In this document: in pieces, positions 1 to 64,000 of the stretch
Numbering within the stretch: the stretch's first letter is position 1
Layout: every line of letters starts with the position of its first letter
From: Oscillospiraceae bacterium
GTDB taxonomy: Bacteria > Bacillota > Clostridia > Oscillospirales > Acutalibacteraceae
Reading direction: 5' to 3'
Assembly (NCBI GenBank): GCA_015066525.1
Contig: SVOG01000042.1
Location: 20,207 to 84,206, forward strand
DNA length: 64,000 nt
The notes under the pieces: model-generated
What the model was told of the DNA's origin: nothing
Database searches by the model: none
Seen by the model: only the letters and a program-made list of their open reading frames with translations
Program-made: the position numbers and the translations under genes

Positions 1-145
1 TCGCGCCGCCCGTACCCATCGAGCCGTCGACGGTCAGGTCGGCTACGTCGAGAACTCTGAAAGTGATATACACACCGATTGCCATGATGCCCCAAATAAG
101 TCCCTGGGCAGCGGCTCCCGGCAGTGCAGCTAAGAATCCACTCAT
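1..145 (-). CDS. ABC transporter permease, N-terminal part (cut by window edge)
   Basis: The reading frame starts with ATG at 145 behind the ribosome site TTAAGGAGAT and runs off the window after about 48 codons (MSGFLAALPGAAAQGLIWGIMAIG...). The start is a hydrophobic first membrane helix followed by FRVLDVADLTVDGS, a pattern typical of permeases that pair with PF04392 (TrpX-type) binding proteins. The preceding minus-strand gene encodes exactly such a binding protein, so the two should form one importer, with an ATPase gene expected beyond the window. A repeat element and a strong terminator lie between the two genes. The substrate cannot be read from the sequence; aromatic amino acids are one known possibility for this family. 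Confidence 0.75.
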   Translation of the reverse strand, partial: MSGFLAALPGAAAQGLIWGIMAIGVYITFRVLDVADLTVDGSMGTGGA

Positions 146-232
146 AATGTATCTCCTTAAAGATAATTTTTATTAATAGTTATAAAATCAGCAATATATA
201 GAATATCAAAAAAGTGTCAAAAGGTCAAGAAG

Positions 233-399
233 TTTTTTAGGCTCAAGGCTCAAGGATTGCCCTGCGGGCAAAAGGCTCAAGAGAAACGGCGGGCGTTGCC
301 CGCACCCAGAATTAAAATTGCCGTGCGCAACACCCAACACCTTGAGCCTTGCGTGCGCCAGCGCGCTCCTTAAGCGCAGCGCTCCTTGAGCCTAAAAAA
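233..399. repeat. Intergenic heptamer/inverted-repeat element A
   Basis: A 167-bp element bounded by a perfect 16-bp inverted repeat (TTTTTTAGGCTCAAGG / CCTTGAGCCTAAAAAA). Inside are copies of the 7-bp word GGCTCAA, a small hairpin GCGGGCGTTGCCCGC, and AAGCGCAGCGCT near the right arm. The hairpin and following CACCCAGAATTAA resemble the core of the element at 62421. No coding capacity is seen. It sits between the binding-protein and permease genes of one transporter. Confidence 0.7.
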
Positions 400-432
400 T
401 TACAGCCGCTCATCGAGCGGCTGTAATTTTTT
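394..432 (-). terminator. Strong rho-independent terminator, bidirectional
   Basis: Stem TTACAGCCGCT / AGCGGCTGTAA with loop CATCG, with A-runs on one side and T-runs on the other, so it can work on both strands. On the minus strand it follows directly the stop codon of the binding-protein gene and would reduce read-through into the permease gene. Confidence 0.88.
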
Positions 433-439
433 GATTGAA

Positions 440-1468
440 TTATTCAGCGTCGAGCGCCAGCTCCTCATAATCATCGGGAACGGTGATGCCGAGTGCCTTT
501 GCACGCTCGGGAACATACTTAAAGATAACATCGTCCTTCGTCGGAATCATAATATCCATCGTTGCCGGGTCTTTGCCGTCCTTGAGGATTTCGTAAGCCA
601 TCTTGCCCGCATTTCTGCCGATAGCGTCATAGCTGATGGAAAGTGTTGCAAAACCGCAACCCTTGCAGATACCCTCTTCGCCGGCGATAACCGGGATATT
701 CGCCTTGGAAACGATGGGTTCGATGGTGCCGGTAGCCTGTGCCATTGTGTTATCCGTCGGGATATAAAGTGCGTCACAGGTATCGCAAGCGGACTGTACA
801 ACCGATGCGATATCGTTGGTGTCAGCAGCAGTGAATTCCTTAGCCTCGATGCCGAGCTTCTTCAGTTCCTCACCGACTACCTTCGCCTGGTAAACAGAGT
901 TTGCCTCGGCGGAGCAGTAAATGATGCCGACTTTCTTGGCATTCGGGGTAAGGGTCTTAAACATGGCAGCCTGCTCGGAAAGCGGTGCGAGGTCGGAGGT
1001 ACCGGTTACATTGATACCGGTAGCGCCCGTCCACTTGTCCTCGGGGATATCAAGCGCACTTGCGAAATCAGTAACAGCGGTAGCCACAATCGGAATGGTT
1101 GTGGTCGACTGAGCCGCAGCCTGAAGAACAGGTGTCGGGTTTGCGAGAATGAGGTCAACGCCGTCCGCTGCAAAGCCGTTTGTGATGGTAGCGCAGGTCG
1201 GGATGTCGCCCGCTGCATTCTCTTCTACGAATTCAATCTTGTTTCCGTCAGCCTCAGCAAGCTTGGTAAGCTCTTCTTTGAAGCCGTTGGTTGCTGCGTC
1301 AAGCGCAGGGTGCTGTACGAGCTGAGCAACACCGACCTTCCAGGTCTTACCTTCCGCCGTGCTCGCATTTTCTGTCTGTGTTCCGCCGTTGGCGCATGCT
1401 GCGAAGATGCCGCCTACCATTGCAACCGCGAGTCCAACGCCGAGAACTTTCTTTACAACTTTATTCAT
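440..1468 (-). CDS. ABC transporter substrate-binding lipoprotein (PF04392, TrpX-like)
   Basis: Predicted 342-residue binding protein of an importer, anchored outside the membrane. The start was set at MNKVVKKVLG (1468), which has AAGGAG upstream; the longer track ORF has no ribosome site. The N-terminus is a signal peptide ending in a lipobox-like FAAC, so Cys is the likely lipidated residue. The mature part follows the two-lobe PF04392 pattern (VGVAQLVQHPALDAATNGFKEEL..., later GIIYCSAEANS and IPVIAGEEGICKGC). It is followed on the same strand by the permease start at 145. The family is known to bind Trp/Tyr or other small ligands; the ligand here is unknown. Confidence 0.88.
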   Translation of the reverse strand: MNKVVKKVLGVGLAVAMVGGIFAACANGGTQTENASTAEGKTWKVGVAQLVQHPALDAATNGFKEELTKLAEADGNKIEFVEENAAGDIPTCATITNGFAADGVDLILANPTPVLQAAAQSTTTIPIVATAVTDFASALDIPEDKWTGATGINVTGTSDLAPLSEQAAMFKTLTPNAKKVGIIYCSAEANSVYQAKVVGEELKKLGIEAKEFTAADTNDIASVVQSACDTCDALYIPTDNTMAQATGTIEPIVSKANIPVIAGEEGICKGCGFATLSISYDAIGRNAGKMAYEILKDGKDPATMDIMIPTKDDVIFKYVPERAKALGITVPDDYEELALDAE

Positions 1469-1513
1469 CTGTAAAATCTCCTTTATGTATTTTTCGATTT
1501 TGTTGCAAGTCAC

Positions 1514-1542
1514 AGTTTAGCACATAAAAGCGCTAAAGTCAA
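1514..1542 (-). promoter_or_regulatory. Promoter of the ABC binding-protein gene
   Basis: On the minus strand TTGACT, 17 bp, TAAACT; placed about 45 bp before the start codon at 1468. Confidence 0.6.
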
Positions 1543-1618
1543 CACTTTTTTTGGCGAAACTTCCGTCATCAAAATGTTATCAATTTGTAAACATCTCCCC
1601 GATTGGGTCCATAATTCC

Positions 1619-1647
1619 TTGACAAGTACAAGATATTGTTGTAATAT
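1619..1647 (+). promoter_or_regulatory. Promoter of rny
   Basis: TTGACA, 17 bp, TAATAT, about 135 bp before the RNase Y start. The rest of the 1469-1781 gap is AT-rich and holds only these divergent promoters and the rny ribosome site AAGGAGGTG. Confidence 0.6.
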
Positions 1648-1781
1648 AATATGGAAATTCTATATGCCGAGTATTTTGTGATGGCAGATAGGACTTTATA
1701 TTGCATAAAACTGTACCTTTTCTGATGAAATTTTGAGTGAATGCTATTAAAAAATCTAAACAGAAGGAGGTGCTATTGATT

Positions 1782-3338
1782 ATGGTAAAAATTCCCGTAT
1801 TAGTGATATTAATAATCGTCGCTCTTGTGATTGGCGGAGCTGTCGGCGCTGTTATCGGCTCTCTTATAAAGGAAAAGAAAGCGCTCAACGACAAGGAATC
1901 CGCTCAGCAGCAGGCGCGCAAGATTATTAATGATGCCTTAGCCGAGGCGGAGTCATCTAAAAAGGCTCAGCTCCTCGAAGCCAAGGACGAAATACACAAA
2001 CTTCGTTCAGACGCCGACAAAGAAATTCGCGAAAGACGAAATGAAGTCCAGCGTCAGGAAAAAAGACTCAATCAGCGCGAGGAATACCTCGATAAAAGAG
2101 CTGATACTCTTGAAAACAAAAGTGAACATTTAAGCGAAAAGCTTAAGCAAGTTGATGAAAGATTACTTGAAATCGATGGCATCAAGAAAAGCCAGTTTGA
2201 TATGCTTGAAAGAATCTCGGGTCTCTCCCAGGAGGACGCCAAGAAGCAACTTATGCAGTCCCTCGAGGCAGAGCTCGACGTAGAAAAGAGCAAGCGTATT
2301 CTCGAATACGAGCAGATGATTCGCGACCAGAGCGATGTTCTCGCAAGAGAAATCATCGGCACCGCGATTCAGCGCTGCGCGGCTGACCACACAGCCGAGA
2401 CCACCGTTTATGTCGTATCCCTGCCCTCGGATGATATGAAGGGCAGAATCATCGGCAGAGAGGGCAGAAATATCCGCTCCATCGAGCAGATTACGGGCGC
2501 CGAACTCATCATCGACGATACGCCCGAGGCAATTACAGTCAGCGCCTTCGACCCCGTAAGACGAGAGATTGCACGGCTGACTCTCGAGAAACTCATTCAG
2601 GACGGCAGAATCCATCCGACCCGAATTGAGGAAATGTACGAAAAGTCCAAAAAAGAGGTCGAGCAGACCATCCGCGCAGAGGGTGAAAAGGCAGTCATCA
2701 GTGCAAACTGCGGCTCCATCCACCCCGAGCTCGTCAAGCTGCTCGGCAAACTCAAATACCGTACCTCCTACGGTCAGAGCGTACTCAAGCACTCGCTTGA
2801 GGTGTCCTATATCGCAGGTCTTATGGCGGCTGAACTCGGCGTAGACGAGAAACAGGCACGCCGTGCAGGACTTCTCCACGATATCGGTAAAGCGGTCGAC
2901 CACGAGATGGAAGGCGGTCATATCGCACTCGGTGTCGAGTACGCGCGTAAGTACAAGGAGAGCGAGGCAATCGTTCACGCTATCCAGGCGCACCACGGCG
3001 ACGTGGAATGTAAGACCGTTGTCGCTGCGCTCGTACAGGCAGCGGACGCTGTTTCCGCAGCGAGACCCGGTGCAAGACGCGAAAATATTGAGAACTACAT
3101 CAAGCGCTTACAGCAGCTTGAAGAAATCTCATCAAGTTTCGAAGGTGTTGAAAAGGCTTACGCCATCCAGGCAGGCAGAGAAGTGCGTGTTATGGTTAAG
3201 CCTGAAATCATCGACGACAGCAAGATGCCGCTTATTGCCCGCGAGATTGTGAAGAGAATCGAGGACGAGATGGACTATCCCGGCCAGATTAAGGTCAACA
3301 TCATCCGCGAAAGCAGAACATCGGACATCGCAAAATAA
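1782..3338 (+). CDS. rny: Ribonuclease Y
   Basis: 518-residue membrane-anchored endoribonuclease that starts mRNA decay in Firmicutes. The start MVKIPV follows AAGGAGGTG; the track start 15 codons upstream precedes that site. Order of parts: one membrane helix (about 4-26), a long charged coiled coil (about 35-190), a KH RNA-binding domain with [10 protein letters not shown] (about 220), and an HD domain with LLHDIGK (H366, D367) plus the later [13 protein letters not shown]. Length matches the usual 515-520 residues. It is followed by its own terminator. PNPase, a common partner in RNA turnover, lies at the other end of the window. Identification is secure. Confidence 0.97.
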
Positions 3339-3347
3339 AACTTTGAG

Positions 3348-3371
3348 GGGCGGAGCAATCCGCCCTTTTTT
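3348..3371 (+). terminator. Terminator of rny
   Basis: Stem GGGCGGA / TCCGCCC, loop GCAA, followed by T7. The ribosome site of the next gene lies immediately after the T-run. Confidence 0.8.
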
Positions 3372-3384
3372 GAAAGGAATTACT

Positions 3385-3678
3385 ATGATTAAACATATTG
3401 TATGTTTCAAATTGAGCGACAATTCCCCCGCCGAGGTGCAAAAAGCGGCGGACATCCTCCGCTCAATGGAAGGCAAAGTGCCGCAAATCAGGGACATCGA
3501 AGTCGGATGCGACTTCCTTCACTCGCCTCGCTCCTTCGACATTATTCTGCAGGTCGTGCTCGACGACGCCGCATCACTCGACGACTACCAGAACGACCCC
3601 TATCACTGTGAAGTGGTCAAAACGCATATGCACGCCGTCGCAGAGCGTTCTGTCGCGCTCGACTATAACCTCGACTGA
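3385..3678 (+). CDS. Dabb-family (stress-responsive A/B barrel) protein
   Basis: 97-residue single-domain protein with the Dabb pattern: MIKHIVCFKL at the start, DIEVGCDF and SFDIILQVVLDD in the middle, and YQNDPYHCEV.KTHM near the end. Such proteins form dimeric ferredoxin-like barrels. Known members range from stress proteins to small enzymes, so no reaction is assigned. The start at 3385 has AAAGGA upstream; the track start lies inside the rny terminator. It is likely expressed by read-through from rny or from a weak promoter. A terminator follows at once. Confidence 0.85.
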   Translation: MIKHIVCFKLSDNSPAEVQKAADILRSMEGKVPQIRDIEVGCDFLHSPRSFDIILQVVLDDAASLDDYQNDPYHCEVVKTHMHAVAERSVALDYNLD

Positions 3679-3681
3679 TAC

Positions 3682-3709
3682 AATACCAACCGTTTCCTCG
3701 GTTGGTATT
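3682..3709 (+). terminator. Terminator after the Dabb gene
   Basis: Perfect 11-bp stem AATACCAACCG / CGGTTGGTATT with a 6-base loop, followed by an AT-rich stretch. Confidence 0.7.
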
Positions 3710-3740
3710 ATTTATTTATAATATATTTAATTATTTATAA

Positions 3741-3769
3741 TTGACTTTGAATTATATAGTTGCTATAAT
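3741..3769 (+). promoter_or_regulatory. Promoter of the exopolysaccharide operon
   Basis: TTGACT, 17 bp, TATAAT, 47 bp before the first gene of the cluster. The next 12 kb hold closely spaced or overlapping plus-strand genes with no terminator seen, so this may drive all of them. Confidence 0.75.
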
Positions 3770-3816
3770 ACATTATGTATCATTATGGGCATCGTCTGCC
3801 CGAATGGAGGTTAAAC

Positions 3817-4635
3817 ATGGAAGAGAACAGAGAAATCGAAATCGACCTGAGAAAAATTGTATATATGATGAGGGACAAGCTGATATATATCTTCCTCATC
3901 ACGATTCTGGGCGGTGTTTTGCTGGGCGCATTTACACAGCTCTTTATTACGCCGACTTATACCGCGACGGTAAAGTTCTTTGCCAAGAGCAGCACAAGCC
4001 AAATCAGCACCTCCTCGACCAAAACCGAGGCGGAACTCAACGCCGAGGAAAAACTCGCCGAGCTCTATGTATACATCATCCAGAGCGACACGGTGGTGGA
4101 CAAGGTTGCCAAGGAATTACAGATTAACAACGCCAAGGAAATCAAGGAATCCATCAAGGCAAAGGCAGTTGAGGGCATCCAGGCGTTCACCGTAACGGTC
4201 ACCCATCCCAACCCCGACACGGCGGAAAAAATTGCCAACGCCATCGCGCGCATCGCGCCCGACGAAGTCGTCAAGATTGTCGAGGGCGGCGGCATCAAAG
4301 TCATCGACTACGCCAAGGTGCCGAAGAAACCTTCGTCACCGAATCTCAAGCGTAATATCCTCATCGGCGCGCTTGCCGGTTTTGTGCTCTCATTTGCGGC
4401 ATTCTTCATCTATGAAGTATTCGACACCTCGATTACCGAGACGAAGGACCTCGTCAGAGAGTTCGACATTCCCGTACTCGGTACCATCCCGCGCCTCGAT
4501 TCCAAGAGCAATGCGGACAAGTCCTCCCGCACGGAGGCGCCTGTTTCGGCAAAAACAGAGGTGCAGCCGAGCGATTCCCTGTTAAAAAGTATTCAGTCTG
4601 TGAAAGGAGAAGTGTCAAATGAGCAAAAGAAATAA
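3817..4635 (+). CDS. Chain-length determinant Wzz/CapA-type, activator of BY-kinase
   Basis: 272-residue membrane protein that sets polysaccharide chain length and activates the adjacent tyrosine kinase. The start MEENREIEI follows GGAGG with 6 bp spacing. Two membrane helices flank an extracellular part: about 25-45 (LIYIFLITILGGVLLGAF) and about 180-205 (NILIGALAGFVLSFAAFFIYEVF). A Pro-rich motif KVPKKPSSPN precedes the second helix, as is typical of the Wzz family. The cytoplasmic tail holds TSITETKDLVREFDIPVLGTIP, the segment that contacts the kinase. It overlaps the kinase gene by 17 bp, the split Firmicutes arrangement (CapA/CapB, CpsC/CpsD). Confidence 0.92.
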   Translation: MEENREIEIDLRKIVYMMRDKLIYIFLITILGGVLLGAFTQLFITPTYTATVKFFAKSSTSQISTSSTKTEAELNAEEKLAELYVYIIQSDTVVDKVAKELQINNAKEIKESIKAKAVEGIQAFTVTVTHPNPDTAEKIANAIARIAPDEVVKIVEGGGIKVIDYAKVPKKPSSPNLKRNILIGALAGFVLSFAAFFIYEVFDTSITETKDLVREFDIPVLGTIPRLDSKSNADKSSRTEAPVSAKTEVQPSDSLLKSIQSVKGEVSNEQKK

Positions 4636-5374
4636 GAGAAGAAAGCTTGCGGAAAACAACGGTTTTAACCGCGCTGACCCGAATAAAATCCTCAGTGCCG
4701 ACACCTCCTTCCAGGTAAAAGAGGCATATAACTCCATCCGAACGAATCTGCTCTTCAGCCAGCAGGGTGAGAAGTGCCCCATATTCGTCATCACCAGCCC
4801 GACAGCAAATAACGGCAAGACGATTAACACGATTAATCTCGCCGTCAGTTTCGCACAGATGGGCAAAAAGACGCTGATTATCGACTCCGATATGCGTAAC
4901 CCCACGATGCACAGAATGTTCTCCATCCCCGTGAAGAACGGACTGAGCGAAATTCTCGCGGGTCTCACCGACAGCATCTCAGTCTCCAAGACACAGATTG
5001 AGAATCTCTCCGTGCTCACCGCGGGCAAGATTCCCCCGAACCCGGCGGAGCTCCTCTCCTCGAGCCGTATGGATAAGCTTCTCGATTTCGTCAAGGAGCA
5101 TTACGACTGCGTGTTCATCGACACGCCGCCGATTAATATTGTCACCGACTCCACTCTCTTTGCACAGAAGGTAACGGGTTACGTACTCATCATCAAGACG
5201 GATACGACGAATATCAACGATGTCAAAACCACCGTATCCAACCTCGAGAAGGTGGACGCCGACATCCTCGGCTTTATCCTCAACGATGTCAGCTCGGACA
5301 AGAAGAAGTACTACTATTCTTATTACCGAAAGTACAACTATAATTACAATTACAACTATAACTACAACTATTAA
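4619..5374 (+). CDS. Bacterial tyrosine kinase (CpsD/CapB type) with Tyr-Asn tail
   Basis: 251-residue cytoplasmic BY-kinase that phosphorylates itself on a C-terminal tyrosine cluster to control polysaccharide assembly. The Walker A segment reads SPTANNGKTINTINLA, unlike the more usual GEGKS; Walker A' is LIIDSDMRNP and Walker B is CVFIDTPP. The tail YYYSYYRK is followed by six Asn-Tyr pairs, giving 12 tyrosines in the last 21 residues. The DNA there is a degenerate 6-bp repeat. No PHP-type tyrosine phosphatase (CpsB/Wzh) is seen in the cluster. Confidence 0.93.
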   Translation: MSKRNKRRKLAENNGFNRADPNKILSADTSFQVKEAYNSIRTNLLFSQQGEKCPIFVITSPTANNGKTINTINLAVSFAQMGKKTLIIDSDMRNPTMHRMFSIPVKNGLSEILAGLTDSISVSKTQIENLSVLTAGKIPPNPAELLSSSRMDKLLDFVKEHYDCVFIDTPPINIVTDSTLFAQKVTGYVLIIKTDTTNINDVKTTVSNLEKVDADILGFILNDVSSDKKKYYYSYYRKYNYNYNYNYNYNY

Positions 5375-5386
5375 TCAGGTGATAAA

Positions 5387-6865
5387 ATGAACAGAAAGGG
5401 TAAGGTGCAGTTCTGGCTCGAATTCATCTTCGACCTGGTGTGCCTGGTGATAGCAAACGCGCTGTCCTTCCTTGTATTTCATTACATATATGTCAAAATC
5501 GGCTACTATCCTCCAAGCGAATGGTTGCGCTATTTTCTCGCGCTGCTGCTGGCATTCATCGTCGTATTTACAGGTTTTTACTCCAGCATTGACATCAAGC
5601 AGCGCAACCGCAAAAACGAAATGATCTCGCTGATACGCAACTCCTCGCTGACCTATCTGATATTCTCGGCGTTCATCCTGCTCATCAAGAGCCCGATTAT
5701 CGAATCGCGCTTTATGCTGCTTGGCAGTTTCCTCTTCTACACAGCCCTGCTCGCGCCTGAGAAATATTTTCTCAAGCGCTGGATTACGGGATTCTTTACG
5801 CACAGCAAAACCGCTTCTCTCGTCGGTATTATCACGACGAGCGACATCGCCGAAGAATTCGTCAAGGGTATCAAGGAGGACTGGTCGCTGAACGTATCGG
5901 GTATTATCCTCGCTGACAAAGTGTTTTCCCGCTCCACTGTCACGACAAACGGTGCGGTAATTCCCGAAGAACGCGTGGTATTTCCCAAAAGCATCTGCGA
6001 CATTCCCGTCGTCTCGAGCGACGATACCTTTATGGATTGGGTGCGTTCAGCGCCGCTCGACGAGGTATTCATCAATCTCGACCACGCATCCAACGATGAA
6101 ATCCAGGAAATCATCGAGGAACTCGAGGATATGGGCATCACGGTCCACCTCAACATTCCCCGACTGACAAAAATGCTCGACCAGAGCAAATTCAACAACA
6201 TCAACTGCCGTGTTTACGCGGGTTACCCGATGGCGACCTTCGCGGCAACGCAGTATAACACCGCGTCCCTCGCGGCAAAGCGCATCTTCGACATCTTCGC
6301 GGGGTTCATCGGCTGTCTCGTCGCACTCATCGCGATGGCAATCGTGGCAATTCCGCTCAAGAAAGAATCCGAAGGACCGCTGATATTCAAGCAGCAGCGC
6401 GTCGGCAAAAACGGCAGACTCTTTAACATCTATAAAATCCGCTCGATGTACGCCGACGCTGAAGAGCGCAAGGCGGAACTGATGAAAGAAAATGAAATGG
6501 ACGGGCTGATGTTTAAGATGTCCGACGACCCGCGCATTACGAAGGTCGGCAAATTTATCCGCAAGTACAGCATCGACGAACTGCCGCAATTTTTCAACGT
6601 CATCAAGGGCGAGATGAGTCTCGTCGGCACAAGACCGCCGACCATCGAAGAATTTGAGGCATACGAGAGCCGCCACAAGCGCCGCCTCTCGATGCGCCCC
6701 GGCATCACGGGAATGTGGCAGGTCAGCGGACGCAGCGACATCACCGACTTTGAAGAAGTGGTGGAACTCGACTGCAAATACATCGACGAATGGTCCGTCG
6801 GACTGGATATTAAAATCCTGTTCAAGACCGTATTCGTCGTATTAACGCACAAGGGAGCAGAATAA
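5387..6865 (+). CDS. Undecaprenyl-phosphate sugar phosphotransferase (initiating enzyme)
   Basis: 492-residue polyprenyl-phosphate glycosyl-1-phosphate transferase that should start the repeat unit on undecaprenyl phosphate. The N-terminal half has about four membrane helices followed by a nucleotide-binding-like CoA_binding_3 region (ASLVGIITTSDIAEEF). The C-terminal half is the PF02397 catalytic domain: KRIFDIFAGFIGCL helix, GPLIFKQQRVGKNGRLFNIYKIRSM, KFIRKYSIDELPQFFNVIKGEMSLVGTRPP and RPGITGMWQVSGRS. Length fits the WbaP/WcaJ class. It starts 12 bp after the kinase. The donor sugar (glucose or galactose) is not decided by the sequence. Confidence 0.93.
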   Translation: MNRKGKVQFWLEFIFDLVCLVIANALSFLVFHYIYVKIGYYPPSEWLRYFLALLLAFIVVFTGFYSSIDIKQRNRKNEMISLIRNSSLTYLIFSAFILLIKSPIIESRFMLLGSFLFYTALLAPEKYFLKRWITGFFTHSKTASLVGIITTSDIAEEFVKGIKEDWSLNVSGIILADKVFSRSTVTTNGAVIPEERVVFPKSICDIPVVSSDDTFMDWVRSAPLDEVFINLDHASNDEIQEIIEELEDMGITVHLNIPRLTKMLDQSKFNNINCRVYAGYPMATFAATQYNTASLAAKRIFDIFAGFIGCLVALIAMAIVAIPLKKESEGPLIFKQQRVGKNGRLFNIYKIRSMYADAEERKAELMKENEMDGLMFKMSDDPRITKVGKFIRKYSIDELPQFFNVIKGEMSLVGTRPPTIEEFEAYESRHKRRLSMRPGITGMWQVSGRSDITDFEEVVELDCKYIDEWSVGLDIKILFKTVFVVLTHKGAE

Positions 6866-7978
6866 GTGAAAATCGCTATGTTAGGTCACAAGAGAATACC
6901 CTCGCGTGAAGGCGGCATCGAAATCGTCGTGGGCGAACTGTCGCAGCGTATGGCAGCGCACGGTCACACGGTTTGCGCCTACAACCGCAAGAGCGACCAC
7001 ATAGCGGGCAAACAATACGAAAAAATCAACGAGTATAACGGCGTTCGCATTAAATGGGTAAAAACCCCGAACGCGTCGAAGCTCAACGCCATCGTGTACA
7101 GCTTCTTTGCGACAGTGCGCGCGATATGCGGCGGCTATGATATTCTGCATTACCACGCCGAAGGACCCTGTGCCATGTTACCGCTGGCAAAACTCTGCGG
7201 CAAAAAATGCGTCGCAACCATTCACGGGCTCGACTGGCAGCGCGCGAAATGGGGCGGCTTTGCAACAAAATTCTTAAAGTACGGCGAAAAATGCGCCGCA
7301 AAATATGCCGACGAGGTCATCGTGCTGTCCAAAAATGTGCAGCAGTATTTCCTTGCGACCTACGGCAGAGAAACAAAATATATTCCAAACGGCATCTCCG
7401 CTCCCGAGCATATCGGCGCGGAGATTCTCCACGAGAAGTACCGTCTCGACAAGGACGGATACCTCCTTTTCCTCGGCAGACTGGTGCCCGAGAAGGGAGT
7501 GCACTATCTCATTCATGCCTACCAAACTCTCGACACCGATAAAAAACTCGTCATCGCCGGCGGCGCAAGCCACACGAACGAATATGAACGCGCCCTGCAC
7601 GAAATGGCGGGCGACGATGTCATTTTCACAGGGTTTGTCCAGGGAGATGAACTCGGCGCGCTGTATTCCAACGCGTATCTCTATTGCCTGCCGAGCGACC
7701 TCGAGGGAATGCCCATCAGCCTGCTCGAAGCGATGAGTTACGGCTGTGCGTGCCTGACCTCGGATATTCCCGAATGCACTGAAGTGTGCGGCGAAAACGC
7801 CGTTTATTTCCAAAAGGGCAACGAACGTGACCTCGCAGAAAAGCTCGCCGCCCTGCTTGCGGACAGCGCGACTGTCGAAAGGCTCCGCCGCGACAGCGCC
7901 GCCTATATCTGCGACAAATTCAACTGGGACGAGGTCACCGCAAAAACACTCGAACTTTACGAAGGACTGCTGTCATGA
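6866..7978 (+). CDS. Glycosyltransferase family 4 (rhamnosyltransferase-like)
   Basis: 370-residue GT-B enzyme. It starts with GTG right after the TAA of the preceding gene, with AAGGGAG 8 bp upstream. The N-terminal MLGHKRIPSREGGIEIVVGELSQRMAAHGH is the acceptor-side glycine-rich loop of the DUF1972/rhamnosyltransferase-like GT4 group. The C-terminal donor domain shows LLFLGRLVPEKGVHYLI and the E-x7-E region PSDLEGMPISLLEAMSYG. It should add a sugar to the lipid-linked repeat unit inside the cell. It overlaps the next gene by 4 bp (ATGA). Confidence 0.88.
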   Translation: MKIAMLGHKRIPSREGGIEIVVGELSQRMAAHGHTVCAYNRKSDHIAGKQYEKINEYNGVRIKWVKTPNASKLNAIVYSFFATVRAICGGYDILHYHAEGPCAMLPLAKLCGKKCVATIHGLDWQRAKWGGFATKFLKYGEKCAAKYADEVIVLSKNVQQYFLATYGRETKYIPNGISAPEHIGAEILHEKYRLDKDGYLLFLGRLVPEKGVHYLIHAYQTLDTDKKLVIAGGASHTNEYERALHEMAGDDVIFTGFVQGDELGALYSNAYLYCLPSDLEGMPISLLEAMSYGCACLTSDIPECTEVCGENAVYFQKGNERDLAEKLAALLADSATVERLRRDSAAYICDKFNWDEVTAKTLELYEGLLS

Positions 7979-9153
7979 AAATCTTAATGGTCAACAAATT
8001 TCTCTACCCAAACGGCGGGTCGGAGACCTATATCTTCAATCTCGGCGAGCAGCTCATGTCACTCGGACACGAGGTGCAATACTTCGGGATGGAGCATGAG
8101 GGCAGATGCGTCGAGAACCACGCACAGCAGTACACGACCGATATGGATTTTCACGGTGGGAGCAAACTGAAAAAACTGACCTACCCTGTCAAGACGATTT
8201 ACTCCGCCGAGGCAAAGCGCAAGATGAAAATCGTGCTCGATGATTTTCAGCCTGACGTCATCCATATCAACAACTTTAACTATCAGCTCACGCCGAGCAT
8301 TCTCTACGCCGCGCAACACTACAAAACACGCGCCGGAAAACCGGTGAAAATCGTCTACACCGCGCACGACCACCAGCTAATTTGTCCGAATCATCTGATG
8401 TTTGATGCCGACGGCAATCCCTGCACGGCGTGTATCGGCGGTAAGTTTTCGCACTGCGCCAAAAAGAATTGTATCCACGCTTCCAAGGCGAAGAGCCTCA
8501 TCGGAACTGCCGAGGCAACACTCTACAAGATACTCGGCACTTACCGGTATCTGGATACCATCATCTGCTGCAGCGAGTCGCTGAAAGACAAAATGGACAC
8601 CAATCCCATCTTTGCCGGCAAAACCGTGGCACTGCATAATTTCATTGAAAAGCAACCGAAAAAAGAGGTCAAAAAAGAGAATTATGCCCTCTACTTCGGC
8701 AGGTACGGCAAGGAAAAGGGCGTTGCCTTAATTCCGCAAGTCAGCGATATTTCATTTATCTGCGCCGGTTCGGGCGAACTTGAGCCTCTGTTGGACAGCG
8801 CACCGAATGTGAAAAATGTCGGCTTCAAAACCGGTGAAGAGCTCGAAATGCTCATCCGAAAAGCCGCCTGTTCTGTCTGTCCGAGCACCTGCTTTGACAA
8901 CTGCCCGTTCTCCGTAATGGAAAGCATTATGTACGGCACGCCCGTCGTTGGCGCCGACATCGGCGGTATTCCCGAGCTGATTGAGAAGGGCAAAACGGGC
9001 GTCCTCTTTGAAAGCGGCAACAGCGCCGACTTTGAACGCGCGATAAAAGAAGCAATGCGACATTCCGAAGAAATGAGCAAGCACTGCTTTGCGGCAGAAT
9101 TCGACACCGCACAGACCTACTGTGATAAACTGATAGAAATCTATACTTCGTAA
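7975..9153 (+). CDS. Glycosyltransferase family 4 with Cys-rich insert
   Basis: 392-residue GT-B glycosyltransferase. The N-terminus MKILMVNKFLYPNGGSETYIFNLGEQL is the standard GT4 acceptor domain start. The donor domain includes ALYFGRYGKEKGV and a late STCFDNCPFSVMESIMYGTPVVG with the catalytic glutamate. Between the two, near residues 140-170, is an insert with five cysteines (CPNHLMFDADGNPCTACIGGKFSHCAKKNC) that looks like a metal-binding loop; such inserts occur in one GT4 subgroup. It overlaps the gene before it by 4 bp and is 13 bp from the radical SAM gene. Confidence 0.88.
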   Translation: MKILMVNKFLYPNGGSETYIFNLGEQLMSLGHEVQYFGMEHEGRCVENHAQQYTTDMDFHGGSKLKKLTYPVKTIYSAEAKRKMKIVLDDFQPDVIHINNFNYQLTPSILYAAQHYKTRAGKPVKIVYTAHDHQLICPNHLMFDADGNPCTACIGGKFSHCAKKNCIHASKAKSLIGTAEATLYKILGTYRYLDTIICCSESLKDKMDTNPIFAGKTVALHNFIEKQPKKEVKKENYALYFGRYGKEKGVALIPQVSDISFICAGSGELEPLLDSAPNVKNVGFKTGEELEMLIRKAACSVCPSTCFDNCPFSVMESIMYGTPVVGADIGGIPELIEKGKTGVLFESGNSADFERAIKEAMRHSEEMSKHCFAAEFDTAQTYCDKLIEIYTS

Positions 9154-9166
9154 GAGGTAAACACAA

Positions 9167-10300
9167 ATGACAAAAAAACTGAACGGCACTGTCATCGTCA
9201 CCTACCGCTGCAACGCGCGGTGCACGATGTGCAACCGCTACAAAGCCCCCTCGACTCCCGAGGAGGAAATCACGCTCGACACAATAAAGAAACTCCCCCC
9301 GATGTATTTCACCAACATCACGGGCGGCGAGCCCTTTATCCGCACGGACCTCAAGGACATCGTGCGCGAGTTATATAAGAAAAGCGACCGCATTGTTATC
9401 TCGACAAACGGGTTCTTCACCGACCGTATTATTGACCTCTGCGAGGAATTCCCCGAGGTCGGTATCCGCATTTCCATTGAAGGACTCGAGGACACGAATA
9501 ACGCCATCCGCGGTCTCGACGACGGATTCAACAAGGGTTATACCACGCTGAAGAAACTTGTGGAAATGCATCACCCCGATGTCGGTTTCGGTATGACGGT
9601 ACAGGACGCAAACGCAAAGGACCTCGTACCGCTCTATAAACTCAGCGACGAGATGCATATGGAATTTGCGACAGCATCGCTGCACAATTCCTTCTACTTC
9701 GTCGAGGCGAAGAATATCATCCACGACCGACAGATGGTCGCGGAAAATTTCGAGGAGCTGATTAACGAACTCCTCAAATCAAACGAACCGAAAAAATGGT
9801 TCCGTGCTTACTTCAATCACGGACTGATTAACTATATCTACGGACAAAAGCGCCTCCTCCCCTGCGATATGGCATTCGACACCTTCTTCATCGACCCGTA
9901 CGGCGACGTAATGCCCTGCAACGGCACGAAGGAAAAGGAGGTTATGGGCAACCTCACTGAGCAGGACTGGGACACGCTCTGGAACAGTGAGCAAGCGGAA
10001 AAGGTGCGCGAAAAAGTGCGCCACTGCGACCGTCAGTGCTGGATGATAGGCTCTGTTTCCCCCGCGATGCACAAGTATATCCGGGTGCCCGCAGCGTGGG
10101 TCATCAAGCATAAATTCCTGCGCTTTTTTAAGGAGCAAAAGTACTCGATGTACGAAAATCAAATTTGCCGCGATTTGCGCGACGGCAAGGTCACGAAGGA
10201 AGAACTCGACCGGCTCTCGACCTGCGACTTTGACGCTGTGGCAAGCGACGGCTTGTCCGCAACCTCAAAATCCGCACTCGGCACAGAGGCATCAGAATGA
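9167..10300 (+). CDS. Radical SAM enzyme with C-terminal cluster-type cysteines, in the EPS operon
   Basis: 377-residue protein with a clear radical SAM start: TYRCNARCTMCNRY places C15, C19 and C22 in CxxxCxxC, followed by the SAM-binding ITGGEPFIR. The C-terminal part carries LLPCDMAFDTFFIDPYGDVMPCNG and HCDRQCWM, a pattern like the SPASM/twitch region that holds an extra iron-sulfur cluster. It shares 4 bp with the next glycosyltransferase, so it is part of the polysaccharide operon. The substrate is not recognised; a sugar or lipid-linked intermediate is an inference from position only. Peptide-modifying relatives are common, but no precursor peptide gene is evident here. Confidence 0.88.
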   Translation: MTKKLNGTVIVTYRCNARCTMCNRYKAPSTPEEEITLDTIKKLPPMYFTNITGGEPFIRTDLKDIVRELYKKSDRIVISTNGFFTDRIIDLCEEFPEVGIRISIEGLEDTNNAIRGLDDGFNKGYTTLKKLVEMHHPDVGFGMTVQDANAKDLVPLYKLSDEMHMEFATASLHNSFYFVEAKNIIHDRQMVAENFEELINELLKSNEPKKWFRAYFNHGLINYIYGQKRLLPCDMAFDTFFIDPYGDVMPCNGTKEKEVMGNLTEQDWDTLWNSEQAEKVREKVRHCDRQCWMIGSVSPAMHKYIRVPAAWVIKHKFLRFFKEQKYSMYENQICRDLRDGKVTKEELDRLSTCDFDAVASDGLSATSKSALGTEASE

Positions 10301-11373
10301 AAGTATTAATTGTAAACGCCATCCTTTATACCAGCGAAACACACTGCGTCAAGAAGGTATCGTCCATCGACGACTGCATGATTTACGACCTATGTCTCGC
10401 GTTTCAGAAAGCGGGGCACGAGGTAACGCTCTTTGCCGCCGAGGATTACCGCCCGACTGAGCAGACGGAGTTTCCGTTTGAAATCGTCTGGGCGAAAACA
10501 AAACTGACAAAGCTGTTCCCCGCCAACGTACTGCCTTATTGTCCGTACATTCGTAAACTACTCAAAGACAGGGACTTTGACTTAGTGATAACGAGCGAGG
10601 TATTCTCCCTCCTGTCGCTTATGGTGGTGCGGCACGCGCGCTGCAAGGTCATCGTATGGCAGGAACTCGCCAAGCATAATAACCTGCTGCACAAACTGCC
10701 GTCAAAGTTCTGGTACAATATCATCGCAAGGCTGTTTTTCCGTGATGTTACCGTGGTGGGCCGCAGCAACAACGCGAGGGAGTTCATTTCTCACTACTGC
10801 AACAATGTTGCCTCCACCTTCATCGACCACGGCGTCAATCCCGATAAATTCAGACCGCGCGCGGACAAGGAAAAATTCTTCATCATTCCGTCGCAGCTGA
10901 TTCAGCGCAAGCAGATTGACCTGTCAATCCAAGCGTTTTCGGAATTTGCCGCGGAGAACGGGGACTACTCCCTCTATATCTTCGGCGAGGGCGAGGAACG
11001 GGAGAATCTCGAGACATTTGCCGCTATCTGCGGGGTCTCGGACAGAGTAAAATTCTTCGGCAAGGTGCCGCACGACACCCTCACGGAGTATCTCGCCAAA
11101 GCATCGGCGATGCTGGTTTATACGCGCAAGGACAACAATATGATTTCCGTTGTCGAATCCATCGCCTGCGCTACCCCCGTAGTTACGACCAGCGTGCCCT
11201 ATAATGCAGCATACATTAAAAAGTATCAGCTCGGTATTGTCAGCGACAACTGGGGCAAGGACGAACTAAACGAAATTATCAATAGCAACAGCTTTTACAT
11301 CAATAACTGCATCAATTACAGAGAGGAACTCTCTGACGACAGACGTGTAAAACAGTTTTTGGAGTTAAGATAA
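10297..11373 (+). CDS. Glycosyltransferase family 4
   Basis: 358-residue GT-B enzyme with MKVLIVNAILYTSETHC at the start and a donor domain with FIIPSQLIQRKQIDLSIQAF, YIFGEGEERENLE, VKFFGKVPHD and SVVESIACATPVVTT. The last short part is divergent. It begins inside the stop of the radical SAM gene (ATGA) and ends right before the ATG of the next gene. It probably adds one sugar to the growing repeat unit. Linkage and donor are unknown. Confidence 0.87.
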   Translation: MKVLIVNAILYTSETHCVKKVSSIDDCMIYDLCLAFQKAGHEVTLFAAEDYRPTEQTEFPFEIVWAKTKLTKLFPANVLPYCPYIRKLLKDRDFDLVITSEVFSLLSLMVVRHARCKVIVWQELAKHNNLLHKLPSKFWYNIIARLFFRDVTVVGRSNNAREFISHYCNNVASTFIDHGVNPDKFRPRADKEKFFIIPSQLIQRKQIDLSIQAFSEFAAENGDYSLYIFGEGEERENLETFAAICGVSDRVKFFGKVPHDTLTEYLAKASAMLVYTRKDNNMISVVESIACATPVVTTSVPYNAAYIKKYQLGIVSDNWGKDELNEIINSNSFYINNCINYREELSDDRRVKQFLELR

Positions 11374-12375
11374 ATGTATTCCATCGCATATGTAATTCCC
11401 TACTTTGGTAAATTTCCGAAATATATGAAACTGTGGCTGATGAGCACAGGCTGTAATCCCACGGTCGATTTCCTGATATTTACTGACGATAAAACAGAAT
11501 ATGACTACCCCGAAAATGTCAAGGTCACCTATATGAGCTTTGACGAGATGAAAAGCAAGGCGCAGTCTGTATTCGACTTTGACATCTGTCTTGAAAAGCC
11601 GTATAAAATCTGTGACTTCAGGCCGGCGTACGGTCAAATATTCAAAAGTGAGCTGGAGGGCTACGACTTCTGGGGACACTGCGATATTGACTTAATCTGG
11701 GGTAACATCCGCAAATTCTATACGGACGAAATATTGAATCAGTACGAGCGTATCGGCTTTAACGGTCACTCGACACTTTACAGAAACACACCCGAGGTAA
11801 ATGCAAGATACCGCCATATTTCGGAAAAATTCGAGAATTATATCGAAGTGTTCTCCACCGACAGGGGCTACGCCTTTGACGAGCCGTATATGCAGTCGAT
11901 TTACGAAGAACGCGGCATACCCGTCTATATGGGGATTGACTTTGCCAACCTCGCAAAATACGACTATTCGTTCAATCTCTCGTGGCAGACTGAAGAAGAG
12001 AAATACAAAAACGAGCACCAGATATTTACCTGGCAGAACGGCACTCTCCTCAGACGCTATGTCCACAAGGGCAAGCTTTTCAGCGAGGAAATGATGTATC
12101 TGCACTACTGGTGCAGACCGACAACACTGAAAATGAAGCATTACGACAAAAGCCGTATGCTCACCATATACCCCGATGTCACCACGGACAAGCCGTACGA
12201 CATCACTGCGGATTTCGTGCTGAAAAAGAGCAGGCAGAATAAGATCGTCTACTATGCAAAAAGCATCTGGAAAAACCGCAAAAAAATCACCCTTGAACGC
12301 ATTATTTTTAACATCAAGGGTATGACAAAATACAAAACCACCGATTACAATACCTACAAGCCCAAACAACCATAA
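11374..12375 (+). CDS. DUF6625-like protein, probable glycosyltransferase
   Basis: 333-residue protein with the pattern I associate with DUF6625: SIAYVIPYFGKFPKYMKLWLMSTGCNPTVDFLIFTDD at the start and FWGHCDIDLIWGNIRKFY around residue 110, which includes a DxD-like metal site (CDID). Later parts are DEPYMQSIYEERGIPVYMG and MMYLHYWCRP. No signal peptide or membrane helix is seen. The position between glycosyltransferases and the polymerase supports a sugar-transfer role, but the reaction has not been read from the sequence. The gene follows directly after the previous stop, with GGAG upstream. Confidence 0.72.
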   Translation: MYSIAYVIPYFGKFPKYMKLWLMSTGCNPTVDFLIFTDDKTEYDYPENVKVTYMSFDEMKSKAQSVFDFDICLEKPYKICDFRPAYGQIFKSELEGYDFWGHCDIDLIWGNIRKFYTDEILNQYERIGFNGHSTLYRNTPEVNARYRHISEKFENYIEVFSTDRGYAFDEPYMQSIYEERGIPVYMGIDFANLAKYDYSFNLSWQTEEEKYKNEHQIFTWQNGTLLRRYVHKGKLFSEEMMYLHYWCRPTTLKMKHYDKSRMLTIYPDVTTDKPYDITADFVLKKSRQNKIVYYAKSIWKNRKKITLERIIFNIKGMTKYKTTDYNTYKPKQP

Positions 12376-12396
12376 TACAAGGAAAGGAGCATGGAA

Positions 12397-13791
12397 ATGA
12401 AATTCAAGTTTCATCATATCTTGGCGTTTATCACCACTGTGCTGTTTCTGATTGCTCCTTTATTCAAAAGCACCGTCAGATATGCCCTGCTCGGTGCCAC
12501 GCTTGCCATGTGCTTACTCTGCATTGTCTTGATAAAAAAGGCTTACATAGGCGTTATATTCTTTTTAATGGCAATGCAAAATGCGCTTCAGATGACAGTG
12601 CCGAAATCCATGCTTACCGTCGTGACGTATTATGATGAGGTTTTTCAGATTGTCATTGTGCTGTATCTTTTATATGTCATGCTGCAAAAGCGCATTACCA
12701 TCAGTTATACGGAACGAATCCTGATGATGTTCTACGGTTTGTATCTGCTGATGTGCTTTTTATCCTCCGTATTCAACAACTATGCGACCATCACGGTTAT
12801 CGTGCTTGACGCCTTTGTGTGCATCAAATTCTTCCTCTTCTACCGCGGCGGATTTGAACTATCGCGGCAAGGTGTTGCGGATACCAAAACCTTCTACGAG
12901 CACACCAATGCTGTGTGTAAAATCATAACGGTGGGACTCTTTTTATATGCGCTGCACGAATTATTTTTGACACCGTTTTTCCCAAAATACGATTTCAGAT
13001 ATTTCACCGAATCGCTGCAGCTCTTCTTCTTCCACCCGACATACCTTGCGGCGTTCAGTATTCTGATGATATCCGTGCTGATACTGAATCTGAAATACGA
13101 CAAAAGTAATATGGTTTTCATCGTGATGATGTCGTTTGTGACGCTGACCACCCTGCGCACAAAGGCGATTGCCGCCATACTCATCATCTTTCTGATTTAT
13201 TTCGCGTTTGTCAAATACAACCTTCCCTTCAAGGGTCTAATCATTATAGGAGCGATAGGTGCGGCGCTGTACCTGGGTCTTGACCAGATTGAACTGTATT
13301 TTACCGAAAGCGCGGGACGGTATGCGCCCATCCGTCTCAAAATGATGCGCGACGGTATCGGAATTGCCAACGACCACTTCCCGCTCGGTGCGGGCTTCGG
13401 CACCTATGGCACTACGGTAGCATATGACTACGGCTCATCGTTCTACTACAATCTCGGCTATATGGGCGGTCACTATAAGGACCAGCCCGTGGGCGATGTG
13501 TTCTGGCCGGGCATCTTTGCCGAAGCAGGCTGGATCGGCACCGTATTCTTTGCGCTCACCGTCATTATTATGATTATCATAGGCGTACAGAAAATCAAAG
13601 TGGATAAATATGCAGGCTGGTGTATGCTGTCCATTATGACGTATGCACTTTCCTCCTCCACATCGGAGACCGGTTTCTTCCACCCGGCTGTCGCCATTAT
13701 GTTTATTGTGTACGGCATCGCCGCCGGCTCTACGGCTAACGAAAACGAGAATCCCAAGCAGACAGGATTGAAATTCAAAATAAAAATCTGA
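12397..13791 (+). CDS. O-antigen/EPS polymerase (Wzy-like)
   Basis: About 464-residue polytopic membrane protein with 10-12 predicted helices and a larger outside loop (residues about 290-370: ESAGRYAPIRLKMMRDGIGIANDHFPLGAGFGTYGTT), the hallmark region of Wzy-like PF04932 proteins. The start was moved to the second ATG because AAAGGAG stands 7 bp before it and only 1 bp before the first. It should join lipid-linked repeat units outside the membrane. It lies between the transferases and the flippase. Its AT content is somewhat higher than that of the flanking genes, as is usual for polymerase genes. Confidence 0.85.
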   Translation: MKFKFHHILAFITTVLFLIAPLFKSTVRYALLGATLAMCLLCIVLIKKAYIGVIFFLMAMQNALQMTVPKSMLTVVTYYDEVFQIVIVLYLLYVMLQKRITISYTERILMMFYGLYLLMCFLSSVFNNYATITVIVLDAFVCIKFFLFYRGGFELSRQGVADTKTFYEHTNAVCKIITVGLFLYALHELFLTPFFPKYDFRYFTESLQLFFFHPTYLAAFSILMISVLILNLKYDKSNMVFIVMMSFVTLTTLRTKAIAAILIIFLIYFAFVKYNLPFKGLIIIGAIGAALYLGLDQIELYFTESAGRYAPIRLKMMRDGIGIANDHFPLGAGFGTYGTTVAYDYGSSFYYNLGYMGGHYKDQPVGDVFWPGIFAEAGWIGTVFFALTVIIMIIIGVQKIKVDKYAGWCMLSIMTYALSSSTSETGFFHPAVAIMFIVYGIAAGSTANENENPKQTGLKFKIKI

Positions 13792-13802
13792 CGGAGTTTG
13801 AT

Positions 13803-15266
13803 ATGGCAGGCAACAAAAAGATAGCCAAAAATTATATATTTAATACGAGCTATCAGCTTCTTGCAATTATCGTGCCGCTCGTCACGACCCCGTATATTTC
13901 GCGCGTGCTTGGGGCTGAGGGAATCGGTATCAATAGCTATACCTATTCCATCGTCAGTTATTTTGTCATTTTTTCCATTCTCGGCACCGCCACCTACGGC
14001 AACCGCCAAATCGGGATTCTCCAGGATGACCCCGTGAGCAGGACACAAAAGTTCTGGGATATACTTACGCTCAGAATCCTCACTTCGGGCAGTGCGCTGA
14101 TACTGTATCTCTGCTATGCTTTACTGTTTGCTAAACACAAGAGCATTGCTCTGCTGCAGACCTTTTATCTGCTCGCCACACTCTGCGACACCGCGTGGTT
14201 CTTCCAGGGAATGGAGGACTTCCGCCGCATTGCGGTGCGTAATTACGCTATCAAATTGCTCAATGTGGCAGGAATATTTCTCTTGATTCATAATCCCGAC
14301 GATTTATGGAAATATGTACTGATGTTCACCGGGCTGAATTTCGTTGGTAATTTATCTATCATACCGTATCTCAGGAAGTATCTCGTCAGAGTCAAGGGAT
14401 ATAAACCGCAGCCCTTCAACGATATCATAGTGGTGCTGCAACTCTTTATTCCGGCAACGGCTCTGTGGCTCTATGAAATGTTTGACAAGACGATGATTGG
14501 CGTTATCACCCAGAGCGCCGCGCAAAATGGCTACTACGAGCAGAGTAACAAAATCATCAAGATGGCGCTCATTCTCGTCACCGCACTCAACACAGTGTTG
14601 CTGCCGAAAAGCTCCAAGGCGTTCGCCGAGGGAAAGCTCGGGGAAATGAAGGAATATCTGTATCAGTCCTACCGCTTCGTCTGGTTTCTCGGTGTGCCGC
14701 TGATGTGCGGCGTCATCGGCACGGAAAGCGTGCTCGTGCCTGTTTTCTTCGGCAAAGGCTACGAGCCTGTCATAACAGTACTGTGCATTATGTCACTGCT
14801 CTTTATTCCTATTTCGCTCAATTCCACCTCGTCGGCGCAATTCTTCATCTCAACCGGCAGACAGAATATCTATACCCGTTGTGTTCTCATCGGCGGCGGG
14901 GTGAATATCCTGCTGAATGCGCTGTTAATACCGCATTTTCAGGCAAACGGCGCGGGTATTGCTTCCGTTACGGGCGAAACCGTCATTATGGCCTGTATGC
15001 TATGGTATATGGGCAAAAACGGGCATATTAAAGTATCCGAGGTGTTCAGAATCAGCCCCAAGTATTTGATTGCAGGCGGCGTAATGCTTTTATGTCTGCT
15101 ATTTGCAGCGCGCTATCTTCCGCTTCGGGTATGGAGTCTGGCAGCGCTTATTATCGGCGGCGCAGCGATATATTTTGCTGTGCTGCTCGTAGAAAAGGAA
15201 TATTTTGTAGTGACCGGTATACATCACGCGGTATATTTCGCAAAAAAGCGAAGGGCGAAAAAATAA
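13803..15266 (+). CDS. Polysaccharide flippase (Wzx/MATE-type)
   Basis: 487-residue membrane protein with about 14 helices and the typical N-terminus AKNYIFNTSYQLLAIIVPLVTTPYISRVLGAEGIG of the polysaccharide biosynthesis flippase family (PF01943 with a C-terminal PF14667-like part). It should move the undecaprenyl-linked repeat unit across the membrane before polymerisation. CGGAG lies 7 bp before the ATG. Its TAA shares a base with the ATG of licD (TAATG). Confidence 0.92.
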   Translation: MAGNKKIAKNYIFNTSYQLLAIIVPLVTTPYISRVLGAEGIGINSYTYSIVSYFVIFSILGTATYGNRQIGILQDDPVSRTQKFWDILTLRILTSGSALILYLCYALLFAKHKSIALLQTFYLLATLCDTAWFFQGMEDFRRIAVRNYAIKLLNVAGIFLLIHNPDDLWKYVLMFTGLNFVGNLSIIPYLRKYLVRVKGYKPQPFNDIIVVLQLFIPATALWLYEMFDKTMIGVITQSAAQNGYYEQSNKIIKMALILVTALNTVLLPKSSKAFAEGKLGEMKEYLYQSYRFVWFLGVPLMCGVIGTESVLVPVFFGKGYEPVITVLCIMSLLFIPISLNSTSSAQFFISTGRQNIYTRCVLIGGGVNILLNALLIPHFQANGAGIASVTGETVIMACMLWYMGKNGHIKVSEVFRISPKYLIAGGVMLLCLLFAARYLPLRVWSLAALIIGGAAIYFAVLLVEKEYFVVTGIHHAVYFAKKRRAKK

Positions 15267-16075
15267 TGAATCATGAAATTTTGACAAATGAACAACTGAA
15301 AAAAGCGCTTCTTGACATCACACTCGACGTGGCAAAATACTGTGATGAAAACGGCTTGAAGTATATGATGGTCGGCGGTACGCTGCTCGGCGCCGTGCGT
15401 CACAAGGGTTTCATTCCTTGGGATGACGATGTGGACCTTGCGATGCCGCGCGAGGATTACAACCGACTGCACGAGCTTGTGAAGACAAAACCAATCGGCG
15501 AAAACTATCAACTTGTCAGCATCATGGCAAATAATTCTCCGTATCCCTTTGCAAAAGTGCTTGATAGGAACACCAAAATCATCAATTCAAGAACCTCTCT
15601 TCACACAGAACTGTGGGTTGACATTTTCCCGATTGACGGGCTGGACGACCTGAGCGAGGGCGCTCTGTCAAAAAAAATAAAGCGTCTCAAAAAAGACGCC
15701 TTTTTGCTGGAAAACGCGTGCTGTGAATACGGCAGCGGTAAAACCGTGCTGCGCAAAATAGTAAAAGTGCCAACCATTGCATACTCCCGTATCAAAGGAG
15801 CTTACTACTATGGCAGAAAAATAGACGAGGAGGCACAGTCCTGCCCGCTCGAAAGCTCAAAAACAGCCGCTTTGACCGTATGGGGCGGCGTTCATGCCGG
15901 AATACCCAAAGAAAAAATGCTCACAACCTGTGAACTGGAATTCGAAGGCGCTATGCTGAAGGCACCCGTCGGATATGAGGAGTATCTGACCAAAATGTAC
16001 GGCGACGATTATATGACCCCACCGCCCGAAAATCAGCGCATCAATCATAACATCAAAGCCATTAAAATTAATTAA
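15266..16075 (+). CDS. LicD-family phosphotransferase
   Basis: 269-residue cytoplasmic enzyme of the LicD family (nucleotidyltransferase fold), which transfers phosphocholine or a similar phospho-group to surface glycans. The signature MMVGGTLLGAVRHKGFIPWDDDVDLAMPREDY (about 32-63) is clear; the WDDDVD acidic cluster binds metal. The C-terminus has YLTKMYGDDYMTPPP as in other members. The start was taken at the TAATG overlap with the flippase; the long N-terminal extension in the track is out of place. No choline kinase or cytidylyltransferase gene is present in the window, so the transferred group is unknown. Confidence 0.92.
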   Translation: MNHEILTNEQLKKALLDITLDVAKYCDENGLKYMMVGGTLLGAVRHKGFIPWDDDVDLAMPREDYNRLHELVKTKPIGENYQLVSIMANNSPYPFAKVLDRNTKIINSRTSLHTELWVDIFPIDGLDDLSEGALSKKIKRLKKDAFLLENACCEYGSGKTVLRKIVKVPTIAYSRIKGAYYYGRKIDEEAQSCPLESSKTAALTVWGGVHAGIPKEKMLTTCELEFEGAMLKAPVGYEEYLTKMYGDDYMTPPPENQRINHNIKAIKIN

Positions 16076-16098
16076 ACGGACGGCGGCGCCGTCCGTTT
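16074..16098 (+). terminator. Terminator ending the exopolysaccharide operon
   Basis: Stem AAACGGACGGC / GCCGTCCGTTT with a 3-base loop, then TCTCTTTAT. It sits between convergent licD and tetR-type genes and may serve both. Confidence 0.8.
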
Positions 16099-16102
16099 CT
16101 CT

Positions 16103-16633
16103 TTATCTTCTTTTGATGACATTAACCATAATCTTCTCGATTTCATCACGGTTGAAATTCGGCATCATACGGATGATAACATCCGCACAGCCGCCCACTA
16201 AGAAGGTTACCTTCGCCACCTCGTGGTAATTATCGACCACATTAATATCGTTCGCCTTGCAAATCGACTGGATGAAGCTCTCCTTAAGCGATTTAATCGC
16301 AGAATCATAAATTACGCTATTCTTAAACCGCTCAAAATATTTCAGATTCTGCTCGACGACATCGAGGATGGAAGCGACCGTCTTTTCGGGAGCGACGGAC
16401 ATATCAATATAATTAATGCCCTTGCTCAAATCGAGAATTCTGCCCGCGAAGTAATCAAAGCATTGCTGAAAACAGTCGTCAATACTCCGATAGTGCAGAT
16501 AGAAGGTACTCTTATTAATCCCCGCTCTGGCACAGAGTTCGACCACTGTTATCTTGTCGAGTTCTTTTTCCGTCGACAGGTCAAACACCGCATTAAACAC
16601 GGCAAGCCTTGTCTTCACAATTCTTTTATCCAT
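16103..16633 (-). CDS. TetR/AcrR-family regulator
   Basis: 176-residue regulator with an N-terminal TetR helix-turn-helix (ITVVELCARAGINKSTFYLHYRSIDDCFQ, about 28-57) and a divergent ligand-binding part ending in VNVIKRR. It is transcribed away from the SDR gene at 16820, so it probably controls the divergent SDR-transporter pair and itself. The ligand is unknown. Confidence 0.88.
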   Translation of the reverse strand: MDKRIVKTRLAVFNAVFDLSTEKELDKITVVELCARAGINKSTFYLHYRSIDDCFQQCFDYFAGRILDLSKGINYIDMSVAPEKTVASILDVVEQNLKYFERFKNSVIYDSAIKSLKESFIQSICKANDINVVDNYHEVAKVTFLVGGCADVIIRMMPNFNRDEIEKIMVNVIKRR

Positions 16634-16753
16634 AATCTTTCACCCCATGGCGTATATCATACCATATAAAAATACATTTAGCAAATTTTTTATCAATTTT
16701 TATGCATTTTTTATTCACTTTTGTATACCTGACCAAATAATCGCAACAAATTA

Positions 16754-16782
16754 TTGTAATATATTTGCTTTTATTGTATAAT
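16754..16782 (+). promoter_or_regulatory. Promoter of the SDR-transporter operon
   Basis: TTGTAA, 17 bp, TATAAT, 37 bp before the SDR start. The 16634-16819 gap is AT-rich; no clear perfect palindrome for the TetR-type regulator was found in it. Confidence 0.65.
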
Positions 16783-16819
16783 TAAATAGAAAATATGCAT
16801 TTACCGGAGGTAACAGAAA

Positions 16820-17659
16820 ATGGCTGAATGTTGGCTTACAGGAAAAACCGTTATCGTAACGGGCGCATCGGGAGGTATGGGCGCAGGAATTGCCGCCACC
16901 CTCATCAAAAAACACGGATGCACCGTAATCGGCGTGGCACGTAGCGAACCGAAAATGCTGAAATTCATTGAGGAACTCGGTGACGAATACAGGGAGCAGT
17001 TTTCCTACAAGCTCTTCGATGTATCGAGCCGCGAGAACTGGGAGACCTTTGCCGAAGAGCTCAAGGCAAACGGCACCAAGGTGGATATCCTCATCAACAA
17101 CGCGGGTATTCTTCCGAAATTCAAGCGTTTTGACCGCTACTCCTACGAGGAAATTGAGCAGGCAATGAATATCAATTTCTTCTCCTGCGTATACTCGATT
17201 AAAACACTGCTGCCGATGATTCTCGAATCGGACACACCGGCGATTATCAATATCGACTCTGCGGCGGCACTGATGACGCTTGCCGGAACCTCCGTCTACT
17301 CCGCGTCAAAATCGGCGCTCAGAAGTCTGACCGAAGCGCTGCGCAGCGAATACAAGGGCAAAATGTTTGTCGGACTGGTATGCCCCGGCTTTACCAAAAC
17401 GGATATTTTCCGCAACCAGGGCCCCGAAACCAATGACAAGGGGCAGAAGATGATTGATATGGTCTCCACGGACTGCGATAAGATGGTGCGCCTGATTATG
17501 CACGGTATCGAGCGCAAGCACCACCTCCAGGTGCACGGTTTTGACTCCTTTGCAATGTCGGCATTTAACCGTATGATGCCGGTACACGGCTCCATGCTCT
17601 TCAGCGCCGTGATGAAAATGGCAAACGTGGATATCTTCAAGGAAGTATTTGACGATTAA
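16820..17659 (+). CDS. Short-chain dehydrogenase/reductase
   Basis: 279-residue classical SDR. Nucleotide-binding TGASGGMG is at 14-21, NNAG near 91, the catalytic Ser in NIDSAAALM and the YxxxK motif as YSASK near 160. The residues after the second strand (VARSEPKM) leave NADP as a fair guess. PGFTKTDIF follows the active site. It precedes a GPH-family transporter by 17 bp and lies opposite a TetR-type gene, so it may act on a compound brought in by that transporter. The substrate is unknown. Confidence 0.88.
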   Translation: MAECWLTGKTVIVTGASGGMGAGIAATLIKKHGCTVIGVARSEPKMLKFIEELGDEYREQFSYKLFDVSSRENWETFAEELKANGTKVDILINNAGILPKFKRFDRYSYEEIEQAMNINFFSCVYSIKTLLPMILESDTPAIINIDSAAALMTLAGTSVYSASKSALRSLTEALRSEYKGKMFVGLVCPGFTKTDIFRNQGPETNDKGQKMIDMVSTDCDKMVRLIMHGIERKHHLQVHGFDSFAMSAFNRMMPVHGSMLFSAVMKMANVDIFKEVFDD

Positions 17660-17676
17660 TCTTAAGGAGTAAAATT

Positions 17677-19119
17677 ATGTCAAACGAAATCACCGATATC
17701 ACCAAGCAGAAACATCTGAAATTCAAGGAAATCCTCGCGTATTCCCTGGGGCTCTTCGGATTCCAGGCAATCGTGGGACTCCTCTTTACCTATCAGGCAG
17801 AGTTCTCGGGCTCGATTCTCGGCGCAAATGTCATCGTGGTCGCCATTCTCGTGCTCGTGGCAAAGATTGTATCCGCTGCCGCTGACCCGATTGTCGGCAA
17901 CCTCGTCGACCGCTCGCAGAGCAAACTTGGCAAGTTCAAATCCATGATTGTCTACTCGCTCGCACCCCTGCTGATTGCGACCGCCATCATCTTCGTCAAG
18001 GTGCCGTTTAAGGGTGTCGGACTGTATGTCTGGATTTTCATCGTGAGCCTCATCTGGTCCATCGCAATGACGATGGGCGATGTGCCGTCGCAGGGTATTG
18101 CTGCGGCGCTCACACCAAACCCGACCGAGAGAACGAACGTCGTTTCCATTTCCAACACGGCGAAGCAAATCGGTTTTTCCGCGTGTGCGGTTATCGTGCC
18201 GATTGTCTGCCTCATCGTGCCGCAGGGCTCTCAGGTCATCGGTTTTGAAGGCGACCAGGACACCCCGATGAACGCAACGGAATTCCTCTTCGTCGGCATT
18301 CTCACCGCCGTTCTCGGCTGCGTACTCTTTGCGCTGATTCCGCTGATAAATAAAGAGCGCGTAACGAATGCTTCCAGTGAAACCGTCGGTTTCAAGGAGA
18401 TGTTCGCTGCGCTGAAATCAAACAAACCGTTTATGCTCGTCATCATTTCCTACTTCCTCGGCTTCGGCCGTCAGATGGCAATGGGCATCCAGGTACAGGC
18501 GGCTACCATCATCCTCGGCAGCCAGAATCTCGTTGTCGTGCTCGGCATTGTCACCGCTATCGGCTCGATGATCAGTATGGCAATCTGCCCGTTTTTGATT
18601 AAGAAACTCAATGAAAAGAAGGCATACATCCTGCTGTCGGTTTACGGTTTTGCAGCCTCCATCTTCTCGTTCATCATCGGACATTTCTGGTTCGACAATC
18701 CGAAGAATATGGTACTCACCGTTCTCTTCTACGCATCGCTCTTCCTCATCGGCTTACAGTTCGGTGCGGTAACGCTGATGCCGATGATTATGACAGCGGA
18801 CTGCGTGGACGCTTACGAATACGAAACGGGCAAGAGAAATGAGGGCGCTTGCTACTCCATTCTCACCCTCACTATCAAGGTTTGCCTCGCGCTCGGTATG
18901 GCAGTCGGTCTCGTCTTTGTCGGCGCTTCGGGTTATTACGAGGCACTCAGCGCGCAGAATTTTGAAGCGTGCAACAAGGACGTCATCTTCTTTGCCTACA
19001 CGGCGCTGCCCGGTATCCTCGCCCTTCTCTCCATCATCCCGATGCTCAAATACGACATCGTGGGCGAGAAGAAGGCAAAAATTTCCGCGGCACTCGCTGC
19101 CAGAAGAACCGAAAACTGA
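17677..19119 (+). CDS. GPH-family sugar/cation symporter (MFS)
   Basis: 480-residue protein with 12 predicted membrane helices of the glycoside-pentoside-hexuronide family. Typical pieces are ADPIVGNLVDRSQSKLGKFKSM in the first cytoplasmic loop and MIMTADCVDAYEYETGKRNEGACYSI in the middle-late part. It probably imports a glycoside with Na+ or H+. It has AAGGAG before the ATG and lies in one operon with the SDR gene. A second, related copy is at 34726; both end in a GEKK..I.AALA..R tail. Confidence 0.88.
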   Translation: MSNEITDITKQKHLKFKEILAYSLGLFGFQAIVGLLFTYQAEFSGSILGANVIVVAILVLVAKIVSAAADPIVGNLVDRSQSKLGKFKSMIVYSLAPLLIATAIIFVKVPFKGVGLYVWIFIVSLIWSIAMTMGDVPSQGIAAALTPNPTERTNVVSISNTAKQIGFSACAVIVPIVCLIVPQGSQVIGFEGDQDTPMNATEFLFVGILTAVLGCVLFALIPLINKERVTNASSETVGFKEMFAALKSNKPFMLVIISYFLGFGRQMAMGIQVQAATIILGSQNLVVVLGIVTAIGSMISMAICPFLIKKLNEKKAYILLSVYGFAASIFSFIIGHFWFDNPKNMVLTVLFYASLFLIGLQFGAVTLMPMIMTADCVDAYEYETGKRNEGACYSILTLTIKVCLALGMAVGLVFVGASGYYEALSAQNFEACNKDVIFFAYTALPGILALLSIIPMLKYDIVGEKKAKISAALAARRTEN

Positions 19120-19131
19120 TAAACTACAAAT

Positions 19132-19158
19132 GGGCGGTCTTGTGCCGCCCGTTGTTTT
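19132..19158 (+). terminator. Terminator between the transporter and fumC
   Basis: Stem GGGCGG / CCGCCC with loop TCTTGTG, then GTTGTTTT. It stands 11 bp before the fumC start and partly separates the two genes. Confidence 0.6.
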
Positions 19159-19169
19159 AGGAGATACTT

Positions 19170-20546
19170 ATGGATTATCGTATTGAACACGACTCAATGG
19201 GCGAGGTAAAGGTACCCGCCGACAAATACTGGGGCGCCCAGACGCAGCGCAGCAAGGATAATTTCAGAATCGGCGCCGGAATTGAGACAATGCCCAAAGA
19301 GATTATCACCGCATTCGGAATGCTCAAGAAAGCGGCAGCGCTCGCCAATCATCAACTGAAAAGCGAGAAGATGACCGACGAAAAATGCGCCGCTATTTGT
19401 AAGGCGTGCGATGAAGTCATCGCGGGTCAGCTCTCTCAGCATTTCCCGCTCGTTGTATGGCAGACGGGCTCGGGCACGCAGTCAAATATGAACGCCAACG
19501 AAGTCATCGCCAACCGCGCAAACGAAATCGCGGGCAAGGCGCTCTGCCACCCGAATGACGACATCAATATGAGCCAGAGTTCCAACGATACCTTCCCAAC
19601 CGCAATGCACATCGCAGCGGCAAAGATTATCAAGGACGCGGTATTCCCCGCGCTCGACGGACTTATCTCCACCTTTTGCCGTCTCGAAAAAGAGAACGAG
19701 GGCATTGTCAAGAGCGGCAGAACGCATCTCCAGGACGCGACGCCGATTACCTTCTCGCAGGAAATCAGCGGCTGGCGCAGCAGTCTCCAAACAGACAGAC
19801 GTTTGCTTGAGACGGCGCTCGACGAGCTTTCGGAAATCGCACTCGGCGGCACGGCAGTCGGTACGGGACTGAACGCCCCCGCAGGATTCGACACCACGGT
19901 CGCAGAAAAACTCAGCGAAGTGGCAAATATGCCCTTCCGAAGCGCAGCGAATAAATTTCACGCGCTGACCTCGAAGGACGAAATCGTCTTTGCCCACGGT
20001 GCGCTCAAAGCGCTCGCGGCGGACTTAATGAAAATTGCCAACGATGTGCGCTGGCTCGCAAGCGGTCCGCGCCTCGGTCTCGGGGAAATCAAAATTCCCG
20101 AAAACGAGCCGGGCTCATCGATTATGCCGGGCAAGGTCAATCCCACACAGTGCGAGGCGCTGACGATGGTCGCCGTGCAGGTCATGGGTAACGACGCGGC
20201 AATCGGCTTTGCGGCAAGTCAGGGCAATTTCGAACTCAACGTGTTTATGCCCGTGACGATTTATAATTTCCTGCAGTCGGCAAGGCTACTCGCCGACGCG
20301 ATGCAGTCATTTAATAAAAACTGTGCATCGGGCATCAAAGCGGACAAAGAAAAAATGCACCATAACCTGCACAATTCGCTGATGCTGGTCACGGCACTCA
20401 ATCCCTATATCGGCTACGAAAACGCGGCAAAAACCGCCAAGAAAGCGTACGCCGAAAACATCTCGCTCAAAGAAGCTTGTCTCGCTCTCGGCTTCCTCAC
20501 CGAAGAGGAATTCGACAAGGCATTCAAGCCCGAAGAAATGGTATAA
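19170..20546 (+). CDS. fumC: Class II fumarate hydratase
   Basis: 458-residue tetrameric fumarase, converting fumarate and malate. Diagnostic parts are [16 protein letters not shown] near 95, [11 protein letters not shown] near 135, [16 protein letters not shown] near 180 and the superfamily signature [15 protein letters not shown] near 312. Length and order match FumC well. The related argininosuccinate/aspartate lyases lack the SGTQSNMN stretch, so this assignment is firm. It has AGGAG before the ATG and its own terminator behind. Confidence 0.96.
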
Positions 20547-20549
20547 GAA

Positions 20550-20573
20550 AAAGGCTGTCAACGACAGCCTTTT
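20550..20573 (+). terminator. Terminator of fumC, usable from both sides
   Basis: Stem AAAGGCTGTC / GACAGCCTTT with loop AAC, then TT. It also stands just after the stop codon of the convergent lipase gene. Confidence 0.8.
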
Positions 20574-20577
20574 ACTA

Positions 20578-21757
20578 TTATAAACTGTTAATCATACTGA
20601 GGTGCTGCGTGTAGAAATCGCGGACATCCATCGTTTTCATCAGACCGCCCTGGAGCGACATATGGTCGCCGTCGAAGGTCGGCATAATGTTCCACTCGCC
20701 CGCTTTCACCTTGCCCGCCACATACTCCGTCTGCGGTGCGCTAAAGGGTGCGCGCTGAAATCGTGTTGACAAGTCCGTCGTTTTCGTACCAGCTCTCGTC
20801 GGCTTTGATACCGCCTTCGGACTCCTCGGTGAACTTACCCATCAGGCGCGAAGTCTTAATGAAGAGGCTCTCCATCTTGCTCTCGTCGGGGATATAAGTA
20901 CCGTCGTCCTGCTTCACCGTCGCAGTGCAGGGTACTGAGAAATAATACACATTTTTGAGGGTGCTGATACTGTCGTTGAGCGCCTTTGCATTATCGAGGA
21001 GCATATCGAAATTCGCATTGTCGAAATCCGCTCTGCCGTCGTCCTTTTCCTGATTGGCGGACGCCATCATTTTATTCAGCACATCCTGCATCTTATTTTT
21101 CGCGGTATCGGGCACATCGTCCTCAACGCCGCCCACATCGTACGCCGTCGTGCCGTTATGCGGTGAGGCAAGCGCCGTAATGCTGTAAATCCAGTCCGCC
21201 TTGCCGCCGGCAAAAAGCGGGGACAAATCGTCCGCGTCGGTCGCCTTTCGCTCCGCTTCACTACCGTTTGCCATCAATTCACTCAGCAGACGCACTGTCG
21301 CGCCGCCGAAGGAGTGCCCGAGCAGGTTAATCTTATGCTCGCTATCCCATTCTTCAATCAGCGGTTTCTTTGTAAAGTCCGTGCCGTAGCGCGCGTGGTG
21401 GCAGCGCTCGCTATGCTCCTTGCCGTAATCCACGACGCTACCCGTCAGCTGCGCATAGAGTTCGCACGCTCTGTCCCACGCGCTGCCGTGGGGTGCGACC
21501 GAAGCACTGACGCAGTCGAAGCCCTGCTTGTTGAGATATTTCATCAAATCGCCGCCGCGCATTCCCCAGTATTTGAGAAAATGATTCTGAAAATCATAAC
21601 TGCCCCAGCCCGACAGTCCGTGCACAAAGACAAAGGTGTAATTTGTCTTGAAGTTCTCCGGCTCCGCCTTGGCTGTCGGCTCACTCTTCGCGCAGGAAGA
21701 AAAGAGCAGGGTCAACGCTAAAACAAGTACTAATAATCGAGACTTTTTCATAATCAT
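20578..21757 (-). pseudogene. Secreted lipase (staphylococcal lipase-like), frameshifted near the C-terminus
   Basis: A lipoprotein-type signal (MKKSRLLVLVLALTLLFSSCAKS) precedes an alpha/beta hydrolase with HGLSGWGSYDF (oxyanion region) and the nucleophile motif GHSFGGAT. The first frame ends soon after WYENDGLVNTISAR. The remaining C-terminus continues in another frame as APFSAPQTEYV...GEWNIMPTFDGDHMSLQGG...VRDFYTQHL, which carries the expected catalytic His. The switch falls in a GCGCGC run near 20755: one extra or two missing bases. The track lists the pieces as 20741-21790 and 20578-20772. It may be a true mutation, a sequencing error, or phase variation. No good ribosome site precedes the start (ATG at 21757 or 21751). 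Confidence 0.8.
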
Positions 21758-21761
21758 ACCC

Positions 21762-21785
21762 AAAAGGGCGCCCGTTAAGGCGCCC
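21762..21785 (-). terminator. Terminator after trxA
   Basis: On the minus strand GGGCGCC / GGCGCCC, then TTTT, 13 bp after the trxA stop and just before the lipase start. Confidence 0.7.
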
Positions 21786-21798
21786 GACATTATTTTAA

Positions 21799-22104
21799 TT
21801 AGCTGATAGCCGCTACAATATTTTCCTTCGGGGTTACGCCGATGAATGTCTCGGCAACCTCTCCGTCCTTAATCACAAGGATGGTCGGGATGGACATTAC
21901 CTGGTACTTCTCAGCCAGGTCGTCGTTCTCATCCACATCCACCTTGCCGACAACAATATCCGGATTCTCCGCTGCAATCTCGTCAATAACGGGGGACATC
22001 ATCTTGCAGGGACCGCACCATACTGCGTAAAAGTCGATAAGGCAGGTCTTGCCCGAATTTAATACTTCGTTTTCAAAATTTGCTTCTGTGATTTCTTTAA
22101 CCAT
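21799..22104 (-). CDS. trxA: Thioredoxin
   Basis: 101-residue thioredoxin with WCGPC (C30, C33), DFYAVWCGPCKMMSPVIDEIA and the cis-proline segment SIPTILVIKDGE. It acts in the cytoplasm as dithiol donor. It is the last gene of an operon with glutathione peroxidase and thioredoxin reductase, 2 bp after the reductase, so it is very likely their electron carrier. Confidence 0.96.
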   Translation of the reverse strand: MVKEITEANFENEVLNSGKTCLIDFYAVWCGPCKMMSPVIDEIAAENPDIVVGKVDVDENDDLAEKYQVMSIPTILVIKDGEVAETFIGVTPKENIVAAIS

Positions 22105-22106
22105 AA

Positions 22107-22958
22107 TTAGTTCTCCTTGGATTTCAGATATTTTACAGCCGACAGTCCAGCCTCGGCGCCCTCGTAGACCGCCTTGCAGACCTGGAGGAGTCCGCCCGTC
22201 ACATTACCACAGGAGTAAACTCCCGGGAGGTTGGTGGACATATCGGGATTCACCTTAATACTGTCGCCGTCAAGCGCGATGCCAAGCTTCTTCGCAAAAT
22301 CCGCACCGCCCGCTACGCCGAGCGCAACGAAGAGTCCGTCAAGTTCGAGTTCGCTGCCGTCCTCAAATACCACGGAGCCGACTTTGCCGTCGCCTTTGAT
22401 TTCGGCAATCTTCTTCGTAATGACTTCGTACTTATCGGTCTCGGGCGCGTCCAGTCCGTCCGTAAGGACATAAAGCTTTGCCACGATGTTCTCAAGGTCG
22501 CCCGCCTCGCTGAGCGCATAGTCGCCGTTTCCGAGCACGGCTACCGTCTTCTTGCGGTAAAAGAATCCGTCGCAGATGGCGCAGTAGCTGACGCCCCTGC
22601 CCTCGAAATCGACGGCACCCTTAATATTCGGGCGCACTTTCTTATTACCCGTGGCGAGAATGAGTGTCTTGCCCTCGTAGCCGTTGACCTGATAGGTCAT
22701 CGAGGCGGTCATCGCGATATGCGTAACCTCTTCCTCGATTACCTCGACGCCGAGTTCCCTCGCCTGAGCGATACCGTCACGGTATAAATCCGTGCCGGTG
22801 ATACCGCCCTTGAAACCGTAGTAATTATCAATCATATGCGCCTTTTCGAGCTGCGACTCGCCGTGATAGAGCACGAGCACGCTCTTATTGGCACGCTTTG
22901 CGTAGAGCGACGCGGAGATTCCCGCAGGACCCGCTCCTATTATTATAACATCATACAT
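22107..22958 (-). CDS. Thioredoxin reductase-like flavoprotein, possibly ferredoxin-dependent
   Basis: 283-residue flavoprotein with FAD-binding [15 protein letters not shown] at the start, the redox pair CAIC (C126, C129), and a C-terminal GVYSCGNVTGGLLQV where FAD is held. In the second nucleotide domain GNGDYA is present, but the HRRxxxR segment that binds the NADPH phosphate is replaced by YVLTDGLDAPE. This loss resembles the pyridine-nucleotide-independent, ferredoxin-linked thioredoxin reductases known from clostridia. The protein is also shorter than the usual 305-320 residues. It stands between gpx and trxA on one transcript. Confidence 0.87.
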   Translation of the reverse strand: MYDVIIIGAGPAGISASLYAKRANKSVLVLYHGESQLEKAHMIDNYYGFKGGITGTDLYRDGIAQARELGVEVIEEEVTHIAMTASMTYQVNGYEGKTLILATGNKKVRPNIKGAVDFEGRGVSYCAICDGFFYRKKTVAVLGNGDYALSEAGDLENIVAKLYVLTDGLDAPETDKYEVITKKIAEIKGDGKVGSVVFEDGSELELDGLFVALGVAGGADFAKKLGIALDGDSIKVNPDMSTNLPGVYSCGNVTGGLLQVCKAVYEGAEAGLSAVKYLKSKEN

Positions 22959-22976
22959 CAGGAATTACCACCGTAA

Positions 22977-23441
22977 TTATAAAATAGCCTCTACCTTAGC
23001 CTCGATTTCCTCGGGAGTAACCTTGGAGCCGAAACGCTCGACAATATTGCCGTCACGGTCAATGAGGAATTTCGTGAAGTTCCAGCCGATTTTTGCGCCG
23101 CCCGTCTGCTCCACAAGATATTTGTAAAGCGGGTCTGCGTCCTTGCCGTTAACCTTAATCTTCTTAAATCTCGGGAAGGTTGTGCCAAACTTACGCGAGC
23201 AAACCTGGTTGATACCCTCGTCGCTTTCGCGTGCCTGGAAAGCAAACTGATTGCAGGGGAAGTCGAGAATTTCAAATCCCCGGTCCTTGTACTTCTTATA
23301 CATTGCCTCAAGTCCGTTGTACTGAGGTGTGAAGCCGCAGTGTGTTGCCGTGTTGACGATAAGAAGCACCTTGCCTCTGTACTGGTCAAGCGCAACTTCT
23401 TCACCCTTCTGTGACATTACTTTGAAATCTAATACGTTCAT
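22977..23441 (-). CDS. Glutathione peroxidase family protein, probably thioredoxin-dependent
   Basis: 154-residue peroxidase. NTATHCGFTPQYNGLE puts the peroxidatic residue at C35 (cysteine, not selenocysteine). FPCNQFAFQ and WNFTKFLIDRDG are the other family motifs, with Gln and Trp of the catalytic set. A further Cys (NQVCSRKFG) is a candidate resolving residue, as in thioredoxin-using GPx. The lack of a dimer loop fits that class. It leads an operon with trxR-like and trxA genes. AAGGAGG precedes the ATG and a perfect consensus promoter drives it. Confidence 0.93.
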   Translation of the reverse strand: MNVLDFKVMSQKGEEVALDQYRGKVLLIVNTATHCGFTPQYNGLEAMYKKYKDRGFEILDFPCNQFAFQARESDEGINQVCSRKFGTTFPRFKKIKVNGKDADPLYKYLVEQTGGAKIGWNFTKFLIDRDGNIVERFGSKVTPEEIEAKVEAIL

Positions 23442-23471
23442 TTCTGCTTCCTCCTTGATTTTGTAAAATTA

Positions 23472-23505
23472 AATTGTGTACAATTCATTTCGTTATCATT
23501 ATAAC
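23472..23505 (-). promoter_or_regulatory. Inverted repeats near the gpx start (candidate operator)
   Basis: Two palindromes lie between the -10 and the start codon: AATTGTGTACAATT (23472-23485) and GTTATCATTATAAC (23492-23505), the latter overlapping the -10. A peroxide sensor such as PerR would make sense, but the match to its 7-1-7 box is only partial. Confidence 0.3.
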
Positions 23506-23526
23506 AATATCATTTCCATTTGTCAA
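23498..23526 (-). promoter_or_regulatory. Consensus promoter of the gpx-trx operon
   Basis: On the minus strand TTGACA, 17 bp, TATAAT: a perfect sigma-A promoter, about 57 bp before the gpx ATG. Confidence 0.85.
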
Positions 23527-23563
23527 GCATTTTTTCAAAATAATTGATTTGCACAAATACGCA

Positions 23564-23589
23564 AATGGAGGGACAAGAGTCCCTCCATT
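23564..23589 (-). terminator. Terminator after the riboswitch-controlled gene
   Basis: Stem AATGGAGGGAC / GTCCCTCCATT with a 4-base loop, a few bases after the stop of the secreted toroid protein. The T-run on the minus strand is short. Confidence 0.6.
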
Positions 23590-23595
23590 ACATTA

Positions 23596-25164
23596 TCATT
23601 TTACTTTGATTGTAACAGTCACGGTCTTTGTAGCTGGTTTGTAGTTTGCGTTACCTGCCGCTGTAACCTTAACTTTTACTTTGTAAGCGCCTTTTTTCAG
23701 ACCCTTTTTAACGGTAATCTTGCCGTTTTTAGCAACCGTGATTTTCTTGTTGCCGCTTGCTTTTTTGTAAGTAACCGCGCCCTGCGCCTTGCTGATAGCA
23801 AACGCCTTTTTTGCGGTAACGGTCTGGTTTTTCTTTTTAAGACTTGCAAACTTAACGGTTGCGGTCTTGCCCTTTGCAACAAGTGTATTCGCCGCTTTCG
23901 TTATTCTGAAATTCAAGTTTAAACTGCCGAAATATAATCCGCTGAAAGTAACAGTTGCTGTCGCCGTGCCGACTTTAATATTATTTGTATACTTAACAGT
24001 ATAATACTTGCTGTTAACAACGTTGCCCTCAACATCCTTGACTGTAACGGCAGGAGTTTTTGCGCTGCCACTGTATGTGTACGACGTTGCTGAAAGTGTA
24101 ACGCTTTTGAGTGCAGGAATGTACTCAGCAGAAATATTGCCGCAGATTGGGCATTTGCTCAGATACACGCCGTTGTGGTTAAAGCCTGCGGCTTTTGTAA
24201 CCTGCCAAATATCAGTTGTAACGTGTACTTTGCCGACAATACGCTTGAACTGGATGAGTGAAAGCAAAGCGTCCTTTGTGGCATAAGTATCGTCTTTACC
24301 GTTTACGGTGAACGCACCTGTTTCAGAATTATAGAAATTGTCAATCAGCTTTTGATAGTACCAATAAGCGCTATTTGCGTCAAGCGCCGAGGAGAAGCCA
24401 AGCATTGCAAGCGCAGTTGAGTCTGCGTTTACTGTTGTAACGTAATTATTGTCGGCATACGCGCCGTCCTCTTTTGTATATGATTTAAGAACACCGCAAG
24501 CGTCGTCAATATACTCGTTATAAAGACCTGAAATCGCTGTCGGATACAGCGCAGCAAGGAAGTGTCCAGTGTTGTCGCACGAATAGCCGTAGTAGTTCAT
24601 GCCGCTGCCTTTGGTGTAAAAACGGGCAATCAAATCGTCTGCGAGCGTTTTTGCAAATTCATCCTGAACTGCTGCCCAGATTGCGAGCCTGTAAGAATAT
24701 GGGTTTGAAATTGTAGTAAGGTCAAAACTCTCAAATGCCGCAGTGATGTCAAAGCCTTCAAAATCTGCGGGGTCAAGTTTCATACTGCGAAGGGTGAGGA
24801 TAACAGCGCCGTAAACGCCGATATCTTCATAACTGTAGGAATATGACTTCCAGTCGCCGTTTTCGTCCTGATACCATTCTGTGCCTTCGATAATAATTTT
24901 ACCATCGTTTTTGGTAAGATTTGCCTTCAGGTTTTCAAGATAATTCGCCTTGTAAGCGCTCATATCGTAACCTGCGTCAGTCAAAAGCCAGTAGTCGCCG
25001 TAACTGAGCGAACTCATATCGCTGTTGTTTGCAATATAATTTGCCGCATTTGAAATCTGGTTGCTTAACTGACTTACTCCGCTTGTTTCTGCCTGTGCGG
25101 TAAAAGTGCCGAAGCAGGAAAGCAGCATTACAAGCGCCAGTGTGAGTGATAATACTTTTTTCAT
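23596..25164 (-). CDS. Secreted alpha/alpha-toroid (prenyltransferase-fold) protein with Ig-like domain, B12-riboswitch controlled
   Basis: 522-residue exported protein. The start MKKVLSLTLALVM with GGGAGG upstream was chosen; the longer track ORF begins inside the riboswitch region. A signal peptide ends near AQA (about 25). Residues about 40-330 are helical repeats of the terpenoid cyclase/prenyltransferase toroid type (DNTGHFLAALYPTA, EDGAYADNNYVTTVNADSTALAMLGFSSA, ETGAFTVNGKDDTYATKDALLSLIQF). An MBG-like Ig domain (about 355-425: LSATSYTYSGSAKTPAVTV.D) and a Lys-rich C-terminal repeat (about 430-520) follow. The toroid fold is the one used by intrinsic factor and transcobalamin. Cobalamin binding is inferred from riboswitch plus fold; no ligand residues can be shown. 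Codons are more A-rich than in neighbours. Confidence 0.85.
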   Translation of the reverse strand: MKKVLSLTLALVMLLSCFGTFTAQAETSGVSQLSNQISNAANYIANNSDMSSLSYGDYWLLTDAGYDMSAYKANYLENLKANLTKNDGKIIIEGTEWYQDENGDWKSYSYSYEDIGVYGAVILTLRSMKLDPADFEGFDITAAFESFDLTTISNPYSYRLAIWAAVQDEFAKTLADDLIARFYTKGSGMNYYGYSCDNTGHFLAALYPTAISGLYNEYIDDACGVLKSYTKEDGAYADNNYVTTVNADSTALAMLGFSSALDANSAYWYYQKLIDNFYNSETGAFTVNGKDDTYATKDALLSLIQFKRIVGKVHVTTDIWQVTKAAGFNHNGVYLSKCPICGNISAEYIPALKSVTLSATSYTYSGSAKTPAVTVKDVEGNVVNSKYYTVKYTNNIKVGTATATVTFSGLYFGSLNLNFRITKAANTLVAKGKTATVKFASLKKKNQTVTAKKAFAISKAQGAVTYKKASGNKKITVAKNGKITVKKGLKKGAYKVKVKVTAAGNANYKPATKTVTVTIKVK

Positions 25165-25179
25165 CTTAATCCTCCCAAT

Positions 25180-25204
25180 AAAAAAGCTCTGCCTCGGGCA
25201 GAGC
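25180..25204 (-). terminator. Expression-platform terminator of the cobalamin riboswitch
   Basis: On the minus strand GCTCTGCC / GGCAGAGC with a 3-base loop, then TTTTTTAT, ending 15 bp before the start codon. Placed after the aptamer, it should stop transcription when cobalamin is bound. Confidence 0.85.
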
Positions 25205-25274
25205 GAAAATGAGTACGACGAAAAAGCCGCAAACACCCATCCCTCTTCCGCTTGCCCAAGAGTATGAATTAACG

Positions 25275-25405
25275 CTGAAACTCGTCTCCCGACTTATGAC
25301 AACACAAATCGCCTTCTCAGTTTCCCGATGGCTGATGATTTGCTCTCCCGTCAAATACGGTAATGGCGGTTGTGCAGGATTCGCACCTGCTTCCGTTAGT
25401 TTCAG
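25275..25405 (-). promoter_or_regulatory. Cobalamin riboswitch aptamer
   Basis: Reading the minus strand: CTGAAAC opens a closing helix that is matched by GTTTCAG 120 bases later. Between them are the hallmark GGAAGCAGGTGCGAATCCTGC (stem with GTGCGAATC loop), ACAACCGCCATTACCG, and near the end AAGTCGGGAGAC, corresponding to the AGTCAGGANACC segment of cobalamin riboswitches. At about 131 nt it is compact. It lies between a promoter and a terminator hairpin, so control is at transcription level. Family fit is by eye; an Rfam covariance search would settle the subclass. Confidence 0.87.
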
Positions 25406-25417
25406 ATTTGCAAAAAC

Positions 25418-25445
25418 ATTATAGCATATTCAGTAAAAAATACAA
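25418..25445 (-). promoter_or_regulatory. Promoter of the riboswitch transcript
   Basis: On the minus strand TTGTAT, 16 bp, TATAAT; the predicted start falls about 6 nt before the aptamer. The rest of the gap to rlmH (25446-25501) holds only a weak CTCC/GGAG hairpin. Confidence 0.75.
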
Positions 25446-25501
25446 CCCCCAGTCGCATAAATGCAACAACTCCCCTTACACAGAGGAGCTGTACCATATC
25501 G

Positions 25502-25981
25502 TTATTTGTGATATTTGGCATTGTTTGAAATGGAGAGCGCGCGGTAAACCTGCTCGAGAAGGATGACGCGCATTAACTGATGCGGGAAGGTCATCTTTGA
25601 AAACGAGAGTTTCAGTCTGCCGAGGCGTTTCACCTCGTCCGACAGACCGAATGAGCCGCCGATGATAAAGGTAATCTCGCTGGTTGACAGCGCAATCTTT
25701 TCGATTTCCGCCGAAAACTCCTCACTCGTTTTCTGCACGCCTTCAATACACATCGGGACAACAAATGAGCCGCGCGGAATCTTTGCAATAATCCGCTCGC
25801 CCTCTTTTTCGAGTACCTGCTGAATTTCCGCAGGCGAGGGATTGTCGGCACACTTATACTCGTTTACCTCAACGACATCAATTTTGGCATAGGCGGAAAT
25901 GCGCTTCGTGTATTCCGCCACGGCATCGCGCAGGTATTTCTCCTTCAGCTTGCCGACGGTGATAATATGTATCTTTATCAT
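25502..25981 (-). CDS. rlmH: 23S rRNA (pseudouridine1915-N3)-methyltransferase RlmH
   Basis: 159-residue SPOUT methyltransferase that methylates pseudouridine 1915 of 23S rRNA. The start MIKIHIITVGKLKEKYLRDAVAEYTKRIS, the SAM-binding knot FIIGGSFGLSDEV, and the end SFSKMTFPHQLMRVILLEQVYRALSISNNAKYHK are all as expected. Length is standard. It overlaps the WalJ-like gene by 4 bp, a conserved Firmicutes neighbourhood. Confidence 0.97.
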   Translation of the reverse strand: MIKIHIITVGKLKEKYLRDAVAEYTKRISAYAKIDVVEVNEYKCADNPSPAEIQQVLEKEGERIIAKIPRGSFVVPMCIEGVQKTSEEFSAEIEKIALSTSEITFIIGGSFGLSDEVKRLGRLKLSFSKMTFPHQLMRVILLEQVYRALSISNNAKYHK

Positions 25982-26766
25982 AATATAATCGCTCTCTCGC
26001 TGTTTTCGGGCGCGGACACACGCAGCCGAAAATCATATCCCTCGTGGAATCCTGCCTCGCCGAGCGCTGCAAGCGTCGTCTGGCGCGCGATATCGGGATG
26101 GTTATTGTCCCGCGACAGATGCGCGAGCACCAGCCGCGTTGTACCGCTTTCGAGGAGTTCGCGCGCAAACACGCTGCATGCCTCGTTTGAGAGGTGTCCC
26201 CTGTCGGAGAGGATGCGGATTTTCAGGTGATACGGATAGCTGCCGTTCTGGAGCATACGGATTTCGTGGTTGGACTCGAGAAATACGAGGTCGCTGCCTC
26301 TGACGGTAGCCTTCGCATCGTCGGTAATATAGCCCGTGTCGGTACAGACCGCCACGCTGCGCTCGCCGCAGAGGTTAAAGCGGTAGCCGAGACACGCCGC
26401 ACTGTCGTGGCTGTTTTCAAACGGCAGAACTTCAATTCCGTTCAGTTCCATCCCGCGGGTTACCGCATCGGCGTGCATCTTATCCGTCACATCGCCGCTG
26501 CCGCGCATCGCATCGAGAACCCGCGCATCCGCAAATACGGGAATATCATAGCGCGAGGCAAGCACGCGCAGCCCCTTAATATGGTCGGTGTGCTCGTGTG
26601 TGACAAAAATCGCCGAGAGGTCGGACGCGTTCTCACCGATGTCGGAGAGCGCATTTTCAATCCGTTTGGCGCTCACGCCCGCGTCAACCAGAATCTTCGT
26701 CTCGCCCGAGGAGATAAATATGGAATTTCCGCTGCTGCCCGAAAAGAGCTGACAAAGTTTTGGCAT
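25978..26766 (-). CDS. MBL-fold metallohydrolase, WalJ/YycJ-like
   Basis: 262-residue metallo-beta-lactamase-fold protein. Metal ligands are in THEHTDH (about 56-62), later in ENSHDSAACLGY and CTDTGYI, and near the end in LAHLSRDNNH. The N-terminus CQLFSGSSGNSIFISSGETKILVDAG is typical of the YycJ/WalJ group, thought to act on nucleic acids and cell-division related DNA repair. In Firmicutes it often neighbours rlmH, as here. AGGAG precedes the ATG. Confidence 0.9.
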   Translation of the reverse strand: MPKLCQLFSGSSGNSIFISSGETKILVDAGVSAKRIENALSDIGENASDLSAIFVTHEHTDHIKGLRVLASRYDIPVFADARVLDAMRGSGDVTDKMHADAVTRGMELNGIEVLPFENSHDSAACLGYRFNLCGERSVAVCTDTGYITDDAKATVRGSDLVFLESNHEIRMLQNGSYPYHLKIRILSDRGHLSNEACSVFARELLESGTTRLVLAHLSRDNNHPDIARQTTLAALGEAGFHEGYDFRLRVSAPENSERAIIL

Positions 26767-26784
26767 TTGAACTCCTAATAAAAC

Positions 26785-26806
26785 GGAGCGATGTGGTCAT
26801 CGCTCC
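26785..26806 (-). terminator. Terminator of murA
   Basis: Stem GGAGCGATG / CATCGCTCC with a 4-base loop, followed on the minus strand by GTTTTATT. Confidence 0.75.
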
Positions 26807-26817
26807 CTGATTATTTA

Positions 26818-28104
26818 TTAACCTGCTGTGGGTACGGCATTCTTTTCCTTCACCTCGACGCGCTTAATATCAGCACCAAGCGAGGAAAATTTTGTGACGA
26901 CGTCCTCGTAGCCTCTGTCGATATAATTAATATTCTCAACCGTGGTTACGCCGTCCGCCACAAGTCCCGCGATAATCATCGCAGCACCGGCACGCAGGTC
27001 GGTCGCCTTGACATTCACACCCGTGAGTCTGTCGACGCCTTCAAACACGGCAATCTTACCGTCCACCTGCACCCGGGCACCCATTCTCAAAAGTTGTCCG
27101 ATATACTGATAACGGTTATCCCACACATTCTCGGTCAGGATGCTCGTACCGTTTGCGACGGAGAGGATAATCGCCATCTGCGGCTGCATATCCGTCGGGA
27201 AACCGGGATGGGGCATCGTCTTGACATTACATTTCGTCAGCGGCTTGAAGCGCGTCACACGCACCGCGTCATCATACTCGATAATCTCAGCGCCAGCCTC
27301 GATAAGCTTCGCGCTGATGGACTCGAGGTGCTTGGGAATGACATTTTTCACGAGCACATCACCGCCGCAGGCTGCTGCTGCCACCATATAGGTGCCCGCC
27401 TCAATCTGGTCGGGGATAATCGAATAGGTGCAACCGTGCATCTTCTCCACACCGCGGATTTTAATCACGTCCGTACCCGCGCCTCTGACATCGGCGCCCA
27501 TGGAGTTGAGAAAGTTTGCAAGGTCAACGATATGCGGCTCCTTGGCTGCATTTTCAATAACGGTGAGGCCGCGCGCAAGCACTGCTGCGAGCATCACGTT
27601 AATCGTCGCGCCGACGGATACGACGTCCATATAAATGGAGGTGCCGACGAGTTTATCCGCCTTGGCACACACCATACCGTCGATAATGTTTACATCCGCA
27701 CCGAGCATCTCGAAACCCTTGATATGCAAATCAATCGGGCGCACGCCGAAATTACATCCGCCAGGCATTGCCACCTGCGCCTGCTTAAATCTGCCGAGCA
27801 TAGCGCCAATAAGGTAATAGCTCGCTCTGAACTTAGAGCTGAGCTCATACGGCACCGCCTGGTACTGCAGATTCGTCGAGTCAATCTCGATGGTGTTCTT
27901 ATTAATCATTTTAATACCCGCGCCCATACTGTCGAGTATTTCGATAATCAGATGTACATCGCTGATTTGCGGGATATTTTCAATTCTGACAACGTCGCCG
28001 GCTAAAATTGCCGCGGGGATAATCGCCACCGCCGCATTCTTGGCGCCGCTGATATTCACTTCGCCGAACAATTCGTGTCCGCCGGTAATCACAAAATTTT
28101 CCAT
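26818..28104 (-). CDS. murA: UDP-N-acetylglucosamine 1-carboxyvinyltransferase
   Basis: 428-residue enzyme of the first committed step of peptidoglycan synthesis, adding enolpyruvate to UDP-GlcNAc. K22 and N23 in SGAKNA and the loop MPGGCNFGVRPIDLH with catalytic C117 are clear; cysteine at this place predicts fosfomycin sensitivity. The end has TDLRAGAAMIIAGLVADGVT. GGGAGG stands before the ATG. It is a single gene, divergent from nadB. Confidence 0.97.
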   Translation of the reverse strand: MENFVITGGHELFGEVNISGAKNAAVAIIPAAILAGDVVRIENIPQISDVHLIIEILDSMGAGIKMINKNTIEIDSTNLQYQAVPYELSSKFRASYYLIGAMLGRFKQAQVAMPGGCNFGVRPIDLHIKGFEMLGADVNIIDGMVCAKADKLVGTSIYMDVVSVGATINVMLAAVLARGLTVIENAAKEPHIVDLANFLNSMGADVRGAGTDVIKIRGVEKMHGCTYSIIPDQIEAGTYMVAAAACGGDVLVKNVIPKHLESISAKLIEAGAEIIEYDDAVRVTRFKPLTKCNVKTMPHPGFPTDMQPQMAIILSVANGTSILTENVWDNRYQYIGQLLRMGARVQVDGKIAVFEGVDRLTGVNVKATDLRAGAAMIIAGLVADGVTTVENINYIDRGYEDVVTKFSSLGADIKRVEVKEKNAVPTAG

Positions 28105-28425
28105 GGTTCGTCCTCCCGTTGTGGGATTTTATATAAAAGAAGATAATATCAAATTAATTCTTTAGTATTATAGCAAAAGATGCACGCAAATGAAACAAAA
28201 CACTATTTATTTTATCCAAAATGTAACTTGCGTATACAACAAAATAGCAGGATTTTTCAAAAAACCAGCACCATATATTGTGCACCGACAAAAATATGTT
28301 TGAAGCTCACAAAATATGGACTTTTGCGTGGGTAACAAAAAGGTAACATATAATTACAAATTTGTCAATAGTTTGCAGGGCGTTTCGTCAATTTTTTATA
28401 ACCCGCCAAAAAACGCGCTTAAGTA

Positions 28426-28454
28426 TTGACTTTGGCGCAAATTTTTTATATATT
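28426..28454 (+). promoter_or_regulatory. Promoter of nadBC
   Basis: TTGACT, 17 bp, TATATT, 42 bp before the nadB start. Confidence 0.75.
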
Positions 28455-28467
28455 AGAATAAGTCTAA
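28453..28467 (+). promoter_or_regulatory. Candidate operator at the nadB start site
   Basis: Inverted repeat TTAGA-5-TCTAA lying across the expected transcription start. A niacin-responsive repressor would be logical for nadBC, but the site is not a match I can name. Confidence 0.3.
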
Positions 28468-28496
28468 CTAATTATATATTAATTTAGGTACGCAAA

Positions 28497-29822
28497 ATGG
28501 AAAAAGAAAGTTATATTAAAACGCAAATCGTCATCGTCGGCTCGGGTGTTGCCGGACTTTTCACAGCGCTCTGCCTCCCCGAGGACAAAGAGATTCTGAT
28601 TATCACCAAGGAGGACCTCAAGGACGCGGACTCCTATCTCGCGCAGGGCGGCGTCTGCGTGCTCAAAAGCGTAGACGACTATAACTGCTACTTCGAGGAC
28701 ACGATGAAGGCGGGACACTACGAAAACAATCCCGACGCGGTACGCGTAATGATTGAATCCTCCCCCGAAATCATCGGCACGCTGGTACAACTCGGCGTTC
28801 AATTTGACACCAATGACGGCGGCGAATTCGACTACACGCGCGAGGGCGCCCACCGTCAAAACAGAATTCTGCATTTCAAAGACGAAACGGGCAAACAGAT
28901 TACCGACACCCTGCTCGCCATCGCGATGCAGCGACCGAATATCACCTTCGTCACCCGCACCACGATGATTGACTTCATTGAGCGCGACAACGAGTGCTTT
29001 GGCATCGTCTGCGAGGACGAATACGGCGAGATGGGTGCGATTATTGCAAACGACATCATTCTCGCGACGGGCGGCATCGGCGGGCTCTTCCTCAATTCCA
29101 CGAATTTCCCGCATATCACGGGCGACTCCTTTGCGCTCAGCCTCAAGCACGGCGTTGAGCTGCAGGATATGAACTACATCCAGATTCACCCGACCACCCT
29201 TTACAGCAAGAAGAAGGGCAGGCGCTTCCTCATTAGCGAAAGTGTCCGCGGCGAGGGCGCTATCCTGCTCAACGAAAACGGCGAACGCTTCACGGACGAA
29301 CTCCAACCCCGCGATGTTGTCACGAACGCCATCGTCGAGGAAATGAAGAAATTTGGCACCGACCATGTGTATCTCACACTCCCGACTATGTCGAGCGAGG
29401 AGGCGGCAGAGCGTTTTCCCAACATCTACGAAGCGTGCAAGGAGGAAGGCTACGACCTCACGAAAGACCGCGTACCCGTCACCCCTGCGCAGCACTATAT
29501 GATGGGCGGTGTCAAGACGGATATCAACGGCGCGACCTCGATGAAACATCTCTGGGCAGTGGGCGAAACCGCCTGCAACGGCGTACACGGCAAGAACCGT
29601 CTCGCCTCCAACAGTCTGCTCGAGAGTCTCGTGTTCGCAAAGCGCGCGGCTGACTTAATCGGCGCTGACAAGAGCGAAAAAGGTGCCGATTTTCCCGAAG
29701 TTGACCTCGCATCCTACCCGAATAAAACCGAAATTCAGAAAGAGTTTAAGCAGCTCATTATGAATGAAATCAGAAGAAAGGACGAGCAGTTCTATGATAA
29801 ATGGTGTGACAATGAAAATTAA
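28497..29822 (+). CDS. nadB: L-aspartate oxidase
   Basis: 441-residue flavoenzyme that makes iminoaspartate for NAD synthesis. FAD-binding IVIVGSGVAGLFTALCL is at the start; SYLAQGGVCV, REGAHRQNRILHFKD, HPTTLY, LISESVRGEGAILLNENGERF and HYMMGGVKTDINGATSM are the family stretches, with active-site Arg and His residues. It ends soon after the FAD-binding part (HGKNRLASNSLLESLVFAKRAA), so most of the C-terminal helical domain of the 530-residue enzymes is missing; short forms exist in clostridia. nadC overlaps its end. nadA is not in the window. Confidence 0.94.
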   Translation: MEKESYIKTQIVIVGSGVAGLFTALCLPEDKEILIITKEDLKDADSYLAQGGVCVLKSVDDYNCYFEDTMKAGHYENNPDAVRVMIESSPEIIGTLVQLGVQFDTNDGGEFDYTREGAHRQNRILHFKDETGKQITDTLLAIAMQRPNITFVTRTTMIDFIERDNECFGIVCEDEYGEMGAIIANDIILATGGIGGLFLNSTNFPHITGDSFALSLKHGVELQDMNYIQIHPTTLYSKKKGRRFLISESVRGEGAILLNENGERFTDELQPRDVVTNAIVEEMKKFGTDHVYLTLPTMSSEEAAERFPNIYEACKEEGYDLTKDRVPVTPAQHYMMGGVKTDINGATSMKHLWAVGETACNGVHGKNRLASNSLLESLVFAKRAADLIGADKSEKGADFPEVDLASYPNKTEIQKEFKQLIMNEIRRKDEQFYDKWCDNEN

Positions 29823-30651
29823 TGTTGACGATTATATCATCAACACACTTAAAGAGGATATTACCAGCGAAGATGTGTCCACCAACGCCGTAATGCCGGA
29901 AAATAAAAACGGCAAAGCCGACCTCATCTGCAAGCAGGACGGTATCGTGTGCGGGCTCGATGTATTTGAGCGCACCTTTAAGATTCTTGATGATAATTCC
30001 CGCTTCGAAGCGAATTTTAAGGACGGCGACGCCGTAAAAAAAGGTGATTTAATCGGTGTCATCTACGGCGACATCAAAGCAATTCTCAGCGGCGAGCGCA
30101 CGGCGCTCAACTATCTGCAGAGAATGAGCGGTATCGCGACAATGACGCGTGAATATGTCAACGAGCTTGCGGGCTACAAGACAGTCCTGCTCGACACAAG
30201 AAAAACAACGCCGAATATGCGCCCCTTTGAAAAGCACGCGGTGACTGTCGGCGGCGCAACCAACCACCGCTACAACCTCTCCGACGGCGTCCTCCTCAAG
30301 GACAACCACATCGGCGCGGCAGGCTCGGTAACAAAAGCAATCAAAATGGCAAAGGCTTACGCCCCGTTTGTCAGAAAAATCGAGATTGAGACCGAGACGC
30401 TCGACCAGGTGCAGGAGGCAATCGACGCGGGCGCGGATATAATCATGCTCGATAATATGGACAACGACACGATGAGAAAAGCGGTCGAAATGATTGGCGG
30501 CAGAGCTGAGACCGAGTGCAGCGGAAACGTCAACAAGGCAAGGCTGAAGGAAATCGCCGAAATCGGTGTGGATTTCGTATCCTGCGGCGCACTCACCCAC
30601 TCGGCACCGATTATGGATGTGAGTCTGAAAAATCTCGCTCCGCTCGATTAG
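29812..30651 (+). CDS. nadC: Nicotinate-nucleotide pyrophosphorylase (quinolinate phosphoribosyltransferase)
   Basis: 279-residue enzyme turning quinolinate and PRPP into nicotinate mononucleotide. The start MKINVDDYIINTLKEDI was chosen from alignment with the family; the track start lies 16 codons upstream inside nadB. DTRKTTPNMRPFEKHAVTVGGATNHRYNLSDGVLLKDNHI is the unmistakable active-site stretch, and IEIETETLDQ, DNMDNDTM and SGNVN complete it. It overlaps nadB by 11 bp. The stop codon TAG is formed at the edge of a heptamer repeat. Confidence 0.96.
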   Translation: MKINVDDYIINTLKEDITSEDVSTNAVMPENKNGKADLICKQDGIVCGLDVFERTFKILDDNSRFEANFKDGDAVKKGDLIGVIYGDIKAILSGERTALNYLQRMSGIATMTREYVNELAGYKTVLLDTRKTTPNMRPFEKHAVTVGGATNHRYNLSDGVLLKDNHIGAAGSVTKAIKMAKAYAPFVRKIEIETETLDQVQEAIDAGADIIMLDNMDNDTMRKAVEMIGGRAETECSGNVNKARLKEIAEIGVDFVSCGALTHSAPIMDVSLKNLAPLD

Positions 30652-30711
30652 CTAAGAGCTACAAGCTAAGAGCTAAGAGCTTGCGGTTTACTCGCTACGC
30701 TCAAACAATTA
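30650..30711. repeat. Heptamer repeat element B
   Basis: Five 7-bp units AGCTAAG / AGCTACA / AGCTAAG / AGCTAAG / AGCTTGC, followed by GGTTTACTCGCTACGCTCAAACAAT. That tail is the reverse complement of the ATTGCTTGAGCGAAGCGAGTAACC core of the element at 62421 with few changes. Confidence 0.65.
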
Positions 30712-30727
30712 TTTTAAGGAGATAACT

Positions 30728-31501
30728 ATGTTGTATAAACCGAACTATGACGAAAACGGAAAAAAAGTACTGTGCGAAATGAACGGCGTCAACGCCGATA
30801 TGCTGATGGATATCTATGTCAAGAAACTCGCAAAAGGCGAGGTACTCGACATCGATGAAACCGAAAACGAGACAGCGATTCTACTGCTCTCGGGCAAGGT
30901 GAATTTCCACATCGGCGACACGATTGACGAGACCTGCGCGCGCGAAAATCCGTTTCAGAAAACGCCCTACGCCGTGCACTTTTCCCACGGCACGCACGGT
31001 GTCGTAACGGCGCTCGAGGACAGCGAAGTGCTCGTGCAGATGACCGATAACGACAGAACCTGGGAGCCGCAGTTTTATAACCCCGAAAACTGCCTCTATC
31101 AGCACTTTGGCAAGGGACAGTGGGACGGCACGGGATACCGCATCGTATCCACCATGTTTGACCTCGAAAACGCACCGTACTCCAATATGGTTATGGGCGA
31201 GGTGTTTAACCAGCAGGGCCGCTGGTCCTCCTACCCGCCGCACCATCACCCGCAGCCGGAACTGTATTATTATCAGTTCAACCCGTCGCAGGGATTCGGC
31301 GCAGGATTCGAGGGCGACACCCCCTATAAGACTGAGAACGGCACCTGCCTTTGCATCCGCGGCGGCAACGCTCACCAACAGGTAACCGCTCCGATGTACG
31401 AGATGTACTATGTGTGGCTCATCCGTCATCTCGACGGCGACCCGTGGGAGAAAACGAGAATCAACGACCCCGACCACGAATGGATACTGGACGCTGAATA
31501 A
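30728..31501 (+). CDS. IolB/KduI-like cupin (5-deoxy-glucuronate isomerase family)
   Basis: 257-residue double cupin matching the IolB family: FHIGDTI in the first cupin, and YPPHHHPQPELYYYQFNPSQGFG with metal-binding His and Glu residues in the second, ending with HLDGDPWEKTRINDPDHEWI. IolB isomerises 5-deoxy-glucuronate in inositol breakdown. No other iol gene is present, so this may act in another uronate-like pathway. AAGGAG precedes the ATG. It is followed 1 bp later by a PHP-domain gene. Confidence 0.82.
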   Translation: MLYKPNYDENGKKVLCEMNGVNADMLMDIYVKKLAKGEVLDIDETENETAILLLSGKVNFHIGDTIDETCARENPFQKTPYAVHFSHGTHGVVTALEDSEVLVQMTDNDRTWEPQFYNPENCLYQHFGKGQWDGTGYRIVSTMFDLENAPYSNMVMGEVFNQQGRWSSYPPHHHPQPELYYYQFNPSQGFGAGFEGDTPYKTENGTCLCIRGGNAHQQVTAPMYEMYYVWLIRHLDGDPWEKTRINDPDHEWILDAE

Positions 31502-31502
31502 G

Positions 31503-32171
31503 ATGCAATATAAATACGAAATGCACTGCCACACCAAGATGGTGAGTCAGTGCGGACAGGTGGAACCCGAGGAAGTGGTGAAACTCTATAAAGAAAAGGG
31601 TTACAGCGGTATCGTTGTGACCGAGCATTACTCCCCGCTCACCTACGGACTCGACAGTTATTACAAACCCGAACGGCGCATCCATTTCTACCTTTCCTCC
31701 TATCGTAAGATGAAGGAGTACGAGGACGAGAATTTCAAGGTGTTCCTCGGAATGGAACTGCGCCACTACGCCACCGCAAACGACTATCTCATTTACGGTG
31801 TAACGGAGGAGTGGTTGCTGGGGCAAAGCAATCTGATGCTCCTCTTTGAGCGCAGTATGTATAAAAAAATGCACGAGGCAGGTTTCCTCGTGTATCAGGC
31901 GCATCCGTTTCGCCCGTTTATCCGCCGCTGCAACCCGAAATATGTGGACGGTATTGAAATCTATAACGGCAAAACGGACAGATACCGTAACTATAAAGCA
32001 CTTAACTGGGCAGCGACGCATAAGAAGCTGATGATTTCAGGCTCGGACTTCCACGAGAAAGAGCACCTTGCCCGCGGCGGTATCATCACGACGCGCCCGA
32101 TTAAAGACAACGCCGACCTCGTCAGAATCCTCAAGGCGCAGGATTTTGAAATGATACGGACTTTTGACTAA
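31503..32171 (+). CDS. PHP-domain phosphoesterase-like protein
   Basis: 222-residue protein with PHP metal motifs: EMHCHTK at the start, VVTEHYSP, FLGMELRHY, QAHPFRPF and GSDFHE near the end. The family includes histidinol phosphatase-like and nucleotide phosphodiesterase enzymes. The start ATG is 1 bp after the stop of the IolB-like gene, so the two are co-expressed; the longer track start is inside that gene. The substrate is unknown. Confidence 0.85.
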   Translation: MQYKYEMHCHTKMVSQCGQVEPEEVVKLYKEKGYSGIVVTEHYSPLTYGLDSYYKPERRIHFYLSSYRKMKEYEDENFKVFLGMELRHYATANDYLIYGVTEEWLLGQSNLMLLFERSMYKKMHEAGFLVYQAHPFRPFIRRCNPKYVDGIEIYNGKTDRYRNYKALNWAATHKKLMISGSDFHEKEHLARGGIITTRPIKDNADLVRILKAQDFEMIRTFD

Positions 32172-32182
32172 TATCCAACACG

Positions 32183-32218
32183 AAAAAATGTGTAAGGCAT
32201 ATGCCTTACACATTTTTT
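32183..32218. terminator. 36-bp perfect palindrome, bidirectional terminator
   Basis: AAAAAATGTGTAAGGCAT and its exact complement, with A- and T-runs at the two ends. It serves both the PHP gene and the convergent lipase gene, whose last codons and stop (TAA at 32206-32208) lie inside it. Confidence 0.85.
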
Positions 32219-33684
32219 ATATGCTGCTTTTCGTCCGTTTGGATAAACTGAGAAAAGCCGTATTTCTTTTTCACCGATTTCACGCTGAGTTTTTCGCGAC
32301 GGACAATCATTTTTGCAAGCAGTTTCGTCGCCTGCGTGTTATAGCGATAGAGCCCGTGCGACGCATATTTCACAAACCAGGTATTATCGGGCAGGGTACA
32401 GGTCGACGCGTCGATAATCTTATCGGGCGAGACATATCTTCCCTTACTCTTCAACTTCTTGCCGTACTGCGCCACGGTAGCACCCGCCGACGCATATTTT
32501 GTGTCGATAATGAGGTCGGTATGGTTATTCGTCTTGGAGGTGAGCGGCAGTGCGCGGGTGCCGTAATTGGCGATAATCATCACATCGGCGCCGTGCTGCT
32601 TCACCCACTTGAGATTGCGCTTAAATCTGCCCTGTATCTTATGATAACGGGTGATTTTCCGATACAGTCCGCTCTTTTTATCGAGAATGCCGAGTTTGCT
32701 CATCTGCTTGACACAGGCGTCAAATTCGCCGTAAGGAATGCACTCCCACGGGGACGGGCAGTTCGTCATCCATGGTTTCAGCGCCGTGAGATAGAATTTT
32801 TTGCGCATCTTCGGGTTATGCGCGACTTCTCGGTTGAGTTTCTCTACGGCGGTACCGATACGGGCATCGCCGAGCGCGAGAATCGCACGAATCGTATCGC
32901 GCTGCGCACCGCCCTCAAAGGCGGTCTCAAGGTGTTTCAGATAGGAGAGCACACTCTTCTTGTCCATCGTGAAATCGAGACGGAACAGGCGTGCCGTATC
33001 CAGTCCGAGCTGCGCACCGTTGAGAAAGACGTAGCGCGCGACATCCTGCTTTTCCTTATACGCGTCCATATAGGCGCTGATGACCGCACCGCCGAGCGAC
33101 ATACCGACAATGGTAACTTTCTTTGCGCCCGTCTGCTTCTTCACCGCGACGACGAGTTTTCGCAGTTGCTTCGCCGTCTCGTGTACATCGAGTCGCCAGT
33201 CATAATTAAATGCGTAAAGATTCTTTGCACCGATAAGGTCGCGCATCTGCTTGGCAAAGGAATTAATCGAAAAATTGCGTAGTTCGAAATACGCGGGGTG
33301 GTATTTCAGCGAGTCGTCCCACGCGCAGTCAATGCCCTGCCCCGGCTGGGGATTACCGTCGGGGGTGCAGTTAAATCCCGTCGCGCCGAGAATTTTGCCG
33401 AGTGCGGCAAAGAGTTTATCGTAGTTCACCTTACGCCCCTTGTCGAGGAGCTTGAGCGCTTCCTGCATCACGGTCGGATTTCTCAGCATCGCCGATGTAT
33501 CGAGTCCGTACTGGGCAATCATACTCTCGTTTTCGGTGCCGAAATTGTTAAACAAATCGCTGCCGCCGAGTCCGTGCATCACGATGACGGGGGTGACCTT
33601 TTCCTTGGCAAACGCGACGCTTGCCGATGAGAAAACCGTCACAAAGGCGAGGAGAACACAGAGGATTTTTCCTAATCTTTTCAT
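32206..33684 (-). CDS. Secreted LCAT-like lipase/acyltransferase
   Basis: 492-residue exported alpha/beta hydrolase. A signal peptide ends near AFA (26). VIVMHGLGGSDLF is the oxyanion region, YAFNYDWRLDVHETAKQL is typical of the LCAT family (PF02450), and VGMSLGGAV carries the nucleophile Ser. YASHGLYRYN supplies a likely catalytic His. Such enzymes hydrolyse or transfer acyl chains of lipids. It is the second secreted lipase in the window, unrelated in sequence to the broken one at 20578. AGGAAAG precedes the start. Confidence 0.83.
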   Translation of the reverse strand: MKRLGKILCVLLAFVTVFSSASVAFAKEKVTPVIVMHGLGGSDLFNNFGTENESMIAQYGLDTSAMLRNPTVMQEALKLLDKGRKVNYDKLFAALGKILGATGFNCTPDGNPQPGQGIDCAWDDSLKYHPAYFELRNFSINSFAKQMRDLIGAKNLYAFNYDWRLDVHETAKQLRKLVVAVKKQTGAKKVTIVGMSLGGAVISAYMDAYKEKQDVARYVFLNGAQLGLDTARLFRLDFTMDKKSVLSYLKHLETAFEGGAQRDTIRAILALGDARIGTAVEKLNREVAHNPKMRKKFYLTALKPWMTNCPSPWECIPYGEFDACVKQMSKLGILDKKSGLYRKITRYHKIQGRFKRNLKWVKQHGADVMIIANYGTRALPLTSKTNNHTDLIIDTKYASAGATVAQYGKKLKSKGRYVSPDKIIDASTCTLPDNTWFVKYASHGLYRYNTQATKLLAKMIVRREKLSVKSVKKKYGFSQFIQTDEKQHIKNV

Positions 33685-33703
33685 AACACTTTCCTAATAA
33701 AAT

Positions 33704-33724
33704 ACTGCCCCGAAACGGGGCAGT
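33704..33724 (-). terminator. Terminator after the membrane-protein/transporter operon
   Basis: Stem ACTGCCCCG / CGGGGCAGT, loop of 3, with ATTTTATT following on the minus strand. Confidence 0.75.
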
Positions 33725-33733
33725 GTTTTTAAT

Positions 33734-34723
33734 TTACTGAGCGAGATAGAGCGGACGGGTGCTGATGTTGGTATTGTCCACATACCAGCTTCTGCCGATT
33801 TTTACGACGAAAACCGTCTGAGTTAAATCAATCTTGCCGCTCTCATCCTTAACGGCTACGGTAACCTCGGCAACCGACTCAATCTCATCTGCGTGATTGA
33901 GTGCTGCGAAGGTATCGACCATAGCGGTCTTGTTTTTATTTTTCTCATCCACATCGGTAACGCCGAGTGCGTCAGCGCGACCCTCGCCGCTCTCTGCAAC
34001 GGGAGTAATGCGCGCCTTGTACTGCTCTACGTAAGCCTTCGTTTCGTCAGCCGTGTATTCCTTGCAGTCGGTAACGGTGCAGGTGATTTTATAATCCTTG
34101 CCGAGCATCTTCTGATAAGCGCCCTGTGTCGCCTCGGCGAGGACGGTCTTATTATCCGCTGCGAGCACCTCTTCGGTACCGGTCAGGGAGTCGGCATAGG
34201 TCTGGACATTCGCCTCGAGCGCGCCGAACATATACTCCATACTCATATACTCGTCACCGTAAACCGCGTGTCTTACCTCAACGAGTTTGTCGAAGTACTT
34301 GGTGAACATACTGTCATAATCGTCCCAGCCGTAAGTCTTGAGGAGTTCTACATAGTAATCGTACATCGTCGAATAAACCGTGTCGATTGCCTTTTGCTCT
34401 TCCTCATTACCCTTGCCGACGAAGTCAGCCTGCTTCACATCGTCGCCGTCATTCACATAGGCAATCATATACGCCTTGCGGATGAAGTCGCCGTACTTCA
34501 GTTTACCGTTTTTGGAAACGAGGGTGGTCTTATAGGAATTGTAGCCGTCGCCCGTCTGGACAATACCGTCGACATAAGACTGCGCGACCTTTTCAGGGGA
34601 GAAAGCAGTGTATCTTGTCGTGTAAGCGAAGATAGTCAGCAAGACAAGAACGACTGCCATTACAATGCCGACACACACGGCATAAGCACCGGGTCTGAAG
34701 CCCTTCTTTTCTTTATCAGCCAT
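33734..34723 (-). CDS. Unknown single-pass membrane protein, in operon with GPH transporter
   Basis: 329 residues; I do not recognise a family. A short charged cytoplasmic start (MADKEKKGFRPG) is followed by one membrane helix (about 13-34) and an outside domain of about 290 residues rich in Asp, Lys and Tyr. The last part (VAEVTVAVKDESGKIDLTQTVFVVKIGRSWYVDN) looks like the DUF-type beta domains of secreted clostridial proteins (SNTF2-like ending). It starts 2 bp after the transporter stop, with the ribosome site GGAGGGG overlapping that stop, so translation is coupled. It may be an accessory or surface protein. Confidence 0.75.
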   Translation of the reverse strand: MADKEKKGFRPGAYAVCVGIVMAVVLVLLTIFAYTTRYTAFSPEKVAQSYVDGIVQTGDGYNSYKTTLVSKNGKLKYGDFIRKAYMIAYVNDGDDVKQADFVGKGNEEEQKAIDTVYSTMYDYYVELLKTYGWDDYDSMFTKYFDKLVEVRHAVYGDEYMSMEYMFGALEANVQTYADSLTGTEEVLAADNKTVLAEATQGAYQKMLGKDYKITCTVTDCKEYTADETKAYVEQYKARITPVAESGEGRADALGVTDVDEKNKNKTAMVDTFAALNHADEIESVAEVTVAVKDESGKIDLTQTVFVVKIGRSWYVDNTNISTRPLYLAQ

Positions 34724-34725
34724 TA

Positions 34726-36318
34726 CTACCCCTCCTTACTTTCAAGTTGCTCGCCGTTTTCATTCGCCTCTACTGCCTGCGCCTCTACTGCCTCGGCAAC
34801 CTCTTCGACAACGGATGTATCATCATTGTCAGCGGCGCCTTCGGCTGCTCTCTTTTCCGCAAGAGCAGCAGTGATTCTGTCCTTCTTCTCGCCTACCATA
34901 TCGTAGAAGAGAATCGGTACGAACTGAAGCACAACGAAAATAGCGGGGATAATCGTATAAATTGCGAGGAATTTATTGAGCGTTGCGTCCGTCTGGGTTG
35001 CGTAAGCGATATTGGCACTCTTGGAGAACTGATAGCCCGACCAGGTGTAAACAAGGAACGGAGCAAAATACTTCGTGCCTGCCGACGCAATCTTGGAAAA
35101 CAGACCGTAGCCCGCATATGCAAGACCTTCCTGGCGCTTGCCCGTCTTGTATTCCATCTCGTCAACGCAGTCCGCAATCATAATATTCGGCGTTACGTTC
35201 GTATTACCGTGCTGAATGCCGCAGAAGAAGTTGAGGATAAGGAACGGAACGATAAGCGTGCTGTTAAAGCCGATACCGCGCGATACGAAGTAAAGAATCG
35301 CGAGCGAGGTAGCGCCGTAGCAGCAGAAGAGGATAAAGGTCTTCTTGGTGGAGAACTTCTTAAGTACAAAGTTTACGAGCAGCGTACCGACCGCCGTACC
35401 GATACCCATCGGGAGCATCAGCGCGAGCTTCAGTCCCTTGGAACCGAGGAGATAAACGGCGATATAAAGCGATACCGTACCGTAAACGCCACGTCCGAAA
35501 CCGCAGAGTTTGGTAAGCGATACCATCAGAAGGTTTTTATTGGTAAATACGAGTTTGATGGACTCGATAAGCGAAACCTTCTCGGTGGTGTACGGAACAC
35601 GCTCCTTATTATTCGCGAAGAAAATCATCACGAAGATAATCATACCGAGCGCGCAGACCGCGGTGGAGATAATCAGGTCGAGACCCTGACCTTCCGCATT
35701 CTTGTACTGCTGCTGACCCATCAGTGCCTTCATAATTGCGGGCACAACGATGATGATAACCTGACCGCCCGACTGTCCGACGGAGCGCAGGAAGGACGCA
35801 ATGGAAATCGCGCTCGACCTTTCCTTGGGATTCGGTGAGCAGAGCGCGCCGAAGCAGTTTGACGGTGATTCCACCGCGCACGAAACCGCCGTATACAGCG
35901 CATAAATCACAAACATCCAGATGGTCGCGAAAGTAAAGTTATTGGTATTCGGTGCGACAAATACGAGCATTGCGATAATCGCAAGCGGAATCGCGCCGAA
36001 ACCTACCCAAGGCTTTACCTTACCGAGCGGCGTTCTCGTTCGGTCGACGAGAATACCGATAACCAGTTCCATCACTGCGCCGACAACGCCTGCCACACCG
36101 AAAACGGATGCGACAACCGATGCCAGTTTCGCAGAATCGAAACCCTGACCCTTGAAGGCGAAGTCAGCAAAGAAGGTCATCGTATAATCGGGCATCCAGC
36201 CGGTGAGCAATGCGACACCGAAGAGTCCGATACCAAAGGTGACAATCTCGGATGGCTTCATATACTTCTTTTCCGCCGGTGCAGCCGATACCGCAGCGGC
36301 GGCTTTCTTTTTAGCCAT
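34726..36318 (-). CDS. GPH-family sugar/cation symporter (MFS), second copy
   Basis: 530-residue transporter with 12 predicted helices. GILVDRTRTPLGKVKPWVGFG and IMIADCVDEMEYKTGKRQEGLAYA match the same positions in the protein at 17677. It has an extra N-terminal 20 residues (MAKKKAAAAVSAAPAEKK) and an acidic C-terminal tail of about 40 residues after the shared GEKKDRITAALAEKR. It likely imports a glycoside. The downstream gene is a single-pass membrane protein. Confidence 0.88.
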   Translation of the reverse strand: MAKKKAAAAVSAAPAEKKYMKPSEIVTFGIGLFGVALLTGWMPDYTMTFFADFAFKGQGFDSAKLASVVASVFGVAGVVGAVMELVIGILVDRTRTPLGKVKPWVGFGAIPLAIIAMLVFVAPNTNNFTFATIWMFVIYALYTAVSCAVESPSNCFGALCSPNPKERSSAISIASFLRSVGQSGGQVIIIVVPAIMKALMGQQQYKNAEGQGLDLIISTAVCALGMIIFVMIFFANNKERVPYTTEKVSLIESIKLVFTNKNLLMVSLTKLCGFGRGVYGTVSLYIAVYLLGSKGLKLALMLPMGIGTAVGTLLVNFVLKKFSTKKTFILFCCYGATSLAILYFVSRGIGFNSTLIVPFLILNFFCGIQHGNTNVTPNIMIADCVDEMEYKTGKRQEGLAYAGYGLFSKIASAGTKYFAPFLVYTWSGYQFSKSANIAYATQTDATLNKFLAIYTIIPAIFVVLQFVPILFYDMVGEKKDRITAALAEKRAAEGAADNDDTSVVEEVAEAVEAQAVEANENGEQLESKEG

Positions 36319-36350
36319 AAAGAAACCCCTTTTCTAAATATATTCAATTA

Positions 36351-36379
36351 ATTATATCAAATAATATTAGGTAATACAA
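36351..36379 (-). promoter_or_regulatory. Promoter of the second GPH transporter operon
   Basis: On the minus strand TTGTAT, 17 bp, TATAAT, about 33 bp before the start codon. Confidence 0.7.
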
Positions 36380-36432
36380 GTAATTATTTACATATTAATT
36401 GCATTTTTTTATATATTTTATGGCAAATTAAA

Positions 36433-36458
36433 CAAAAAAGAGGGCGGAAATTCCGCCC
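36433..36458 (-). terminator. Terminator of the met/Rrf2 operon
   Basis: On the minus strand GGGCGGA / TCCGCCC, followed by TCTTTTTTG. Confidence 0.8.
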
Positions 36459-36471
36459 CCACATGAAATAC

Positions 36472-36870
36472 TCAGAATAAATCCGCCAGCGTTTTGGAAT
36501 TGAGGAAGTCCATAATGACCTCGTTGAGCTCGTTCCACATCGGTCGCGTGAGACAGGAACCCGCCTTAGAGCACTCCTGCTCACAGTCAACACAGGCGAC
36601 GGGAGCGAGCGATTTTTCGGTCAGTATCAGAATTTCGCCGACTTTGTACTCGCAAATCTTACGGTTCAGTTTATAGCCGCCGCTCTTGCCGCGGGCACTG
36701 TCGACCAGTCCGCCCTTAGAGAGTTTGGCGATAATCGCCTCGAGATATTTCATACTGATTTCCTGGCGTTCGGAAATATCCTTGAGCGAAATATAGGTGT
36801 CCTCCCCGCTGTGCTGCGCGAGGTCGAGCATAATGCTCAGGGCGTATCTGCCCTTGGTTGAAATCATCAT
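36472..36870 (-). CDS. Rrf2-family regulator with cysteine cluster
   Basis: 132-residue winged-helix regulator. The start MMISTKGRYALSIMLDLA follows AGGAG; the longer track ORF runs into metH. The DNA-binding part reads ISLKDISERQEISMKYLEAIIAKLSKGGLVDSARGKSGGYKL. Near the end, ACVDCEQECSKAGSCL has four cysteines, so an iron-sulfur cluster as in IscR-type members is possible, unlike CymR. It is 28 bp behind metH on the same strand and may control sulfur or methionine genes including its own operon. Confidence 0.9.
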   Translation of the reverse strand: MMISTKGRYALSIMLDLAQHSGEDTYISLKDISERQEISMKYLEAIIAKLSKGGLVDSARGKSGGYKLNRKICEYKVGEILILTEKSLAPVACVDCEQECSKAGSCLTRPMWNELNEVIMDFLNSKTLADLF

Positions 36871-36898
36871 AGCTTTTCTCCTGACAGTGGTATTAGGG

Positions 36899-39208
36899 TC
36901 AGTCCCCGATAGCACTAAAATATTCCTGCGCGATGCGGACGCTCTCCATCGCGTCCTTCGCATAATAATCGGCGTCAATCATCCGCGCGTACTCCTTCGT
37001 CAGGACGGCGCCGCCGACAAACACCTTCGCATCCGTGTTTTCGTGAATTAAGTGAATCGTCTTTTCCATATTCGGCACCGTCGTCGTCATCAGCGCCGAA
37101 AGTCCCACGAATTTCGCGCCGTGCTCCACCGTCTTTTCGAGCACGGTTTCGCATTTGACATCCTTGCCGAGGTCGATGACGTCAAAACCGTAGTTTTGCA
37201 GCAGCACCTTGACGATATTCTTGCCGATATCGTGGATGTCGCCCTCGACCGTGGCGATGATAATCTTGTCGCCCTTTACCTGGGGCGTACCTTTTGAGGC
37301 AAGGCACGCCTTAATCTCATCAAATGCCGCCTTTGCCGCATCCGCAGCCATCAGCAGTTGGGGCAAAAACAGTTTATTTTTCTCAAATCCGTCTCCCACG
37401 ATGTCGAGTGCAGGGATAATATGCGCATTGATAACCTCGAGCGGTGCGGTATCCTGCAACAGCACGCGTGCACAGGAGGCGCTCTCGTCCTTCATACCCT
37501 TAATAATTGCGTCCTTGAGCGTCACATCGGCGCTCGCCGTTTGCGCGATTTCGACCGCGGTTGCCGAAGCAATGTACTCCGTACAGTTATCGTCAAGCCC
37601 CGCCAGCGCGTTAAACGAATAATAGGCGTTCATCATACTCTGTGACTTCGGATTGATGATACCGCCGCTGAGTCCTGCGCCGAGCGCCTGCGTGTAAAAG
37701 GCAGTATTAATCACTTCTCTATTCGGCAGACCGAAGCTGATATTCGACACGCCGAGTACGGTATTCACACCGAGGGTGTTCTTACAGTAGTCAACGACCT
37801 TCAGCGTTTCGACCGCATTTTGCTGATTCGTGCTGATCGTCATCGTCAGCGCGTCGATAACAAGGTTTTTCTTGTCAATGCCGTACTCTTTGGCAGTCTC
37901 GATCATCTTCTCGGCAATCTTAATTCTGCTCTCGGCATCCTCGGGAATGCCGCTCTCATCGAGACAGAGACAGACGACCACGCCGCCGTATTTCTTCGCA
38001 AGCGGGAAAATCTCCGCCATGGACTTCGCCTTGCCGTTGACGGAGTTAATCATCGCCTTACCGTTATAGATACGCAGCGCCTTCTCGAGCGCGAGCGGGT
38101 CGGAGGAGTCGAGCTGCAAAGGCGTCGGCAGCACCGACTGGAGTTGATAAACTGCGTCGGTGAGCATCTGTACCTCATCAATCTCAGGCAGTCCTACGTT
38201 GACGTCGAGAATGTGGGCGCCGCAGTCACGCTGCGTAATGCCCTCCTTGAGAATATAATCCATATCGCCGTTTCTCAGCGCTTCCTTAAGCAATTTCTTG
38301 CCCGTCGGGTTAATGCGCTCGCCGATAACGGCGCTCTTTTTTCCGAGTTCCACGCACTCGCTGTAACTCGACACGAGGGTGGTATGCTTAAAGGAGGGAG
38401 CGCAGTCGGGAATATCTTTTGTCGCGGCAATCAGCGCGCGGATATGGTCGGGATTCGTTCCGCAGCAACCGCCGAGATACGACACGCCGAGGGCGGCAAT
38501 CTCCTTCATATATCCCGCAAACTCGTCGGGAGTTACGTTATAGACCGTCTCGCCGTTCACACTCTCGGGCAGTCCCGCGTTCGGGTTTACCATAATCGGC
38601 GTGGATGAAACGCTGACGAGCTCCTCCACGAGCGGTATCATCTGTTTCGGACCGAGTCCGCAGTTAAAACCGATAACATCGACGCCGAGTCCCTCGCACA
38701 TGGCGACCGCCGTTTTCACATCGGCGCCTGTAAGCAGTCTTCCCTTTTCGTCAAAAATCATCGAGACAAAGACGGGCAGGTCGCAGTTTTCCTTAGCCGC
38801 GAGCACAGCCGCCTTGATTTCATAGGTGTCTCCCATTGTTTCAATCAAAACGAAATCCGCGCCGTCGGCTCCCGCCTTGACCACCTCGGCATAAAGGGAC
38901 ACGCAATCCTCAAAATCGAGGTCACCCATCGGTTTCAGCAGTTTTCCCGTCGGTCCGAGGTCGAGCGCAACCTTTTTGCCTGCCTTCTTCGCGAGGGCAA
39001 CGCCCGCGCGCACAATCTCGGCACAGTTTTCGTATTTCAGCGGATTCGCGCCGAAGGTGTTGGCGGTAATAATATCCGCGCCCGCCTCGGCGTATGCCCG
39101 ATGCACGCGCAGGACACGCTCGGGGTCGGTGATATTCAGTTGTTCGGGAAGCTCTCCCGCTGCCAGCTGCAACATCGTTCCCATTCCGCCGTCAAAATAC
39201 TGTATCAT
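36899..39208 (-). CDS. metH: Cobalamin-dependent methionine synthase, lacking the reactivation domain
   Basis: 769-residue MetH made of three modules: homocysteine-binding (zinc ligands C183, C248, C249 in FNCGLG and GGCCG), pterin-binding (VIGERINPTGKK, about 290-560), and cobalamin-binding with EGDIHDIGKN (His659 as lower ligand). It moves a methyl group from methyl-THF to homocysteine. The fourth, reactivation module is missing and is instead encoded by the gene just upstream. metF, which makes its substrate, leads the operon. It depends on B12. Confidence 0.96.
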   Translation of the reverse strand: MIQYFDGGMGTMLQLAAGELPEQLNITDPERVLRVHRAYAEAGADIITANTFGANPLKYENCAEIVRAGVALAKKAGKKVALDLGPTGKLLKPMGDLDFEDCVSLYAEVVKAGADGADFVLIETMGDTYEIKAAVLAAKENCDLPVFVSMIFDEKGRLLTGADVKTAVAMCEGLGVDVIGFNCGLGPKQMIPLVEELVSVSSTPIMVNPNAGLPESVNGETVYNVTPDEFAGYMKEIAALGVSYLGGCCGTNPDHIRALIAATKDIPDCAPSFKHTTLVSSYSECVELGKKSAVIGERINPTGKKLLKEALRNGDMDYILKEGITQRDCGAHILDVNVGLPEIDEVQMLTDAVYQLQSVLPTPLQLDSSDPLALEKALRIYNGKAMINSVNGKAKSMAEIFPLAKKYGGVVVCLCLDESGIPEDAESRIKIAEKMIETAKEYGIDKKNLVIDALTMTISTNQQNAVETLKVVDYCKNTLGVNTVLGVSNISFGLPNREVINTAFYTQALGAGLSGGIINPKSQSMMNAYYSFNALAGLDDNCTEYIASATAVEIAQTASADVTLKDAIIKGMKDESASCARVLLQDTAPLEVINAHIIPALDIVGDGFEKNKLFLPQLLMAADAAKAAFDEIKACLASKGTPQVKGDKIIIATVEGDIHDIGKNIVKVLLQNYGFDVIDLGKDVKCETVLEKTVEHGAKFVGLSALMTTTVPNMEKTIHLIHENTDAKVFVGGAVLTKEYARMIDADYYAKDAMESVRIAQEYFSAIGD

Positions 39209-39226
39209 AGTGTTTTCTCCAAAAAC

Positions 39227-39312
39227 AGTTTTGAGTTGCTAAACATTAGTATCTTCTCGATGCCTTGCGCAGCTCAAAACTCAATGCTCAAAACTTGTGA
39301 GCGCAGCGAACT
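39227..39312. repeat. Heptamer repeat element C
   Basis: Units GCTCAAA / ACTCAAT / GCTCAAA / ACTTGTG in exact 7-bp steps (39272-39299), an inverted copy AGTTTTGAG on the left, and the core GTGAGCGCAGCGAAC on the right, which runs into the stop codon of the upstream gene. It fills the gap between the two halves of the split MetH. Confidence 0.6.
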
Positions 39313-39871
39313 ACTCATCGGCAATGCCGATGATTGCCGTAACGCTTTTAGTCGGTATCATTTCAAAGGTATCGGTCAGGGTAACGCCGATACGCTTGGT
39401 TATCTCAATCAGGTCAAAAACCTGCTTCTGCGCTGAAATATCGAGGTCAAAATATCCCGGTGAGTACCGCTGACGCAGGGCGACGCCCTCCGTCTCTTTT
39501 ATCTGCTCCTCGAGTGCGTCGCAGACTTCCTCAATCTTACACGCCGCAGCCGCCTGCAGTGCCATCGCGAGCGCCACATCGGTAGCGGACGCGCGCTGAA
39601 TCAAGCGGTCGCACGCCGTGCCGAGCGTCGCGCCGAATACCACCGCGCGCTGACACCCTCTGAGATTGTCAGCGAGATGGCTGCTGCGAAATACCGCGCC
39701 GCCGATGGTACAAACGTCGCCCTCCACCGTGCAGGCAAAAATGCGGCTGAGCGTTTTCGGCTGTGCCTCATTTTCAATCATCTGAGCCGCCTTGTCGGCG
39801 AGGGCAAGGATATGCGCGTCGGTCGTGTGACTGTTCGTGCGCATATAGCGCAAAATCTCCGCCCTATCCAT
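39311..39871 (-). CDS. Stand-alone methionine synthase reactivation domain protein
   Basis: 186-residue protein resembling the C-terminal activation module of MetH, which binds SAM to remethylate oxidised cobalamin. RYSPGYFDLDISAQKQVFDLIEITKRIGVTLTDTFEMIPTKSVTAIIGI near the end is the recognisable part (YSPGYGD-like SAM site). It starts within the metF stop (ATGGATAG) and precedes the metH gene that lacks this module. This split form is known in Firmicutes. Confidence 0.88.
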   Translation of the reverse strand: MDRAEILRYMRTNSHTTDAHILALADKAAQMIENEAQPKTLSRIFACTVEGDVCTIGGAVFRSSHLADNLRGCQRAVVFGATLGTACDRLIQRASATDVALAMALQAAAACKIEEVCDALEEQIKETEGVALRQRYSPGYFDLDISAQKQVFDLIEITKRIGVTLTDTFEMIPTKSVTAIIGIADE

Positions 39872-40730
39872 CAATGATATCCGACAACCCGTTCATAATC
39901 GCCGCGGCGACATCGGGCTTGTTCATCGTATAAATATGGATATTATTGACACCGTTTGCCATCAGGTCGATAATCTGCTCGGTTGCATAGATGATGCCCG
40001 CCTGCTTCATTGACTTCGGGTCGTCGCCGAAGCGCTCCATAATGCGATAAAACTTCTTCGGCACGGAGCAGTTGGACAGTTCGATGCTGCGCATAATCTG
40101 CTTCGCATTCGTAATCGGCATAATGCCCGCGATAATCGGCACATTGATACCCTTAATGCGGCACATCTCATAGAAATTCAGAAATTTGTCGTTATCAAAA
40201 AACATCTGCGAGGTCAGAAACTGCGCGCCGCAGTCGACTTTATATTTCAGATAACCGATATCCTCCACGCGGTCGCGGCTCTCGGGATGAATCTCGGGAT
40301 AGCATGCGCCGCCGATACAGAAATCGCCCATTTCCTTAATCTCGTTAATCAGTTGATAGGCATGCTCGAAATACTGCTTGTCGGGAAAAACAAAGCCCTC
40401 GGGAATATCGCCGCGCAGCGCAAGGATATTCTCAATTCCGTTTTCCTGGAGTTCATTCACCACATGATGAATCTTGTCGCGGGTGGAGGTAAGGCAGGTG
40501 AGATGCGATAGGGGTGCCACGCCGCTATTCTTAATCTCGTTGGCAATCTCGGTCGTAAATCCCGACTGCGTGCCCGCTGCACCGTAGGTCACGCTCATAA
40601 AAGACGGCTTTGCGTCGCACATCTCGCGCACAACCGTCTTCGTGCTCTCGATCTTGTCCCACTGCTTGGGAGGGAACACCTCGAAGGAAACCGTCACTCT
40701 GCTTTTTTGAAGAATCTCGCTGATTTTCAT
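39864..40730 (-). CDS. metF: Methylenetetrahydrofolate reductase
   Basis: 288-residue flavoenzyme that makes 5-methyl-THF. VSFEVFPPK near the start, FMSVTYGAAG, HLTCLTSTRD, NILALRGD and FLTSQMFFDNDKFLNFY are standard. The start MKISEI (ATG) with AGGGTG upstream is preferred over the in-frame GTG at 40739. It leads the operon metF - reactivation protein - metH - Rrf2. A linked MetV-like subunit was not seen. Confidence 0.95.
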   Translation of the reverse strand: MKISEILQKSRVTVSFEVFPPKQWDKIESTKTVVREMCDAKPSFMSVTYGAAGTQSGFTTEIANEIKNSGVAPLSHLTCLTSTRDKIHHVVNELQENGIENILALRGDIPEGFVFPDKQYFEHAYQLINEIKEMGDFCIGGACYPEIHPESRDRVEDIGYLKYKVDCGAQFLTSQMFFDNDKFLNFYEMCRIKGINVPIIAGIMPITNAKQIMRSIELSNCSVPKKFYRIMERFGDDPKSMKQAGIIYATEQIIDLMANGVNNIHIYTMNKPDVAAAIMNGLSDIIDG

Positions 40731-40759
40731 ACAAATCACCCTAAATTGATATAAAATAA

Positions 40760-40787
40760 ATTATAGCACGAATTCCTACTTTGTCAA
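40760..40787 (-). promoter_or_regulatory. Promoter of the metF-metH operon
   Basis: On the minus strand TTGACA, 16 bp, TATAAT, only 30 bp before the metF start; the short leader leaves no room for a SAM or T-box riboswitch. Confidence 0.75.
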
Positions 40788-40793
40788 TATGAT

Positions 40794-42164
40794 TTAACTG
40801 AGGATGGCGGTGACAATCGTATCGGCAGGGACAAAAAGCGTTTGGCAAAACGCACCGTCGTAAACGGTCGTCAGTTTCTCCTGCTGATTCGAAGAAATCA
40901 CCCGCATCGTGCTGAAATCGCCCGCGATGTCGAGCGTGTTATCCGCGCCTTCATTCACCGCGACAAGCACCGTTTTACCCTCGGGTGTGCGGAAAGCGAA
41001 GGCGTTAAAGTCGTTATTGTCCTCCGTCGGGCGCAGACCGATATCGAGCGCCACGGAACCCTTCGGAACATATTTAGAGAAATGCGCGTAGCCGTAGTAA
41101 CGCTCGGCAACGCTCCACTCGCTGAAGTCCGCACTCGCGGAAATCAGGCTGTCGGCATAGTCAAGACCGTCCTCGTGTTTTGCAATCCCGTTTACGGCAA
41201 CCCACGAGGTCCAGGTAACCGCCCGGCAGATGGTCATATCCTGCCCGATAATGCGCGCGGTAATCAGCGCGCCCTTGAAGTCACGCGTATGATGCTTACA
41301 CGGCAGCTCGCACCACTCCGTCATATCGAAACGATACTGCGGGTGCGCCATCACAATCTGCTTGCAGAATTCGCGGCGTGATTCGGGAGAATGATCCACA
41401 TGGTAGGAATGATACGCGATAATATCCGTCACGCTCATAATCTCGTCGTCCGCAAGAATTGCCCAGAGATATTTCGGTGTGGTCTGGAGCAGCTCACCGC
41501 TCTCGGGAATGCAGAGCTTTACGGGCATATTGCGGCGCTTAATCTCCGTGGCGAAAATATGCAGCACCTCGGCAACCTCCTCGGGCTCATAGTGACAGCC
41601 CTCCTGCCACACGACGTCGCCGCCCCATTTCCACTGCGGCTCGTTAATCGGGCTGATATAATCGACGGGCAGTCCCTCGTCGAGGAAGTGCTGCGTCACT
41701 GTCAGAAAATAATCGGCAAATGCCTTATATTTCGATTTGGGGATATTGCAGGTATGCATCAGCAGTCCGCCCGACGCCTGCCCTGTCGCGGTCTGGGAGT
41801 AATGCGGCGAATTCGCAAAGAGAATCAGGGTGTCAACATTACCCGTCGCCACCGCTTTTTTCATCACCTCGACGGCAGTTTTATCGCGCGAGAAATCCCA
41901 CGAGGTCTCCTCCTTCTCCTTATCGAAGAGCATCATCGACTCCGTTCTGCGCCACGGGTCGGGCACGCGGCAGTTCGTCTCGTCCGTGCCGCCGCCGACA
42001 TTATAACGGTAGATATTCAGACCGAGTCCGTCGTCGCCGTAGAGCAAATCAATAATCTTGTCCTGCGTGTCACTGTCCGCGCACGCCTGGCTCCACCAGC
42101 ACGCCGATGTGCCCCAGCCTTTAATAGTCTGTAAATCCTTTGCTGCGTCTAAATGAATTTTCAT
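40794..42164 (-). CDS. Glycoside hydrolase, GH30-like
   Basis: 456-residue clan GH-A (beta/alpha)8 enzyme with a short C-terminal beta domain. The start MKIHLDAAKDLQTIKGWGTSACWW (AAAGGCGG upstream) is the GH30 opening (GxGxS..W). SPINEPQWKW gives the acid/base Glu and DMTEWCELPC the nucleophile Glu. The C-terminal FRTPEGKTVLVAVNEG is as in GH30. There is no signal peptide, so it acts inside the cell. The closest activities I know for such sequences are endo-beta-1,6-galactanase-like; the substrate is not certain. Confidence 0.82.
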   Translation of the reverse strand: MKIHLDAAKDLQTIKGWGTSACWWSQACADSDTQDKIIDLLYGDDGLGLNIYRYNVGGGTDETNCRVPDPWRRTESMMLFDKEKEETSWDFSRDKTAVEVMKKAVATGNVDTLILFANSPHYSQTATGQASGGLLMHTCNIPKSKYKAFADYFLTVTQHFLDEGLPVDYISPINEPQWKWGGDVVWQEGCHYEPEEVAEVLHIFATEIKRRNMPVKLCIPESGELLQTTPKYLWAILADDEIMSVTDIIAYHSYHVDHSPESRREFCKQIVMAHPQYRFDMTEWCELPCKHHTRDFKGALITARIIGQDMTICRAVTWTSWVAVNGIAKHEDGLDYADSLISASADFSEWSVAERYYGYAHFSKYVPKGSVALDIGLRPTEDNNDFNAFAFRTPEGKTVLVAVNEGADNTLDIAGDFSTMRVISSNQQEKLTTVYDGAFCQTLFVPADTIVTAILS

Positions 42165-42195
42165 AGGACTACCGCCTTTACATTTCAATGAATTT

Positions 42196-42224
42196 ATTAT
42201 AAAATTATATTCATAATAAGTCAA
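42196..42224 (-). promoter_or_regulatory. Promoter of the GH30-like gene
   Basis: On the minus strand TTGACT, 17 bp, TATAAT. Confidence 0.75.
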
Positions 42225-42239
42225 ACAAAAGGTGCAAAT

Positions 42240-43070
42240 ATGTATAAAAAAATTGAATTAATCGGCACGGACCTCGACGGCACGCTCCTCACCGACGACA
42301 AAACCCTGTCGCCCGCTACGGTAAATGCCGTCAAAAAAGCCTACGCCGCAGGCATTCATATCGTGCCCATCACGGGCAGACCGCTGAAAGGGATTCCCGC
42401 CTGCGTGCGCGAACGCGAAGAAATTGAATATATTATCGCCAGTAACGGCGCGCATATCTACGATGTCAAAAATGACAGGGACATCTACTCCGGCGCCATC
42501 GACAGCGAGAAAAGCCGCGCGCTGATTGACCGGCTGCGAAAACTCGACTGTATGTTTGAGCCATTTGCGGATGGCGCGGGATATGCAGAAAAAGATGTAT
42601 TTGACTATTACATCAAAACCTTTCGCGGCACGCCGCTCGAGGATTACTTCTTCTCGTCGCGCATTGTCTGCGAACGCTACGAGAAGTTATTTGACGGGAA
42701 AAGCCGTCGGGCGGACGAAATCTTCATCAACTGCGCCGACGAAGCAATACGCGAAAGCGTCATTAAAATCACAAATGACCTCGGCGGACTGCAGTACTGC
42801 AATCTCGGCGACCGGTTCATCGAGGTCACGAAGGCAGGCACCGACAAGGGCACGGCACTTGCAAAAATCTGCGCGCATCTCGGCATTTCTGTCGACAACA
42901 CCATCGCCTTCGGCGACGGCGAAAACGATTTACAGTTTATGCAGACGGCGGGCATCTCCGTCGCAATGGAAAACGCCTTCCCCGTCATCAAAAACGCCGC
43001 CGACATCATCACAAAATCCAATAACGACGACGGCGTGGCAGCCATCCTGAACGAAATACTGCGCCCATAA
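42240..43070 (+). CDS. Cof-type HAD-superfamily phosphatase
   Basis: 276-residue HAD hydrolase with motif I GTDLDGTLL (D9/D11 region), motif II PITGRP, a C2 cap, the Lys of GTALAKI and motif IV FGDGENDLQFM. These enzymes dephosphorylate sugar phosphates or cofactors such as FMN or pyridoxal phosphate. It is divergent from the GH30-like gene, 75 bp away. The exact substrate is unknown. Confidence 0.92.
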   Translation: MYKKIELIGTDLDGTLLTDDKTLSPATVNAVKKAYAAGIHIVPITGRPLKGIPACVREREEIEYIIASNGAHIYDVKNDRDIYSGAIDSEKSRALIDRLRKLDCMFEPFADGAGYAEKDVFDYYIKTFRGTPLEDYFFSSRIVCERYEKLFDGKSRRADEIFINCADEAIRESVIKITNDLGGLQYCNLGDRFIEVTKAGTDKGTALAKICAHLGISVDNTIAFGDGENDLQFMQTAGISVAMENAFPVIKNAADIITKSNNDDGVAAILNEILRP

Positions 43071-43071
43071 T

Positions 43072-43102
43072 AAAAAGGACAAGATTATTTCTTGTCCTTT
43101 TT
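43072..43102. terminator. Bidirectional terminator between convergent genes
   Basis: Stem AAAAAGGACAAG / CTTGTCCTTTTT with a 7-base loop; the stop codon of the minus-strand gene lies in the loop. Confidence 0.85.
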
Positions 43103-43765
43103 CTGATTGCGCACCACAATCATAAATATCATACCGATGACGCCGCCGATGGTATTCATCATCATATCCGTCACCGTATCAAACAATCCGAGGTAACCGT
43201 ACTCGTTTCGAAAACGCGTAATATCGTACGCTGCAGTCTCCTCGCCCGCCTTGGCGAGCTGGAGATTCGTGCCATGCAGGGTATCCATCAGAAATTCATA
43301 AAACTCCCAGCCCACTGCGATGGAGAGCGCAAACATCAGGCTGAAAATCGCGGCAAGCGTCGCGGCGCATTCCCCCTTCTTGCGCTGGATAATCACCGCA
43401 AAATCGTAGCCGAACACGGCGCACACCATACCCGACATAATATGCATAAATTCATCAAACCATTTATAGTGGTCAAAAAGCCCGAGATACGAGCCAAAGA
43501 CGATGCCGATGAAAATGATGATATTGAGCATCGTCTGATTCAGCGGAGGCACCTCTTCAATAAAGGAGCCGTTGCCGAGTATCTGGAACAAATCCCACAG
43601 ATGCGTGAAGATAAAGCAGAACACACTCTCAAATCCCATCACCAAATCGCCGTGGACAAACGAGTACGCGGCGCAAACAATCATCGCCGCGCGCACGATA
43701 ATCCAGAAGATAAGCTGCGCTGCGGGCACGTCCTTATAATTTACTTTTTTCACCTTGTAAGTCAT
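43085..43765 (-). CDS. Integral membrane protein, YjdF/DUF2238-like
   Basis: 226-residue protein with six predicted membrane helices. The conserved polar residues fit the YjdF/DUF2238 pattern: WFDEFMHIMSGMVCAVFGYDF, GWEFYEFLMDTLHG and DTVTDMMMNTIGGVIG. Function of this family is unknown. It ends inside the shared terminator. No operon partner. Confidence 0.75.
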   Translation of the reverse strand: MTYKVKKVNYKDVPAAQLIFWIIVRAAMIVCAAYSFVHGDLVMGFESVFCFIFTHLWDLFQILGNGSFIEEVPPLNQTMLNIIIFIGIVFGSYLGLFDHYKWFDEFMHIMSGMVCAVFGYDFAVIIQRKKGECAATLAAIFSLMFALSIAVGWEFYEFLMDTLHGTNLQLAKAGEETAAYDITRFRNEYGYLGLFDTVTDMMMNTIGGVIGMIFMIVVRNQKKDKK

Positions 43766-43881
43766 ATCTGTATCCGCCTTGCACTATATTAATGATATAT
43801 TACCACAACTCGGCGCAAGATAAAACACTTTTTTTGAAACTGTCTATTTCTAAAGAATTTATAAACTAATTAGACATCCGT

Positions 43882-43909
43882 TTGTTTTTTCTCAAAATTC
43901 CGCTATAAT
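43882..43909 (+). promoter_or_regulatory. Promoter of the acyl-CoA synthetase gene
   Basis: TTGTTT, 16 bp, TATAAT, 40 bp before the start codon. Confidence 0.65.
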
Positions 43910-43949
43910 AGACGGGAATTATAAATATAGGTATAACGGAGGAATGAAT

Positions 43950-45695
43950 ATGAACACACCCAAGGCACCGTGGTTTAAGTATTTCGGCGATATTCCGAAG
44001 ACTCTTGAATACCCCGAGGGTTCGATGTACGAGGCAATCAAATACGCCTACGACAATCATCTCAACGAAAACGGCTATAAAAATCCGGCATACGAATTGC
44101 AGGGCAAGAAAACATCCTACCCCGAATTCTTCAACAAAATCGACAGAATTGCCAGGGCGTTCCAAGCCATCGGCATTGAAAAGGGCGACTGCGTCACCAT
44201 CTGTATGCCCAACGCACCGCAGGGTATCGACGCTTTCTACGCGCTCAACAGAATCAGTGCCGTTCCGGCAATGATTCACCCGCTCTCGGCGCCCGGTGAA
44301 ATTAAATTCTATGTCACCCACACGCACAGCAAGGCAGTTCTCGTGCTCGACTTATTCTACGAGAAGGTGCTCGACGCGCTCAAGGACGTTGACTACGAAG
44401 TAAAGGTCATCGTTGCGCATATCAAGGACGAACTTCCCTTCCCACTGAATATGCTCTATCCGCTCACCGTTAAGGATAAGCCCGCTCCGATTCCGAAGGA
44501 CAGCAAGAAAATCATCGACTGGAAGGAATTTCTTGCAGGCGGCAAGACCATCAAAGAATTGCCGACAGAATTTCCGAAGAAGGACGACACCGCCGTTATC
44601 CTCTTCTCGGGCGGTACCACCGGTACTTCCAAGGGTATCGAGCTTACCAACCTCAATATGAACGCGCTCGGCTATGAAGTCGCAGCAGGCGCAGGTTTTT
44701 CAATGAAGGATCTGAGAATGTTCTCGGTAATGCCGCTCTTCCACGGCTTCGGTCTCGGCGTCGGTATCCATACGGCGCTCGTCAACGCGGCAACCTGCAT
44801 CCTGATTCCGCAGTTCACCATTAAGACTTACGCAAAAGATGTTAAGAAATATAAGCCGAATGTCATCGTCGGCGTGCCCACTCTCTTTGAGGCGCTCCTG
44901 CGTTCGGACGGTTTCGACGGCGCGGACCTCTCTTTCCTCAAGGGTGTATTCTGCGGCGGCGACTCGCTCTCCATCGAGCTGAAGAAGAAGGTCGACACCT
45001 TCCTCAAGGAGCACAACGCTCCCGTCCAGATTCGTGAAGGATACGGCACGACGGAATGCGTTACCGCTTCCTGTCTCACGCCGCACGACTTCTTCCGCGA
45101 AGGCAGTATCGGCATCCCGTTCCCCGATAACTACTACCAGATTGTTGACCCGAACACCGACAAGGAAGTGCCCTACGGCACCGAGGGTGAAATCTGTATT
45201 ATGAGCCCGACCGTTATGAAGGGCTATCTCAATAACAAAGCGGAGACCGCGTCCACCCTGCGCACCCACGAGGACGGCAATGTATGGTTACATACGGGCG
45301 ACCTCGGCGTGATGGATGAGGACGGCTTCATCTACTACAAGCAGAGACTTAAGAGACTCATTATCGTATCGGGCGTCAATGTATACCCCTCACAGGTTGA
45401 AAACACCATCGACGCACACCCCGACGTACTCCTCTCCTGCGCAATCGGAATTCCCGACCCGTATAAAATGCACAAGGTAAAGGCATTCGTTGTCCTGCGA
45501 CCGGGTGTGGAGCCGAGCGACAAAATCAAGGAGGAAATCCTCGAACACTGCCGCCAGAACATTTCGCGCTACGCCATGCCGCGTGAAATCGAGTTCAGAA
45601 ACGAGCTCCCGAAAACCCTCGTCGGCAAGGTGGCATACCGCCAGCTCGAAGAAGAGGAAGAAGCAAAAGCAAAGGCTGCCGCTGAGGCAGAATAG
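43950..45695 (+). CDS. AMP-forming acyl-CoA synthetase (FadD-like)
   Basis: 581-residue adenylate-forming ligase. The phosphate loop is LFSGGTTGTSKGIEL (about 215-229), the adenine motif is REGYGTTECV, and WLHTGDLGVMDEDGFIYYKQRLKRLIIVSG holds the hinge; the catalytic Lys is in LPKTLVGKVAYR. It should activate a fatty or related acid to the CoA ester. The second ATG (43950) was chosen because GGAGG lies 7 bp before it. The acidic Ala-Glu-Lys tail is low-complexity. It stands alone between a promoter and a terminator. Confidence 0.9.
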   Translation: MNTPKAPWFKYFGDIPKTLEYPEGSMYEAIKYAYDNHLNENGYKNPAYELQGKKTSYPEFFNKIDRIARAFQAIGIEKGDCVTICMPNAPQGIDAFYALNRISAVPAMIHPLSAPGEIKFYVTHTHSKAVLVLDLFYEKVLDALKDVDYEVKVIVAHIKDELPFPLNMLYPLTVKDKPAPIPKDSKKIIDWKEFLAGGKTIKELPTEFPKKDDTAVILFSGGTTGTSKGIELTNLNMNALGYEVAAGAGFSMKDLRMFSVMPLFHGFGLGVGIHTALVNAATCILIPQFTIKTYAKDVKKYKPNVIVGVPTLFEALLRSDGFDGADLSFLKGVFCGGDSLSIELKKKVDTFLKEHNAPVQIREGYGTTECVTASCLTPHDFFREGSIGIPFPDNYYQIVDPNTDKEVPYGTEGEICIMSPTVMKGYLNNKAETASTLRTHEDGNVWLHTGDLGVMDEDGFIYYKQRLKRLIIVSGVNVYPSQVENTIDAHPDVLLSCAIGIPDPYKMHKVKAFVVLRPGVEPSDKIKEEILEHCRQNISRYAMPREIEFRNELPKTLVGKVAYRQLEEEEEAKAKAAAEAE

Positions 45696-45723
45696 AAAAA
45701 CGGCACCTAAAGGTGCCGTTTTT
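45696..45723 (+). terminator. Terminator of the acyl-CoA synthetase gene
   Basis: AAAAACGGCACCT / AGGTGCCGTTTTT with a 2-base loop. Nearly the same hairpin occurs at 46776. Confidence 0.85.
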
Positions 45724-45754
45724 CAGTTTCCAGAGACCAGTTTCCAGTTTGCAG
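45724..45754. repeat. Heptamer repeat element D
   Basis: CAGTTTC / CAGAGAC / CAGTTTC / CAGTTTG / CAG in exact 7-bp steps. No shared core as in the other elements is seen. Confidence 0.55.
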
Positions 45755-45775
45755 ATAATGTAAAAGGATTGATGA

Positions 45776-46015
45776 TTAATCTTCCATCCTTTTTTCTATT
45801 TCCAATACAATATCACTCATTTTTATGTCAAGTGCTTCTGATATTCTGTATAGCGTTTCAAGAGTTGGCTTTCTTTCGCCACGCTCAATAGCAGATAAAT
45901 GAGTTCTTCCAATACCCGCCAAGCCGCTAATGACCTCTTGAGAAATATTCTTTTTTATACGAAAATCTGCAATAACGCTTCCAACAATCTTTGAATCAAG
46001 CATCGGAACAAACAT
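45776..46015 (-). CDS. Small XRE-family regulator
   Basis: 79-residue protein that is almost only a helix-turn-helix: IADFRIKKNISQEVISGLAGIGRTHLSAIERGERKPTLETLYRISEALDIKMSDI. GGGGTG precedes the ATG. It is divergent from the DUF4352-like membrane protein; two palindromes between them are likely its binding sites. Base composition is more AT-rich than in the surroundings. Confidence 0.88.
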   Translation of the reverse strand: MFVPMLDSKIVGSVIADFRIKKNISQEVISGLAGIGRTHLSAIERGERKPTLETLYRISEALDIKMSDIVLEIEKRMED

Positions 46016-46061
46016 TCATATCACCCCATAAAGAGTGTATGCTATAATCTTGAACTTTATG

Positions 46062-46100
46062 AACACATATGTTGACAAATGAACACTTATGTGTTAAACT
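46062..46100 (+). promoter_or_regulatory. Promoter with two palindromic operators between XRE and DUF4352-like genes
   Basis: TTGACA (46072), 17 bp, TAAACT (46095). Two related palindromes AACACATATGTT (46062-46073) and AACACTTATGTGTT (46082-46095) start 20 bp apart, on the same face of the helix, and cover the -35 and the spacer. They fit a repressor dimer pair. Confidence 0.6.
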
Positions 46101-46121
46101 TTTGTTAAGGAGGCTATGATT

Positions 46122-46760
46122 ATGGAAGAAAAATTTGATTATCAAAACGCTCCGCAGCAACAAAATATTGATGTTCAAAACGCAGTAACCACTGCAATGC
46201 AGGAGCAAAAGAAAAAGAAACGCAAAAAAAGACTGATTATCTTTGCAATTATCGCAGTGGTAATTATTGCACTGATTGCATTGACATCAGGCGGCGACGA
46301 CAGTGATAGCAAACAAATCAGCGATTCCGACACAGTATCATCACAAAGCGCCGACGAAACCACTGCCGCACCTGCAGAGAAAAAAGTCAATGCAGGACAA
46401 GAGATTACGCTCGACAATATGAAGGTTAAATACATTTCGTGCAATGCTGATTACAAGGATTATGATGAATATTCAGCGCCAAAAAGCGGCAACAAAGTAG
46501 TAAGGGCTGAATTTGAATTTGAAAACACCTCTAACAGAGATATTTCGCTTTCAAACTTTGACTGCTATGCCGACAATAAAAAGTGCGAAGAATTTTACGG
46601 AGCAGATGATTATGCAAGCCCTACACTTGAAACAGTGTCAGCAGGCAGAACACTTACCTCTATTGTTTACTTTGAGGTTCCCGAAAATGCAAAGACCGTC
46701 GAGCTTGAAATGGACGACGAACTTTGGGGTAATACAAAAACTATTTTTACAATTAAATAG
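46122..46760 (+). CDS. Single-pass membrane protein with DUF4352-like domain
   Basis: 212-residue protein. A cytoplasmic start of about 38 residues with a Lys/Arg stretch (QEQKKKKRKKR) leads to one membrane helix (about 39-57), a Ser/Asp/Thr-rich linker, and a beta domain (GQEITLDNMKVKYISCNADY...GNKVVRAEFEFENTSNRDISLSNFDCYADNKKCEEFYG) typical of DUF4352 immunoglobulin-like proteins. The second ATG was chosen for its spacing to AAGGAGG. Codons are AT-rich. Function unknown; control by the divergent XRE protein is likely. Confidence 0.78.
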   Translation: MEEKFDYQNAPQQQNIDVQNAVTTAMQEQKKKKRKKRLIIFAIIAVVIIALIALTSGGDDSDSKQISDSDTVSSQSADETTAAPAEKKVNAGQEITLDNMKVKYISCNADYKDYDEYSAPKSGNKVVRAEFEFENTSNRDISLSNFDCYADNKKCEEFYGADDYASPTLETVSAGRTLTSIVYFEVPENAKTVELEMDDELWGNTKTIFTIK

Positions 46761-46775
46761 ACTGATTAATAGAAG

Positions 46776-46801
46776 AAAACGGCACCATTAGGTGCCGTTT
46801 T
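46776..46801. terminator. Bidirectional terminator, near-copy of the one at 45696
   Basis: AAAACGGCACC / GGTGCCGTTTT with loop ATTA, between the DUF4352-like gene and the convergent NERD gene. Confidence 0.85.
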
Positions 46802-46802
46802 C

Positions 46803-47417
46803 TTATTCGTCTTCTGTCAGTAATGCAATAATCTTTTCAACGGTACTTTCGGACAAATCCTCCGTTGCGTGCATTATGTAATCAATCATATCATTTGTCG
46901 TCCGGTGCGTAAATACCGGACACTTTTCGGTCACACCGGTGATACGGTATTTTGCCCTTGGCTCAGAGAAGTACACCGCACTGTTAACATAAGTGTGAAC
47001 ATTGTTATCCCGCAGATAATTCGCAAGACGGTATACATGCGTACCCACCTGTTTGACGGGATTGTAAAACTGTTTCTCGAAATCATTGCCGTATTGGTCA
47101 GTTTTGCATTGTATCCAGTTGTAGTCACTGCAATCGCCGACGATGGTGCCTTTCATACTCTTAACTTCAATAATAAAGACGCCTGTTTTTCCGACAACCA
47201 CATAATCTATTTCACTTGTTTTGCCGTCATATGTTACTTCAAGATTCCGAATAACGGTATACCCACGCGGCAAACTGCCGACAAGAATATTCCCGGTGAT
47301 TTGCTCGCCTCTGTCGCCGTACTCTTTTCGCTGGGCGTCATTGTCGGCAGAGTCACTGCGAAAGACGAAATAAATGACAATGATAACAAATAGCAATAAA
47401 AGAATAAAAAGTATCAT
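46803..47417 (-). CDS. NERD-domain membrane protein
   Basis: 204-residue protein with one N-terminal membrane helix (MILFILLLLFVIIVIYFVF) and a nuclease-related (NERD) domain: GDRGEQITGNILVGSLP, then SEIDYVVVGKTGVFIIEVKSMKGTIVG, where the E..D..E.K pattern resembles restriction-type active sites. Function of such anchored NERD proteins is unclear. It is the last gene behind galM and GH127, 16 bp after the latter, with AGGAAA before the ATG. Confidence 0.87.
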   Translation of the reverse strand: MILFILLLLFVIIVIYFVFRSDSADNDAQRKEYGDRGEQITGNILVGSLPRGYTVIRNLEVTYDGKTSEIDYVVVGKTGVFIIEVKSMKGTIVGDCSDYNWIQCKTDQYGNDFEKQFYNPVKQVGTHVYRLANYLRDNNVHTYVNSAVYFSEPRAKYRITGVTEKCPVFTHRTTNDMIDYIMHATEDLSESTVEKIIALLTEDE

Positions 47418-47433
47418 AGTGTTTCCTATTAAA

Positions 47434-49332
47434 CTATTGTACTCTCAAATAAACCTGCATTTCATTTTCGCCCCTGTTGCCCCAGCGGTAATAGGGGTGA
47501 AGTTTGATTTTGCAGGGAATTTTTTGGATTTCGGTATCGTGGAAATAGAGGGAGTCCTGCGGGGTTTCGCGCCAGCCGTCGACTATCAGATATTCACCGT
47601 CGCGCTCAAATTCGGTATCGCGGTCGAGTATCAGCATCTGGAGATTGTCGCCGTTGTCGACACTCTCCGCGCAATAGACGAGGGGTCCCATCGTCACCGC
47701 CGCCTTGCCGACATTCGCACGCACGCGGTTGGAACATCTGACAAGCTTCGGCTCACAGTCAAATTGCACTGAAACAGTCGTTACACTTTCGACATAGGCA
47801 TAACCGTCCTTCACTTTGTACGGCGCGGAAATGGTAAAATTGCTACACCAGGATGGGATACGCAGCGCGAGATTAACGGGATTTTCTGCCGAAACGGTAA
47901 CGGTGCCGTTTTCGATATAATCGGACTGAACACGCACCTCGCCGAAGCGCGTATTCACCCGCGCGCCGAGATACTGATGGATAAAAAAGGTATCCTCATT
48001 CTCAGCAAATGCGTATTCGCCGAGTGATGAAATCAGCCGCGCTAAATTTGGCGGGCAGCACGCGCAGGCAAACCATTTCTGCCTCACGGGCTTAATATGA
48101 AACTTGCGGCTGTCCTTGTGCGACGCCTCGGGGTTTACCTCGAGCGGATTGACATAAAAGAATGATTTTCCGTCCTCGCCCATTCCCGACAGCACGGTAT
48201 TATAGAGCGCCCGCTCGGCAACATCGCCGAAGCGCGCAGTGGCATTGAGTTCCGCCATACGGCGCGCAAAGAATATCAGTCCGATGGAGGCGCAGGTCTC
48301 GCTGTATGCGAGGTCGTTTGGCAGGTCGTAGTTAAACGAAAACGCCTCGCCGTCTACGGTTGCGCCAATGCCTCCCGTAATATACAGTTTCTTGTTTTCG
48401 ATATTATCCCACAGTTTTTGACAGGATTGATACAGTTCGTTATCTTCCGTGTAGCGCGCGACATCTGCCATACCGCTATACAGATAGACGCCTCTGACCG
48501 CGTGGCCGACAGCCTCGTTTTGCTGACGGACGGGGCGGTGCGCCTGGTTATAATGATACGCCTCGCCCTTCGAGGTCACGCCGTGCTCCGCGTCGAAATA
48601 GTAGGGGCGCTGCCCCCGCTCGTTGACAAAGAATGCCGCTAAATCAAGGTAGCGTTTCTCGCCCGTTTCCTCGTAGAGTTTCACGAGCGCCATTTCGGCA
48701 ATCTCGTGGCCTCCGTAACCGCGTTTCTTCCCCTCGCCGAAGGTCTCGCAGATTAAATCCGCAAAGCGGCAGGCGGCATCGAGCAGCCGTCTGTCGCCCG
48801 TCGCACGGAAGAAGCTGATAGCACCCTCGACAAGATGTCCGAAGCAGTATAGTTCGTGAAAATCGCGCAGATTGGTGAAAATCCTGCTGCGGTCATTGAT
48901 GATATAGAGCGTGTCAAGATAGCCGTTTTCGAGCTGCGCGGCACAGATAGTCGCCACAACTTCCTTCGCCTTTCTCTCAAGGGCGGCATCGGGATGATTC
49001 ATCAGCGAATAGCCGACCGCCTCGAGCCATTTATAGGCATCGCTATCCTGAAACACCCAGCCGTGAAAGGCGTTCTCATCGCAGTTATCGTCGGTATACT
49101 GCCACTTATCGACGGGGTAAACAGGCACTGTCTCGCCCCGTCTGAGCGCTGCAGTAACCGCGCCCGCTTTTCTGAAATTCTCGATGCAGTAACTCTTCTC
49201 CGCACCCTCGACTCTGTCGTGAAGCGCCTCGTACTGATACGGAATTACCTCAGTGCGAACAAGTTCGCAGACACCGTTCCAGAACGGGTCGTCAATTTTG
49301 ATATTGTTTAGTGATAAATGTTTACTTGTCAT
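47434..49332 (-). CDS. GH127 family enzyme, probable beta-L-arabinofuranosidase
   Basis: 632-residue intracellular glycosidase. ETC (E345, C347) and FACACCPPN (C425, C426) are the zinc and catalytic cysteine residues found in GH127 enzymes such as HypBA1, where one Cys is the nucleophile. FHELYCFGHLVEGAISF and RGYGGHEIAEMALVKLY are helical-barrel segments. It should remove beta-L-arabinofuranose from plant or glycoprotein glycans. The start MTSKHL overlaps the galM stop by 4 bp; the track start was too long. Confidence 0.92.
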   Translation of the reverse strand: MTSKHLSLNNIKIDDPFWNGVCELVRTEVIPYQYEALHDRVEGAEKSYCIENFRKAGAVTAALRRGETVPVYPVDKWQYTDDNCDENAFHGWVFQDSDAYKWLEAVGYSLMNHPDAALERKAKEVVATICAAQLENGYLDTLYIINDRSRIFTNLRDFHELYCFGHLVEGAISFFRATGDRRLLDAACRFADLICETFGEGKKRGYGGHEIAEMALVKLYEETGEKRYLDLAAFFVNERGQRPYYFDAEHGVTSKGEAYHYNQAHRPVRQQNEAVGHAVRGVYLYSGMADVARYTEDNELYQSCQKLWDNIENKKLYITGGIGATVDGEAFSFNYDLPNDLAYSETCASIGLIFFARRMAELNATARFGDVAERALYNTVLSGMGEDGKSFFYVNPLEVNPEASHKDSRKFHIKPVRQKWFACACCPPNLARLISSLGEYAFAENEDTFFIHQYLGARVNTRFGEVRVQSDYIENGTVTVSAENPVNLALRIPSWCSNFTISAPYKVKDGYAYVESVTTVSVQFDCEPKLVRCSNRVRANVGKAAVTMGPLVYCAESVDNGDNLQMLILDRDTEFERDGEYLIVDGWRETPQDSLYFHDTEIQKIPCKIKLHPYYRWGNRGENEMQVYLRVQ

Positions 49333-50378
49333 ATTACTGAAAATCTGAACTCCGTTACGGTTTTGAATGCCTCGTTTGCCTTGACGGTCCACAGCGGGAA
49401 CGCAGGAATATTCAGCGCATCGGGATAAAACTGCGTTTCAAGCGCTACGCCGCGACGGTAGGTCACGAGATTCGTGCCCTTACCCACGGTGTAATCCCTC
49501 TTCAGCCAGCCGCCGCAATAAAGCTGAATGCCCGGCAGGTCGGTGAATACCTCCAATTTCCTGCCGCTGCCCTCATGCTGCAGCACTGCTGCAAGGGCAA
49601 AGTCGCCGCTTTGATTTCTGAGACAGTAGTTATTATCATATCCCACATCGCCGAGGCACGCGCGAAACGGCTCGTTGATGCGGTCGCCGATTTTATGCAG
49701 GGTGGTGAAATCCATCATCGTGCCCTTCACCGCACCGAGTTCACCCGTCGCAAGCTGCGACGCATCCGTCTCGGTAAAATAGTCCGCTAAAATCTGCAGG
49801 CTATGGTCCTCAACCGTTTCACCGTCAACGCCCGAGAGGTTAAAGTAAGTGTGGTTCGTGGGATTCGCGACCGTATTCCTGTCCGCGAGGACGGTATACT
49901 CGATACGCAGGATGTTGTCCTCGGTGAAGGTATACTTTATCTTCATCGTCATATTGGCGGGGAAGCCGTCCTCACCGTCGGGAGAAAAACGAGAAAAGGT
50001 AACGAAATTCTCGCCCGTTTCCGCTACCTCCCAGTTCGTGAAACTGAATCTGCCGCCGCCGTGGAGCGTCCAGGTGCCCTGGTTCTGCGGGGTGGTGTAT
50101 TCCGTGCCCTCAAAGATGAATTTGCCGTCGCGGATACGGTTTGCCCATCTGCCGACCGAGAGACCCTGATAGCCGTAGTCGGGATTGATATAGTCCGCAG
50201 GATTGTCAAAACCGAGCACGACATCGGCGAGTTTGCCGTCCCTGTCGGGGACGTTGATAGCGTGGACACCGGCACCGAGTGTCTGCAGCGCAACCGACGC
50301 GCCGCTCTTATTCATAATGGTATAGAGATATACCTCTTCGTCATTCACTTTGCCGAACAATGTTTTCGTAACAGACAT
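49329..50378 (-). CDS. galM: Aldose 1-epimerase
   Basis: 349-residue mutarotase that interconverts sugar anomers. NRIRDGKFIFEGTEY, LHGG, NPTNHTYFNLSG (catalytic His) and RGVALETQFYPDALN (catalytic Glu) are standard. The start MSVTKTLFG follows GGAGGTAACATT. It leads an operon with GH127, so it may act on the freed arabinose or galactose. Confidence 0.94.
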   Translation of the reverse strand: MSVTKTLFGKVNDEEVYLYTIMNKSGASVALQTLGAGVHAINVPDRDGKLADVVLGFDNPADYINPDYGYQGLSVGRWANRIRDGKFIFEGTEYTTPQNQGTWTLHGGGRFSFTNWEVAETGENFVTFSRFSPDGEDGFPANMTMKIKYTFTEDNILRIEYTVLADRNTVANPTNHTYFNLSGVDGETVEDHSLQILADYFTETDASQLATGELGAVKGTMMDFTTLHKIGDRINEPFRACLGDVGYDNNYCLRNQSGDFALAAVLQHEGSGRKLEVFTDLPGIQLYCGGWLKRDYTVGKGTNLVTYRRGVALETQFYPDALNIPAFPLWTVKANEAFKTVTEFRFSVI

Positions 50379-50406
50379 AATGTTACCTCCTGTATCAGAT
50401 AATTCG

Positions 50407-50435
50407 ATTATATATAAAATATAAACGAAATTCAA
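50407..50435 (-). promoter_or_regulatory. Promoter of the galM-GH127 operon
   Basis: On the minus strand TTGAAT, 17 bp, TATAAT. Confidence 0.7.
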
Positions 50436-50498
50436 TACTCTTGACTTTTTTTATGGTAAAGATTACTATATTATAAAATAAGTAACGGAGTTGAAGTT

Positions 50499-51236
50499 AT
50501 GGAATATATTATTTCAATACTGCGATATATTGCGCCGGTCGTAGCGGTATTCATCCTTTTGACCTGCATCATATCCCTCTTTCGCAACAGACCGCGTCTG
50601 CACCGTCTCGCGCGGCTCGTGGATGAGAATGACGGGACCATCACCGACATCAAATACTGGGAAACCTCCATCGGTAAGAGTAAATCCAACGACATCGTCC
50701 TGCCGTTTCCCGCAGTGGCGCGTTTCCACGCCGTTATTGCGAAAAAGCGCCGCGACTGGATGATTACCGATACCTCGGAGCGCACCGTCGGCGTGCTCGT
50801 CAATGGGGAGAAAATCGACGGCAGCACCGTCATCGAAAACGGCGACGTCATCACCATCGGTTCGATTCCGCTCAGATTTGAGTGTGACGAGGCACTCTCG
50901 CCGCAGAGTAAAAAGCAGATGCGCACCGCCGTACAGCAGCCGAAAACCGTCGCATACGGCGTGCTCGTCGACATCAAGACGAAGCGACCGATTTACCTCA
51001 AGAAAGAGGATGTGCTTATCGGACGCGGCGCGGACTGCGATATTCAGATTATGTCCCAGGCGGTCAGCTCACACCACGCGCGTATCCACCGTACCTCGCG
51101 CGGCTGGGCAATGAGTGACCTCGACAGTCACAACGGAACGAAACTCAACGGCAGATACATCAATCAGCCGCAGTTAATCTTCGACGAGGATATGCTCACC
51201 TTCGGCGATAAGGTGTTCATCTTCTACGAAAAGTAA
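50499..51236 (+). CDS. Membrane-anchored protein with two FHA domains
   Basis: 245-residue protein. One membrane helix (about 5-27) is followed by two phosphothreonine-binding FHA domains: the first with SIGKSKSNDIVLPFPAVARFHAVI (about 57-80), the second with VLIGRGADCDIQIMSQAVSSHHARI and DLDSHNGTKLNGRYI (about 170-222). FHA genes beside FtsW/RodA and a PBP are known in actinobacteria and clostridia, where a PASTA-type Ser/Thr kinase gives the signal. No kinase or phosphatase gene is present in the window. Confidence 0.92.
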   Translation: MEYIISILRYIAPVVAVFILLTCIISLFRNRPRLHRLARLVDENDGTITDIKYWETSIGKSKSNDIVLPFPAVARFHAVIAKKRRDWMITDTSERTVGVLVNGEKIDGSTVIENGDVITIGSIPLRFECDEALSPQSKKQMRTAVQQPKTVAYGVLVDIKTKRPIYLKKEDVLIGRGADCDIQIMSQAVSSHHARIHRTSRGWAMSDLDSHNGTKLNGRYINQPQLIFDEDMLTFGDKVFIFYEK

Positions 51237-51248
51237 GGAGGGTTGTTT

Positions 51249-52517
51249 ATGGCATCCAAGACAAAAAAATCACCAAAAATCAAGCCTGTAAACAATTTCC
51301 TCGTGCTCTTCGTCCTCTCGCTGTTTCAGGTACTCACGGGCTTCGTCGCCGCTTCGTGCGGGGAGAAGTTCGAAATGAAGGCGCTGCTGGCGCTCTTCTG
51401 CCTTGTAGCGACGGAGTGGGTGTATGTCGTATTCTTCTACACCGCGTTCCACCGCCGGAATTTTGAACTCGAATTCATCGCCTTCTTCCTGTCGGGCGTG
51501 GGACTCGTAACCATCGGCAGCGTGTTCCCCGACTCCGCGTTCAAGCAGTACTTTATGGTGCTGGCGGGTATCCTCGCCTTCATCTTCATCGTATTTCTGA
51601 TGGGACACGTCGATTTTTGTATGAAAATACGCTGGGTCGTTGCAGGTGCTTCCATCCTGCTGCTGCTCGTCAACCTGGTCATAGCCCGCGCAACCAACGG
51701 CGCGCGCAACTGGGTGACCATCGGCGGCGTCACCTTCCAGCCGAGCGAATTTGTCAAAATCGCCTTCATCTTCGTCGGTGCGGCAACGCTCGAAAAAATC
51801 CAGACTTCTAAAAACATCATTGCCTACATCGTCTACGCGCTGATGTGCGTCGGCTCGCTGATTATCATCAAGGACTTTGGCACGGCGCTGATTTTCTTCG
51901 TGACCTTCCTTGTCATCGCGTATATGAACTCGGGCGATATTAAGACCATCGGTCTCGCTATCGCGTCCGCCGTGATGGGCGGCGCGATTGTGCTGAAGTA
52001 TAAATCCTATGTTATGCGACGCTTTGCGGTTTACCGCCATGTGTGGGAATTCCCCTTTGACCAGGGTATGCAGCAAACACGCGTGCTCGTGGGCATCGCC
52101 AGCGGCGGGCTCTTCGGCGTCGGCATCGGTAATGGCTATGTGCGCAAGGTTTACGCGCCCGTGTCCGACAGTATCTTTGGCGTTATCTGCGAGGAGTGGG
52201 GCTTCCTCTTTGGTATTATGCTCGTGCTCTCCTTCGTGGCAATCGCCATTTCCGCGCTCGTGAATTCCATCGCGGCGCGTTCGAGTGCATACGCCATCGC
52301 AGCCGTTGCGGGCGCAACGATGCTGCTCTTCCAGTGCTCACTCAACATCTTCGGCATTACCGACATCCTGCCGCTGACGGGCGTCACGATTCCCTTCGTC
52401 AGCCTCGGCGGCTCGTCAATGATGAGTTGCTGGGCGATACTCGCCTTTATCAAGGCATCGGATGTCCGTACCTATAACTATCTCTCGGGCAAACGCAAAG
52501 GAGGTGCAGATAAGTAA
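51249..52517 (+). CDS. FtsW/RodA/SpoVE family protein (SEDS glycosyltransferase)
   Basis: 422-residue polytopic protein, the peptidoglycan polymerase partner of class B PBPs. ATNGARNWVTIGGVTFQPSEFVKIAFI and the late DILPLTGVTIPFVSLGGSSMMSCW are SEDS signatures. The N-terminus holds two extra helices. AAGGAGGG is 6 bp before the ATG; the track start is an upstream TTG. Its stop overlaps the PBP start (TAATG), so the pair is translationally coupled. Confidence 0.94.
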   Translation: MASKTKKSPKIKPVNNFLVLFVLSLFQVLTGFVAASCGEKFEMKALLALFCLVATEWVYVVFFYTAFHRRNFELEFIAFFLSGVGLVTIGSVFPDSAFKQYFMVLAGILAFIFIVFLMGHVDFCMKIRWVVAGASILLLLVNLVIARATNGARNWVTIGGVTFQPSEFVKIAFIFVGAATLEKIQTSKNIIAYIVYALMCVGSLIIIKDFGTALIFFVTFLVIAYMNSGDIKTIGLAIASAVMGGAIVLKYKSYVMRRFAVYRHVWEFPFDQGMQQTRVLVGIASGGLFGVGIGNGYVRKVYAPVSDSIFGVICEEWGFLFGIMLVLSFVAIAISALVNSIAARSSAYAIAAVAGATMLLFQCSLNIFGITDILPLTGVTIPFVSLGGSSMMSCWAILAFIKASDVRTYNYLSGKRKGGADK

Positions 52518-53908
52518 TGAAGCGCATTTCAAGACGAGGCATCTTCCTCTGGATACTCTCGGCGCTCTTCATCGCCGGTATCCTCTTCCTCACCGTATCC
52601 TTCGTGCATCACGGCTCCGAGTGGGCGATGAAGCGCTATAACCGCCACCTCTACTCAAACGGCGAACTAATCGGCGCGGGCACCATCTACGACACGAACG
52701 ATAAAATCCTCGCACAGACCGTGGACGGCAAGCGCGTCTACGCCGAAAGCGCCACTACGAGAAAATCCACCCTGCATATCGTCGGCGACCCGAAGAACTT
52801 TATTTCGACGGGCGTACAGTACACCTTTGACAGTAAACTCACCGGTTATAATCTGCTCTTTGGCGTGTACAATATCGAACGCTACGGCAGGGGCAACGAT
52901 ATGAAGCTGACCATCGACAGTGCTATCTGCGACCGTGCTTACCGAGCACTTGATGGCAGAAAAGGCACGATTGGTATCGTCAATTACAAGACGGGCGACA
53001 TCGTCTGCGCGGTATCCTCGCCCTCCTTCGATGTCAACGATGTACCCGACAATCTCGAAACGAGTGAAAAATATGAGGGCGTCTACATCAACCGCCTGCT
53101 CACGGCGCACTATGTGCCCGGCTCGACCTTTAAGATTGTGACTGCCATCTGCGCGATTGAAAACATCCCCGATGTCTACGAGCGCACCTGGGTCTGCGAC
53201 GGCGGCTATACCCCCGCGCAGGGCGTGGAAATCAAGTGTAACGCCGACCACGGCAAGAAAATCAACTTCAACGACGCACTCGCAAAGAGTTGTAACTCCG
53301 TATTTGCGCAGCTTGCCATCGAACTCGGCGACAAGAAACTCACCGCCACCGCCAAGGAACTCGGCATCGGCTCCAAGATTACCGTAAGCGGTGCCATCGA
53401 ATCCTTCGAGGGTAAATTCAAGGTGGACGGCGCAGCCGACGACCTGCTCGGCTGGACGGGTATCGGTCAGGGTGAAACGCGCATCGCACCGATTACGATG
53501 CTGCGTATTGTCAGCGCGATTGCAAACGGCGGCAGCGCCGTATCGTTCAATATCGTCGACGATTTCGCCAACCAGGCAGGTAAAGCGCTCAACATCACCC
53601 TGCCCAGGAATAAAATCGAACTGATGAGCGCGGACACCGCGGCAAAGATAAAGACGATGCTGCGCTACAATGTCACCGAGCAGTACGGCGACTACCGCTA
53701 CGAGGGACTGTATCTCTGTGCCAAGAGCGGTACCGCGCAGATTGACTCCAACGACAACCATAATATCGCGTGGTTCACAGGCTTTATGGATGACGAAAAC
53801 AATCCCTACGCCTTCGTCGTCGTTATCGAAAACGGTAACTCCGGCAGTCAGACCGCAGGACCTGTGGCGAATAAAGTGCTTCAGGAACTTGTAAACAACC
53901 AATCATAA
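52517..53908 (+). CDS. Class B penicillin-binding protein (PbpA-like transpeptidase)
   Basis: 463-residue PBP with one membrane helix (about 9-30), a short PBP-dimer-like region, and a transpeptidase domain: S203-T-F-K206, S258-C-N260, K403-S-G405. At 463 residues it resembles the small PbpA of actinobacteria more than the large FtsI/PBP2. It acts outside the membrane, cross-linking the strands made by the adjacent SEDS protein. Confidence 0.94.
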   Translation: MKRISRRGIFLWILSALFIAGILFLTVSFVHHGSEWAMKRYNRHLYSNGELIGAGTIYDTNDKILAQTVDGKRVYAESATTRKSTLHIVGDPKNFISTGVQYTFDSKLTGYNLLFGVYNIERYGRGNDMKLTIDSAICDRAYRALDGRKGTIGIVNYKTGDIVCAVSSPSFDVNDVPDNLETSEKYEGVYINRLLTAHYVPGSTFKIVTAICAIENIPDVYERTWVCDGGYTPAQGVEIKCNADHGKKINFNDALAKSCNSVFAQLAIELGDKKLTATAKELGIGSKITVSGAIESFEGKFKVDGAADDLLGWTGIGQGETRIAPITMLRIVSAIANGGSAVSFNIVDDFANQAGKALNITLPRNKIELMSADTAAKIKTMLRYNVTEQYGDYRYEGLYLCAKSGTAQIDSNDNHNIAWFTGFMDDENNPYAFVVVIENGNSGSQTAGPVANKVLQELVNNQS

Positions 53909-53914
53909 TTCCCG

Positions 53915-53944
53915 TATCACCTGCATAATAATATGCAGGTGATA
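53915..53944 (+). promoter_or_regulatory. Hairpin covering the ribosome site of the DUF4830 gene
   Basis: Perfect 13-bp inverted repeat TATCACCTGCATA / TATGCAGGTGATA with a 4-base loop. The right arm holds AGGTGAT, the only ribosome site of the ATG at 53947. There is no T-run, so it is not a normal terminator. Confidence 0.6.
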
Positions 53945-53946
53945 TT

Positions 53947-54420
53947 ATGCAGGTAATTACGTTCAAGGCAAAGCCGAAAACCATCTTCGGCATTATTCTG
54001 GCACTGGTGGGAATTGCGGTGATACTGCTGACCTTCGTATCCAACCACGGCGGCAAGACACAGCAGACCTCGGCAGCGCCGGTCGCTTGCGCTACCGAAG
54101 AAGAGCGAAACGCGTATCTGACCTCGCTCGGCTGGGAATTCGACGGAATGAGCGAGAAGGAGATTACCATCCCGCAGGTATTTAATCAGGTCTATACCAA
54201 TTACAACGCGATTCAGAAGGAGCAGGGATTCGACCTCGAAAAACACAGGGGCGAAACCGCTACCATCTATACATACAATATTACAAACTACAAAAACAAT
54301 AAGAACGTCATCGCAAATCTGCTCGTCAGTGACGGCGTGCTCATCGGCGCGGATTTGTGTGACCCCGCGGCAAAGGACGGATTCCTTGTCGCGCTGACAA
54401 GTAACGATGCAAAGACTTGA
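53947..54420 (+). CDS. DUF4830-domain membrane protein
   Basis: 157-residue protein with one N-terminal membrane helix (about 12-32) and a DUF4830 domain outside (YLTSLGWEFDGMSEKEITIPQVFNQVYTNYNAIQKEQGFDLEKHRGETATIYTYNITNY). The function of this clostridial family is unknown. It follows the FHA-FtsW-PBP genes and overlaps the pseudouridine synthase gene by 14 bp. Its ribosome site lies in a hairpin. Confidence 0.85.
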   Translation: MQVITFKAKPKTIFGIILALVGIAVILLTFVSNHGGKTQQTSAAPVACATEEERNAYLTSLGWEFDGMSEKEITIPQVFNQVYTNYNAIQKEQGFDLEKHRGETATIYTYNITNYKNNKNVIANLLVSDGVLIGADLCDPAAKDGFLVALTSNDAKT

Positions 54421-55105
54421 CAAACTGATATCGGATAAACTGAATCTCACGCGGAGCCGGGCAAAGGCACTGATAAAAACCGGCGGTGTTACGGTAAACG
54501 GGACCGCCGTTTTGTCCTGCGATTATAAATGCAGCGACGACGACACCGTAAGCGCGAACGGCAAGGTGCTCGACACGCGGCAGTTCGTCTATATTATGAT
54601 GAATAAGCCCGCGGGCGTCATTTCGGCAAGCGACGGCAAGGGAGACAAAACCGTGCTTGACCTTCTCCCCGATGAAATGCGCCGCAAGGGACTCTTCCCC
54701 GCAGGGCGGCTCGATAAGGATACGACGGGGTTTGCCCTCATCACCGACGACGGCAATTTTGCCCACCGCATCCTCAGTCCGAAGTCCCATATCCCGAAAA
54801 CCTATATCGCCACGCTGGACAAGCCGATTGACGACGCCGTCATCCGCGATTTTGAAAACGGGATGACGCTCGGCGAGGAAACGCTCCTCCCCGCCCGCCT
54901 CACACCGCTCAGTGACAATATGGCGGAAATTGAAATCCGTCAGGGCATCTACCATCAGATTAAGCGGATGTTTCAAAAGCACGGCATCACCGTGACCGCC
55001 CTTACCCGCACCAAAATGGGAGCGCTTTCGCTCGATGAAAACCTGGAGCCCGGGGCGTGCCGCTACCTGACTTTGGCAGAAGTTGACAAAATCTGCCAAA
55101 AGTAA
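54407..55105 (+). CDS. RsuA/RluB-family pseudouridine synthase
   Basis: 232-residue rRNA pseudouridine synthase. An S4 RNA-binding domain (MQRLDKLISDKLNLTRSRAKALIKTGGVTVNG) is followed by MMNKPAGVISA and the catalytic GRLDKDTTGFALIT with its Asp. GIYHQIKRMFQKHG is the RsuA-type KRMF motif. The exact rRNA position (16S U516 or 23S site) is not certain. Confidence 0.93.
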   Translation: MQRLDKLISDKLNLTRSRAKALIKTGGVTVNGTAVLSCDYKCSDDDTVSANGKVLDTRQFVYIMMNKPAGVISASDGKGDKTVLDLLPDEMRRKGLFPAGRLDKDTTGFALITDDGNFAHRILSPKSHIPKTYIATLDKPIDDAVIRDFENGMTLGEETLLPARLTPLSDNMAEIEIRQGIYHQIKRMFQKHGITVTALTRTKMGALSLDENLEPGACRYLTLAEVDKICQK

Positions 55106-55211
55106 ATAGTTTTCGATAGGGGCAAAACCACCGTTTAGACACTATATATTGTGGCGCTTGGACACTTTGTGCAAATATTACAAGTTTTTTCAAGTTTTTT
55201 TGTGAAAAAGG

Positions 55212-55240
55212 TTGCAAAAAAATCGAATTGATTGTATAAT
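55212..55240 (+). promoter_or_regulatory. Promoter of the PucR/CdaR-type regulator
   Basis: TTGCAA, 17 bp, TATAAT, placed inside the left half and loop of a large palindrome. Confidence 0.75.
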
Positions 55241-55264
55241 ATTTACAATTAATTCGATTTTTTT
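55216..55264 (+). terminator. 49-bp palindrome acting as terminator over a promoter
   Basis: AAAAAAATCGAATT / AATTCGATTTTTTT outer arms and ATTGTA / TACAAT inner arms, loop of 7, ending in T8. It can end transcripts from the pseudouridine synthase gene while the same DNA holds the next promoter's -10. Upstream of it (55106-55211) there is only AT-rich DNA. Confidence 0.65.
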
Positions 55265-55306
55265 TGTGCACATTTATTGCATTATCATCATATGGGAGGT
55301 ATCACT

Positions 55307-56392
55307 ATGCCAAACAGACTTTTTCAGGGCGTTATTAACCAGATGAGAGACACCACTGACCGCGTCATCGGCGTTGTGGATGAGAGCGGAACCGTCATCT
55401 CTTGCAGCGAGCTGCCGCTCATCGGCGAGGTGCGCAAGGGCGTCATTGCCGCAGGTGTTTTCGGCGGTCAGCCGATTTGTGTGGACTCCTGCACCTATAA
55501 AGCCTTCGGCGACAGCGTGCATCCCGAGTACGCCGTATTCATTGAGGGTACCGACGAGACCAGCCGCAGCTATGCCGCCATCATCGCGGTAGCGCTCGAG
55601 CAGATTAAGAATAATAACGACGAGAAATTCGACCGCTCGAATTTCGTCAAGAACGTCATCCTCGACAATATCCTTCCCGGCGATATTTATATCAAGTCAA
55701 GGGAACTGCATTTCAATAACGACGCGTCGCGTGTGGTATTCCTCATCCGCGTTGCAGATAATACCGACGTATCGGTATTTGACGTGCTGCAGAACTTCTT
55801 CCCCGACAAGTCGAAGGATTATATCATCAATATCAACGAGCACGACATCGCGCTGATTAAAGAGGTTCGCCCGAATGTCGAGAGCAAGGACCTCGAAAAG
55901 CTCGCGCAGTCCATCTGCGACACCCTGTCGACGGAATTCTACTGCAACGCGATTGTCGGTATCGGCGCTTGCGTTACGGGCATTAAGGAACTCGCGGCAT
56001 CCTTCAAGGAAGCGCAGGTGGCGCTCGAGGTCGGCAAGGTATTCGACACCGAGCGCACCATCGTCAGCTACGAGAATCTCGGCATCGCGCGCCTGATTTA
56101 TCAGCTCCCGACCACGCTGTGCGATATGTTCCTCAAGGAAGTATTCAAGAAGGGCTCCATCGACTCGCTCGACCAGGAAACCCTCTTTACCATCCAGAAA
56201 TTCTTTGAAAACAACCTCAACGTTTCCGAGACTTCGAGAAAGCTTTTCGTTCACCGTAATACCCTCGTCTACCGTCTCGAAAAAATTAAGAAGCTCACGG
56301 GTCTCGACCTGAGAGAATTTGACGACGCCATCGTATTCAAAGTAGCACTGATGGTTAATAAATACCTCAATTCCACCCCGGTTAAGTATTAA
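55307..56392 (+). CDS. PucR/CdaR-family transcriptional regulator
   Basis: 361-residue regulator. The C-terminal HTH_30 domain is clear: [58 protein letters not shown]. The middle has a GGDEF-like fold region (about 145-260). The N-terminal part (about 1-100) resembles a small sensor domain ([22 protein letters not shown]). Start MPNRLFQG has GGGAGG upstream. Such proteins activate genes for sugar diacid or other metabolite use; the effector is unknown here. Confidence 0.87.
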
Positions 56393-56393
56393 G

Positions 56394-56423
56394 AAAAAAC
56401 GCCTTCAGCAGAAGGCGTTTTTT
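56394..56423 (+). terminator. Terminator of the regulator gene
   Basis: Stem AAAAAACGCCTTC / GAAGGCGTTTTTT, loop AGCA. Confidence 0.9.
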
Positions 56424-56462
56424 GTTGAAAAAGTAACTGTATTGTGTTATTATTATACTGTT

Positions 56463-58019
56463 ATGAAAAAAGTTGTGATTATCGGAGCGGGACCGGCGGG
56501 ACTGACCGCGGCGGACACCCTGCTCAGAGACGGAAAAGATCAATACGACATCACCATCCTCGAGGAGAGCGACGCCATCGGCGGTATTTCCAAGACCGTA
56601 AACTATAACGGTCACCGTATGGACATCGGCGGTCACCGCTTCTTCTCGAAGGACGAGCGCGTGATGCAGTGGTGGCGCGAGAAACTCCCCGTGCAGGGCG
56701 AGCCCTCCTTCGACGACCGACTGCTCGGCAGGGAGAAAGCACTCTCCCCGGGCGGACCTAACCCCGACAAGGAGGACGAGGTATTCCTCGTGCGCAACAG
56801 ACTGTCACGCATCTACTTCCTCGGCAAATTCTTCGACTATCCGATTTCGCTCAAAGCGCGCACCTTTATTAATATGGGATTCAGGCGCACGGTAAAATCA
56901 GGCGTCACCTATATGGGCTCGCTTCTTCACAAGCGCGAGGAAAAGAGCCTCGAGGATTTATACATCAACCATTTCGGCAGGGAGCTGTACTCCCTCTTCT
57001 TCGAGGGTTACACCGAGAAACTCTGGGGACGGCACCCGAGCCAGATTGACCCGTCGTGGGGTAAGCAGCGCGTCAAGGGTATCTCCGTGCGCGAGGTCGT
57101 GCGCGATGCTTTTGCCAAAGTCATCGGCAAGGAGCGCGCGACAAAAGAAACCTCGCTCATCGAGGAATTCAACTATCCGAAATACGGTCCCGGTCAACTC
57201 TGGGAAAAGGTCGCCGGGGACGTCGTAAACGGCGGCGCCACGCTGATACAAAACGCAAAAGCCGTCGGCATTGACGCTAATGGCAGCACTTTAAGCGCCG
57301 TCACCTACGAAAAAAACGGCGAGAGAATTACTGTGGACGCCGATATCGTGCTGTCCTCAATGCCCATAAAAGATTTGGTCGCGGCAATGAATTTCGAGGT
57401 GCCCGCGGACATCCGCCGCATCGCAAACGGACTGCCCTACCGTGATTTTGTGACCGTCGGTCTGCTCGTCGACAAACTCAAGGTAAAGAACGAGACCGAT
57501 ATAAAAACGCTCGGCAATATCGTGCCCGACTGCTGGATTTATGTGCAGGACACGGGTGTCAAGCTCGGCAGAATCCAGGTGTTTAACAACTGGTCGCCCT
57601 ATCTCGTCAAGGACCCCGCGCATACCGTATGGCTCGGACTCGAGTACTTCTGCAACGAGGGCGACGATTTCTGGAATATGAGCGATGCGGACTGCATTCA
57701 ACAGGCAGTGAGCGAACTCGTTTCGATGGGCATCATTGAGTCCGAAGCGGATGTGCTCGACCACCACCGCGAGAAGGTAAAGAAGGCGTACCCCGCCTAT
57801 TTTGACACCTATAGCGAGATGGACAAACTTGTGGCATATCTCAACACCTTCGGCAATCTCTATTGCATCGGCAGAAACGGTCAGCACCGCTATAACAATA
57901 TGGACCACTCGATGGCGACTGCCTTTGAAGCGGTGGCGGCAATCGAAAGCGGCTCCGCGGACAAGACACCGATATGGAATGTCAACACCGAACAATCCTA
58001 CCACGAAAAAAAGAACTGA
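56463..58019 (+). CDS. FAD-dependent oxidoreductase, UDP-galactopyranose mutase/amine oxidase-like
   Basis: 518-residue flavoprotein with [18 protein letters not shown] at the start, [32 protein letters not shown], and a C-terminal [27 protein letters not shown] where FAD is bound. The overall pattern ([25 protein letters not shown]) is that of Glf-like flavoenzymes seen in polysaccharide pathways, but it is longer than true UDP-galactopyranose mutase (about 370-390). It may act on a nucleotide sugar. No ribosome site can be seen before the ATG, only TATTATACTGTT. A TetR gene is convergent. Confidence 0.8.
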
Positions 58020-58030
58020 TAAAAATAGCA

Positions 58031-58056
58031 GAGCCTCAGGAACAGACCTGAGGCTC
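58031..58056. terminator. Terminator between convergent oxidoreductase and TetR genes
   Basis: GAGCCTCAGG / CCTGAGGCTC with a 6-base loop; the minus strand continues TGCTATTTTT. Confidence 0.75.
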
Positions 58057-58071
58057 AAAAATTAATCTTTA

Positions 58072-58596
58072 TTATAATGTATAGCCGAGAAGTGCTGTGT
58101 CGAGACGGGTAAAGATTTCGCGGTAGTTGCTGCTCTCCTTCTGTATCTCAGAGACGACGAGCGACGTAAAAGCGCCCGAAAGCAGCGCGACGAGGAATTC
58201 CGTCGTTCTGGCGGCGGCAAACGCTTCGCCCTTCTTGCGCTCAAAATAGAGATAGAGACACTTGGTAAAGCTCGCGGAAATCAGATTATACACCAGCACA
58301 AACGACTGCGAATAAAGCGCCTTGCGCATCAGGGTGTCGTACTTGGTAAAGAAATTGATATATCCCTCGGAATAATCCGTCCAGTTATCCGCCTGGGTAT
58401 GGGAACAAATCTGTCTTGTCTCCGCGTCGAAGGCATAACGGAGCATCTGGTCAATGTCGTCAAAATGATAATAAAATGTCTGCCTGCTTATGTCGCACAT
58501 TTCCACCAAATCGGTCACCGTTATTCTGTCGAATTCCTCGCGCTCAATCAACTCGAGATACGCAGAAACAATAGCGTCCTTTGTCTTGGAAGACAT
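58072..58596 (-). CDS. TetR/AcrR-family regulator
   Basis: 174-residue regulator with HTH ITVTDLVEMCDISRQTFYYHFDDIDQMLRYAF (about 25-56); the C-terminal part fits the DhaS-like/TetR_C_8 group of Firmicutes. AAGGAG precedes the ATG. A perfect palindrome overlaps its own -10, suggesting autoregulation. Target genes beyond itself are unknown. Confidence 0.88.
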   Translation of the reverse strand: MSSKTKDAIVSAYLELIEREEFDRITVTDLVEMCDISRQTFYYHFDDIDQMLRYAFDAETRQICSHTQADNWTDYSEGYINFFTKYDTLMRKALYSQSFVLVYNLISASFTKCLYLYFERKKGEAFAAARTTEFLVALLSGAFTSLVVSEIQKESSNYREIFTRLDTALLGYTL

Positions 58597-58624
58597 AACG
58601 ATTCTCCTTATACATTTTTTAATT

Positions 58625-58662
58625 TATGTTAAAATTATAACATATTTGTGAACAAAATGCAA
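58625..58662 (-). promoter_or_regulatory. Promoter and palindromic operator of the TetR gene
   Basis: Minus-strand promoter TTGCAT, 17 bp, TATAAT (58634-58662). The perfect inverted repeat TATGTTA-6-TAACATA (58625-58644) covers the -10 and the expected start site. Confidence 0.65.
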
Positions 58663-58670
58663 GTGGCACA

Positions 58671-58701
58671 AAAAACCGCCGCGGGATGCCCCGTCGGCGG
58701 T
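58671..58701 (-). terminator. Terminator of the polysaccharide deacetylase gene
   Basis: On the minus strand ACCGCCG ... CGGCGGT with an inner GGG/CCC stem, followed by TTTTTTG. Confidence 0.8.
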
Positions 58702-58706
58702 CATTT

Positions 58707-60038
58707 TTACGATGTTTGATTTTTAATGGTTGTCGCGTTGTAATACTGTTCTCCGGGGACGGGTTTCTTGCCCGTTTTTGCCAGGACAAGTTCCTCGCAG
58801 GTCACAAGCTGGTAGCCTTCCTTAATCAGTTTCGGCACCATACGCGCCACGGCGTCCGCGGTCGAGTCATAAATCTCGTGCATCAGAATGATATCGCCGT
58901 CGCGCACATTCTTAATCACCGCGTTGTATACATGGTCAGCGTTGCGGTACTTCCAGTCCTGGGTATCCAGCGACCAATAGTAGAGCGGCATATTCTCCGC
59001 CTTGCACTCGTTGCGGATAACGGAGGTCGTATTACCGCCGGGCGAACGGAATGCCGTCGGATACTGACCCGTCACCTTGTAAATTGCCTCGGAACATTTC
59101 TTGATATCACTTGCGGTAACATTCTTGCCGTAGTGGTTATGGTTCCAGGTATGGTTCGCCAGTTCGCAGCCGAGTTTTACCTTGCGCTTAAGATTCTTCG
59201 GGTGGTCCTTCGCATTCTGACCGACCATAAAGAAGGTCGCTCTCGCGTGGTACTTCTCGAGCACATCGAGAATCTTATCGGACGCCTTGTTATAGCCCGG
59301 TCCGTCGTCAAAGGTAAGGGCAATCATCGGCTTCTTCTTGTCGATATTATTCGGCATCGCAACCTTTTCCTGAATCTTTGCGGTACCGACCTCGCTCCAC
59401 TTACCAAAGAGCTTACTCTCGCCGTAAGTAATATAAGTGCGTACTCTGACGGCGTAGGTTTCCTTTGCCTTCAGTTTCTCCACTTCATAGGAGGAGGTCG
59501 CCTTATCCTTAATATTCACACTCTCGGCAGCGGAGAAATCCTTGCCGTCGCCCTTCACATACTGGAGCTGGTAGCCGCTCGCCTTGCTGTTAATCTCCCA
59601 CTCAAAACTCAGCTTGCCGACATCCGAAGAAGTCACATTAGAAAGCTTCTGCGTCGCAGGGAGGGTGCAGGCGGTAAGCGTCTCATATTCCTCGCTTTCG
59701 ACATTGCCGTCCTTGTGCTCTTTATAAGCGGTGACGTAGAATTTATATTCCTGCGCCTGCTCGAGTTTCTTCACAGTAAAGGCAGTCGTCTTGGCCCCTT
59801 CAACCGTGCCGACTTTTTCAAAATCCTTGCTGTCGCCCGGGGCGCAGTAAATATTGTAGCCGTCAGCAGCGGAAACCTTCTTCCACTCGAGCGCCACGCC
59901 CGATTCAGCCGTCTTGACAACCTCTGACTTTTCGACATCGGCAACCGTGTTTGACTGCGCATAGGACATCGCCGAAAATGCCGCAATGATAATCAAAACA
60001 ACAAGACAAAGTCCTGCAATTCTTATCTTTCTCGCCAT
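58707..60038 (-). CDS. Secreted polysaccharide deacetylase with two fibronectin type III-like domains
   Basis: 443-residue exported protein. The signal/anchor helix (about 5-26) is followed by two FnIII-like domains (about 40-125 and 130-220: VALEWKKVSAADGYNIYCAP, LSFEWEINSKASGYQLQYVKGDGKDFSAAESV) and a CE4 NodB domain (about 235-420). TFDDGPGY, HTWNHNHYGK (metal His residues), FRSPGGNTT and ILMHEIYDST are the CE4 motifs 1-3 and 5. It probably removes acetyl groups from peptidoglycan or exopolysaccharide. Confidence 0.93.
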   Translation of the reverse strand: MARKIRIAGLCLVVLIIIAAFSAMSYAQSNTVADVEKSEVVKTAESGVALEWKKVSAADGYNIYCAPGDSKDFEKVGTVEGAKTTAFTVKKLEQAQEYKFYVTAYKEHKDGNVESEEYETLTACTLPATQKLSNVTSSDVGKLSFEWEINSKASGYQLQYVKGDGKDFSAAESVNIKDKATSSYEVEKLKAKETYAVRVRTYITYGESKLFGKWSEVGTAKIQEKVAMPNNIDKKKPMIALTFDDGPGYNKASDKILDVLEKYHARATFFMVGQNAKDHPKNLKRKVKLGCELANHTWNHNHYGKNVTASDIKKCSEAIYKVTGQYPTAFRSPGGNTTSVIRNECKAENMPLYYWSLDTQDWKYRNADHVYNAVIKNVRDGDIILMHEIYDSTADAVARMVPKLIKEGYQLVTCEELVLAKTGKKPVPGEQYYNATTIKNQTS

Positions 60039-60079
60039 TGTATAATTAACTCCTGAAAATTAATCTTATATTAGATTTT

Positions 60080-60108
60080 ATTATATACTTTTACAAATAA
60101 TTCTTCAA
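60080..60108 (-). promoter_or_regulatory. Promoter of the polysaccharide deacetylase gene
   Basis: On the minus strand TTGAAG, 17 bp, TATAAT. Confidence 0.7.
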
Positions 60109-60153
60109 TATAAAATCTTAAAAATTTTCATCTTTACCAAAACTTAACTTTAT

Positions 60154-60178
60154 AAAAGCCCCCGAACGAATCGGGGGC
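60154..60178 (-). terminator. Terminator of pnp
   Basis: Stem GCCCCCGA / TCGGGGGC with a 5-base loop, followed on the minus strand by TTTTAT. Confidence 0.85.
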
Positions 60179-60192
60179 GAAAAAATCAGGAA

Positions 60193-62385
60193 TTAGTCGC
60201 GTCTCGGTCTGCGGCGATTATTGTCGCGTCTCGGCTTGCGCGGTACATCCTCAATCTCATTCTCGGGAGTCATTCCCTCAATTTCGATGAGCGCATCACG
60301 GCGGGACAGGTCAATCTTGCCCTCGTCGGTAATGCCGATGCATTTTACCATAATGGAGTCGCCGATATGGACAACATCCTCCACGTTCTCAGTGCGCTTA
60401 ATGTCAAGTCTGGATACGTGAACAAGACCCTCAACGCCGGGAGCAATCTTAGCGAATGCGCCGAAGCCCATAATGCGGGTAACCTCTGCGTTATAGAACG
60501 CGCCGACCTCAGGTCCGTTTACAATAAGACCGATTACGGAAGCCGCGCCGTTGCACTTATCAAGGTCCGTGCCGCATACGGTGATTCTGCCGTCGTCCTC
60601 AGTAATGATTTCAACCTCAAAGGTGGACTGAAGCTCCTTGACTACGCTGCCGCCCTTACCGATAACGGCACCGATTTTGTCAGGATCAATGGTGAAAGTA
60701 ACCATCTTCGGTACATACTTGGAAAGTTCCGGTCTCGGCTCGCTGATAACGGGAAGCATTACCTCGTCGAGGATGTAGTTTCTCGCCTTATGCGTCTTAG
60801 CGAATGCCTCTTTGATAATCTCGGGAGTCAGACCGTGTACTTTGAGGTCCATCTGGATAGCGGTGATACCCTTCTTGGTACCTGCTACCTTAAAGTCCAT
60901 ATCGCCGTAGAAGTCCTCAAGACCCTGGATGTCGACCATTGTCATAAAGTCGCCGTAAACGCCCTCGTCGCCGGTGATAAGACCGCAGGAAATACCTGCT
61001 ACGGGCGCCTTAATCGGTACACCCGCTGCCATAAGAGCAAGGGTGGAGCCGCAGACGGAGCCCTGCGAGGTAGAACCGTTGGAGGAAAGCACCTCGGATA
61101 CGACTCTGATGGCATACGGGAACTCATCAACGGACGGGATAACGGGAAGCAGCGCCTTTTCAGCAAGCGCGCCGTGGCCGATTTCACGGCGTCCGGGACC
61201 TCTCGAAGGTTTCGTCTCGCCTACGGAGTAGGACGGGAAATTGTAGTGGTGGATATATCTCTTCTCGGTCTGCTCATCAAGGCCATCAAGTCTCTGCGCG
61301 TCACTGAGTGTGCCGAGTGTTGCGACAGAAAGCACCTGGGTCTGACCTCTGGTGAAGAGACCCGAGCCGTGTACGCGCGCAAGCAGGTCAACCTCTGCGT
61401 TCAGCGGACGGATTTCGTCGATGCCTCTGCCGTCAACTCTCTTGTGCTCATCCTTGAGCCAAGCGCGGACAACGTGCTTCTGTACAAGGTACATAATCTC
61501 ATCGATCTTCTCGGTGTTATCCTCGAAACGCTCGTCGAATTTTTCGTGAACTGCCTCGTAAATCGGGAGGAGTGCTGCGTCACGGACGGTCTTGTCGTCC
61601 GTGTCGAGTGCTTTCTTAACATCCTCGATGCAGAAGTCCTCAATCTCAGCCATTATCTCAGGGTCCGGATTCGATGACTCGTACTCAAACTTCTCCTTGC
61701 CGACCTCGGCTACGATACCCTTGATGAACTGAACAATCTTCTTGTTCTCCTCGTGACCAGCCATAATCGCATTGAACATCGTGTCGTCGTCGATTTCATT
61801 CGCACCCGCTTCAATCATCGCAACGAGGTCCTCGGTCGATGCTACGGTAAGAACGAGGTCGCTCTTCTCTCTCTGCTCGAGAGTCGGGTTAATCACGATT
61901 TCACCGTCTACAAGACCGACATTGACACCGGAAATCGGTCCGTCCCAAGGAATATCGGAGATAGCAATCGCTGCCGATACACCGATCATCGCCGTAATTT
62001 CGGGGGAGCAGTCGGGGTCAACGGACATTACGGTTGCAACAACCGAGCAGTCGTTACGCAGGTCCTTCGGGAATAGCGGACGAATCGGGCGGTCGATACA
62101 TCTGGAAGTCAGAATCGCCTTTTCGCTCGGTCTTGCCTCTCTTCTCTGGAAGGAGCCGGGAATCTTACCGACGGAATAGAGCTTCTCCTCGTAGTCAACG
62201 CTGAGCGGGAAGAAGTCAACGCCCTCACGGGGCTTAGCGGAAGCGGTTACGTTACAGAGAACTTCCGTCTCACCGTAACGCGCCATAATGGATGCGTTTG
62301 CAAGACCAGCCATCTTACCGGTTTCAAGGGTAAGCTTTCTGCCTGCAAGTTCAGTTTCCCATACTTTGAAATTCTTGAAAAACAT
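60193..62385 (-). CDS. pnp: Polyribonucleotide nucleotidyltransferase
   Basis: 730-residue PNPase, a 3'-5' phosphorolytic exonuclease. Two RNase PH domains (second with VHGSGLFTRGQTQVLSVATLG and ATLIMAAGVPI-like LALMAAGVPIKAPVAGI), a KH domain (TIDPDKIGAVIGKGGSVVKELQ) and an S1 domain (YNAEVTRIMGFGAFAKIAPGVEGLVHVS) stand in the usual order. The C-terminus ends in an Arg-rich tail (RKPRRDNNRRRPRRD). It lies behind rpsO, the common order, but a repeat element and a terminator separate them. Confidence 0.97.
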   Translation of the reverse strand: MFFKNFKVWETELAGRKLTLETGKMAGLANASIMARYGETEVLCNVTASAKPREGVDFFPLSVDYEEKLYSVGKIPGSFQRREARPSEKAILTSRCIDRPIRPLFPKDLRNDCSVVATVMSVDPDCSPEITAMIGVSAAIAISDIPWDGPISGVNVGLVDGEIVINPTLEQREKSDLVLTVASTEDLVAMIEAGANEIDDDTMFNAIMAGHEENKKIVQFIKGIVAEVGKEKFEYESSNPDPEIMAEIEDFCIEDVKKALDTDDKTVRDAALLPIYEAVHEKFDERFEDNTEKIDEIMYLVQKHVVRAWLKDEHKRVDGRGIDEIRPLNAEVDLLARVHGSGLFTRGQTQVLSVATLGTLSDAQRLDGLDEQTEKRYIHHYNFPSYSVGETKPSRGPGRREIGHGALAEKALLPVIPSVDEFPYAIRVVSEVLSSNGSTSQGSVCGSTLALMAAGVPIKAPVAGISCGLITGDEGVYGDFMTMVDIQGLEDFYGDMDFKVAGTKKGITAIQMDLKVHGLTPEIIKEAFAKTHKARNYILDEVMLPVISEPRPELSKYVPKMVTFTIDPDKIGAVIGKGGSVVKELQSTFEVEIITEDDGRITVCGTDLDKCNGAASVIGLIVNGPEVGAFYNAEVTRIMGFGAFAKIAPGVEGLVHVSRLDIKRTENVEDVVHIGDSIMVKCIGITDEGKIDLSRRDALIEIEGMTPENEIEDVPRKPRRDNNRRRPRRD

Positions 62386-62420
62386 AGTATTACCTCTCTT
62401 TCATTTTAACATTCTCAAAG

Positions 62421-62610
62421 GGAGGATAATAGTAATAAGTTCAACAGATAAGAATGGAGAATGGAAAATGGAGAATGGAGAATTTCGGGTGGGCGTTGCC
62501 CACACCTAAATTAATTATTGCTTGAGCGAAGCGAGTAACCATAATTCTCAATTCTCAACTCTCAATTCTCAATTATTATACGCTCAACTTACTACTATTT
62601 TTCTTCCTCC
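62421..62610. repeat. Heptamer/inverted-repeat element E
   Basis: About 190 bp between rpsO and pnp. Left arm: five AGAATGG-type 7-bp units (62451-62485). Right arm: five ATTCTCA-type units (62544-62578). Centre: GGGTGGGCGTTGCCCACACCTAAATTAATTATTG and CTTGAGCGAAGCGAGTAACC. Outer parts starting with GGAGGA on one side and ending in TCCTCC on the other are imperfect inverted copies (AGTAATAAGTT / AACTTACTAC). Confidence 0.7.
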
Positions 62611-62631
62611 GCTTTGATAAAAAACATTTAA

Positions 62632-62658
62632 GCAGACGACACGAAGCGTGCCGTCTGC
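62632..62658 (-). terminator. Terminator after rpsO
   Basis: GCAGACGACACG / CGTGCCGTCTGC (one mismatch), with TTAAATGTTTTTT behind it on the minus strand. Confidence 0.7.
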
Positions 62659-62665
62659 CGTTTGA

Positions 62666-62986
62666 TTAGTCCTCAGCCTCTGCCTTAACTTCTACTTCAG
62701 CGTCAGCTGTGTTACGCTCGATTGTGTTACGGATACCGAGCTTTGCAATCAGGTCACGATACTCCTGTACATCGTTCTTGTAGATGTAAGCGAGGAGATT
62801 TCTTCTGTGACCAACCATCTTAAGAAGACCGCGGCGGGAGTGATGATCCTTCTTGTGAATCTTGAGGTGCTCGGTGAGTTCGTTAATTCTCGTAGTGAGA
62901 ACAGCAACCTGTACCTGAGCGGAACCTGTGTCACCCTCGTGAATCGCATATTCCTTAATGATAGCCTGCTTTTCTGCCTGTGTCAT
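62666..62986 (-). CDS. rpsO: 30S ribosomal protein S15 with acidic C-terminal tail
   Basis: 106 residues. The first 89 are standard S15 ([40 protein letters not shown]). The usual length is 88-89, so the extra [15 protein letters not shown] is an added acidic tail. AAAGGTGG precedes the start. pnp lies downstream. Confidence 0.97.
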
Positions 62987-63075
62987 AATGCATTTCCACC
63001 TTTCATAATATTTGCCATTGCGAACAACACAGTAGCGGGAAGGTGACCCCCGAAACCGAGTAATTCGTTTACAGC
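62987..63075 (-). promoter_or_regulatory. Candidate S15 mRNA leader
   Basis: About 90 nt of leader between promoter and rpsO. It can form CGGGGG / TTCCCG with loop TCACC, just before CGCTACTGTGTTGTTCGC. Self-regulation of rpsO by its leader is common, but the structure here was only judged by eye. Confidence 0.4.
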
Positions 63076-63081
63076 GGGTGT

Positions 63082-63110
63082 ATTATAGCATATTAGGTAT
63101 TATTTGTAAA
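63082..63110 (-). promoter_or_regulatory. Promoter of rpsO
   Basis: On the minus strand TTTACA, 17 bp, TATAAT. Confidence 0.75.
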
Positions 63111-63196
63111 GAAAAATTTTATCCTCTTTTTTAGTACACTATCCGTTGTGTTTGAATTACAGGGCTTTAGCAGATATTGAAATTGCAAATTTTTGC

Positions 63197-63224
63197 TTGA
63201 CAATCTCTTAAATTATGCTATAAT
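63197..63224 (+). promoter_or_regulatory. Promoter of rplU-prp-rpmA
   Basis: TTGACA, 16 bp, TATAAT. The DNA between this and the rpsO promoter (63111-63196) is AT-rich with no gene. Confidence 0.8.
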
Positions 63225-63230
63225 TTATAA

Positions 63231-63307
63231 GCCGCATATTATGGGTAAGCAAGAGGCACCCCGTGTCCACCCATCGTAGCGAGTCTTACGAAAGGGAACA
63301 AGTTACT
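63231..63307 (+). promoter_or_regulatory. L21 leader RNA (candidate)
   Basis: The leader folds as ATGGGT (63241) / ACCCAT (63269) with an inner GGCAC / GTGTC stem, followed by CGTA / TACG (63275-63290) directly before the ribosome site AAAGGG. Position and form fit the L21 leader family of Firmicutes, thought to bind L21. Confidence 0.6.
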
Positions 63308-63616
63308 ATGTACGCAGTTATTGAAACAGGCGGTAAGCAGTACAAGGTTGCTGAGGGCGACGTACTCTACATCGAGAAGCTCGGCGTAGACGAGGACGCA
63401 AAGGTTAAGTTTGACAACGTTCTCGCAGTCAGCACTGACCTCGGCTTCAAGTTCGGCAAGGATGTCGAGAAGGCTACCGTTGACGCAAAGGTTCTCAAGA
63501 ACGGCAAGGGAAAGAAAATCACTGTTTTCACCTACAAGCCCAAGAAGAACGAAAAGCGCAAGATGGGTCATCGTCAGCCTTATACCAAGGTTGAGATTAC
63601 CAAAATCAACGCATAA
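63308..63616 (+). CDS. rplU: 50S ribosomal protein L21
   Basis: 102-residue L21: [18 protein letters not shown] at the start and [27 protein letters not shown] at the end. The start was placed at MYAV behind AAAGGG; the longer ORF starts in the leader. Its stop overlaps the prp start (TAATG). Confidence 0.97.
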
Positions 63617-63921
63617 TGATACGCATTAATTTTTATTCAGACGGTGAATTACTCACGGGTTTTGAGTGCAAGGGTCACTCTATGAGCGCCGAGCACGGAC
63701 ACGATATCGTCTGTGCGGCAGTATCGAGCGCCTGCCTGATGGCAGCCAATACCGTAACCGAGGTTATGGGGCTCGATGCAGACGCAGCGGCGACCGACGG
63801 CTATATGCGACTCGAGATTCACGGTTCACCGAAGTCGGCTCAGGATTTACTCGGCGGGCTGCGACTCCATCTGACGGAGCTTGCAAACGAGTATCCTGAT
63901 AACATTAAAGTGGAGGTATAA
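63616..63921 (+). CDS. prp: Ribosomal-processing cysteine protease Prp
   Basis: 101-residue protease that trims the N-terminus of L27. [21 protein letters not shown] holds the catalytic His (GHS) and Cys (VCAAVS). It stands between rplU and rpmA as in other Firmicutes, and the L27 here carries the matching N-terminal extension. Confidence 0.95.
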
Positions 63922-63923
63922 CC

Positions 63924-64000
63924 ATGCTTAAGTTAGATATTCAGCTTTTTGCTCATAAAAAAGGTATGGGTTCTACCAAGAACGGCAGAGATTCCGAGTC
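63924..64000 (+). CDS. rpmA: 50S ribosomal protein L27 (5' part, cut by window edge)
   Basis: First 25 codons: [26 protein letters not shown]. Bacillus- and Clostridium-type L27 has such an extension, cut by Prp between LF and AHKKG. GGAGG lies 7 bp before the ATG. The gene continues past the window. Confidence 0.95.

Follow-up and report, generated by a model that had tools for sequence, protein, structure and literature searches.

Why should the sequence between rpsO and pnp be built of tandem 7-bp units, and why should other intergenic loci in the same stretch of DNA be built likewise, each from another word? For decades, heptameric repeats have been recorded across many bacteria. An earlier note on the window (the whole 64,000-nucleotide stretch analyzed here) had described five such loci, A to E, as one repeat family with shared cores. 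The window belongs to contig C38 of the source genome, G000, a 1.64-Mb draft in 66 contigs that is 74% complete. Comparisons were made with 36 further genomes of the same genus, all at moderate distance from G000, and one sister species, G033, was used as a second sample.

Period-7 arrays in the window and its genome

Strict period-7 arrays at a score of 12 numbered 30 in 409 kb of G000, against 0 in a Markov shuffle, and the other periods from 4 to 13 and period 15 yielded 0 to 4 arrays each in the same 409 kb (period 14 is a multiple of 7). G033 resembled G000, with 17 strict period-7 arrays in 396 kb. When a looser score was applied to both samples (~805 kb), 60 period-7 arrays were recovered, compared to 1 in Markov sequence.

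Per 64 kb, chance supplies ~0.1 arrays at a score of 13 or more, 0.43 at 10 or more, and ~4 at 8 or more. On this scale the description of five heptamer loci is exact for locus E, whose left and right arrays score 22.2 and 21.4, and it extends to loci B (17.4) and D (12.9), each of which is above chance alone. Locus A (10.1) is borderline, and locus C (8.5) is not significant on its own; two better copies of the word family of locus C lie elsewhere in G000, at C29:8622 and C62:13841. Of the two cores said to be shared, GGGCGTTGCCC is carried by both A and E, for which it had been claimed. The other, TTGAGCGNAGCGAGTAA, is present in E and, reversed, in B; C has only the partial GAGCGCAGCGAACTA, and A does not contain the core as written. 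Words in opposite orientation on the two sides of the core are found in E and A and weakly in C. The cores are not confined to these sites, as locus E is matched in part at 51 places in the genome, and the copies outside the five loci keep the 7-nt register. The features are collected in Table 1.

Table 1. Features of loci A to E and of the genes next to locus E, in window positions
Locus	Feature	Position	Strand	Remarks
A	Left array, GGCTCAA	239..257	+	Short, then broken by a small hairpin insert
A	Constant head GGGTGCGGGCAACGCCCGCC	288..307	-	G000:C38:20494-20513
A	Right arm, CCTTGAG words	340..393	-	Interrupted
B	Array (AGCTNNN)4 AGCT	30650..30681	+	32 nt
B	GAGCG module GTTTACTCGCTACGCTCAAACAA	30687..30709	-	Half element, without a second arm
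C	Weak array CTCAAAA/CTCAATG	39271..39295	+	TTTTGAG family; core without GGTG head
D	Solitary array CAGTTTC/CAGAGAC/CAGTTTG	45720..45756	+	
E	pnp, polynucleotide phosphorylase	60193..62385	-	Downstream of locus E; Pfam RNase_PH, PNPase, KH, S1
E	Older rpsO-pnp intergenic hairpin, left half	62416..62445		Element E inserted in the loop of this hairpin
E	Left heptamer tail, AGAATGG x4 + AGAAT	62451..62483	+	G-type arm, AATTGAG/AATGGAG family
E	Constant head AGGTGTGGGCAACGCCCACC	62488..62507	-	Outward from the core on the minus strand; G000:C38:82694-82713
E	AT-rich linker	62508..62520		Separates the two inward modules
E	Second module CTTGAGCGAAGCGAGTAAC	62521..62539	+	GAGCG palindrome
E	Right heptamer tail, ATTCTCA words	62543..62578	-	T-type arm; minus strand AATTGAG with AGTTGAG variant unit
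E	Older rpsO-pnp intergenic hairpin, right half	62582..62616		
E	rpsO, ribosomal protein S15	62666..62986	-	Upstream of locus E; Pfam Ribosomal_S15 E 3e-36

A constant hairpin head and a variable heptamer tail

The main point, which the earlier note missed, is that the arrays belong to paired-hairpin, REPIN-like units. Arrays are mostly paired and inverted, flanking a GC-rich core. Among 47 such two-armed elements, the same word recurs in inverted orientation in 32, and different words are used in 15. A few kinds of palindromic module make up the core. Chief among them is a constant hairpin head, ATC[AG]GGTG-YGGGC...GCCCRCC; modules of the CCTCCC, GTAGGG and GAGCG types are mixed among the heads. 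Exact heads number 18 in G000 and 18 in G033. The elements are dispersed between genes, and no array was found inside the called ORFs of G000, for which the gene calls are crude.

The tail lies 3' of the head and is C-rich, ~32 nt long, and composed of five tetramers at 7-nt spacing. Each array unit joins a constant anchor of 3 to 5 nt (AATT, AGCT, CACT, TTAGT, GCTA, or CAG) to 2 to 4 variable nt, and the commonest arm length of ~32 nt corresponds to (X NNN)4 X. A 7-nt array directly 3' was found at 37 of 43 heads, drawn from 13 species (12 in the genus of the window), compared to a rate of 0.8% in random sequence; arrays of period 5, 6, or 8 beside the 43 heads numbered 0. Among 17 heads with the ATC[AG]GGTG tag in the samples from G000 and G033, 16 had an array within 70 nt on the outer side, and the array of the 17th was degenerate. 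Head-attached tails, 36 in all, comprised 22 different words; 21 of the 36 ended 35 to 37 nt past the head, and C exceeded G in 31 and G exceeded C in 3. From the linkage, the number of words, and the near-fixed tail end, we conclude that the head and the architecture of the tail are constant and that the word is variable.

Copies share variants that are specific to position. In the AATTGAG/AATGGAG family of G000, nearly every copy comprises four units and an additional AAT, and the variant unit AGTTGAG occurs at one register in the majority of T-type arms. Recurrence of this unit at a matching position from copy to copy indicates copying rather than independent slippage locus by locus. Together with orthologous sites that are empty in sister species, it upholds the earlier suggestion of a maintained or copied structure over one produced by chance. 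Between the two arms of the AATKGAG family there is a consistent difference of one base per unit. Whole elements also occur in three to four tandem copies, at G000:C40:17680-17863 and at L619 (G002, site S3), with units of 83 bp and ~137 bp.

We consider it probable that a REPIN-like miniature mobile element lies behind the five loci, which would be copies of it, partial copies, or mosaics. Its unit is the constant head, in which ATC[AG]GGTG is joined to a GC hairpin, with the ~32-nt (X NNN)4 X tail on its 3' side, X being an anchor of 3 to 5 nt such as AATT, AGCT, or CACT. Two units, or one unit and another palindromic module, face outward around an AT-rich linker, so that the whole element folds as one long imperfect hairpin.

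Within the genus, the distribution of the element is on or off. By exact search, the head was present in 13 of the 37 genomes of the genus and 1 of 23 others, and the reversed head pattern, used as a control, had no match in any genome searched. Heads and AATT-spaced arrays occurred together in 12 genomes of the genus, heads alone in one, and a single array alone in one (Fisher p 9e-8, a value inflated by kinship among the genomes). Among the 23 genomes searched from other families, G041 and G052 had arrays without this head.

Arrays are also found at much greater distance. An exact 23-nt (TTGAGAA)n array is present in at least 114 genome stretches, and the phyla among the matches listed include Bacteroidota, Acidobacteriota, Cyanobacteria, Desulfobacterota, Chloroflexota, Planctomycetota, and others. 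Around the listed stretches, a sample biased by the probe, period 7 is represented by 154 arrays versus at most 17 for the other periods from 5 to 13. In the same biased sample, arrays commonly have an inverted partner on the other side of a hairpin, in some cases with the same AATTGAG/AATGGAG pairing. Very long heptamer arrays, along which the word shifts stepwise, occur at L164 (Moorena), L131, and L204.

The arms have a polarity. Among 90 inverted pairs drawn from every source, the arm on the 5' side was G-rich in 81 and C-rich in 8; in those 81, the G-rich strand points toward the core in the 5'-to-3' direction. As a universal rule this was rejected, since in viral contigs the bias was kept by AATT words but AGCT-type words divided 23:18, and period-8 arrays there had the polarity as well (11:3). 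The polarity is a partial rule that applies to AATT-type words and overall.

Replication slippage, a cause proposed by Mrazek in 2007 as cited in the available text of PMC4692102 and PMC4679880, would make the loci ordinary heptanucleotide simple repeats, homogenized in place by a polymerase that holds 7 nt, with the adjacent hairpins incidental. The presence of heptamer arrays in many phyla, where they outnumber other periods in the probe-biased sample, is in keeping with this explanation, as are the long arrays with stepwise word change at L164 and L131. Within the genus, however, tails are near-fixed in length and register behind a constant head, the same variant unit sits at the same position across loci, and tails come in together with the element where sites had been empty, whereas slippage alone predicts a variable copy number and no head. 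We therefore regard slippage as an unlikely source of these loci.

Turnover and reuse of intergenic sites

In the mobile-element reading, copies insert either downstream of a stop codon, ahead of the next Shine-Dalgarno sequence, or within an intergenic hairpin that was already present, and they turn over fast between species. At five sites, the orthologous positions are empty in several sister species. Site S1 (C39:22714) holds the word GGCTCAA in G000, AATTATG in G033, a CTCGGAA word in G006, and another palindromic element in G002, and is a gap of only 4 to 9 nt in four species. At sites S2, S3, S4, and B, few species are occupied, each differently, and most are empty, with 3 to 25 nt. Of the G000 array sites, 15 have mapped flanks, and by a rough count ~10 of these are occupied by another element in G033, where an estimated 11% or so of gene gaps hold an element; the comparison indicates that the same slots are reused. 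G033 has an abundant second palindromic element, CCTCCCTT...AAGGGAGG, which occurs with a GAGCG module in the same intergenic slots (e.g., g33C6:70553-70800).

With respect to the features of classical MITEs, the arms are inverted repeats, and no fixed-length duplication was seen at the sites compared, all between moderately distant relatives. Even the best-conserved region, pnp-rpsO, is at most 88% identical and most of the genome is lower, a distance at which neither a target-site duplication nor a precise junction can be defined.

The reuse of slots could also mean that the site is the unit, a permissive intergenic slot that gathers any palindromic repeat, with heptamers as one of several unrelated families that form mosaics. 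Such an account fits the excess of reoccupied sites in G033 over the estimated share of occupied gaps and the intermixing of CCTCCC-, GTAGGG-, and GAGCG-type modules with heads. It leaves unexplained the near-obligate linkage of head and tail and the exact period of 7, and we give it little credence as a rival; it can be compatible with the mobile-element reading.

Locus E illustrates insertion into an older structure. In most sister species, a long hairpin is all that lies between rpsO and pnp; it is conserved through the genus and, folded as single sequences, gives a z of about -8. Its loop contains element E in G000 and a different palindromic element in G033. In G000, element E and the older hairpin fold as one long stem (z -8.5) with one mismatch about every 7 nt in the arms. 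The conservation of the older hairpin is suggestive of a site for RNA processing or autoregulation of pnp, as judged from predicted folding. At the rpsO-pnp hairpin (window positions 62416-62616; L054-L080), two species carry different loop insertions. A known RNA family was rejected at locus E, where the only match, to a microRNA model, was below threshold and was taken as a hairpin artifact. A phage origin of the locus was likewise rejected, with one partial 39-nt match among 50,697 phage records.

The long stem of locus E, which extends the conserved rpsO-pnp hairpin, and the location of 21 of 26 elements between co-directional genes (by the crude G000 gene calls) could be taken to mean that the elements act as RNA, the transcribed hairpins terminating, insulating, or processing operon messages with the heptamer arms as stem. 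We judge this improbable, given that most orthologous sites are empty in sister species and the occupied ones vary by species, that the two arms have unrelated words in 15 of the 47 two-armed elements, that AATKGAG arms, differing at one base per unit, do not keep their pairing perfect, and that co-directional is the commonest arrangement anyway (228 of 329 neighbors).

Relation to known repeats and a candidate transposase

The mobile-element reading places these units beside the REP and REPIN sequences associated with RAYT transposases (Bertels and Rainey 2011, PMC3116915; Di Nocera 2013, PMC3733652), which are likewise short extragenic palindromes whose inverted pairs form a hairpin, occur in tandem clusters of whole units, have a RAYT in the genome, and show high species turnover. 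The element described here is a many-copy extragenic palindrome, forms inverted doublets with a hairpin, and has RAYT homologues in the same genome. Its head starts with ATC[AG]GGTG and not with the GTAG or CGTC tag of REPs, so we file it as a variant that belongs to neither REP superfamily, and each unit adds a 32-nt heptamer tail with a changing word. It would add a heptamer-tailed, GGTG-tagged variant to the REP/REPINs, outside the phyla reported in PMC3733652, the text of which contains no occurrence of "Firmicutes" or "Clostridi."

The arrays had been compared earlier to the heptameric STRR repeats of cyanobacteria. This likeness stands insofar as tandem 7-nt units lie in intergenic DNA and the same (TTGAGAA)n array occurs in cyanobacteria and in many other phyla; it does not stand for free-standing tandem repeats. 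Since the arrays are tails at fixed register on a constant hairpin head, STRR alone is not an adequate filing. The available text of PMC4692102 describes cyanobacterial STRR and heptameric SSRs of Xanthomonas and Nostoc as 7-nt tandem units that are intergenic and sometimes inverted, at common sites with sequence variable between related species. That text focuses on a G-quadruplex word and describes no constant head, fixed tail length, or multitude of words per genome. The TAACTGA repeats of Beggiatoaceae, Cyanobacteria, and Bacteroidetes (PMC4679880) are also intergenic heptamers, located just upstream of start codons in distant phyla; unlike the present arrays, they have one word that dominates the genome, with related words rare, and are direct only, with one inverted case. 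A literature search, mostly without subscription papers, found no description of a constant head whose tail varies in word but keeps a fixed register. The tie of heptamers to a constant head, with its on/off distribution, makes the question "why seven?" testable as one about a mobile element and its enzyme.

Movement of the element would proceed as single-stranded hairpin DNA through a trans-acting Y1 (HUH) transposase of the RAYT group. Weak matches to PF01797 of about 165 to 190 amino acids, several of them in heptamer-bearing genomes, read as REP-associated tyrosine transposases. Matches to NF047646 (E 1e-18 for a G006 copy and 5e-16 for a G000 copy) were both under the equivalog cutoff. 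Five RAYT matches are in G000 itself. With a profile built from eight of the matched proteins, matches of more than 200 bits were obtained in nine same-genus genomes, all nine of them head bearing (p 6e-6, with the threshold set afterwards), and in heptamer-bearing G041 of another family. When every RAYT match was counted, the association with heads was lost (p 0.17), and 4 of the 13 head-bearing genomes (G009, G015, G033, and G035, drafts that are 62 to 92% complete) had no RAYT match. Y1 transposases of any kind (PF01797) were rejected as the determinant, as IS200-type copies are also present in heptamer-free genomes.

One RAYT gene, in G006:C21, lies between inverted AGGTTTT arrays, a few nucleotides upstream and some tens of nucleotides downstream, and a truncated paralogue in G006:C5 has the same word on its upstream side. 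The arrangement resembles that of TIRtrons/TIRYT (PMC3733652), RAYT-like genes between long terminal inverted repeats, of which the array-flanked G006:C21 copy and the truncated G006:C5 copy with its upstream word are reminiscent; here, in contrast, the flanking arrays are found only on these G006 copies and not on other RAYT genes. A general flanking of RAYT genes by heptamer arrays was rejected, as only ~4 examined copies had an array within 450 bp, near a rough background, the exceptions being G006:C21, with its closely placed inverted arrays, and the truncated copy in G006:C5.

Several RAYT genes (L664, L711, L709, L712, and L699) contain two inverted GTAGGG-type palindromes within the coding sequence, where they encode stretches such as VGSGDPDAP and GASGSPLPT, and such palindromes are also dispersed in intergenic DNA. 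GTAGGG hairpins are a separate family in the genome, with 5 of 22 near an array. The palindromes inside the RAYT genes suggest that the cognate repeat may be of the GTAG type and not this head. Mobilization of the heptamer-tailed head by a RAYT is a lead and not a demonstration.

A bolder reading, which we see as possible but doubtful, is that the tail, instead of being passed on as a set sequence, is made or remade 3' of the mobile head in 7-nt steps to a near-fixed ~35 nt by transposition or repair machinery, each lineage or insertion receiving its own word, and that an equivalent process at other heads would account for the heptamers found across phyla. The process would have a formal likeness to telomere repeat addition. 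If tails are indeed made anew, they would represent a new way to generate sequence diversity at fixed spacing.

Further observations concern the RAYT matches themselves. A second RAYT type of ~250 amino acids occurs in G002 (L667-L669), flanked by its own, different palindromes, such as GTATACAGGGGTCTGACCCCTGTATACG. Another match lies within a 615-amino-acid frame at G006:C10:68847, and L670 (G002:C3) encodes a protein of 559 amino acids in which a putative CCA-adding enzyme is followed, in frame, by a RAYT domain.
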